Of a DNA stretch of 36,530 nucleotides, positions 1-36,530 are shown piece after piece (the stretch's first letter is position 1; each line of letters opens with the position of its first letter). The notes under the pieces are model-generated. The model was given only the letters and a program-made list of their open reading frames with translations. It was not told the DNA's origin and searched no databases. The stretch is from an uncultured Pelagibacteraceae bacterium (GTDB lineage Bacteria; Pseudomonadota; Alphaproteobacteria; Pelagibacterales; Pelagibacteraceae), in assembly GCA_902572155.1 (NCBI GenBank), contig CACGET010000002.1:1-36530 (forward strand), read 5' to 3'. A program made the position numbers and the translations under genes.

Positions 1-712
1 CTTCTACATGTGCATCAGGTAACCAAGTATGTACTGGCCACATTGGCGTTTTAACAGCAAAAGAACTAAAAAAGGCAAGCCATAATAAATTTTGGTATTT
101 TGCATCAATGCCTAACTCGTAAAGTTTAATCACATCTGTAGTACCTGATATCCAATAAATAGATATTATAGCAATTAACATCAAAACGGATCCAAGCAAA
201 GTGTATAAAAAAAATTTGAATGCTGAGTAAACTCTTTTTGGACCTCCCCAAATACCAATTATTAAAAACATTGGAATTAAACCAGCTTCAAAGAATAGAT
301 AAAAAACGACCAAATCAAGGGAACAGAAAACTCCAATCATAAAACTTTCCATAATTAATATAGCAATTAGAAAATCTCTTAATCTATTTTTAATAGTATT
401 ATTCACAGAAATAATACAAAGAGGTGTTATAAAGGTAGTTAATAATATAAATAATATTGAAATACCATCTACTCCAACTTTGTAATTAATAAAATCTTTT
501 ATCCAATTTCTTTCTTCTACAAATTGAAAGGAGGAAGTTGTTGGGTCAAAAGATATCCATAGATAAATTGAAATTAAAAAATTTACAATTGTGGTAAATA
601 AAGCGACATACTTTGCAGTTAAATTATTTCCATCTTTGTCTTTAGTAAAAAATAAAAAAAGTGCTCCAACTATTGGTAATAATATTAAAGATGATAATAT
701 TGGAAAATTCAT
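1..712 (-). CDS. nuoM: NADH-quinone oxidoreductase subunit M (partial, C-terminus outside window)
   Basis: NuoM is one of the antiporter-like proton-pumping subunits in the membrane arm of complex I. About 237 N-terminal residues are readable from the ATG at 712-710 down to the left edge, where the gene is cut by the window and not by a stop. The translation is strongly hydrophobic with several membrane segments. It carries the family signatures FFEAGLIPMFLIIGIWGG, with the conserved membrane glutamate, and the TM7-region motif KTPMWPVHTWLPDAH. The ATG overlaps the nuoL stop by one base (TAATG), so the two are probably translationally coupled. It is the last visible gene of the nuo operon; nuoN would be expected just outside the window. 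Confidence 0.95.
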   Translation of the reverse strand, partial: MNFPILSSLILLPIVGALFLFFTKDKDGNNLTAKYVALFTTIVNFLISIYLWISFDPTTSSFQFVEERNWIKDFINYKVGVDGISILFILLTTFITPLCIISVNNTIKNRLRDFLIAILIMESFMIGVFCSLDLVVFYLFFEAGLIPMFLIIGIWGGPKRVYSAFKFFLYTLLGSVLMLIAIISIYWISGTTDVIKLYELGIDAKYQNLLWLAFFSSFAVKTPMWPVHTWLPDAHVE

Positions 713-2625
713 TACCTAACTATTAAAAAGGTTAAAAAAGCTGAAAAACCCACAAGCATTATAAATGCATATTGATAAATGAAGCCACTTTGAAATTTAT
801 TTGCTTTTATAGAACATTTTTTTATAAAAGAAGAAATCCCATCTGGACCAAAACCATCAATTATTGTGCCGTCAAAAAATTTCCATAAAAATAAACCTAA
901 ACGTTTAGAAGATTTAATAAATAAAACTTCGTATAGTTCATCAAAGTACCATTTATTTACTAAAAAATTATATAAAGGTTTGTTTATTGACACTATACTT
1001 TTTGGAATTTCTTTATTCTTAACAAATAGATAATGGGCAATTGGAATTGAAATTAATACTAGACACGGTGTTAAAAGTAAAAACCATATAGGTGGATGAT
1101 CAGTACTTAAAGGTTTTAAAAACATTATAGACTCTGACCAAAAATAATTTTCACCTCCATGACCTATAAAAAGTCCTTTAAATAAAAAACCAGCAAACAC
1201 TGCACCAATGGAAAGAATAAATAGTGGAATTAGCATTACTAATGGTGACTCGTGAGTTTCTTCTATTTTTATATTTTGGTTGTTATAATCTCCATGGAAA
1301 GTTTTAAAAATTAATCTCCAGGAATATATTGATGTCATAAATGCTGTTAATATTCCTATGCCAGCTGCGTAATAGCCCGTTGTGTTTCCTTTCAAGTAAG
1401 CAAATTCTATAATTGCGTCTTTTGAGTAAAAACCTGATAAGAAAGGAAAACCAGTTAATGCTAGTGTGCCAATGATCATTAAAGCATAAGTGTAAGGCAA
1501 TTTTTTCCAAACACCGCCCATTTTATTAATATCTTGCTCCTCTTTAAAAGCATGGATGACAGAGCCAGATCCTAAAAAGAGTAAAGCTTTGAAAAAAGCA
1601 TGAGTGAATAAATGAAACATTGCAACGTTGTAAGCGCCAACCCCGGCTGCAAAAAACATGTATCCTAATTGGCTACATGTAGAATATGCAATAATTTTTT
1701 TGATGTCAGTTTGAACTAAAGCTACTGTTGCTGCAAAAAAAGCTGTGGTCATACCAACAATAGTTATTAAATTTAGTATTAACGGTGAGTATTCATAAAT
1801 ATGCGAACATCTTACTACTAAAAATACTCCTGCAGTTACCATAGTAGCTGCGTGTATTAATGCAGAAACTGGAGTTGGACCTTCCATTGCATCTGGTAAC
1901 CAGGTATGTAATAAAATTTGAGCTGATTTACCCATTGCACCTATAAATAAAAGTAAGCAAATCAAGTCTATTGCTTTAATTTTGAGTCCAAGAAATAATA
2001 AATTTTTATCAATGACGGTTGGTATTTGTTCAAAAACTTCGGAGTAATTTACTGTACCAAATAAATAAAATATTAAAAAAATTCCTAAAGCAAATCCAAA
2101 ATCTCCAACTCTGTTTACAACAAATGCTTTAATCGCTGCGGCATTGGCACTTTCTTTTTTAAACCAAAAACCAATTAAAAAATACGAACATAGACCTACT
2201 CCTTCCCATCCAAAAAATAATTGAACAAAATTATCTGAAGTTACAAGCATTAACATTGCAAATGTAAATAAAGATAAATAAGCCATGAATCTTTGTTTAT
2301 GCGGATCATGGGACATGTAACCAATTGAATAAATATGGACTAAAGAAGATACAGAAGTAACCACAACCAACATTACAGCTGATAAAGGATCGATTAACAT
2401 TGACCAATTTACATCTAGTGATCCAGAGTTGATCCATGTTGCGATTACTATATTTTCCTCATATTGATTTATAATTACTTGATATAAAACAAAAATTGAT
2501 AGCAATGCAGAAATTGAAACTAAAGCACTTGTTACTATTTCTGAATTTCTATCACCAATAAATTTACCAAAGAAGCCTGATATTATTGATGCGATTAATG
2601 GAAGGAATATAATTAAAAGTTCCAT
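712..2625 (-). CDS. nuoL: NADH-quinone oxidoreductase subunit L
   Basis: NuoL is the distal antiporter-like subunit of complex I, coupling quinone reduction to proton translocation across the inner membrane. The 637-residue product has the usual family length and many membrane segments. It shows the conserved GWEGVGLCSYFLIGFWF stretch with the membrane glutamate near residue 141, and the proton-channel block around LLHTWLPDAMEGPTPVSALIHAATMV with its HTWLPDAM core. The C-terminal third contains the long amphipathic helix region and a final anchor helix. It lies between nuoK, two bases upstream, and nuoM, with a one-base overlap, in canonical order. Confidence 0.97.
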   Translation of the reverse strand: MELLIIFLPLIASIISGFFGKFIGDRNSEIVTSALVSISALLSIFVLYQVIINQYEENIVIATWINSGSLDVNWSMLIDPLSAVMLVVVTSVSSLVHIYSIGYMSHDPHKQRFMAYLSLFTFAMLMLVTSDNFVQLFFGWEGVGLCSYFLIGFWFKKESANAAAIKAFVVNRVGDFGFALGIFLIFYLFGTVNYSEVFEQIPTVIDKNLLFLGLKIKAIDLICLLLFIGAMGKSAQILLHTWLPDAMEGPTPVSALIHAATMVTAGVFLVVRCSHIYEYSPLILNLITIVGMTTAFFAATVALVQTDIKKIIAYSTCSQLGYMFFAAGVGAYNVAMFHLFTHAFFKALLFLGSGSVIHAFKEEQDINKMGGVWKKLPYTYALMIIGTLALTGFPFLSGFYSKDAIIEFAYLKGNTTGYYAAGIGILTAFMTSIYSWRLIFKTFHGDYNNQNIKIEETHESPLVMLIPLFILSIGAVFAGFLFKGLFIGHGGENYFWSESIMFLKPLSTDHPPIWFLLLTPCLVLISIPIAHYLFVKNKEIPKSIVSINKPLYNFLVNKWYFDELYEVLFIKSSKRLGLFLWKFFDGTIIDGFGPDGISSFIKKCSIKANKFQSGFIYQYAFIMLVGFSAFLTFLIVR

Positions 2626-2627
2626 CC

Positions 2628-2939
2628 CTATCCTTTCAGCTCATCTATTTCTTCAACTCTAATAGTTCCAGAATTTCGATAATAAACTACAATAATTGCA
2701 AGTCCGATAGCAGCTTCAGCAGCAGCTACTGTTAAAATAAATAATGTAAAAACCTGACCAGTTAAATCTCCTAAAAATATTGAAAAAGAAACTAAATTAA
2801 TATTAACAGCTAACAATATCAACTCGATACTCATTAATATAACAATGATATTTTTTCTATTTAAAAATATTCCGATAATTCCAATTGAAAATATAATTGC
2901 ACCTAATGTTAAATAATGTCCTAGACCTATTTCAGTCAT
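2628..2939 (-). CDS. nuoK: NADH-quinone oxidoreductase subunit K
   Basis: NuoK is a small three-helix membrane subunit of complex I that carries buried glutamates in the proton pathway. The 103-residue product begins [15 protein letters not shown] and contains the conserved segment [19 protein letters not shown], with the glutamate of MSIEL, and a second glutamate in [12 protein letters not shown] chose the ATG at 2939-2937; an in-frame TTG one codon upstream is a poorer start. The gene overlaps the end of nuoJ by eight bases, which suggests coupled translation. Confidence 0.96.
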
Positions 2940-3564
2940 CAATCTTAACTCCTTTATTGGACTCGACTTTTAGAACACTTACACCATCAGATCTCTCTCT
3001 AGAAATTTGCTTTATATAACTTTGTGTTTTGACACCTTCTCTTTTTCTAAAAGTGAGAACAATTGCACCAATCATTGCAACTAACAAAATCATTCCACTG
3101 ATTTGAAATACATGAATGTAATCTGTGTATAAAACCTGTCCCAAAGAATGAGTGTTACTAATTTTAATACTTTCTATGGAGTTATTTATATCAAACAAGT
3201 CAGGTTTAAATTTCCAACCACCTATAACAATAATTAACTCAACAAATATAACAGTACCAATAATTAAGCCTACTGGAATATGTTTTGAACTATCTTCAGA
3301 TGAAAACCATTGATTTTTTTGCTGAGCAACATTTAACATCATTACAACAAATAAAAATAAAACTGCTACTGCGCCAACATAAACAATTAGCATTATCATT
3401 CCTAAAAATTCTGCTCCAATCATTATAAAGAGACACGAAATGCTTATAAAATCTAAGATTAGAAAGAAAACAGAGTGAACTGTGTTTTTTGAAGCAGTAA
3501 CCATTATAGCTGAAACAATAGCTATTATTGAAAACGTATAAAAAAATATAGAGTGTGCAATCAT
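2932..3564 (-). CDS. nuoJ: NADH-quinone oxidoreductase subunit J
   Basis: NuoJ is a membrane-arm subunit of complex I that lies between the quinone module and the antiporter-like subunits. The 210-residue product has about five membrane segments. It includes the conserved [20 protein letters not shown] region, where the pi-bulge helix of TM3 is expected, and [13 protein letters not shown] soluble tail of about 35 residues follows the last helix. The start is two bases after the nuoI stop, and the 3' end overlaps nuoK by eight bases. Confidence 0.95.
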
Positions 3565-3566
3565 TT

Positions 3567-4052
3567 TTATCTATGAGAACTATCAGCTTTAATATTAGCC
3601 TCTAAAATATTTTCCCATCTATCACCATTATCTAAAAGTTTTTCCTTGGTGTAATAAAGTTCTTCTCTTGTTTCGGTTGAAAATTCGAAATTTGGACCCT
3701 GAACAATTGCATCAACTGGACAAGATTCTTCACACAAACCACAATAAATACATTTCATCATGTCAATGTCGTAACGAGTGGTTTTTCTACTTCCATCCTT
3801 TCTTTCAGAGGATTCAATGGTTATCGCTTGAGCAGGACAAACAGCTTCACACAATTTGCATGCGATGCATCTCTCTTCACCATTTGAATATCTTCTTAAA
3901 GCATGTTCGCCTCTAAAGCGTGGGCTTATTTTACCCTTTTCAAACGGATAATTAATTGTTTTTTTTGATTTAAAGATTTCTTTAATTGCCATGTATAGAC
4001 CACTAGCAAAATCTGTCATAAATATTGTTTTACAAAATCTTGATATTTTCAT
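3567..4052 (-). CDS. nuoI: NADH-quinone oxidoreductase subunit I
   Basis: NuoI carries the two [4Fe-4S] clusters N6a and N6b that pass electrons towards NuoB. The 161-residue product has two classical ferredoxin motifs, [12 protein letters not shown] at residues 62-73 and [12 protein letters not shown] at 101-112. Before them is the conserved basic stretch [12 protein letters not shown]. Length and motif spacing match alphaproteobacterial and mitochondrial (TYKY) homologues. It is two bases downstream of nuoH and two bases upstream of nuoJ. Confidence 0.97.
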
Positions 4053-4054
4053 GA

Positions 4055-5053
4055 TTAATTCACTGGTAAAAGATTAAAATAAAATAAAAAACTAGCTGTC
4101 AATACAACCCATATTAAAGAAATTGGAAGGAATACTTTCCAACCTAATCTCATCAATTGATCATACCTGTACCTTGGAACAATAGCTTTTACTAAAGCGA
4201 AAAGGAAAAATAATAATAATATCTTTAGTATTAACCAAACAGGACCTGGAACTAAAGTAAAAGGATAAATTTCAAGAGGAGATAACCAGCCTCCTAAAAA
4301 TAATACTGAACCAATCGCACACATTAAAAGAATATTTGCATATTCACCAAGCCAAAACATAGCATACATCATGCCAGAATATTCTGTTTGATATCCAGCT
4401 ACCAATTCAGCTTCTGCTTCTGGTAGATCGAATGGTGGTCTATTTGTTTCAGCTAATGCTGAAATAAAAAAAATAATAAACATTGGGAACAGAGGAATAA
4501 CAAACCATAAGTCTTGCTGAGCTATTACAATATCATTTAAATTAAGTGACCCAACACACAGTAAAACATTTATAATTATTACTCCAATAGATACCTCATA
4601 GGAAACCATTTGAGCTGCAGATCTAATTGCTCCTAAAAATGGATATTTAGAATTTGATGCCCAACCACCCATTATAATTCCATAAACACCAAGAGATGAA
4701 ACAGCAAATAAATAAAGAATTCCAACATTGATATCAGCCAATACCTGAGTTGCACTAAATGGTATTACGGCCCAAGCAATTAATGCAAGAGTCATTGTTA
4801 CAATAGGTGCAAGGATAAAAATTACTTTATTTGCACTTGATGGGATGATAATTTCCTTAAATACATATTTTAATGCATCAGCAATAGTTTGTAACAATCC
4901 AAAAGGTCCTACAACATTAGGTCCTTGTCTTTTTTGAACAAAAGCCCAAACTCTTCTATCAAGCCAGACAATCATGGCAACAGAAACCAGAACAGGAACA
5001 AGTAAAAAAATAATTTTGTAAACTTCATCAAAAAAAATACTTAAATATTCCAT
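4055..5053 (-). CDS. nuoH: NADH-quinone oxidoreductase subunit H
   Basis: NuoH is the membrane subunit that forms much of the quinone-binding cavity and joins the hydrophilic and membrane arms. The 332-residue product has eight or so membrane helices. It contains the diagnostic motifs [20 protein letters not shown] near residues 28-47 and [20 protein letters not shown] near 200-220, the acidic loop characteristic of the subunit. The ATG immediately follows the nuoG stop (TAAATG), and nuoI follows after two bases. Confidence 0.97.
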
Positions 5054-7084
5054 TTAACCTTCTGTTCCAGTCGACTTAAGGTTTAATTTAGAGTTGTTAC
5101 ACTCAATCATAGTTTTTGAAGATTTAGCAATAACATTTGAAAAATAATAATCTTTTAATTGAATATTTAATTTTTCATTTTGAAAATTTAGAGTTTCTAT
5201 TTCTTTATAATCTAAATTTTTGTTTTCTTGTTGAAGTTTTATATAATTAAACATGCTACTTTCTAATTCCTCTTTATCATTAAATAATTTTCGATTATTC
5301 ATGATTTCGGCTAATTCATTAATAATTTGCCAGTCTTCTTTGGCTTCACCTGGAGGGTAAGATGCTTTATATGCTTTTTGTATTTTCCCCTCTAAATTTG
5401 TAAAATATCCATCCTGTTCAGTAAAAGCCGATCCTGGTAAAATAATATCTGCTATCTCTGCACCCTTATCTCCATGACTACCTTGATAAATTATAAATTC
5501 ATCTTTTTTATTAAATTCTAAGTTATCTTGTCCTGCTAGATAAACAATTTCAAATTTATTTGATTTTAATTCTTCCAATAAATTAATTCTATTATTTAAT
5601 ATTCCTAAATCAAAATTACCAACTGTTGATGCATCACAAGATAAAATATTTAAAGGATTCCAGTTCTCAGTGAATTTATTATTTTTTTTTAAAAAATTTT
5701 TAATTAAATCAAATAAATATTTTGCTGAATTTAATTTTAATAATGACTCGCCTAACACAATCATTGGATTATTTGCCATAATAATATCTTTAGATATTTC
5801 ATTAGAGCCCTCAAAAATATTTTTTATTAATTGAGTTTGGCCATCTAAATTTTCATAAGGATAGGTTAAATCACCAACATCGTTTAATGAGATTACTTTT
5901 GTTTTATTATTTACATAAGCTTTTCGAATTCTTGCATTTAAGATTGTGGCTTCATATCTTGGATTTGTACCAATTAAAAATATCAAATCTGAGTCTTCAA
6001 TTCCATTTATAGAAGAATTAAATATATAATTCTCTCTTTCAGAGTTATCTACAAATCTATTATCTGATCTTGAGTCGTAATTATTATTATTTAAAGTTCG
6101 ATCAAAAAATTCTTTAAAGATATATCCTGTTTCCATATTGGTTAAGTCACCAACAAAACCACAAATCTTATCCTTATGTGTGTTTTCAAATTTAGATTTA
6201 ATAATTTTAAACACTTCATTCCATGAAGCTTTTTCAAATTTATCATTATATTTTATATAAGGTGTATCTAATCTTTGATTTAATAGGCCATCACATGCAT
6301 ATCTTGTCTTGTCTGAAATCCATTCTTCATTAATGTCCTCATTAATCAATGGTAAAACTCTTTTGACTTCCCATTCATATGTATCTACTCTCACATTTGA
6401 TCCAACTGCATCCATTACATCAATTGTCTCTGTTTTTTTTAATTCCCAAGGTCTTGCCTCAAATACATAAGGTTTAGATGTTAAAGCTCCTACTGGACAA
6501 AGATCTATTACATTTGCAGATAATTCAGATTGCATAGCTTCTTCTAAGTATGTTGTTATTTGCATATCTTCACCTCTACCGATTGCACCAATTTCAGAAA
6601 CTCCGGCGATTTCAGTCGCAAATCTTACGCATCTAGTACAATGAATACATCTTGTCATTTGAGTTTTTATTAATGGCCCCATATATTTTTCTGGAACAGC
6701 TCGTTTATTTTCTTTAAATCTAGATTTATCTACGCCATAAAACATAGATTGATCTTGAAGATCACATTCACCACCTTGGTCGCATACTGGACAATCTAAA
6801 GGGTGATTAGCTAATAAAAACTCCATTACTCCCTTTCTTGCTTTTTCAACAAAAGGTGTGTTGGTTTTAATATTCATTCCTTCAGCAGCTGGCATTGCAC
6901 AAGATGCAACAGGTTTAGGAGATTTTTCCATCTCAACCAAACACATTCTGCAGTTACCTGCTATAGATAGTTTTTCATGGTAACAAAACCGTGGAATTTC
7001 AACCCCTGCTTTTTCGCAAGCTTGTAAAACTGTCAAACCCTCATCTATCTCCACTTCTATATCATTAACTTTTAATTTAGGCAT
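5054..7084 (-). CDS. nuoG: NADH-quinone oxidoreductase subunit G
   Basis: NuoG is the large iron-sulfur subunit of the NADH-dehydrogenase arm. The 676-residue product has an N-terminal [2Fe-2S] domain (Cys34, Cys45, Cys48, Cys62). It is followed by the His94/Cys98/Cys101/Cys107 set for cluster N5 and the CIHCTRC set with a later Cys near 196 for another [4Fe-4S] cluster. The C-terminal molybdopterin-oxidoreductase-like domain is present, with [18 protein letters not shown] as a recognisable segment, but it is diverged and rich in Asn and Lys. It overlaps nuoF by eight bases and abuts nuoH. Confidence 0.96.
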
Positions 7085-8408
7085 TTTTTTTATCTAATAA
7101 ATGTTGATCAACTAAATAAGGAATATTATTTTTTTTCTGAACAATAGGATCTAAATTATTTCTTTCCTCAATTTCTTTTTTAAAATGTCTTAACAATCCC
7201 TGAACAGGCCATGATGATCCTTCACCAAATGCACAGATAGTATGACCGGCTATTTGGTTTGTTACATCACCTAACATATCTACTTCGTCTTTGGTAGCTT
7301 CTCCTTTTGCCATTCTTTCTAGCATTCTCCACATCCATCCAGAACCTTCTCTACATGGTGTACATTGACCACAGCTTTCATGTTTATAAAATCTTGCTAT
7401 CCTTGCCATACATTTAATAATGTCTTGATCTTTATTAATTACAACAATTCCTGCAGTTCCTAATCCACTTTTTTCAGCCATTAATGAGTCAAAATCCATG
7501 GTTAACGTCTCACATTTTTCTTTTGGTATTAAAGGCATTGATGAACCACCCGGAATAACAGCTTGTAAATTTTCCCATCCACCAATTACACCTCCAGCAT
7601 GGACTTCAATTAATTCTTTTAAAGGTATATTCATCTCTTCTTCAACGTTGCATGGATTATTAACATTACCTGATATACAAAAAATTTTTGTACCAGTGTT
7701 TTTTTCTCTCCCTAAAGAAGAAAACCATTTTCCACCTTTTCTAAGAATTGTTGGAACTACAGCTATTGTTTCAACATTATTTATAATTGTTGGACATCCA
7801 TAAAGTCCTATTAATGCTGGGAATGGTGGTTTTAATCTTGGCTGACCTTTTTTACCTTCTATACTTTCTAATAAAGCTGTTTCTTCACCACATATGTAAG
7901 CTCCTGCACCATAGTGTATAAAAATGTCTAAATCCCAACCTGTGCCAGCCGAATTTTTACCTATTAAATTTTTTTCATAAGCCTCATCAATGGCTGCTTG
8001 AAGTTTTTGACCCTCAATAAAATATTCACCTCTTATGTAAATATAGCACACATGAGCTTGAACAGCATAGGAAGCTATAAGACAACCTTCAATTAGTTTG
8101 TGAGGTTCAAATCTAAGAATATCTCTATCTTTGCATGTACCTGGTTCAGATTCATCTGCATTAATCACTAAATAATGTGGCCTAGATCCAACTTCCTTAG
8201 GGGCAAAAGACCACTTTAAACCTGTAGGGAATCCTGCTCCCCCTCTACCTCTTAACTGAGAATCTTTTACTTCATTAATAATCCAATCTCTTCCTTTTGC
8301 TATCAAATCCGAAGTATTTACCCAGTCACCTCTTGTTTGAGCAGATTTAACATCTGAACCCATATCATTGTATAAATTTTTAAATATTCTATCTTGATCT
8401 TTAAGCAT
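7077..8408 (-). CDS. nuoF: NADH-quinone oxidoreductase subunit F
   Basis: NuoF binds NADH and FMN and carries cluster N3; it is the electron entry point of complex I. The 443-residue product shows the nucleotide-binding [13 protein letters not shown] near residues 54-66 and [15 protein letters not shown]. The [19 protein letters not shown] block is present, and the [4Fe-4S] ligands lie in [12 protein letters not shown] near residue 350, with the fourth Cys in [10 protein letters not shown]. Length and motifs are normal for the family. It overlaps both neighbours, nuoE and nuoG, by eight bases each. Confidence 0.97.
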
Positions 8409-9009
8409 TTTTTACGTCCATGAGTGTTTTTCTATTATTTTCTGGCTCAGTATTTAATCGACCTCGATATGAGCCTGGTTTAGGAGTTTCACCTTTTAAA
8501 ATTTTTTCAAATATTTCTATTGTCTTTTCCTTATCTAAATCTTCATAGTAATCATCATTAATTTGCAACATAGGAGCGTTCACACATGCACCTAAACATT
8601 CTACCTCCATCCAAGAACAACTATTATCATTTGATAACACATTTTCGTTTTCAGAAATTTTTTCTTTACAAGCTTCAACTAATTTATTAGCACCTCTAAT
8701 CATACAGGGAGTAGTAGTACAAACCTGGATAAAATACTTTCCTACTGGTGATAAGTTATACATAGAATAAAAAGTTGCTACCTCATAAACTTTTATGTAA
8801 GGCATATCTAATAACTTTGCGATATATTTCATGGCTGCTAAAGGAATCCAGTTATCATTCTGTTTTTGAGCAATATAGAGTAAAGCCATCACAGCACTTT
8901 GTTGTTTACCTTTAGGATATTTTGAAACTATTTTGTTTGCTTCTTCCATTGAGGGAGAACTAAACTCAAAAGTTTCTGGTTGATTTTTTGCAGGTCTTTT
9001 TAAACTCAT
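8401..9009 (-). CDS. nuoE: NADH-quinone oxidoreductase subunit E
   Basis: NuoE is the thioredoxin-like [2Fe-2S] subunit (cluster N1a) that sits next to NuoF. The 202-residue product has the four cluster cysteines in CTTTPC (97 and 102) and CLGACVNAP (138 and 142), at the usual spacing. The N-terminal helical domain contains [14 protein letters not shown]. The start codon overlaps the nuoD stop in an ATGA junction, and the 3' end overlaps nuoF by eight bases, so translation of the three is probably coupled. Confidence 0.96.
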
Positions 9010-10181
9010 CTGTCTACCTCTCCAAAAACTATATCTAAAGAACCTAATACTGCTGGTACATCAGCTAGCATATGTCCTTTGATAAGATAATCCATTGACT
9101 GAAGATGTGAAAATCCAGGAGCTCTAATTTTACATTTGTATGGTTTATTCGATCCATCTGAAATTAGGTAAACACCAAACTCTCCTTTTGGAGCTTCAAC
9201 AGCTGTATAGATTTCATCCTTGGGAACTCGATAACCTTCTGTAAAAAGTTTAAAATGATGAATAAGAGCTTCCATTGATTGTTTAATTTCTTTTTTAGAT
9301 GGTGGGCTTATTTTACCATCTAATGATTTAATTGGGCCCTTCTCCATTTTTGCAAGACACTGTTTAATTATTGAAACGCTTTCTTTCATTTCTTCTATTC
9401 TGCACAAGTATCTATCATAACAGTCTCCATTTTTTCCAACTGGAATTTTAAAATCTAATTGTTCATAACAATCGTATGGTTGAGATTTTCTTAAATCCCA
9501 TGGAACGCCTGATCCTCTAATCATTACGCCTGAAAAAGAATAGTCTAAGGCGTCTTCTTTTGTAACAACTCCAATATCTACATTTCTTTGTTTGAAAATT
9601 CTGTTCTCGGTTAATAAGCTTTCTAAATCGTTAATTATTTTTGGAAATGTCTCACAAAATTCAGCTATATCTTCCTCCAAACCTTGTGGTAGATCTTGAT
9701 GAACTCCTCCAGCTCTAAAATAATTAGCATGAAGTCTTGAACCAGAAACTCTTTCATAAAATCCCATTAACTTTTCTCTTTCCTCAAATCCCCAAAGCGT
9801 GGGAGTTAAAGCTCCAACATCCATAGCTTGAGTAGTGACATTTAAAATATGACTTAAAATTCGGCCAATCTCACAAAAAATCACTCTTATATATTTTGCC
9901 CTGATTGGTACATCTAATTCAAGAACCCTCTCTATTGCTAAAGCAAAAGCATGCTCTTGATTCATTGGAGCGACATAATCTAATCGATCAAAGTAAGGAA
10001 CTGCTTGCATATACGTTTTACTTTCAATTAATTTTTCCGTACCTCTATGTAATAGTCCAATGTGTGGATCTGCTTTCTCTACAACTTCACCATCAAGTTC
10101 TAAAATTAGTCTTAATACTCCGTGTGCTGCGGGGTGTTGGGGTCCAAAATTTAAATTTAGGTTTTTAATTTTTTTTGTCAT
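9006..10181 (-). CDS. nuoD: NADH-quinone oxidoreductase subunit D
   Basis: NuoD (the 49-kDa homologue) forms the quinone site together with NuoB. The 391-residue product starts with [20 protein letters not shown], the conserved loop with the quinone-site histidine. It also shows [27 protein letters not shown], and the C-terminal DIVFGEVDR. It is a separate gene, not a NuoCD fusion. Its first 17 bases overlap the nuoC 3' end in another frame, and it shares four bases with nuoE. Confidence 0.97.
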
Positions 10182-10770
10182 TACTGTCTAATTCCTCTTT
10201 AATATATTTAGTACCTACCCATGGACTCTCATAATCAAAATTTCTATAGTTCTGCTCAAGCTTTACAGGTTCGTTTATTACTTTTTTTAGATCTTCGCTG
10301 TACCTAACTTCAGTATGTCCAGTTAATGGAAAATCCTTTCTAAGAGGATGGCCTTCAAATCCATAATCAGTAAGTATTCTTCTCAAATCTGGATGATCTT
10401 TAAAAGAAACACCATACATATCAAAAACTTCTCTTTCCATCCAGTTAGCAGCAGGAAAAATACTTGTTACTGATGGTATTATTTCATTTTCAGCAATAGA
10501 ATATTTTAATATTATTCTTTGGTTATATTCATGACTCAAAAACAAATAAACAATTTGAAATCTTGGGTTATTTTCAGGATAGTCAATTACTGTAATATCA
10601 ATAAGTTGTCTAAATTTTGTATCTGAATTTGTTTTTAAAAACAAAATTACATCAATAAGATCATCTTTGTCTGTTTCAAGATAAACTTGATTATGCTTAA
10701 TCTCGCTTTTATTAATTTTAGTTGTTAATTCAGAATTAATTTTTTTTTCTAAATCTATTAAATTGTTCAT
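10165..10770 (-). CDS. nuoC: NADH-quinone oxidoreductase subunit C
   Basis: NuoC (the 30-kDa homologue) is a soluble connecting-arm subunit of complex I. The 201-residue product has the family signature [20 protein letters not shown] followed by [20 protein letters not shown]. The N-terminal ~100 residues are more diverged, which is common in this subunit. It begins two bases after nuoB ends and overlaps nuoD by 17 bases. Confidence 0.96.
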
Positions 10771-10772
10771 GA

Positions 10773-11288
10773 TTACCTTGTAATTGAACCTTTGTTTCTA
10801 ATTTTTTTTTGAAGTTGCAAAATTCCATATAATAAAGCCTCTGCTGAAGGGGGGCATCCAGGAACATAAATATCAACAGGAACTATTCTATCGCAACCTC
10901 TAACTACAGAATATGAATAATGATAATAACCACCTCCATTAGCACAACTTCCCATAGAAATTACATATCTTGGTTCTGGCATTTGGTCATAAACTTTTCT
11001 CAAAGCTGGGGCCATTTTATTTGTTAAAGTACCTGCTACAATCATTACATCAGATTGTCTCGGGGAAGCTCGAGGTGCAGCACCAAATCTTTCAAGATCA
11101 TATCTTGGCATTGATGTTTGCATCATTTCAACAGCACAACATGCCAGACCAAATGTCATCCAGTGTAAAGATCCTGATCTAGACCAATTTATTAAATTGT
11201 CTAAAGAAGTTGTTATGAACCCATTTTTACTGAAGTCATCAGCAAGTTGTTTAAATTCATCAGGAACTTGATCTATTTTACTATTCAT
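10773..11288 (-). CDS. nuoB: NADH-quinone oxidoreductase subunit B
   Basis: NuoB (the PSST homologue) binds cluster N2, the terminal iron-sulfur cluster that reduces quinone. The 171-residue product has the tandem cysteines Cys50-Cys51 in LACCAVEMM, Cys115 in [15 protein letters not shown], and Cys145 in [14 protein letters not shown]. All four N2 ligands are therefore present. It lies 12 bases downstream of nuoA and two bases upstream of nuoC. Confidence 0.97.
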
Positions 11289-11300
11289 TTTTATTTTATT

Positions 11301-11669
11301 TTATTCCCAGTCTAAAGCACCTTTTTTCCATTCATAAATAAAGCCAACTGTTAATATGAATAAAAAAATCATCATTGAAGAGAATCCTAAAATACCAATA
11401 TTTCCCAACGATATTGCCCAGGGAAATAAAAATGCTATTTCTAAATCAAAGATTATAAATAAGATTGCAACTAAATAAAATCTTACATCAAATTCCATTC
11501 TTGAGTCTTCAAAAGGTTCAAAACCGCATTCATAAGCAGATAATTTTTCTGGGTCAGGTTTTTTTGGAGACAAAATAAAATTAACTATGACAAAAGCACA
11601 ACTTAAGCCTAATGCAATAATTAGAAATATTATTATTGGCAAATAATCTTTTAAAAATTCGGATAACAT
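11301..11669 (-). CDS. nuoA: NADH-quinone oxidoreductase subunit A
   Basis: NuoA is a small three-helix membrane subunit and the first gene of the operon. The 122-residue product shows the conserved loop [20 protein letters not shown], with its cysteine, and [22 protein letters not shown], the typical second helix carrying buried acidic residues. The 98 bases between it and tRNA-Asp must carry the operon's promoter unless it is read through from the tRNAs. A perfect inverted repeat at 11733-11751 is the clearest signal there. Confidence 0.96.
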
Positions 11670-11732
11670 GTGAGTCTATATAGCAAGTTTTATAGCATGT
11701 TGAAGAGGATAAAAGTCACATTTTTAACAGAT

Positions 11733-11751
11733 ATTGATAAGGATTATCAAT
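11733..11751. promoter_or_regulatory. Perfect 8-bp inverted repeat upstream of nuoA
   Basis: ATTGATAA and TTATCAAT are separated by GGA. The arms are exact, and the site lies between tRNA-Asp and nuoA, 64 bases from the nuoA start. It could be an operator for the nuo operon. It is less convincing as a terminator for the tRNAs, because no T-run follows the hairpin on the minus strand. No regulator can be named from the sequence. Confidence 0.4.
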
Positions 11752-11767
11752 AAATAACAGAAAAAAG

Positions 11768-11844
11768 TGGCGGGAGTGAAGGGACTCGAACCCTCGACCT
11801 ATCGCGTGACAGGCGATCGCTCTAACCAACTGAGCTACACCCCC
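11768..11844 (-). tRNA. tRNA-Asp (GTC)
   Basis: The minus strand folds as a complete cloverleaf. The acceptor GGGGGTG pairs with CACTCCC, the D-arm is GCTC/GAGC, and the anticodon stem ATCGC/GCGAT encloses the loop CTGTCAC with anticodon GTC. The T-arm contains TTCGAGT. Discriminator G and an encoded CCA end the gene. It is 13 bases downstream of tRNA-Val and probably co-transcribed with it. A T-run follows the CCA. Confidence 0.96.
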
Positions 11845-11857
11845 ACTTATGTTTTTT

Positions 11858-11933
11858 TGGTGGGCAGTAAAGGACTCGAACCTTTGACCCCCTCGGTGTA
11901 AACGAGATGCTCTACCAACTGAGCTAACCGCCC
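11858..11933 (-). tRNA. tRNA-Val (TAC)
   Basis: A complete cloverleaf is present on the minus strand. The acceptor GGGCGGT pairs with ACTGCCC, the anticodon stem TCTCG/CGAGG encloses the loop TTTACAC with anticodon TAC, and the T-arm has AAAGG/CCTTT around TTCGAGT. The gene ends with discriminator A and an encoded CCA. A plausible promoter lies just upstream. Confidence 0.96.
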
Positions 11934-11945
11934 AAAACATGGCTA

Positions 11946-11974
11946 CTAATACATCAACGTTTAGATAAAGTAAA
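11946..11974 (-). promoter_or_regulatory. Candidate promoter of tRNA-Val/tRNA-Asp
   Basis: On the minus strand a -35-like TTTACT (11969-11974) is followed after 17 bases by a -10-like TATTAG (11946-11951). Each matches the sigma-70 consensus at four of six positions. The predicted start is about 5 bases before the mature tRNA-Val 5' end. Confidence 0.4.
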
Positions 11975-11981
11975 TTAATTA

Positions 11982-14360
11982 TTATTGAATGCTAGCTTGA
12001 GATTTTTCATCTTTTTTTGATATATCTACCTCAACCCATTCTGTTTTTTTTAATTCTTTAGTTAAAGCTATCTTAAGAACTTGGTCAGCATGTTCAACTA
12101 CAGTGATTTTAATATCATCAATAATTTTTTTAGGCATATCAACAAGATCTTTTTCATTTTCTTTAGGTATTAATACCTCTTTAATACCTGCTCTATGAGC
12201 AGCTAATAATTTTTCTTTTAAACCACCTATAGGTAAAACTTGTCCTGTTAAAGTTACCTCTCCTGTCATAGCTACATCTCTTCTTACAGGTATATTTGTT
12301 ATAGATGAAACTATAGATGTTACCATTCCAATACCAGCTGAAGGTCCATCTTTTGGAGTTGCTCCTTCTGGAACATGAATATGAAAATCTTTTTTTTCGA
12401 ATAAAGGAGGAATAATTCCATACTCTAAACATTTGGATCTAACAAAAGATTTTGCTGCTTTAATTGATTCTTGCATTACATCTCCAAGTTTTCCTGTAAT
12501 TTGCATTCTTCCTTTTCCAGGCATTGTTACAGTTTCAATTTTTAATATTTCCCCTCCATATTCAGTCCAGGCCAATCCAGTTACAACTCCAACTCTATTT
12601 TCAGCCTCTAATTCACCAGACTTAAATTTAGCAACTCCAAGAAAGTCATGTAGGTTTTTATTGTTAATATTAACCTCTTTTTCTTCTCCAGAAACAATTT
12701 TTTTAACAACCTTTCTAGCTAGCTTGGATATTTCTCTTTCTAAATTTCTAACACCAGACTCTTTTGTGTAACCTCTAATAACTTCTTTGATAATGTCCTC
12801 GTCTAATTTCATTTCTTTTTCTTTAACACCGTTATCTTTGATTTGTTTTGGTAATAAATATTTATTAGCAATACTGATTTTTTCATCCTCTGTATAACCA
12901 GCCAATCTAATTACCTCCATTCTGTCTAGAAGTGGTGGTAGAATATTAAGTGTATTCGCAGTTGTAACAAACATTACATCTGATAAGTCGTAATCAACCT
13001 CTAAATAATGATCATTAAATGTTGTATTTTGCTCAGGGTCTAAAGCTTCTAAAAGAGCTGAAGAAGGATCACCTCGATAATCATTTCCTATTTTATCAAT
13101 TTCATCTAATAAAATTAATGGATTTTTAGTTCCAGCTTTTTTCATCATTTGAATAATTTTACCAGGTAAAGAGCCAATGTAAGTTCTTCTATGTCCTCTA
13201 ATTTCAGCTTCATCTCTCATACCGCCTACTGACATTCTTACAAATTCTCTATTAGTTGCTTTTGCAATAGATTTTCCTAAAGATGTTTTTCCTACTCCAG
13301 GAGGACCTACTAAACATAATATTGGACCTTTAATTTTTTCCATTCTTTTTTGAACAGCAAGAAATTCGACTATTCTCTCTTTTACTTTTTCCAATCCAAA
13401 ATGATCTTTATCTAGAATGTTTAGTGCTTTAGTTAAATCTATATCCATTTCACTTTTTTTATGCCATGGAAGTTCTGTCATCCAGTCTAAATAATTTCTG
13501 ACCACAGTAGCTTCTGCGGACATTGGACTCATATTTTTAAGTTTTTTAAGTTCTTGAAGACATTTCTTTTCAACTTCTTTTGGCATTTTAGCTTTAGTAA
13601 TAGCTTTATTAAGATTTGTATTTTCGTCTTTACCATCTTCGATTTCGCCAAGCTCTTTTTGAATGGCTTTTAATTGCTCATTTAAATAATATTCTCGCTG
13701 GGTTTTTTCCATTTGAGTTTTAACCCTACCCCTTATTCTTTTTTCAACACCAATTATACTTGTCTCATTTTCCATTATTTTGATAATGGCATTCAATCTT
13801 TTCTTTACATCTACTGTTTCAAAAATTTGCTGTTTTTCAGAAATTGTTGCAGATATGTGTGAAGCTATATTATCTGCAATTTGAGATGGGTCTTTTAATT
13901 GTTTTATTGTATTTATCGTTTCATTAGATATTTTTTTATTAATTGAAGTTAATTTTTCTAATCTTCTTAATGCAGTGCTCGCTAATGGAAATAAATCTTC
14001 ATCTTTAGAAAAGATATCATTATAAATTGAATAATCACATGTTATGAATTTTTCATTATCGATAAAATCTAAAATTTTTACCCTCTTAGTGCCTTCTACC
14101 AACACTTTAACTGTTCCATCTGGTAATTTTAAAAGTTGTAAAATATTACCCTCACAACCATACATGAAAATATCAGTTTTCTTAGGGTCATCAATCTCTG
14201 AATTTTTTTGAGTAACTAATATTATTTTTTTATCTTTTTTCATCACTTCATTCAAAGCTGAAATAGACTTATCTCTACCTACAAATAAAGGTATTACCAT
14301 ACTTGGAAAAACCACTATGTCTCTAAGGGGTAATAACGGTAATGAAAATTTTACATCCAT
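11982..14360 (-). CDS. lon: ATP-dependent protease La (Lon)
   Basis: Lon is the cytoplasmic AAA+ serine protease that degrades misfolded and regulatory proteins. The 792-residue product has the usual architecture. An N-terminal LON substrate-binding domain begins LPLLPLRDIVVFPSMVIPLF, and a coiled linker follows. The AAA+ module has Walker A GPPGVGKT (352-359) and Walker B LILLDEID (415-422). The C-terminal protease domain has the catalytic serine in KDGPSAGIGM near residue 678 and the dyad lysine in GGLKEKLLAAHRAGI. It lies downstream of clpX in a proteolysis cluster, and a perfect -10 box close to its ATG suggests it also has its own promoter. Confidence 0.97.
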   Translation of the reverse strand: MDVKFSLPLLPLRDIVVFPSMVIPLFVGRDKSISALNEVMKKDKKIILVTQKNSEIDDPKKTDIFMYGCEGNILQLLKLPDGTVKVLVEGTKRVKILDFIDNEKFITCDYSIYNDIFSKDEDLFPLASTALRRLEKLTSINKKISNETINTIKQLKDPSQIADNIASHISATISEKQQIFETVDVKKRLNAIIKIMENETSIIGVEKRIRGRVKTQMEKTQREYYLNEQLKAIQKELGEIEDGKDENTNLNKAITKAKMPKEVEKKCLQELKKLKNMSPMSAEATVVRNYLDWMTELPWHKKSEMDIDLTKALNILDKDHFGLEKVKERIVEFLAVQKRMEKIKGPILCLVGPPGVGKTSLGKSIAKATNREFVRMSVGGMRDEAEIRGHRRTYIGSLPGKIIQMMKKAGTKNPLILLDEIDKIGNDYRGDPSSALLEALDPEQNTTFNDHYLEVDYDLSDVMFVTTANTLNILPPLLDRMEVIRLAGYTEDEKISIANKYLLPKQIKDNGVKEKEMKLDEDIIKEVIRGYTKESGVRNLEREISKLARKVVKKIVSGEEKEVNINNKNLHDFLGVAKFKSGELEAENRVGVVTGLAWTEYGGEILKIETVTMPGKGRMQITGKLGDVMQESIKAAKSFVRSKCLEYGIIPPLFEKKDFHIHVPEGATPKDGPSAGIGMVTSIVSSITNIPVRRDVAMTGEVTLTGQVLPIGGLKEKLLAAHRAGIKEVLIPKENEKDLVDMPKKIIDDIKITVVEHADQVLKIALTKELKKTEWVEVDISKKDEKSQASIQ

Positions 14361-14375
14361 TAGGTTAATATGGAT

Positions 14376-14381
14376 ATTATA
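14376..14381 (-). promoter_or_regulatory. Candidate -10 element of lon
   Basis: The minus strand reads TATAAT 15 bases before the lon ATG, giving a predicted leader of roughly 9 bases. No good -35 is seen at the right distance, so the call rests on the perfect hexamer and its position in the 60-base clpX-lon gap. Confidence 0.35.
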
Positions 14382-14420
14382 TCTTATATTGCAATAGTAA
14401 TTTATTACTTATTAAGGATA

Positions 14421-15689
14421 TTAAGCCGCTGATGTATTTTTTGATTTTGATTTACTGTCACTTTTTGAATGAACTAATATAGGTTGGGATTGTCCTTTTG
14501 CAGCACTAGCGTCAACTATTACCTCTTCTATATTTTCTTGACTTGGTAGATCATACATAGTTTTTAATAAAATATTTTCCAATATACTTCTCAATCCTCT
14601 AGCACCTGTTTTTTTCTTTATCGCTTTTTGTGCAATTTCTTTTAATGCGTTATCTTTAAAAGTTAATCTTGCACCATCTAATTTGAACAGTTCTTGATAC
14701 TGTTTAGTTAATGAATTTTTCGGTTCTTGTAATATTTTTATCAATGATTTTTCATCTAAATCTTCAAGGGTAGCTATCATTGGTAATCTACCTATAAATT
14801 CTGGAATTAATCCAAATTTCAATAAATCTTCGGGCTCTAAAGTTTTCATCCATTCACCAGTTTTTTTATCTTGTGTATTTTTGACATCTGCACCAAAACC
14901 TATAGAAGTTCCTTTATCTCTTTGGGATATAATCTTATCAAGTCCTGCAAAAGCACCTCCACAAATAAATAAAATATTAGTTGTATCAACCTGTAAAAAT
15001 TCTTGTTGCGGATGTTTTCTTCCACCTTGAGGAGGAACACTTGCAACCGTACCTTCCATAATTTTTAATAAAGCTTGTTGTACTCCTTCACCTGAAACAT
15101 CTCTTGTAATAGATGGGTTTTCTGATTTTCTACTTATTTTGTCAACCTCATCAATATAAACAATACCTCTTTGCGCTTTTTCAACATTATAATCGGAAGC
15201 TTGTAATAACTTTAAAATTATATTTTCAACATCTTCACCTACGTAACCAGCCTCAGTTAAAGTTGTGGCATCTGCCATTGTAAATGGAACGTCCAATATT
15301 CTTGCAAGAGTTTGTGCTAACAAAGTTTTACCACAACCTGTAGGTCCAACTAAAAGTATATTTGATTTAGCTAATTCTACATTTTTACTAGTTTTACTCT
15401 CATAATTTAATCTTTTATAATGATTATGAACAGCTACAGATAAAACTTTTTTTGCATGTGGTTGTCCAATTACATAATCATCCAAAACTGAACAAATTTC
15501 CTTTGGTGAAGGAAGTCCATCTTGATGTTTTACAAAAGTATCTTTACTTTCCTCTTTAATAATATCCATACATAACTCAACGCACTCATCACAAATAAAT
15601 ACAGTTGGGCCTGCAATTAATTTTCTAACTTCGTGCTGACTTTTCCCACAGAAGGAGCAGTAAAGAATATTTTTGTTATTTGTTGTCAT
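14421..15689 (-). CDS. clpX: ATP-dependent Clp protease ATP-binding subunit ClpX
   Basis: ClpX is the AAA+ unfoldase that recognises tagged substrates and feeds them into ClpP. The 422-residue product starts with the C4 zinc-binding domain (Cys11, Cys14, Cys33, Cys36). The AAA+ core follows, with Walker [10 protein letters not shown], Walker [12 protein letters not shown], and the sensor region [15 protein letters not shown]. The [13 protein letters not shown] region matches the pore-loop neighbourhood of the family. It is 91 bases downstream of clpP and 60 bases upstream of lon on the same strand, the usual alphaproteobacterial order. Confidence 0.97.
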
Positions 15690-15780
15690 AAAAAATTTTT
15701 AGCGAATCAATGATAGTATATTAATATAAATGAGACCCACTTATCAAGGAGCGATTATCATATATGCAATATATAGTATG

Positions 15781-16392
15781 TTAGGATCTTTTTTCTACAA
15801 CTTCATCAATTAAACCGAAGTCTTTAGCAATTTCTGCTGTCATAAAATTATCTCTTTCTAGTGCAGATTTAACTTCTTCAACAGTTTTGCCAGTATGTTT
15901 TGAATAAATTTCATTTAATCTTTTTTTAAGTGATAATACTTCATTCGCATGAATTTCTATGTCTGTTACCTGGCCTTGAAAGCCGGCTGAAGGCTGATGA
16001 ACCATAATTCTTGAATTAGGTAACGAAAATCTTTTTCCTTTAGTGCCTGCTGACAACAAAAATGATCCCATAGATGCTGCTTGGCCTATACATAATGTGG
16101 AAATATCAGGTTTGACATATTGCATTGTATCATAAATACCAAGACCGGCCGTTACTAGTCCACCAGGACTATTTATATATAAATAAATTTCTTTCTTGGG
16201 ATCTTCTGCTTCAAGAAACAATAATTGAGCAGTAACTAAAGATGCAACACTATCATTAATTTGACCAGTTAAAAAAATTATTCTTTCTTTTAAAAGTCTA
16301 GAATAAATATCATAAGCTCTCTCACCTTTATTAGATTGTTCAACAACCATGGGGACGAGATTACTCATTTGTTCAAATAGTTTTGTTGTCAT
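15781..16392 (-). CDS. clpP: ATP-dependent Clp protease proteolytic subunit
   Basis: ClpP forms the double-ring serine protease chamber that works with ClpX. The 203-residue product has the complete catalytic triad: Ser107 in [14 protein letters not shown], His132 in [10 protein letters not shown], and Asp181 in [11 protein letters not shown]. The oxyanion-region sequence [20 protein letters not shown] is intact. A short N-terminal region before residue 15 may be processed, as in other ClpP proteins. The gene lies 32 bases downstream of tig. Confidence 0.97.
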
Positions 16393-16424
16393 AAATTGAT
16401 TCGTATTACTTATACAACTTGAGA

Positions 16425-17837
16425 TTACTTTTTGCTAACTTTTTTTACTATGGGCTTTGTTTTAGAGGCTTTTACTGAAGATTTTTTTTCTTTATTAGTT
16501 TTAGCTTCTACCTTTTTTTTTTCTGTCTCATTAAGATTTTGATCCTTTGAGTGTGCTTCTTTTAAAATTTGTTCAGCTTCATATTTTGTGATTTCTTTTT
16601 TATTAGCTTTAGCTTTTTCTTTAACGGAATTTAAAATTTTTTCTTCATAGACTGTTCCTCGTAAACTGGCAACGGCAGATGGGTTTTTTTGATAAAAATC
16701 CATTACCATTTTTTCTTGACCAGGCATCATTCTTAATTGCTTTTGGACCTCTGCTTGAATTTCTTGTTCACTGACATTGATTTTGTTTTGTTCTCCAAAT
16801 TCATTTAAAATAAGTCCAGTTTTAATTCTAGTTTTGGCTGTCTCTGTAAATTTTGTTTTATTTTTTTTGGCTTCATCTTCGGTCATTCCTTGAGAAAGAA
16901 TTTTAACTTCCTCCTCAATTAAATTTTCTGGAAGTTCATCAATTTTTATTTTTTCAATCTCTTTTAAAATTTGATTTTTGGACAATTGGTCTAAAGAATT
17001 TTTATATTCATCATTAATTTGTTTAGATATTAGTGTTTTTAAATCGTTTAAATCTTTTGCACCAAGATTTTTAGCAAATTCATCATCAATATTTACTTCT
17101 TCAGATCTTTGAACATTCATAATTTTACAATTAAATTTAGCTTTTTTATTTACCAAATCTTTTTCAGGATAATTTTCTGGTAATGTGGCTTCAACGATTT
17201 TTTCATCATCTTTTTTAACTCCAATAATTTGATCATCAAAACCTTTTAAAAATAAATCTTTTCCAAGTGTTAATTGTGTATTCTTTCCTTCATTTCCCTT
17301 GAAATCTTTACCATCAATAGTTGCCTTATAATCCAAGGTGACTAGGTCACCTTTTTTAGCCTTTGTTTCAGAAGGTGTGTCTTTAAAGTTTGGTTGATTT
17401 TTAGCTATTTCTTTGATTCTCTTATCTGTTTCACTTTTATCAATTTTAACTGAGTATTGATCAAATTTTATATTTTCTAATGATTTTATATCTACTTTTG
17501 GTAACTCTGTTACTGATAAAACATATTCTAATTCTTTGTCTTCCCCATAAGTTTTTAAATCCAGTTTAGGTTGGCCAGCAGGTTTTATTTTGTTATCTTC
17601 CAGAGCTTTTGTTGAAGTCTCCTTTAAAACTTTATCTAAAACTTCCCCAAAAACTGCTTTTCCAAATTGTCTTTTTAATACTTCTTTTGGAACTTTTCCG
17701 GGTCGAAAACCCTTGAGATTTACAGTAGTTTTAATTTCTTCGTATTTTTCATCCATATAAGAGTTCATCGTCTCTTTATCGATTAAAACTTTGATATCCT
17801 TATTTAAACCTTTTTTATTTTCTATAGTTACTTTCAT
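16425..17837 (-). CDS. tig: Trigger factor
   Basis: Trigger factor is the ribosome-bound chaperone and peptidyl-prolyl isomerase that meets nascent chains. The 470-residue product has the N-terminal ribosome-docking motif [17 protein letters not shown] near residues 44-60. The FKBP-type PPIase domain follows around [19 protein letters not shown] (about 160-180), and then a long helical C-terminal chaperone domain. The last ~35 residues form a Lys/Ser/Thr-rich tail that looks disordered. It heads the tig-clpP-clpX-lon cluster and starts only 10 bases after the tRNA-Leu 3' end, so some read-through from the tRNA is likely. Confidence 0.95.
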
Positions 17838-17847
17838 AATTTTATAA

Positions 17848-17932
17848 TGGTAGGGCGAAAAGGACTCGAACCTTCACATGTTGCCATATTGGTTCCTAAG
17901 ACCAACGCGTCTACCAATTCCGCCATCGCCCC
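17848..17932 (-). tRNA. tRNA-Leu (TAG)
   Basis: This is an 85-base class II tRNA on the minus strand. The acceptor GGGGCGA pairs with TCGCCCT, and the D-loop has the AATTGGTAGAC pattern. The anticodon stem TTGGT/ACCAA encloses the loop CTTAGGA with anticodon TAG. A variable arm follows, then TTCGAGT and an encoded ACCA. It is directly upstream of tig. Confidence 0.96.
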
Positions 17933-17946
17933 ACAAATTACGGGGT

Positions 17947-17974
17947 TTTATATATTATTGAAACAATTTGTCCA
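17947..17974 (-). promoter_or_regulatory. Candidate promoter of tRNA-Leu (and perhaps tig)
   Basis: The minus strand has TGGACA (17969-17974), 16 bases of spacer, and TATAAA (17947-17952). Each hexamer matches sigma-70 consensus at five of six positions. Initiation is predicted about 7 bases before the mature tRNA 5' end. Confidence 0.5.
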
Positions 17975-17980
17975 ATGAGA

Positions 17981-18008
17981 ATTAGAAAAAAATAACTATT
18001 TTTCTAAT
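17981..18008. promoter_or_regulatory. 10-bp perfect inverted repeat next to a -10 box of the DUF1289 gene
   Basis: ATTAGAAAAA (17981-17990) and TTTTTCTAAT (17999-18008) are exact inverted repeats around an 8-base centre. On the plus strand a perfect TATAAT (18008-18013) shares the last base of the right arm. It would start transcription about 12 bases before the DUF1289 ATG. The repeat lies between two divergent transcription units and may be an operator; its simple A/T composition weakens the case. Confidence 0.35.
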
Positions 18009-18031
18009 ATAATTAATGTAAATAATTAAAA

Positions 18032-18283
18032 ATGATCATTTCTCCATGTATAAGTATTTGTAAAATGGATCCATCAACAGGTTATTGTTATGGGTGTGCA
18101 AGAACCAATGAAGAAAAAAGAATATGGAAACTTGAGAAGACAAATAATGAGTGGAAAACAAATAATCTTAAAAGTATAAGAGAAAGACTCACTGGGTGGC
18201 AATTAGAAAGTTTTAACGAGTCTTATCAATACAAGATTACTAATGGTATATCTCTTTTTAAAAAAAATTTGAAAAATGAATAA
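18032..18283 (+). CDS. DUF1289 family protein
   Basis: This small 83-residue protein matches the DUF1289 pattern. The first ~25 residues hold the four-cysteine signature SPCISICKMDPSTGYCYGC followed by ARTNEE and a conserved Trp, consistent with a small metal-binding knuckle. Family members are common in proteobacteria and lack an established function. The rest is Lys/Asn-rich and helical. The stop overlaps the next small ORF by eight bases, so the two are likely translated together. A perfect -10 box lies 18 bases before the ATG. Confidence 0.85.
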   Translation: MIISPCISICKMDPSTGYCYGCARTNEEKRIWKLEKTNNEWKTNNLKSIRERLTGWQLESFNESYQYKITNGISLFKKNLKNE

Positions 18284-18446
18284 AACTGTTGTTGTAACAA
18301 TCATATATGTAATAGGTATAATTTTTGGTGCCCTTGTAATTGGTATCTGGGACGCAGAAACCGATATAACTAAAGCTATGTTTGCACTTATTTGGACTGC
18401 AATATTTTTGATTGCATTATATTTTGCAGATAAAAAAGATGGTTAA
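18276..18446 (+). CDS. Small two-helix membrane protein, uncharacterised
   Basis: A 56-residue reading frame begins MNKTVVVTIIYVIGII and ends ADKKDG. It has two hydrophobic stretches of about 18-20 residues, separated by a short polar acidic turn (WDAETDITKA), so a helical-hairpin membrane protein is likely. The ATG overlaps the DUF1289 stop by eight bases in the pattern used elsewhere in this window for coupled genes. The stop lies four bases from the convergent 45-residue ORF. I do not recognise a family. Confidence 0.65.
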   Translation: MNKTVVVTIIYVIGIIFGALVIGIWDAETDITKAMFALIWTAIFLIALYFADKKDG

Positions 18447-18450
18447 TAAC

Positions 18451-18588
18451 TCAGCTAATTTTTATTTTTTTTTTATTTATTTTAAATAAATTTTCTTTTT
18501 TACTACTAAATCTGGTATTTGTAATATTGCTTCTATGTTTAGCAAAGGCTTGTTTTTGAGCTTGTTTCATTGCTTTTTTAGATGACAT
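18451..18588 (-). CDS. Small basic protein (45 residues), uncharacterised
   Basis: The frame encodes MSSKKAMKQAQKQAFAKHRS followed by a Lys/Asn/Ile-rich tail ending KIKIS. It contains many Lys/Arg and one Glu, so the product is strongly basic and could bind nucleic acid. A perfect TATAAT on the minus strand ends six bases before the ATG, which would give a leaderless mRNA. The gene converges on the 56-residue membrane ORF with a four-base gap. The first half is compositionally protein-like, but the tail is A-rich and could be chance. Confidence 0.5.
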   Translation of the reverse strand: MSSKKAMKQAQKQAFAKHRSNITNTRFSSKKENLFKINKKKIKIS

Positions 18589-18594
18589 AAATAA

Positions 18595-18600
18595 ATTATA
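18595..18600 (-). promoter_or_regulatory. -10 element placed for a leaderless start
   Basis: The minus strand reads TATAAT, with the ATG of the 45-residue ORF beginning seven bases beyond its last base. Initiation at the usual distance would fall on the A of the start codon. No recognisable -35 is seen. Confidence 0.35.
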
Positions 18601-18633
18601 TCAATAATTAAGATTATATAAATTAATTAATTT

Positions 18634-18690
18634 ATGAAAAATAGATTTACATTAATTGAATTACTAATTGTTCACCACCAGGCTTTATGA
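18634..18690 (+). pseudogene. Fragment of a type IV prepilin N-terminus
   Basis: ATG is followed by MKNRFTLIELLIV, an almost ideal prepilin methylation site with the +5 glutamate. After residue 13 the frame becomes HHQAL and stops. In the +1 frame the downstream bases read PPGFMSACPSHPYQGGYLSI and then stop. Neither resembles the hydrophobic helix that should follow. This looks like the 5' remnant of a pilin gene, broken by deletion or frameshift. The match is short, so chance similarity is not excluded. Confidence 0.45.
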
Positions 18691-18785
18691 GTGCTTGTCC
18701 GTCTCATCCTTATCAAGGTGGTTATTTATCTATATAGATTAAATAACATCACTGTTAGAGTTTTTTCTAACTTAGGTAGAACCAC
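18674..18785. ncRNA. Candidate structured non-coding element with alternative stems
   Basis: Four helices can be drawn. ACCACC (18674-18679) pairs with GGTGGT (18717-18722), enclosing AGG/CCT and ATGAG/CTCAT around an 11-base loop. GTTATTT/AAATAAC (18721-18747) extends into ATCT/AGAT. GTTAGA/TCTAAC (18754-18771) has a 6-base loop. In addition AACCAC (18780-18785) is complementary to GTGGTT (18718-18723), so it competes with the first stem. The orientation is unknown. On the minus strand it would lie upstream of the 45-residue ORF. It does not match tmRNA, SRP RNA or RNase P RNA as I know them. Confidence 0.3.
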
Positions 18786-18831
18786 ATGATCGGCTAAATA
18801 TATACAAACTGATATTACATATATTTAATCG

Positions 18832-19389
18832 TTAGTAGTCTATCTCTATACTATCTATTATACTAAAATTTTTATCAGAAACTATTATTTCCCCAGAGTT
18901 TACTCCCACTCCTAACATTTCAGAAATGACCACGTAATGTGTTATTAAAATTAAGTTTTTATCATCATCCCAAGTTTTTATAAATTTTTTTAAATCTTTA
19001 ATTTGTTTATCTTTATTTTTCATAAATTTAGATTGATAAAATGAATTTAAAGCATCAAAGGTTTTGAATTTATCAAATGCATATTTGGCTGTATCTTTAC
19101 ATCTACACCATTCACTTGTAAAAATTTCATTATTTATAATCTGATTTTTAATAAAAAAGTGCCCTATTTTTTTAGATTGTTCTATTCCCTCATTATTTAA
19201 ATTTCTTTGTGTTGAACAATCTTTTTTATCAAAGTTTTCTGGGTCTCCATTTCCTGGTGCATAAGCATGCCTAATAAATATTATTTTTCCACCTTCTTTA
19301 AGTTCATTTATTAATTTTTTTTGGGAATCTGCTTTTATAGATGATGTTAAAGATATAAATACTATAATTATAATCTTAAAAAATTTCAT
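18832..19389 (-). CDS. Exported histidine phosphatase family protein
   Basis: The 185-residue product has a hydrophobic N-terminal signal peptide (residues 1 to about 20, ending SSIKA). It then shows the histidine phosphatase core: IIFIRHAYAPGNGDPENF with Arg40-His41 as the phospho-acceptor motif, CSTQRNLNNEGIEQSKKIG, SEWCRCKDTA, and the second catalytic histidine His151 in LILITHYVVI. The RHA form with APG.GDP and DC.TQRNL is a known periplasmic branch of the family; its substrate is not established. The start codon is only two bases from the divergent uracil-DNA glycosylase ATG, and a -10-like box in that gene would make this mRNA leaderless. Confidence 0.85.
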   Translation of the reverse strand: MKFFKIIIIVFISLTSSIKADSQKKLINELKEGGKIIFIRHAYAPGNGDPENFDKKDCSTQRNLNNEGIEQSKKIGHFFIKNQIINNEIFTSEWCRCKDTAKYAFDKFKTFDALNSFYQSKFMKNKDKQIKDLKKFIKTWDDDKNLILITHYVVISEMLGVGVNSGEIIVSDKNFSIIDSIEIDY

Positions 19390-19425
19390 TTATGGATATT
19401 AGATTAAAAGAATTAAACAAGACAA
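19363..19425. promoter_or_regulatory. Back-to-back promoters buried in two divergent genes
   Basis: The two ATGs are at 19389 (minus) and 19392 (plus). For the minus gene, TTGTCT (19420-19425) and TAATAT (19396-19401) lie 18 bases apart inside the glycosylase gene and predict a start at its ATG. For the plus gene, two overlapping TATAAT boxes (19363-19368 and 19369-19374) lie inside the phosphatase signal-peptide codons and predict a leader of about 11 bases. Confidence 0.4.
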
Positions 19426-20072
19426 TAGTTAACTGTAAAAAATGTCCAAGGTTAGTTAACTTTATTAAGAAAGTCTGTACTCATAAAAGAAAACAAAATA
19501 TCAATGAAATATATTGGGGAAAACCGGTTCCAGGATTTGGTAATATCAACTCAAAATTGGCCATAATAGGTCTTGCTCCTGCAGCACATGGAGGCACTAG
19601 AACGGGACGTGCATTTACTGGTGATAAATCTGGTGATTTTTTATTTGAATGTTTGTTTAAGTCAGGAATTTCAAATCAACCTTTTTCCATAAATATAAGT
19701 GATAATTTAAAATTAAAATCAACTTATATAACTAATATTCTTAAGTGTGTTCCACCCGAAGATAAACCAAATAATAAGGAATTATCAAATTGCTCAAATT
19801 ATTTTAATGAAGAAATCACAAAACTTAAAAATTTAAAAGTAATAGTGACACTTGGAAAAGTTGCTTTTGATAATTGTGTAAAAATTTATAAAAAAAAATT
19901 TCAAAATACAAAAAAATATATCTTTAAACACGGTCAAACTCAATTACTTACCAATAAAACTATAATAATCCCTTGTTATCATCCTAGTCCAAGAAATGTA
20001 AATACTGGGGTTGTATCAGATAAAATGATGGTTAGATTATTTATTAAAGCAAAAAAATTAGCTAAACTTTGA
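19392..20072 (+). CDS. Uracil-DNA glycosylase, family 5 (UDGb) type
   Basis: This DNA-repair enzyme would remove uracil or related deaminated bases. The 226-residue protein has the [4Fe-4S] ligands Cys15 and Cys18 (NCKKCPR), Cys119 and Cys134. Motif A is GLAPAAHGGTRTGRAFTGDKSG from about residue 60. It has the family 5 form, lacking the polar catalytic Asp/Asn of family 1. Motif B is HPSPRN (197-202). These two motifs separate it from family 4. The 3' end overlaps the convergent thioesterase gene by 11 bases. Confidence 0.92.
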   Translation: MDIRLKELNKTIVNCKKCPRLVNFIKKVCTHKRKQNINEIYWGKPVPGFGNINSKLAIIGLAPAAHGGTRTGRAFTGDKSGDFLFECLFKSGISNQPFSINISDNLKLKSTYITNILKCVPPEDKPNNKELSNCSNYFNEEITKLKNLKVIVTLGKVAFDNCVKIYKKKFQNTKKYIFKHGQTQLLTNKTIIIPCYHPSPRNVNTGVVSDKMMVRLFIKAKKLAKL

Positions 20073-20484
20073 TAGTGTCACAAAAATAAGGTTTGAATTT
20101 TGAATAGATATCTTCTGGAATTCTCATTGGCCTTCCACTTTCATTTATAAAAACTAAATGTATTTCAGCGTTAACAATTTCATCATCACTCCTCGTAATA
20201 ATTTGATTCATAAAAAATGAAGTTTTAGAAATTGATTTTACAAAAGATCTTATTTTTAATTCATCTTCTAAGTGAGCAGTTTTTTGGTACTTAATATTGC
20301 ATGATTTAACAATTATTATTGAATTAAATTTTTCTCTAATCTTTTGATTGCTGTACCCTATGGAGAATAAAGCTTCTGTTCTTGCTCTTTCTAAAAATCT
20401 TAGATAATTAGCATAATAAACTACCCCACCAGAATCTGTATCCTCATAATAAACTTTTACCTTATGAAAGAAATTTTCATGCAT
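20062..20484 (-). CDS. ybgC: YbgC/FadM-family acyl-CoA thioesterase
   Basis: The 140-residue hotdog-fold protein has the 4HBT signature VYYEDTDSGGVVYYANYLRF directly after the first strand, with the likely catalytic aspartate at residue 17, and FLERARTEAL in the central helix. Members hydrolyse acyl-CoA thioesters; YbgC is often linked to tol-pal genes in other proteobacteria. No tol-pal genes are visible here, so the physiological role is open. It converges with the uracil-DNA glycosylase gene, overlapping by 11 bases. Confidence 0.88.
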   Translation of the reverse strand: MHENFFHKVKVYYEDTDSGGVVYYANYLRFLERARTEALFSIGYSNQKIREKFNSIIIVKSCNIKYQKTAHLEDELKIRSFVKSISKTSFFMNQIITRSDDEIVNAEIHLVFINESGRPMRIPEDIYSKFKPYFCDTIKV

Positions 20485-20528
20485 TAAATTATTATATCAA
20501 AATATTAATAATTTTACAGAAACTAAGA

Positions 20529-20534
20529 TATAAT
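20529..20534 (+). promoter_or_regulatory. -10 element placed for a leaderless start
   Basis: A perfect TATAAT ends seven bases before the ATG at 20542, so the expected initiation point is at or one base before the start codon. No matching -35 is seen. Confidence 0.4.
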
Positions 20535-20541
20535 AATTGTA

Positions 20542-20682
20542 ATGAATGTTTTTGTTATTTGGATTGTATTAGTAACAGCATGGAATTTTGGTTATCCCAG
20601 CGCAACACCTATAGAAGATGTGGTTGTAGCTATTGGATTATCTTTATTAAGTTTGATTTTAAAAAAATATCTTAAATTTTAG
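20542..20682 (+). CDS. Small membrane protein (46 residues), uncharacterised
   Basis: The frame encodes MNVFVIWIVLVTAWNFGYPS, then TPIEDVVVAIGLSLLSLILK and KYLKF. It contains two short hydrophobic helices separated by a Gly/Tyr/Pro turn, with a positively charged C-terminus, so an inner-membrane hairpin is likely. A perfect -10 box in the 57-base gap behind ybgC fits a leaderless transcript. The stop directly abuts the stop of the convergent DUF3047 gene. I recognise no family. Confidence 0.6.
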   Translation: MNVFVIWIVLVTAWNFGYPSATPIEDVVVAIGLSLLSLILKKYLKF

Positions 20683-21333
20683 TTATTCTGATGAAAAATA
20701 AATATTTTGGAAATATGCTATAGCTTTCATTTTTGAATTATCTGTATCAGACATAATAGCTAAGCCATCTAGCTCATTAACATCTAAATCATGAAATGTT
20801 TTAAAATCTTCTTTTACATTTGCTTTAACCGTTACCCATTTATCTAAATTTTCTTTTGTAGTTGATAGAACGTTATCTATAGATTTTTTTGTATATGGAC
20901 TTGGCCAATTTAATCCAACCTTATTGTTACTTGAAAATACATAATTTACCGCTCTATTGGAAAGTGGTGTTGCGCCTGTTTTTTTTATAGCAAATACCCT
21001 AGCTGCAAAATCATGACCTTTTTTAGTATCTTCTTTTATGCCAGGTAAATCCATTTCTATTTTCCACGTAATGTTAATAAATGGAGTTTTATTTAGGTCA
21101 ATTTTTACTTCTTTGCCTAATCCTGAAGCACCGTTATCAGCAATTGATTTTAAAAAATTTCCATTCTCATTTGTTCCTAAAGAATATGAAGTTTTATTAT
21201 CAGCACCTCTAACTTTTCTTACTTTTAATTCTGAAAGCTCACTTTCAGTAAAATCAAAGACTTTAATAATATCTGCAAAAGAATATGTTGATAAAACTAA
21301 ATAAGAAAAAACTAAATGTATAATCTTTATCAT
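20683..21333 (-). CDS. DUF3047 family exported protein
   Basis: The 216-residue protein has an N-terminal signal peptide (about residues 1-20, ending STYSFA). Its mature part matches the DUF3047 pattern: ITWKIEMDLPGIKEDTKKGHD, DFAARVFAIKK, NYVFSSNNKVGLNWPSPYT and a late DGLAIMSDTDNS. The family is predicted to form a beta-rich, jelly-roll-like domain and has no known activity. It starts 13 bases after the tRNA-Met 3' end on the same strand and so may be co-transcribed with it. Confidence 0.82.
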   Translation of the reverse strand: MIKIIHLVFSYLVLSTYSFADIIKVFDFTESELSELKVRKVRGADNKTSYSLGTNENGNFLKSIADNGASGLGKEVKIDLNKTPFINITWKIEMDLPGIKEDTKKGHDFAARVFAIKKTGATPLSNRAVNYVFSSNNKVGLNWPSPYTKKSIDNVLSTTKENLDKWVTVKANVKEDFKTFHDLDVNELDGLAIMSDTDNSKMKAIAYFQNIYFSSE

Positions 21334-21346
21334 AATTTTCTTTTTG

Positions 21347-21423
21347 TGGTAGCGGGAAGTGGGATCGAACCACTGACCTCAGGCTTATGAGTCCTGCGCT
21401 CTAACCAACTGAGCTACCCCGCC
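21347..21423 (-). tRNA. tRNA-Met (CAT), probably elongator
   Basis: The minus strand gives a cloverleaf with acceptor GGCGGGG/TCCCGCT (G-T wobbles at both ends), D-arm GCTC/GAGC, anticodon loop CTCATAA, T-arm AGTGG/CCACT, and encoded ACCA. The anticodon stem is CAGGA/GCCTG, so position 31-39 is an A-G mismatch. It lacks the GGG/CCC anticodon-stem pairs of initiators. A lysidine-modified tRNA-Ile reading of CAT is less likely given the GGCGGGG acceptor. Confidence 0.9.
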
Positions 21424-21466
21424 GTTAATTAATGAAGATATATAATAGATTTTATTAATTGTGCAA

Positions 21467-21901
21467 TCAAGTATTTGATAATTTTAGTGGAGCAACTAAG
21501 TCGTAATTGAATTTTGATGGTTTCCATTTTTTTGGAGCAAGCTCTAAATCTTCAAATTCAAAAGCTGGAGCAACTGTACAACCTATTAAACTATAAGTAC
21601 CGCTGGATTTCATCGCAAACCAAGTGTTTTTTTCTATATTGAATATGAATTTATTATTTGCTCCTATCTCATTTTTTTTAAATCCATCTCCATCTTTAGA
21701 AGTAAATATAACTAAAGGATTTCCAGAATAAAAATGAATAGTTTCATTTTTTGTTATTCGATGCCAATGAGAATATTCATGCTCCTCTAATAAAAAATAA
21801 ATATGACTTACATCCTTATTTTTAAAAACTTCAACATAATGACCACCTTCAGGATGAGGTATCATTTTATGATAGTCAATGAGAGACTTAATAATATTCA
21901 T
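21467..21901 (-). CDS. DUF985 (cupin_5) family protein
   Basis: The 144-residue product matches the cupin_5 family: an N-terminal LIDYHKMIPHPEGGHYVEVF, then HIYFLLEEHEYSHWHRITKNE with the cupin histidines, a central Gly-rich turn, and GTYSLIGCTVAPAFEFEDLEL near the end. Members adopt a double-stranded beta-helix and resemble sugar epimerases, but activity has rarely been shown. It lies upstream of tRNA-Met on the same strand, and 20 bases after the two-gene secreted-protein tandem. Confidence 0.88.
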   Translation of the reverse strand: MNIIKSLIDYHKMIPHPEGGHYVEVFKNKDVSHIYFLLEEHEYSHWHRITKNETIHFYSGNPLVIFTSKDGDGFKKNEIGANNKFIFNIEKNTWFAMKSSGTYSLIGCTVAPAFEFEDLELAPKKWKPSKFNYDLVAPLKLSNT

Positions 21902-21921
21902 ATATAATTTTTACTTTTAAT

Positions 21922-22758
21922 CTAACTTTGTTTTGCTACAGTGAATTTAACTTTTTTATCTTTATAATCTCTACCGGAACCAGTAACACTACCATCATCA
22001 TTCCAATTAAGTGTTCCAGCTGCGCCCATATTGTTTGAACAAGCTAATAACCATGTGCCTTTTCCACCATTTTGTAATAAATATGTTCCTTCACAGCTTC
22101 CATCATTGTTAGGTAATTCTAAACTCATAGAGGTTTTTCCATCATCAGATTCCTCATACCCTACAGTTCCAATTATTAATTCTTCGTAGCCATCCCAACT
22201 AATAGCAACAGATCTTTCACCTTTAACTTCTTTTTTCTTTGCAATTTTTTTTTCATTTTTTTTATCATCATTATTAGATTGAGACTTGTATCCACCATCA
22301 TAAAAACCTAATTCTTGAAGAATTTGTAATGTTTTTCCAGCTTTAATATCTTTACGTTTAAGTCGTCTCTTTTTATAAGGTGTACCATTGTCCCAAACAA
22401 TTGTATTTCTACTTGCAAAAAGATAGCATTCTTGACCTGATTTTTTTTTACATGATGATATGGCTTGACCTGTATAATGTCCTGGGGCCACATTATCTTT
22501 ATATCTTGTGGGTGTATTAAACCAAGAATAATAATTTCCATCTGCTGAAATTACAATTAGTTCACCTATCCATGACTCTTTTTGTGACTGAGCATACGCC
22601 CCTTTTTTACCCCCACTAAAATAATATTCTAATAAATTTGCAGTATCAGTGCTTATTTTTAAAGGTCCTTTTCCTTTTTTAAAGCTGCCAGAGACAGATG
22701 CTAGGGATAAATTAAAATTAAAAATAAATATTATTACTAAACAAAATATTTTTTTCAT
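21922..22758 (-). CDS. Secreted two-domain protein, paralogue 2
   Basis: The 278-residue protein has a signal peptide (about residues 1-20, ending SLA). An N-terminal domain of ~130 residues has SADGNYYSWF, SSCKKKSGQECYLFASRN and TIVWDNG. A Lys/Glu-rich linker near residues 155-180 follows, and then a C-terminal domain of ~95 residues. That domain reads RSVAISWDGYEELIIGTVGY, DGSCEGTYLLQNGGKGTW, NNMGAAGTLNW and VTGSGRDYKDKKVKFTVAKQ. The gene starts on the base after the paralogue 1 stop. The C-terminal domain is closely similar in the two, so this is a tandem duplication. No established function is recognised; paired cysteines and export suggest an envelope or surface role. Confidence 0.75.
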   Translation of the reverse strand: MKKIFCLVIIFIFNFNLSLASVSGSFKKGKGPLKISTDTANLLEYYFSGGKKGAYAQSQKESWIGELIVISADGNYYSWFNTPTRYKDNVAPGHYTGQAISSCKKKSGQECYLFASRNTIVWDNGTPYKKRRLKRKDIKAGKTLQILQELGFYDGGYKSQSNNDDKKNEKKIAKKKEVKGERSVAISWDGYEELIIGTVGYEESDDGKTSMSLELPNNDGSCEGTYLLQNGGKGTWLLACSNNMGAAGTLNWNDDGSVTGSGRDYKDKKVKFTVAKQS

Positions 22759-23550
22759 TTAACTTTGTTTTGAAACGGTGAATTTAACTTTTTTATCATT
22801 ATGATCTCTTCCAGATCCAGTGACTCCTCCATCTCCCCATTTTAAGGTTCCAGCTGCACCCATTTTGTTTGTACAACCTATCTGCCATGTTCCCTTTCCA
22901 TCAGCTTGTAAAGAGTAAGTTCCTTCACATGTGCCATCATAATTTGGTAAAGATAAGTTTAGTGTACCTTTATAATTTTCTTCATCAAAATTTATAACTC
23001 CTGCTATCAAATCAGAGTAACCATCCCAACTTAAAGCAATTGATCTTTTGCCTTTAAGCTCGTATTTTTTTCCTAATATATCTTTTGTTTCATCTTTTTT
23101 ATTATTTTCTGATGAATTTGTTGTACTTTCAATAGTTTCTCCAACAAAACCTAATTCCGTTAGCTTGGCAACTAATTCCTCTTTACTCCATTTGCTACTA
23201 ACTCTAGAAACTTTTCCTCTACCAGGATTAGTTCCATTTTTCCATTTTATCGTTTTTCCTCTTGCAAAAGTTTTACATGCTGTACCTGCTTTAATTTCAC
23301 ATTGTCTTATTTTAACATTATCTCCTCCTGCACGACATGAACCAGTGGGACAGTACCAATACATTGCATAAGACCCATCTGTTGCAACAACAAATGTCTC
23401 TGGGCTTTTTCCACCTTTAATCGTTATATATTGATGAAAATAATCAATTAAAAAATCCTCCATCTTGAACTCTCCTTCACCAATATCTCCAGAATGAGCA
23501 TTAGTTGCTAAGAACAAACTAAGTATTAAAAATTTTAAGACTTTTTTCAT
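22759..23550 (-). CDS. Secreted two-domain protein, paralogue 1
   Basis: The 263-residue protein begins MKKVLKFLILSLFLATNAHS, a clear signal peptide. I chose the ATG at 23550, preceded by AGGA about nine bases upstream, over a GTG five codons earlier. The N-terminal domain carries four cysteines in CPTGSC, CEIKAGTAC and FARGKTIKWKNG. A polar linker (about residues 145-165) leads to the C-terminal domain with RSIALSWDGYSDLIAGVINF, DGTCEGTYSLQADGKGTW, NKMGAAGTLKW and GSGRDHNDKKVKFTVSKQS. It is the first of the tandem pair and lies 43 bases downstream of the YqgE/AlgH gene. Function unknown. Confidence 0.75.
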   Translation of the reverse strand: MKKVLKFLILSLFLATNAHSGDIGEGEFKMEDFLIDYFHQYITIKGGKSPETFVVATDGSYAMYWYCPTGSCRAGGDNVKIRQCEIKAGTACKTFARGKTIKWKNGTNPGRGKVSRVSSKWSKEELVAKLTELGFVGETIESTTNSSENNKKDETKDILGKKYELKGKRSIALSWDGYSDLIAGVINFDEENYKGTLNLSLPNYDGTCEGTYSLQADGKGTWQIGCTNKMGAAGTLKWGDGGVTGSGRDHNDKKVKFTVSKQS

Positions 23551-23593
23551 TTTATTTATCCTCACACTTTACACTTTTAATATCAAGATTGTT

Positions 23594-24229
23594 TTACAAA
23601 GGTACAAATATTTTATTTAACGCTGAATTCCATTTATTTTTATTGTCAGCATTAAAGATTAGATTAAGTTCAGTTTCTGCTAAAGACCATTGATCTCTTT
23701 CTAGTTCTCCTTCAAGTTGATTTTCACCCCATCCTGAAATTCCAATTAAAATCAAGTTTTCCTTAGGACCTTTATTTTCTGAAATATCAATTAAAATTTG
23801 TAAATCATTAGTTACTGATAGTGAATTAAAAATCTTAGTACTTTTACTTTTGTATTCATTAGTATGAAGAACAAAAATTCTATTTTCATCTACAGGACCT
23901 CCCCAATATATAGGTAACGTAAGTTTTTCCAGTTTCTTTTTATCAGTCTTTTTAATGTTATTATTATTACTAACTAATGATGATAGTGGATATTCTCCTA
24001 AAAACTTATTAACCGCAAAGCCAAATGCTCCTTTTTCATCATGTTCCAACAAGATTATAACTGATTTATAAAATTTAGAATCTGTATTATCGTTTTGTGC
24101 AACTAATAGATTATCCTTAAAACTCTGAGTATATATACCTTCTTTATAATTTTTTGGTAAATCTGTTGTATTTCCTGCAGTTACAAATATCTGCACAAAT
24201 ATAAATAACGTAATTAATCTTAAAATCAT
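23594..24229 (-). CDS. YqgE/AlgH (UPF0301) protein with N-terminal signal peptide
   Basis: The 211-residue product has the UPF0301 core: NLLVAQNDNTDSKFYKSVIILLEHDEKGAFGFAVNK, LPIYWGGPVDENRIFVLHT, and LILIGISGWGENQLEGELERDQW. Each element is in the family order and spacing. Before the core is a ~38-residue extension starting MILRLITLFIFVQIFVTAGN, which looks like a cleavable signal peptide. Canonical YqgE/AlgH proteins are cytoplasmic and start near the LLVA motif, so the extension is unusual. It follows the AsmA-like gene after eight bases. Confidence 0.85.
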   Translation of the reverse strand: MILRLITLFIFVQIFVTAGNTTDLPKNYKEGIYTQSFKDNLLVAQNDNTDSKFYKSVIILLEHDEKGAFGFAVNKFLGEYPLSSLVSNNNNIKKTDKKKLEKLTLPIYWGGPVDENRIFVLHTNEYKSKSTKIFNSLSVTNDLQILIDISENKGPKENLILIGISGWGENQLEGELERDQWSLAETELNLIFNADNKNKWNSALNKIFVPL

Positions 24230-24237
24230 ATGTAAAA

Positions 24238-24990
24238 TTAATTTATCAAATTTTTAAGTTTATTTTTTAATTTATCTTTTAATTTGTCTTTAATTTTTTC
24301 CTTTATTTTATCCTTATTTAAATCTTTAATTTTATCTAATTTGTCAGTTAATTTGCTTGAAATAATTTTGGTTTTTACAACATTAACTATTTTTTTTAGA
24401 ACATCACGTATGACTTTTTTATAATCATTACTATTTTTGGTATTTCCAATATTTTTAAACTTCATATCTTTTAATGAAATTTGATCGCTAATCTTTAATT
24501 CTGGATTATTAACAGATAAATTAATTTTTCTAACATTAAGTTCAGATATATTAAATTGCTTTGAGCTAGTTGACTTACCGCTTCCCTCAATCATTGTTTT
24601 ATCTAAAGATTTAACATTATCATCAACATTCTTGTAATCATTTAAACCTTTGATCTTCAATTTAAAAAAATAATTTAGATTTAAACCATCTATATCAACT
24701 TTATCAATTTTGATAATATTGCTAAATATTGATACTGAATCTAGTTTTACATAAGCATTTTTAATCGAAAATAATTCCTCTGAAAATTTTTTATTATTCA
24801 ATTTAATATCTTTAGCAATTGCTTCACCTTTGAGGTAATTAATCTTTAAATCACCGATCTCAGTATCTCTATCTAAACTATTAGAAATATTACTTTCAAC
24901 TATCTGTTTTATTATTCGATCACCAACAAACTCAGATAAGCAATAGATGGTTATTGTTAAAAAAATTAAAAATAGAATGATTTTTTTCAT
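24238..24990 (-). CDS. AsmA-like (DUF748-type) membrane-anchored protein
   Basis: The 250-residue protein has one N-terminal membrane helix (MKKIILFLIFLTITIYCL). A segment then resembles AsmA/DUF748 N-terminal repeats: TEIGDLKINYLKGEAIAKDI, LFSIKNAYVKLDSVSIFSNI, IIKIDKVDIDGLNLNYFFK. Such proteins are thought to act in the periplasm in lipid or outer-membrane maintenance. It is short for the group. The final ~45 residues are a repetitive Lys/Asp/Leu amphipathic helix of the form DKLKDKLKNKLKNLIN. The gene begins two bases after the prepilin stop. The family assignment is moderate. Confidence 0.55.
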   Translation of the reverse strand: MKKIILFLIFLTITIYCLSEFVGDRIIKQIVESNISNSLDRDTEIGDLKINYLKGEAIAKDIKLNNKKFSEELFSIKNAYVKLDSVSIFSNIIKIDKVDIDGLNLNYFFKLKIKGLNDYKNVDDNVKSLDKTMIEGSGKSTSSKQFNISELNVRKINLSVNNPELKISDQISLKDMKFKNIGNTKNSNDYKKVIRDVLKKIVNVVKTKIISSKLTDKLDKIKDLNKDKIKEKIKDKLKDKLKNKLKNLIN

Positions 24991-24992
24991 AA

Positions 24993-25487
24993 TTAAAATT
25001 TAATTATACTCTCAATAATTTTTCCGTTACATCTTGTTCTAATCCGTGCTGTCTCACCTTGATTTCTAAATGTGGCATAAAAAGTATCTCCATCATTTGT
25101 TGGTGTTCCTGTATTTCCCATTAAACTATAACCCCAATGATTATTAGGGCTATAAACATTTTTTAAATAATTTGCTCTATCTATTAATGATCTTTGAACT
25201 AAATCAAATGTTGAGGTATTACAATTATAAATATATTCACTGCCTTGTTTAAAGTTTGAAAACCAGTTTCTAAGAGTAACTTTTTTATTAAGCTTACATA
25301 TTGAATAATTTTCCTTAATACTTTTAACTAAAATTTGGTGATTTTTTTTACACACTTTTTCTTTAGAGGAGGTCATATAATTATTATAACTAATTACACC
25401 TACAGCAGCCAAAACTCCTATAATTGCAACCACAACCAAAAGTTCTATTAAAGTGAATCCCTTTTTTTTTAACAAATAAAAACTCAT
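24993..25487 (-). CDS. Type IV pilin-like prepilin protein
   Basis: The 164-residue product carries a textbook prepilin signal. The leader MSFYLLKKKG is followed by the cleavage/N-methylation site at Gly10-Phe11 and FTLIELLVVVAIIGVLAAVG, with the +5 glutamate at Glu15. The globular part has paired cysteines at CKKNH, SICKLN, YNC and RTRCNGK near the C-terminus. A peptidase and an assembly ATPase would be needed; none is in this window. A TTG at codon 5 would give the shorter leader MLKKKG. The start codon sits in a hairpin, described separately. The AsmA-like gene follows after two bases. Confidence 0.88.
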   Translation of the reverse strand: MSFYLLKKKGFTLIELLVVVAIIGVLAAVGVISYNNYMTSSKEKVCKKNHQILVKSIKENYSICKLNKKVTLRNWFSNFKQGSEYIYNCNTSTFDLVQRSLIDRANYLKNVYSPNNHWGYSLMGNTGTPTNDGDTFYATFRNQGETARIRTRCNGKIIESIIKF

Positions 25488-25510
25488 AATCTTAAGAAAA
25501 TAAGATTATG
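25485..25510 (-). promoter_or_regulatory. 10-bp hairpin covering the prepilin start codon
   Basis: CATAATCTTA (25485-25494) and TAAGATTATG (25501-25510) are exact inverted repeats with a 6-base loop. On the minus strand the 3' arm ends with the prepilin ATG. The hairpin lies 25 bases after the xsc stop and is followed by a T-rich stretch interrupted by other bases, so partial termination after xsc is possible. Start-codon sequestration would lower prepilin translation. Confidence 0.45.
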
Positions 25511-25535
25511 ATAATTCAATAAATTTTAAAAGATT

Positions 25536-27320
25536 TTAAGAGACTAAAGAAGGTTGTTTCTTCATATCTTCTTTATTTATACCAGCAACTTTAACAGGTT
25601 TTTTCATAGCATCTCTTCTAAAAGGTTCACCTAACTCTTGGTTTAAAATTACTTCAATAAATGTTGTAATTCCTTTCTTCTGATCTTCGCATGATTGTTT
25701 GATTGCATTAGTAGTTTCTTCCATGGTTCTGACTGTTACACCTTTTAATCCACAGGCATCAGCCACTTTTGCATAACTCAATTCTGGATCAAGTTCTGTA
25801 CCTACAAAATTATCATCAAACCACAAAGTAGTATTTCTTTTTTCAGCTCCCCATTGATAATTTCTAAAAATTACCATTGATATTGCTGGCCACTCTTCTC
25901 TTGCACATGAACTCATTTCATTCATACTTATTCCAAAAGCACCATCTCCAGCAAATCCTATAACTGGAGTATCTGGACAACCAATTTTTGCTCCAAGTAT
26001 TGATGGAAAACCATAACCACAAGGACCAAATAAACCAGGTGCTAGATATTTTCTTCCTTTTTCAAATGTAGGATATGCATTTCCAATTGCACAATTATTT
26101 CCAATATCACTTGATATAATTACATCTTCGGGCATACCTGCTTGAATTGCTCTCCACGCTTGTCTTGGTGACATTCTATCTATATCTCTTTTTCTTGCTT
26201 CTTTATTCCAAACAGTACCTTCATCATCATCTTCATGATCTAGACTTGATAGTTTTTGTAACCAAGCTGATTTGGTTTGATGAATTAAATCTTTTCTTTT
26301 TTGTCTATCAATATCACCTGCTGTTGGTGAAAGTTGTTCTAATAATTGTTGTGCAACTAATTTTGCATCACCACATATTCCTACAGTAACTTTCTTTGTT
26401 AAACCAATTCTGTCAGAATTCATATCTACTTGAATTATACTTGCATCTTTGGGCCAATAATCCATTCCATATCCTGGTAAAGTTGAAAAAGGGTTTAATC
26501 TTGTACCTAAAGCTAAAACTACATCTGCTTTTTGAATTAATTCCATTCCAGCTTTTGAACCATTGTATCCTAATGGACCTGCAGCTAATGGATGACTTCC
26601 AGGAAAACTGTCATTATGTTGATATCCAGAACATACAGGAGCATCTAATTTTTCAGCAAGTTTCTTACAATCTTCAATAGCGCCACCTATAACAACTCCT
26701 GCACCAGATAAAATTACTGGAAATTTTGCATTTGATAATAAGTCAGCAGCTTTTTTAATTGCATCAACACCACCTGCTTGTCTTTCTAATCTGACTATTG
26801 GAGGTAGATCAATATCAATAACTTGTGTCCAATAATCCCTTGGTACATTTATTTGAGCTGGTGCCGAACCTCTTATAGCTTTTTCAATAACTCTGTTTAA
26901 CACTTCAGCCATTCTTGATGGATCCCTAACTTCTTCTTGGTAACAAACCATATCTTTAAATAAATTCATTTGTTCGACTTCTTGAAAACCACCTTGACCC
27001 ATAGTTTTATTAGCTGCCTGAGGTGTAACTAATAAAAGAGGTGTATGATTCCAGTAAGCTGTTTTAATTGGAGTAACCAATCCAGTTATCCCTGGTCCAT
27101 TTTGGGCTATTACCATAGACATTTTTCCTGTAGCCCTTGTATAACCATCAGCGATAAGTCCACCATTTGTTTCATGAGCAACATCCCAAAAAGTAATTCC
27201 AGCGTCTGGAAAAATATCTGAAATAGGCATAAACGCGGATCCTATAATTCCAAAGGAATGTTCGATACCATGCATTTGTAAGACTTTTACAAACGCTTCC
27301 TCTGTTGTCATTTTTGTCAT
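25536..27320 (-). CDS. xsc: Sulfoacetaldehyde acetyltransferase
   Basis: Xsc converts sulfoacetaldehyde and phosphate to acetyl phosphate plus sulfite, using thiamine diphosphate and Mg2+. I start it at MTKMTTEEAF (27320), 594 residues, because a GAGG ribosome site precedes that ATG; a longer in-frame extension is AT-rich and not protein-like. The N-terminal domain has FGIIGSAFMPISDIF and the ThDP-activating Glu50 in DVAHETNGG. The C-terminal ThDP motif starts GDGAFGISMNEM at 458, with RNYQWGAEKRN shortly after. The QWGAEK element and the GSA start separate Xsc from acetolactate synthase. It diverges from suyA and lies next to two sulfite/sulfate exporter genes, which supports sulfonate use. 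Confidence 0.9.
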   Translation of the reverse strand: MTKMTTEEAFVKVLQMHGIEHSFGIIGSAFMPISDIFPDAGITFWDVAHETNGGLIADGYTRATGKMSMVIAQNGPGITGLVTPIKTAYWNHTPLLLVTPQAANKTMGQGGFQEVEQMNLFKDMVCYQEEVRDPSRMAEVLNRVIEKAIRGSAPAQINVPRDYWTQVIDIDLPPIVRLERQAGGVDAIKKAADLLSNAKFPVILSGAGVVIGGAIEDCKKLAEKLDAPVCSGYQHNDSFPGSHPLAAGPLGYNGSKAGMELIQKADVVLALGTRLNPFSTLPGYGMDYWPKDASIIQVDMNSDRIGLTKKVTVGICGDAKLVAQQLLEQLSPTAGDIDRQKRKDLIHQTKSAWLQKLSSLDHEDDDEGTVWNKEARKRDIDRMSPRQAWRAIQAGMPEDVIISSDIGNNCAIGNAYPTFEKGRKYLAPGLFGPCGYGFPSILGAKIGCPDTPVIGFAGDGAFGISMNEMSSCAREEWPAISMVIFRNYQWGAEKRNTTLWFDDNFVGTELDPELSYAKVADACGLKGVTVRTMEETTNAIKQSCEDQKKGITTFIEVILNQELGEPFRRDAMKKPVKVAGINKEDMKKQPSLVS

Positions 27321-27438
27321 AATGCTTGATCCTCTATAAAATCTAATATTAAATACTATTATTAAAATTCGTTTGTTAATTTTTGCGATTAATATATAAG
27401 ATTTTGAAAAATTCAAACAAACAATTCGACACATAAAT
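27321..27438. promoter_or_regulatory. Divergent xsc/suyA control region with nested inverted repeats
   Basis: The 118 bases hold no ORF. GTTTGTT (27371-27377) and AACAAAC (27416-27422) form a 7-bp inverted repeat. Inside it TTTGAA-AAA-TTCAAA (27403-27417) is a second, compact one. -10-like TATATA/TATATT sequences in both directions lie around 27393-27400. This suits a shared operator for both arms. The regulator gene is not obvious in the window. Confidence 0.4.
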
Positions 27439-27723
27439 ATGGCTACAGATATCATTATTCATGACAAAAAAGACAATGTTGGAGTAGTAGTTATTGAAAA
27501 AATAACTCCTAAGCAGGAATGTGCGTGTTGGATAATGGAAGATGACAGTTCAGCTAACATTCAATCTATGGATGAAATTCCTTTAGGTCACAAAATTGCA
27601 ATGATTGATTTAAATGAGGGCGATACAATCCTTAAATACGGTCATGATATTGGAAAAGTTGTTAAATCAATTAAAAAAGGTGAGCATGTTCATGTTCACA
27701 ATGTAAAAACAAAGAAGTGGTAA
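27439..27723 (+). CDS. suyA: (2R)-3-sulfolactate sulfo-lyase, alpha subunit
   Basis: SuyA is the small subunit of the enzyme that splits 3-sulfolactate into pyruvate and sulfite. The 94-residue product is a UxaA N-terminal (SAF-like) domain: FIIHD-type opening [17 protein letters not shown], then [26 protein letters not shown] and a final [14 protein letters not shown], the metal-binding HVHVHN region. As a stand-alone protein paired with the next gene it has the SuyAB arrangement, and the sulfonate neighbours favour that over altronate dehydratase. It is transcribed away from xsc. Confidence 0.85.
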
Positions 27724-27727
27724 TTAT

Positions 27728-28894
27728 ATGGAAATCCCAAAAAGTTTTTTAGGCTACAAAAGAGAGAATGGAAGAGCAGGAACCAGAAATCATGTAATTA
27801 TTCTTCCAGTTGATGATATTTCAAATGCATGTGCTGAAGCGGTAGCAAATAATATCAAAGGAACAATTGCGCTCCCACACTCATATGGAAGATTGCAATT
27901 TGGTGCTGATTTAGAATTGCACTTTAGAACTATGATAGGAACTGGATGCAACCCAAATGTAGCTGCAGTAGTAGTAATTGGAATTGAGCCTAAATGGACA
28001 AAAAAAATTGTAGATGGAATTGCTAAAACTGGAAAACCAGTAGAAGGATTTCATATAGAACGTACCGGAGATATTGGAACTACAATGAAAGCTTCTAAAA
28101 AAGCTCAAGAATTTGTTATGTGGGCATCTGAAAAACAAAGAGAAGAATGTCCTTTAAGTGATTTATGGATATCAGTTAAGTGTGGAGAGTCAGACACAAC
28201 ATCGGGGTTAGCAGCTAATCCAACAGTTGGAAATTTAATGGATAAACTTGAGCCTCTTGGAGTTCATTTATGTTTTGGTGAAACTTCTGAACTTACAGGT
28301 GCTGAAAATGTTTGTGCAAAAAGAGGTGCAACTCCAGAAGCATCTGAAAAATTTATGAAGACTTGGAATTCTTACAATGATTTTATTTTAAAAGAAGCAA
28401 CAGACGATCTATCAGAAAGTCAACCTACAGCTGGAAATATAGCTGGAGGATTAACTACAATTGAAGAAAAAGCTTTTGGAAACTTTCAAAAAATAGGAAA
28501 TTGTAAATTCATTGATGTCTTAGAACCAGCAGAAGAGCCAACAAAAGGAAAAGGCTTGTACTTTATGGATACTTCCTCAGCGGCAGCGGAATGTGTTACT
28601 TTACAAGCTGCAGCTGGATTTAATATTCATCTTTTTCCAACGGGTCAAGGAAATATAGTTGGAAATCCAATTGAACCAGTTATTAAACTAACAGCTAACC
28701 CTTTGACTGTAAAAGGAATGGGCGAACATATTGATTGTGATGTATCAAAAATACTTACAAGAGAAATGAATATGTCTCAAGCTGGTGATGAATTGATAAA
28801 ATCTACATTAAGGGTAGCCAACGGTAGATTAACTTGCGCTGAAGCTTTAGGTCACAAAGAATTTGTAATGACCAAACTTTATAGAAGTGCTTAA
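27728..28894 (+). CDS. suyB: (2R)-3-sulfolactate sulfo-lyase, beta subunit
   Basis: SuyB is the large catalytic subunit of the sulfo-lyase. The 388-residue product belongs to the UxaA C-terminal family: [19 protein letters not shown] opening, [48 protein letters not shown], and [20 protein letters not shown], with cysteines and histidines suitable for an iron site. It follows suyA after four bases. Related altronate and galactarate dehydratases share this fold, so substrate assignment rests on the split SuyA/SuyB form and context (xsc, suyZ, tauE, apr genes). Confidence 0.85.
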
Positions 28895-28911
28895 AAAAAT
28901 TTAATATAATC

Positions 28912-29985
28912 ATGAGTTACAAACAATGCCTGGTAGTAGTACCTGGAATTGTTCTTGCATTTGTTCTTTATACAATTTCACAAGGTTTTAATAATATTCT
29001 TGGTATTGAACTTTTAGGTTATGACAAAAGTCCAATTTCAACTGCTATGTTTGCAATTTTATTTGGAATGTTATTGGGAAACATCTTTAAAATAAGAGAG
29101 AGTTTTATTAAAGGTTTAGATTTTACACAATCATATATATTAAAACTTGGAATTATTTGTCTTGGCATACAGCTTAAACCATTTGAATTTTTAGAATTTG
29201 GTGCAATTGCAATCCCTTTAATAGTGATCTGTATAGTAAGTGTTTTATTGGTTATTAAACTTCTCATCAAAAAACTTAAGATACCAACTAGAATGGCTTA
29301 CTTAATATCTATTGGCAGCACAGTGTGTGGAACTACTGCAATCATGGCGACTGCGCCTGTGATAAAAGCAAATAAAAATGAGGTTTCATATGCTATTGCA
29401 AACATTACTTTATTTGGAATTCTGTCGATGTTGATTTATCCGTATTTTGCAAATTTTTATTTTGATGGAAATTCCTTATTTATAGGTCTATTTTTAGGAA
29501 CATCAATTCACGAAACATCACAAGTTGCTGCTGCTGGGCTAATCTATGATCAACAATTCAATAGTCCTGAAACATTAAATATAGCAACAATCACTAAATT
29601 AATAAGAAACACTTTTTTGGTAATTATGATTCCATTATTTGCATTTTTATATAATAGAAACACTGCTAAGGGGCAAAACTACTCAATTATTAAGATTTTT
29701 CCTTATTTTGTTTTAGGTTTTGTGGCAATGATAATTTTTAGAAATTTAGGTGATCAAGCATTTTTTAACTCAAATAATGAAATTTGGCTAAGTACAGTTG
29801 AAAATATTAAATTGTTTTCAAAAATATTTTTAACAATGGCGATGGCTGCTATAGGACTATCAACCAATCTTAATGACATTAAAAAAATGGGCTATAAACC
29901 TTTTATGGTAGGATTCATTGGAATGGCAACAGTTGGTATTATCAGTATTTTAACTATAGAATTTTATATATATTATTTATTTTAA
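28912..29985 (+). CDS. suyZ: Putative sulfate exporter (YeiH/PSE family)
   Basis: This 357-residue membrane protein has about ten hydrophobic helices and the YeiH/PSE signatures: FAILFGMLLGNIF, LKLGIICLGIQLKPFEF, GSTVCGTTAIMATAPVIKA and LGTSIHETSQVAAAGLIY. Some sulfolactate- and cysteate-degrading bacteria encode a member of this family (SuyZ) next to suyAB and are thought to export sulfate with it. Here it follows suyB after 17 bases and so is probably in the same transcript. Its stop overlaps the convergent tauE stop by four bases. Confidence 0.82.
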   Translation: MSYKQCLVVVPGIVLAFVLYTISQGFNNILGIELLGYDKSPISTAMFAILFGMLLGNIFKIRESFIKGLDFTQSYILKLGIICLGIQLKPFEFLEFGAIAIPLIVICIVSVLLVIKLLIKKLKIPTRMAYLISIGSTVCGTTAIMATAPVIKANKNEVSYAIANITLFGILSMLIYPYFANFYFDGNSLFIGLFLGTSIHETSQVAAAGLIYDQQFNSPETLNIATITKLIRNTFLVIMIPLFAFLYNRNTAKGQNYSIIKIFPYFVLGFVAMIIFRNLGDQAFFNSNNEIWLSTVENIKLFSKIFLTMAMAAIGLSTNLNDIKKMGYKPFMVGFIGMATVGIISILTIEFYIYYLF

Positions 29986-31061
29986 GATTTAACAGCCATC
30001 TTTTTTTTAAAATTAGCAACAAAACGTCTTATGAAGGCTGCGGCTACACCTAAAAAAACTGCAAACATAATTGAAAACAAACCATAGAAAAATGGCATCT
30101 CTTCAGAAAATTTTTGAATAAATAATGAGAAAAAATTTAAATCTGCATCAAGAACTTTATCAATTTTTAAATCTGAGTGTTCTGCAAAAAAAGTATCGTA
30201 TGCAATTGCAATACCAACAACTAATAAAAGAATAGCTAATAAAGCTCTAAGTCCACTACTATTTACTTTTTCTCCTAATTTTTGTCCAACTTGAACACCG
30301 ATAATAGATCCAACAACAAGCATAAAAACTAACATTAAATCAATCGATCCATAGTTAAAAGAATGAAGAAATGTGACTATGACGCTGACAAAGATAGTTA
30401 CAAATAAGGAAGTTCCTGGAACTAGTTTTGTTGGCATTTTAATTATATAAATCATAGCAGGCACTAAAATAAAAGCACCACCTATACCCATTATTGCAGC
30501 AATAAAACCTACTACAAAACCAATTATAATTGGAGTAAAAGCACTTTCATATAATTTAGATTTAGGAAATCTCATTCTAAATGGAAGACCATGTATCCAA
30601 TAATGAACGTGCAATTTTTTTTTCTCCATAAGATTTCTTTTTGCTTTATCAATTTCACCAAGACTCTCCACCAACATCAGTGTTCCAATAATTGCTAAAA
30701 TATACATATAAGCTAAAGAGATAACGGTATCAATTTTACCTAAATCTTGAAAATAAGTAAAAGTATAGATACCAATAGAAGTTCCAATTACACCGCCCAC
30801 AACAATCATAAGTCCCATTTTGTAATCAAGAGTATCTTTTAAATAATGTGTTGTGGATCCTGAAACTGATGTGGCTAAAATATTGTTTGCTTCATTTGCA
30901 ACTGCATAAGCAGGAGGAACTCCTAAGAATATTAAAAAAGGTGTCATTAAAAAACCACCTCCAACTCCAAATAATCCAGAGAGAACTCCAACTATTGCAC
31001 TCAACATTAAAATTTCTATGGGATTAACAAATACTTGAGCTATAGGTAAAAATACTTCCAT
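29982..31061 (-). CDS. tauE: TauE/SafE family sulfite/anion exporter
   Basis: The 359-residue protein has the two-repeat TauE/SafE (formerly DUF81) pattern. SGLFGVGGGFLMTPFLIF is near residues 28-45, and the second copy AAIMGIGGAFILVPAMIYII is near 190-210. It has eight or nine membrane helices and a basic insert in the middle. Members such as TauE are implicated in exporting sulfite or sulfoacetate during C2 sulfonate degradation. It is the last gene after aprM-aprB-aprA on the same strand and converges with suyZ, so both anion exporters sit back to back. Confidence 0.82.
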   Translation of the reverse strand: MEVFLPIAQVFVNPIEILMLSAIVGVLSGLFGVGGGFLMTPFLIFLGVPPAYAVANEANNILATSVSGSTTHYLKDTLDYKMGLMIVVGGVIGTSIGIYTFTYFQDLGKIDTVISLAYMYILAIIGTLMLVESLGEIDKAKRNLMEKKKLHVHYWIHGLPFRMRFPKSKLYESAFTPIIIGFVVGFIAAIMGIGGAFILVPAMIYIIKMPTKLVPGTSLFVTIFVSVIVTFLHSFNYGSIDLMLVFMLVVGSIIGVQVGQKLGEKVNSSGLRALLAILLLVVGIAIAYDTFFAEHSDLKIDKVLDADLNFFSLFIQKFSEEMPFFYGLFSIMFAVFLGVAAAFIRRFVANFKKKMAVKS

Positions 31062-31089
31062 AATTGATTAAATGCTGTTTAAAAACAAC

Positions 31090-31224
31090 TTAGTTAAAAG
31101 TGATAAAAGTTCCAACTAAAATAACACCCCAATAAGCTAAAAGACTTATACATATTCCAGTTTTAATTAAAGTATTTTTGAAGTTTGATATATTTTTATG
31201 AATTTTTAACTTAGAAAGTAACAT
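31090..31224 (-). CDS. Micro-ORF, single membrane helix (44 residues)
   Basis: The frame encodes MLLSKLKIHKNISNFKNTLI followed by KTGICISLLAYWGVILVGTF and ITFN. There is one clear membrane helix of about 20 residues preceded by a basic N-terminus, so an Nin-Cout topology is expected. A strong promoter-like sequence (TTGACA, 16 bases, TATCAC) ends eight bases before the ATG and predicts a leaderless start. It lies in the 226-base gap between the 116-residue gene and tauE. No family recognised. Confidence 0.45.
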   Translation of the reverse strand: MLLSKLKIHKNISNFKNTLIKTGICISLLAYWGVILVGTFITFN

Positions 31225-31231
31225 TTATCCC

Positions 31232-31259
31232 GTGATACACCCATAAGGGGATTTGTCAA
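31232..31259 (-). promoter_or_regulatory. Candidate internal promoter for the micro-ORF and tauE
   Basis: On the minus strand a perfect TTGACA (31254-31259) is followed by 16 bases and TATCAC (31232-31237). The spacer holds CCC-TTAT-GGG, an unusually GC-rich patch for this region. It would let tauE be expressed apart from aprMBA. Confidence 0.45.
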
Positions 31260-31287
31260 ATAAATTTTGAATTTAAAATTATTTTTT

Positions 31288-31638
31288 TTAATAGATCGTA
31301 GCCCCAAAAACTTTTACCACATTATCCTCAACACCAAGAACTAAACGCCCAAGGAATTCTCCTGAAATTTCTTTATTGGTTTGTCTAATAAGGACAGTGA
31401 TGTGTACTCCTCTTCTTAAGCAACCGAATGGCTCAAAGGTTTCATGAAGATTTGTGATTATCTTGTTGTTAGCCCATTGTTTACCAAGTTCTACTTCATT
31501 TGCTCCAAAAAGCATTTGAGTTGAAAAATCTTTTGTAAAACCACCGTAATCTTTAAGATTAGATGACCTAACTAGATTCTCCCATATTGGTTTAGCTAAT
31601 TCAAATACTTCATCGTCAGTTTTTGATAAAATATCCAT
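31288..31638 (-). CDS. Uncharacterised protein linked to aprA
   Basis: The 116-residue soluble protein has no signal peptide or membrane helix. The N-terminal half is helical and acidic (DDEVFELAKPIWENLVRSSN). The C-terminal half is beta-like and contains the single cysteine in HETFEPFGCLRRGVHITVLI, then GEFLGRLVLGVEDNVVKVFG. It starts 20 bases after the aprA stop and is clearly in the apr transcript. I do not recognise a family. A role in sulfite oxidation or APS reductase assembly is an inference from position only. Confidence 0.85.
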   Translation of the reverse strand: MDILSKTDDEVFELAKPIWENLVRSSNLKDYGGFTKDFSTQMLFGANEVELGKQWANNKIITNLHETFEPFGCLRRGVHITVLIRQTNKEISGEFLGRLVLGVEDNVVKVFGATIY

Positions 31639-31658
31639 TAAATTTACTTAAAATTTGA

Positions 31659-33518
31659 TTAAGATGCTTTTTTCTTCTCGTTCTCGTCTACTATATGGTA
31701 CACAGGGACTTTCTCCATACTAAACTTACCAGTTTTTGGATCTCTTCTAGAAACTGTTAAACAGTGCCAATTATCATCATCTAGTTTCATATGATCTCCA
31801 CGATAATAGTAACCTGGCCATCTAGTCTCTTCCCTAAACATAGTATGTTCTGTTACACATTGAGAAGTTATAGCTCTATGCTTAAGCTCCCAAGCTCTCA
31901 TTAATTGGTGATAATCCTCTGCTCCAACATTTTCAAGGTCTTCTTCTAGCCAAGCTAACAGTTCTAGGCCTCTTTTAAGCATATTTGCGTTTGTCATGTA
32001 ATTTGTTGCTATACCACCTACATATTCATCCATAATTCTTTGTAAACGTTGTAAGCCTTGAATTGGAGATATGTAACTTGGAGAAACTGTTCCTCCAGTA
32101 ATCTCGTTTTGAGCCACTGTATATGTTTCTAATGGTTTGTAGACTTTTGTCTTGAAATCTTCGCATTGTTTGTCTGAAACCTTTAAACCTTCAGCTTTTT
32201 TATCTTCTATATATTTAACCGCTGCTTTTGCTGCCAGTCTACCTTCTGTAAAAGATCCTGATGAAAACTTATGTGCACTACCACCAACTGTATCTCCAGC
32301 ACCAAATAAACCATCAATTGTCAGCATTCTGTTATAACCCCAGAAATATTCTGGTGGAGATAGATCTTCAGGACCACTAACCCATGCCCCAGAACATGTA
32401 GCATGTGAGCCCATAACATATGGCTCAGAAGTTGTAAGTTCTGGATTTGTGTATTTAGGATCTATATTTTGAGAAGCCCAAACTACAGCCTGACCTACAG
32501 TCATTCCTAAGAAATTTTCCCAACCAACTGTTTCTAAATGTGGATCTTGAAAAGCTTCAGTAGTAACCATATGAATTGGTCCACCACCTGCCATAGTTTC
32601 TTGAATAAATGCATGATTTCTTAAACAAGTCGGTGTTGGATGATGATCAATATATTCTCCCACCAATTCTTTTGTTTGATCATACCATTTTTTTTCATAG
32701 TTCTCACCATTGGCGTTTTGAGTATAAGTTTTTAAATGTAAAAAATAGGCTCCAACTGGACCATATCCATCTTTAAATCTACATAAAACAATTCTATTTT
32801 CCATTTGAGTCATTTTTGCTCCAGCAGCAATAGGTAATGCATAAGCTGAACCATTACTCCAAGGTGCATACCAGGTTCTTCCCATTCCTTCGCCAACAGC
32901 TCTAGGTTTAAATATGTGAGAAGCACCTCCAGCTGCAACTATCACTGCTTTTGCTCTAAAGACATGAAAATCTCCAGTTCTCATATTAAATCCGACTGCT
33001 CCGCCTACTCTATTTTCTTGGGCCTCATCCATTAAGAGATGAGTTATCATAATTCTGTTGTATATTTTATCTGCTGATTTTTTTGCTGCTTCAGCAACAA
33101 TTGGTTTATAACTTTCACCATGAATCATTATCTGCCATTTACCCTCTCTAAGATATCTGCCAGTCTCCTCATTTTTCATCATAGGAAGACCCCACTCATC
33201 AAACATATGAACAGTTGAGTCTACATGACGAGCCATATCATAACCTAAATCCTCTCTTACCATTCCCATCAAGTCATTTCGTGCATATCGCACATGATCC
33301 TCAGGTTGGTTTTCACCCCATTGCATTCCCATGTAACAGTTTATTGCATAAAGACCTTGGGCAACCGCACCACTTCTATCTATATTAGCTTTTTCAACAC
33401 AGATAATTTTCATGTCTCTACCCCAGTGTCTAGCTTCAAAGGTTGCACCAGTACCAGCCATACCACCACCAACTACTAAGACATCACAATCTTCATAATG
33501 AGTTTTATGCTTAGCCAT
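31659..33518 (-). CDS. aprA: Adenylylsulfate reductase, alpha subunit
   Basis: AprA is the FAD-containing catalytic subunit of dissimilatory APS reductase. In aerobes it is thought to run in reverse, making adenylylsulfate from sulfite and AMP. The 619-residue product opens with the FAD-binding DVLVVGGGMAGTGATFEARHW. It shows QGLYAINCYMG, ENRIVLCRFKDGYGPVGAYF, ATCSGAWVSGPED, GLFGAGDTVGGSAHKFSSGS, and a C-terminal capping segment with WPGYYYRGDH, all typical of AprA. It overlaps the aprB stop by one base (TAATG). The absence of qmo genes and presence of aprM suit the sulfite-oxidising type. Confidence 0.95.
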   Translation of the reverse strand: MAKHKTHYEDCDVLVVGGGMAGTGATFEARHWGRDMKIICVEKANIDRSGAVAQGLYAINCYMGMQWGENQPEDHVRYARNDLMGMVREDLGYDMARHVDSTVHMFDEWGLPMMKNEETGRYLREGKWQIMIHGESYKPIVAEAAKKSADKIYNRIMITHLLMDEAQENRVGGAVGFNMRTGDFHVFRAKAVIVAAGGASHIFKPRAVGEGMGRTWYAPWSNGSAYALPIAAGAKMTQMENRIVLCRFKDGYGPVGAYFLHLKTYTQNANGENYEKKWYDQTKELVGEYIDHHPTPTCLRNHAFIQETMAGGGPIHMVTTEAFQDPHLETVGWENFLGMTVGQAVVWASQNIDPKYTNPELTTSEPYVMGSHATCSGAWVSGPEDLSPPEYFWGYNRMLTIDGLFGAGDTVGGSAHKFSSGSFTEGRLAAKAAVKYIEDKKAEGLKVSDKQCEDFKTKVYKPLETYTVAQNEITGGTVSPSYISPIQGLQRLQRIMDEYVGGIATNYMTNANMLKRGLELLAWLEEDLENVGAEDYHQLMRAWELKHRAITSQCVTEHTMFREETRWPGYYYRGDHMKLDDDNWHCLTVSRRDPKTGKFSMEKVPVYHIVDENEKKKAS

Positions 33519-33988
33519 TAATAGTAGACTCCTTTTTTAAAAGTTTCTTTTGGAACAGAGGGTAATTCTCCATCTATATTTAATCCCTCTGGTTCGGAAT
33601 ATAATCTTTGTGAATTAATTTCACCTTGTTTTATTTTTTCACCTTCAGCAAGTTTTGGAATAAATTTTCCCCAAGGTTTTGTAGTAATTGGAGAAACAAA
33701 ATCTTTTTCTGTTCCATTTCGAAATTTAATTTTCCATGAAATAGTGCCTTTCTCCTCTTCTCTTCTTACTCGAACACTATGACCCATTGGAGCAAAATCA
33801 GCATAACCTCTTACATCAATTGCATGATTAGGACATGCTTTCACGCATGAATAACATTCCCAACAAAAATTTGGTTCTATATTTTTTGCACGTCTAATAT
33901 TTTCATCAATATGCATTATATCTGATGGACAAATATCCACGCAATGACCACAGCCATCACATCTAGTCATATATACAAATGTTGACAT
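33518..33988 (-). CDS. aprB: Adenylylsulfate reductase, beta subunit
   Basis: AprB is the iron-sulfur partner that conducts electrons between AprA and the membrane. The 156-residue product has two [4Fe-4S] ferredoxin motifs, Cys10, 13, 16 and 20 in CDGCGHCVDIC and Cys42, 45, 48 and 52 in CWECYSCVKAC. They are followed by the APS-reductase-specific segment NHAIDVRGYADFAPMGHSVR and a beta tail, SWKIKFRNGTEKDF. Size and order are normal for aprB. It precedes aprA with a one-base overlap and lies 34 bases after aprM. Confidence 0.96.
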   Translation of the reverse strand: MSTFVYMTRCDGCGHCVDICPSDIMHIDENIRRAKNIEPNFCWECYSCVKACPNHAIDVRGYADFAPMGHSVRVRREEEKGTISWKIKFRNGTEKDFVSPITTKPWGKFIPKLAEGEKIKQGEINSQRLYSEPEGLNIDGELPSVPKETFKKGVYY

Positions 33989-34022
33989 ATTTTAATTTTC
34001 TCCTTCTATATTATTTAACATA

Positions 34023-34817
34023 TTAATAGTGTTTTGGCTCTTCTCTTTTTATACCTAGGCCAAATTGCTCAGGTGCATCAGCAGGTGGTGGTAAATTATC
34101 TCTTGATCCATCAGCTTCTGCTAGATTTTTTTGAATTGCTGCTCCAGGTTTATAAAACATATGTGCAAATTTGGACCAGTACACTCCTCCAAATAAAACT
34201 AAATTTGAAAGAACATAAAGTGCTAAAAATAAATATGATAATCCAAATTGACCATTAAATTGTGTATAAGACCAAAGCAAAGCAAAAGTTGAACAAGCTA
34301 ATAATGCTAAAACAAATAAATCTGCTTTAATAATTCTATACCAAGGGTGTGCTTCAGCAGAAACATCTACTCTTAAAAAAAACCAAAACCAATATCCTCC
34401 TAAACAAGTTAATATGGCACCCGCATGCCATAACATCGACCAAGTTGATGATGATGCTTTGTCTACACCAGTGTAACTAAAAATTAATACTGCAGTTGAA
34501 ATCCAAAACAATATAGTGCCATACATTCCCATGACATGTGAAAGTCTTCTTTTACCAAAACCAAGTTCTGAAGTTGTTCCAATATCATGAACAACAGTTT
34601 TAGCTATTATAGAAACTTTTTCACCTGAACCAATTTCTCTAGTAGCTTGAAGCTTTGCTTTTTTTGCATTGTTAAAAAAGTAAGTAATATTTTTGTGATG
34701 TATCATCTGAATGATAGTTCCCATTGCGATCAAAACTACCATAGCAATAATAAAACCTTGCATTGCTAAAGGAGATACTGTTTCAGCTAAAACAGAAAAT
34801 GGATTTAATTGTAACAT
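34023..34817 (-). CDS. aprM: APS reductase-associated membrane protein AprM
   Basis: AprM is a membrane protein encoded before aprBA in some sulfur-oxidising bacteria and proposed to link AprBA to the quinone pool in place of QmoABC. The 264-residue product has about five membrane helices. Histidines lie near helix ends (RRLSHVMGMYGTILFW, SMLWHAGAILTCLGGYW, SKFAHMFYKPG), suggesting but not proving haem b binding like NarI-type anchors. The soluble N-side loop (about residues 47-90) and the Pro-rich C-terminal tail face out of the membrane. It is the first gene of aprM-aprB-aprA, behind a good promoter match. Confidence 0.85.
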   Translation of the reverse strand: MLQLNPFSVLAETVSPLAMQGFIIAMVVLIAMGTIIQMIHHKNITYFFNNAKKAKLQATREIGSGEKVSIIAKTVVHDIGTTSELGFGKRRLSHVMGMYGTILFWISTAVLIFSYTGVDKASSSTWSMLWHAGAILTCLGGYWFWFFLRVDVSAEAHPWYRIIKADLFVLALLACSTFALLWSYTQFNGQFGLSYLFLALYVLSNLVLFGGVYWSKFAHMFYKPGAAIQKNLAEADGSRDNLPPPADAPEQFGLGIKREEPKHY

Positions 34818-34873
34818 ATTACCCTTATTCTAAATCTTTTTAATGATTTTTAAAGTTTTCTAATCTAGTTAAT

Positions 34874-34902
34874 TTTATAGTTCAACCCTAACAATCGGAC
34901 AA
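34874..34902 (-). promoter_or_regulatory. Candidate promoter of aprM-aprB-aprA
   Basis: The minus strand has TTGTCC (34897-34902), a 17-base spacer, and TATAAA (34874-34879), matching sigma-70 consensus at four and five of six positions. It sits in the 108-base gap between the HIT gene and aprM and would leave a leader of about 50 bases. Confidence 0.5.
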
Positions 34903-34925
34903 TTTGTCTTTAATAACAGCTAATA

Positions 34926-35321
34926 TTAACGTTTGTAGTGTTGTTTTTTAGGAATAACAGAGCGCACACCCCCTTGAGGATTGTCAACATCACCTTCCCT
35001 TCTAGGAATCAAGTGAATATGACAATGCATAATTGATTGACCAGCTGTTTTTTCTATATTAGAGCCAACATTAAATCCTTTAACAGTATTGTCTTTAATG
35101 ATAATTTCCTCTTTAACAATTTTAATTAACTCATTGCACGCAATCAATTCATTATTACTTAGATCAAAGTAGCTTTTAATATGTCTTTTAGGAATAATTA
35201 AACAATGATCATCTGAAACAGGATAGGTGTCATAACTTGCATAAGCTAAATCATTTTCATGAGCCACACCACTTTCTTTTATATTACAAAATAAACAAGG
35301 ATTGTTGGGGTCTCTTATCAT
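34926..35321 (-). CDS. HIT family nucleotide-binding protein
   Basis: This 131-residue protein has the histidine-triad core. NPCLFCNIKE at the start resembles the zinc-binding Cys pair of many HIT proteins, DHCLIIPKRHIKSYFDL follows, and the triad HCHIHLIPRR lies at residues 99-108 with His99, His101 and His103. HIT hydrolases act on nucleoside phosphoramidates and related nucleotides. It starts on the base after the class IV aminotransferase stop, so the two are in one transcript. Confidence 0.92.
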   Translation of the reverse strand: MIRDPNNPCLFCNIKESGVAHENDLAYASYDTYPVSDDHCLIIPKRHIKSYFDLSNNELIACNELIKIVKEEIIIKDNTVKGFNVGSNIEKTAGQSIMHCHIHLIPRREGDVDNPQGGVRSVIPKKQHYKR

Positions 35322-36092
35322 TTAATTATAATTAGGAGAATTTTTAATTGCTGCCAAATAATGTTTTAAGCATAATTTATAAAATTTTAAACTTTTTCTT
35401 TTCCAATTGATTTGGTTTATTGTTTTAACTGAAGTCACACCTTTACCAGAACCAATCAATATAATTTCATCATATTGTTTAATTGAATTAACAAAAATAT
35501 CTTTATTGATGATTTTCTTAATTTTTTTTCTAAAAAAATTATAAGTAATACCTTTGTAAAACTTATTTATTGGAGAATAAACTTTGTTATCTTTAACGAA
35601 TAGAAGGTTTGATGTTCCTGTTTCATAAATTTTTTTATTTGAACATAAACCAATGTCTGATTTTGAATTATCAAGTTTTGATAAGTGTTTTAAAATAGCC
35701 TTATATTTTAAATTTTTATATTCTGGTTTATCCCGCTTTAAATTAACTAATTTAAGATTAAAATTTAATTTTGGTTTAACTCGTTTTCTAAGGGAAATAG
35801 ACAAAGTCTTTTTATTAAGAGCTACACGTAGTAGATGATTATAATTCTTTTTTTTATTTAAATTTTTTCTAATTAATCTTAATATATCAGTTTTAATACT
35901 AACATTAGATATTTTGTAAATTTTTATAGATTTGATTAAGTTTTCTATATGCTTTTTGAAAAATAAAATTTTTGGTGGTTTGTTAAAAATCCACATTGTA
36001 GTGAAAACACCATGATCACCCCAAAGATCATTAAAATTGACCTCTTTTAGATCTTTAAGTCGATAGGATTTTTTTAATGAGTAAGTTACCAT
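35322..36092 (-). CDS. pabC: Class IV PLP aminotransferase, PabC-like
   Basis: PabC-type enzymes (aminodeoxychorismate lyase) convert aminodeoxychorismate to p-aminobenzoate for folate. The 256-residue product has the class IV layout. WGDHGVFTTM lies near residue 24, the likely PLP lysine is Lys131 in LKYKAILKHLSKLD, and IYETGTSNLLFV contains Glu157 and the phosphate-binding turn. KGITYNFFRKKI and GSGKGVTSVKTINQI follow. It overlaps the upstream amidotransferase gene by 38 bases, which supports the Pab assignment, though branched-chain or D-amino-acid aminotransferases share the fold. The product is strongly basic. Confidence 0.7.
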   Translation of the reverse strand: MVTYSLKKSYRLKDLKEVNFNDLWGDHGVFTTMWIFNKPPKILFFKKHIENLIKSIKIYKISNVSIKTDILRLIRKNLNKKKNYNHLLRVALNKKTLSISLRKRVKPKLNFNLKLVNLKRDKPEYKNLKYKAILKHLSKLDNSKSDIGLCSNKKIYETGTSNLLFVKDNKVYSPINKFYKGITYNFFRKKIKKIINKDIFVNSIKQYDEIILIGSGKGVTSVKTINQINWKRKSLKFYKLCLKHYLAAIKNSPNYN

Positions 36093-36530
36093 CGATAGTT
36101 AAAAAAGATTCTGGGTGAAATTGAAATCCATAAACCTTATCTATATTGTTTTCAAACGACATTGCAACTTTTGAAATAGCACATCTCATAGTTATTTTAA
36201 AATTTCTAACATTAAAAGGTTCCTTTAACTTTAAAGAATGATATCTGCCTACTTTAAATTTTTTACCTCTATTAAACAATTTGCTTGAATTATTGACTAT
36301 CACTTCAGACTGAAATCCATGATATATCTTTTTTTGTTCAATAATTTTTGCACCCTCAGAAAATAATATTTGTTGAAAACCCAAGCATATTCCAATAATT
36401 TTTTTCTTTCCCTTAAACTGATTATATATTTTGGATGATAACGGGTAATCCCTAGGTGAGCCTGGTCCTGGAGAAAAAACTATTGTATCAGCTGTATTTA
36501 ATTTAGATTTATTGATTTCAGAAAAATCAT
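36055..36530 (-). CDS. pabA: Glutamine amidotransferase, PabA/TrpG type (partial, N-terminus outside window)
   Basis: About 158 C-terminal residues are readable, with the frame open to the right edge. The class I glutamine amidotransferase features are ADTIVFSPGPGSPRDYPLSS, the catalytic cysteine in IIGICLGFQQILF, VGRYHSLKLKE, and the catalytic His-Glu in YGFQFHPESFLT. It would supply ammonia to aminodeoxychorismate or anthranilate synthase. Because the start is not visible it could also be the C-terminal domain of a fused PabB-PabA protein. Pairing with the pabC-like gene favours folate over tryptophan. Confidence 0.75.
   Translation of the reverse strand, partial: DFSEINKSKLNTADTIVFSPGPGSPRDYPLSSKIYNQFKGKKKIIGICLGFQQILFSEGAKIIEQKKIYHGFQSEVIVNNSSKLFNRGKKFKVGRYHSLKLKEPFNVRNFKITMRCAISKVAMSFENNIDKVYGFQFHPESFLTIDGNLLIKKILST

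Follow-up and report, generated by a model that had tools for sequence, protein, structure and literature searches.

Cargo of the Slam-dependent type XI secretion system (T11SS) consists of a variable N-terminal effector followed by an eight-stranded C-terminal barrel (PMC12282271). A role in localisation has been proposed for the C-terminal module SHOCT (PF09851) (PMC3581485). Calycins, which include the lipocalins, fatty-acid-binding proteins (FABPs), nitrobindin, and avidin, are also barrel proteins. Rv1813c, a member of DUF4189 (PF13827), is built from two facing beta-beta-alpha-beta lobes with four Cys and a WACN motif (PMC10269737). In SAR11, recombination is reported to be unusually promiscuous (PMC12374537).

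Here, two adjacent genes of an ocean SAR11 bacterium, B and A, are compared with these systems. They lie in the window, the stretch of 36,530 nucleotides that was analysed. Their products most likely belong to an alphaproteobacterial family that has yet to be catalogued, made up of Sec-exported envelope proteins that would be periplasmic in SAR11. It is highly probable that the family combines an exported-type anatomy with module exchange.

Two adjacent exported proteins with a common C-terminal domain

Genes B and A share the minus strand (Table 1), and the ATG of A directly follows the TAA of B, with 0 bp between them. Behind the leader of each protein, a Lys/Asn-rich linker connects an N-domain to a C-terminal domain. 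By inspection, both leaders are hydrophobic and end in a small-residue cleavage motif. The original prediction, that two adjacent exported proteins here have a common C-terminal domain, is borne out: both open reading frames are in place, and every motif that it quoted occurs in the sequence. A scan for promoters and terminators gave no more sites than shuffled sequence.

Over their full length, A and B are 41% identical (BLASTP, E 1e-57). The C-terminal domains (~98 residues) are 62-64% identical and the N-domains 28-37%, a range set by the boundaries chosen. The greater closeness of the C-terminal halves (64% versus 37%) agrees with the original prediction. Compared with shuffles, the alignment scores reach z = 10 for the N-domains and z = 32 for the C-terminal domains; thus, neither similarity is due to chance. 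The N-domain had been described as Cys-containing and looser. The Cys are indeed present, as C84 and C92 of B and a matching pair in A, and they are invariant in 13/13 and 19/19 aligned sequences. The N-domains are not merely looser, since their similarity (z = 10) reflects real homology.

Table 1. Features of the B-A gene pair in the window.
Feature	Position	Strand	Description
Gene B	22759..23550	-	Exported two-domain protein, 263 aa, N-domain + barrel; ATG 23550, stop 22759
Gene A	21922..22758	-	Exported two-domain protein, 278 aa, N-domain + barrel; ATG 22758, stop 21922
Leader peptide of B, MKKVLKFLILSLFLATNAHS	23491..23550	-	Sec type, by inspection; helix in model
Leader peptide of A, MKKIFCLVIIFIFNFNLSLAS	22696..22758	-	Sec type, by inspection
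N-domain of B	23146..23487	-	GxG motif, helix, beta-beta-alpha-beta lobe, invariant Cys pair, final helix with ELGF
N-domain of A	22303..22674	-	Family of B's N-domain, other clade
C-terminal barrel of B	22762..23055	-	Eight antiparallel strands, Cys pair; signature W..GY / CxG / GxWxxxC / AxG / GxGxD
C-terminal barrel of A	21925..22224	-	64% identical to B's barrel
Tract with 1 base difference from L003:~6449-6810	21906..22256	-	Spans end of A's Lys-rich linker, barrel, stop codon, ~16 bases beyond

Fold of the C-terminal domain

An AlphaFold2 model of B, built from an alignment of 30 homologues, averages a pLDDT of 86, and the linker is the only part modelled with low confidence. Residues 167-259 are predicted to form eight antiparallel strands in simple order, which corresponds to a meander barrel. 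Sixteen diverse barrels share the invariant positions W10, C44-x-G46, G56-x-W58-x3-C62, A68-x-G70, and G82-x-G84-x-D86. The top PDB matches of the barrel in Foldseek are designed eight-stranded barrels (mFAP, E 4e-5), followed by HphA (8glo, E 7e-4), the best natural match of single-domain size. NHBA, nitrobindin, and FABPs match more weakly, the last two at E 3e-3 to 2e-2. No match was found in a viral fold library at E 0.001. The C-terminal domain was originally left unnamed, with a calycin-like fold as a guess. In keeping with this, neither A nor B matches a curated Pfam or NCBIfam family, and the fold prediction places the barrel in the guessed fold class.

The barrel could therefore be a ligand-binding calycin of lipocalin, FABP, or avidin type that holds a small molecule inside, with the N-domain delivering or sensing it. 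B's barrel has the predicted antiparallel meander, of 8 or 10 strands, by which calycins are recognised, its matches include ligand-binding designs as well as nitrobindin and FABPs, and it carries invariant Trp, Gly, and Asp residues. However, the barrel is small, with ~95 residues compared with ~130 in FABP and ~150 in nitrobindin, and it fits both poorly (rmsd about 5 A; by target, TM about 0.4). Most of the invariant residues are Gly, Cys, and Trp, which would suit a structural core. Among PDB sequences, neither the N-domain nor the barrel finds a convincing match, and PDB calycins give no convincing profile match that would indicate common ancestry. A ligand-binding calycin is thus an unlikely reading.

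Fold of the N-domain

Modelled alone, the N-domain of B (pLDDT 90, pTM 0.84) is predicted to be a beta-beta-alpha-beta lobe with one helix before it and another at the end. Among PDB folds, nothing matches it (best E 0.21). A two-lobed SAR11 relative (L006:3591-4268) scores 24.1 bits against DUF4189, for which the Pfam cut-off is 25; none of A, B, and the members in genomes G405 and G494 reaches this cut-off. Membership of the family in DUF4189 was not upheld: the profile-profile comparison was not significant, and the fold search did not have 7nhz among its listed matches.

A recent barrel swap

Locus L003 comes from the single-cell assembly AG-453-O21. It is syntenic with the window, but a single gene occupies the place of the B-A pair. 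The N-domain of this fused gene is 98% identical to that of B, and its barrel is 100% identical to that of A. At the DNA level, the barrels of A and L003 differ at 1/300 bases (dS 0.02), whereas neighbouring genes have dS values of 0.28-1.04. The near-identical tract has 1 difference in ~350 bases and runs from the linker to just past the stop codon (Table 1); outside it, the window and L003 are about 85-86% identical. At its upstream joint, the fusion falls within the A-rich DNA of the linker, at a place where ATGAAA occurs in both A and B. Judged from these sequences, and on the one contig that carries it, the L003 gene is a recent barrel swap: it combines a B-type N-domain with the barrel of A, joined within the Lys-rich linker. 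The L003 case offers a base-level view of how lineages of SAR11, the most abundant bacteria in the ocean, swap a domain. Loci L004 and L005 present a weaker second case of exchange (barrel dS 0.24 versus N dS 1.00).

Single-cell amplification can join sequences, and one such contig was found, so the fused gene could be an assembly or amplification artefact, with no recent barrel exchange behind it. However, the fused reading frame is intact, and the near-identical tract stops just past the stop codon within syntenic DNA of ~86% identity. A chimera formed within one cell would also not be expected to yield 99.7% identity to another species-level lineage, barring cross-contamination between wells. 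An artefact is very unlikely on these grounds.

A stretch of the YqgE/AlgH gene (23684-24133) is up to 97% identical to L003, compared with a regional mean of 85%, and is another likely exchange tract. Exchange in this region is thus not limited to the barrel.

Separate histories of the two domains

In the tree of N-domains, A and B fall into separate clades, and a tree that joins them is rejected (AU p 0.00017). The same tree implies at least seven switches between barrel and SHOCT ends. N-domains of the A type carry a SHOCT end in G648, G585, G599, G134, and L006. A barrel end on this type is confined to the window and G015, and the G015 gene is broken. In this one-contig genome, a frameshift separates the N-domain from the barrel (L131:4713-5476). 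The barrel tree groups A with N-barrel proteins, apart from the barrel of G015, with modest support; it is poorly resolved (100 columns), and union of the A and G015 barrels is not quite rejected (p 0.07).

The barrel also evolves more slowly. Its dN is far below that of the N-domain in most pairs, as between L005 and L006 (0.03 versus 0.81), and the N-domain is faster than the C-terminal domain between non-tandem homologues as well. The N-domain of B and its L003 counterpart differ by a dN of 0.01 and a dS of 0.34. By this measure the N-domain of B is under purifying selection and is not hypervariable.

These results speak against the original prediction that the pair arose by a simple tandem duplication followed by diversification of the N-domains. 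The tandem arrangement, the same architecture, and the closer C-terminal halves would fit such an origin. However, the N-domains belong to different clades, the A-type N-domain is more commonly found with a SHOCT end, N-domains diverge faster whether or not genes are in tandem, and that of B is constrained by purifying selection. Simple duplication has little probability left. Rather, the barrel has been exchanged between genes, and the C-terminal halves are closer because the barrel is both more strongly constrained and exchanged.

Distribution and architectures

The original prediction had proposed to count copies in SAR11. The barrel profile matches 12/250 genomes of the window's genus. It matches 11/385 genomes of the class and, in a phylum sample of 229 genomes, none beyond the window's own. 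The N-domain profile matches 49/250 genomes of the genus and 13/289 of the class (all genus and class counts include the window's own genome). Outside SAR11, N-domain and barrel occur in one protein in the Alphaproteobacteria G405 and G494. Among the class-wide barrel matches outside SAR11, L047 is the sole protein that also has an N-domain, and G405 has both elsewhere. Thus, the N-barrel pairing is not obligatory.

About 60 loci display the architectures N-barrel, N-SHOCT, N-SHOCT-barrel, N-N, N-N-SHOCT, N alone, and barrel on other N-terminal parts. SHOCT is absent from the C-termini of A and B and present on many related N-domain proteins. In the proteins examined the barrel is C-terminal, and it also ends unrelated exported proteins. 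Tandems recur: in addition to the window, G405 has two N-barrel proteins with lipoprotein-type leaders, and G352 has two barrel proteins. A SHOCT gene adjoins a barrel gene in L056, and L129 has barrel, SHOCT, and N-N-SHOCT genes. Five Pelagibacter genomes (L124-L128) share an operon in which the gene for a ~350-aa protein stands between those for N-SHOCT and for a barrel protein; the genes that flank the operon vary. The ~350-aa protein (L124:3817-4854 and its orthologues in L125-L128) is conserved, exported, and of no known family, and has a SHOCT-like stretch right behind its leader. Separately, four tandem lipoprotein-type genes (G322:C240:415-3531; L064, L077) combine the N-domain with another common C-terminal part. 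Proteins of 250 aa in the f2/g7 genomes were rejected as relatives of A: they are alpha/beta-hydrolase-like, and their 40% identity over ~55 residues, with a short WDNY stretch, is a chance similarity.

SAR11 genomes are very small, yet many keep this family in changing architectures. With a profile for each domain, a group of exported proteins of Alphaproteobacteria that are now hypothetical would gain a name.

Genomic surroundings

A pilin-like gene with a prepilin motif (24993-25487) is ~51% identical to its L003 counterpart, whereas its neighbours are 87-90% identical. Pilin-like genes also flank the family locus in L125 and L133. A link of the family to pili was discarded: 4/10 carrier genomes, including G056 (97%) and G064 (96%), are without a pilin-like gene. 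Carriage by phages or plasmids was likewise dropped, with no match found and an N-domain profile too variable for a viral scan.

In L006 (1768-6985), pieces of tRNA-Met surround several genes for exported proteins of this and related kinds. Bases 25-77 occur at 1768-1820 and 4956-5008, a full copy at 5783-5859, and bases 1-56 at 6930-6985. The pieces resemble the marks left by an element with tRNA-Met as its integration site. The same tRNA-Met is found in the window at 21347-21423.

A possible docking role for the barrel

Slow evolution, a C-terminal position, occurrence on unrelated exported proteins, and replacement by SHOCT together suggest that the barrel is a docking, sorting, or assembly module rather than an enzyme. 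The localisation role proposed for SHOCT rests on the same grounds. Moreover, N-domain and barrel are separate within one operon in some genomes and fused in others, which suggests that they act jointly. The barrel is a stand-alone, exchangeable C-terminal module that may serve in assembly or anchoring. Tentatively, it would attach the protein that carries it to a shared partner or site in the envelope, the N-domain would supply the variable contact, and proteins produced together would join one assembly. Recombination within the A-rich DNA of the linker very probably creates new N/C combinations. Adjacent genes in L056 and L129 differ in their C-terminal module, which weakens a rule of one tag for one place. 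Taken as a whole, a modular envelope protein with this anatomy, module exchange, and a docking barrel is a plausible account that falls just short of even confidence.

A broader, rather improbable extension is that Alphaproteobacteria have an unrecognised system of envelope targeting, for which barrel and SHOCT would serve as interchangeable sorting or assembly tags at the C-terminus. SAR11 cells would then swap the tags between proteins through linker recombination. If tags they are, any N-terminal module could reach the same place in the envelope. The exchange of barrel for SHOCT also provides a handle on what SHOCT does.

That the barrel is instead the export signal of a Slam cargo is extremely improbable: the architecture is that of T11SS cargo, and HphA and NHBA are among the fold matches, but neither A nor B matches TbpBBD or lipoprotein_C at E up to 10, and Slam itself is missing from the genomes tested. 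PF04575 (Slam/DUF560) is above cut-off in 0/16 genomes; it is absent from ten Pelagibacter, nine of them at 93-99% completeness, and from 5/6 other Alphaproteobacteria, the sixth having a match below cut-off only. Slam export of A and B thus appears unlikely because the translocon is missing.

Comparison with known systems

Against this background, a modular envelope protein with a putative docking barrel can be set beside the systems described above. T11SS cargo proteins (TbpB, NHBA, fHbp, HphA) are exported and carry an eight-stranded barrel at the C-terminus, behind an N-terminal effector, as A and B do according to the AlphaFold2 model and Foldseek. Unlike these, A and B have no sequence match to the barrel families of the cargo and one small N lobe without a pedestal. 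Calycins share the antiparallel meander barrel; that of A and B is shorter (about 95 residues), has two invariant Cys, and lacks a sequence match. DUF4189 proteins, represented by Rv1813c (PDB 7nhz), are exported and have a beta-beta-alpha-beta lobe and disulfides resembling those of the N-domain, which differs from Rv1813c in having one lobe, two invariant Cys, and no WACN. SHOCT is formed by two short helices rather than a barrel. Like the barrel, it is a short module that follows many unrelated N-terminal parts at the C-terminus, and it takes the place of the barrel on related N-domains.
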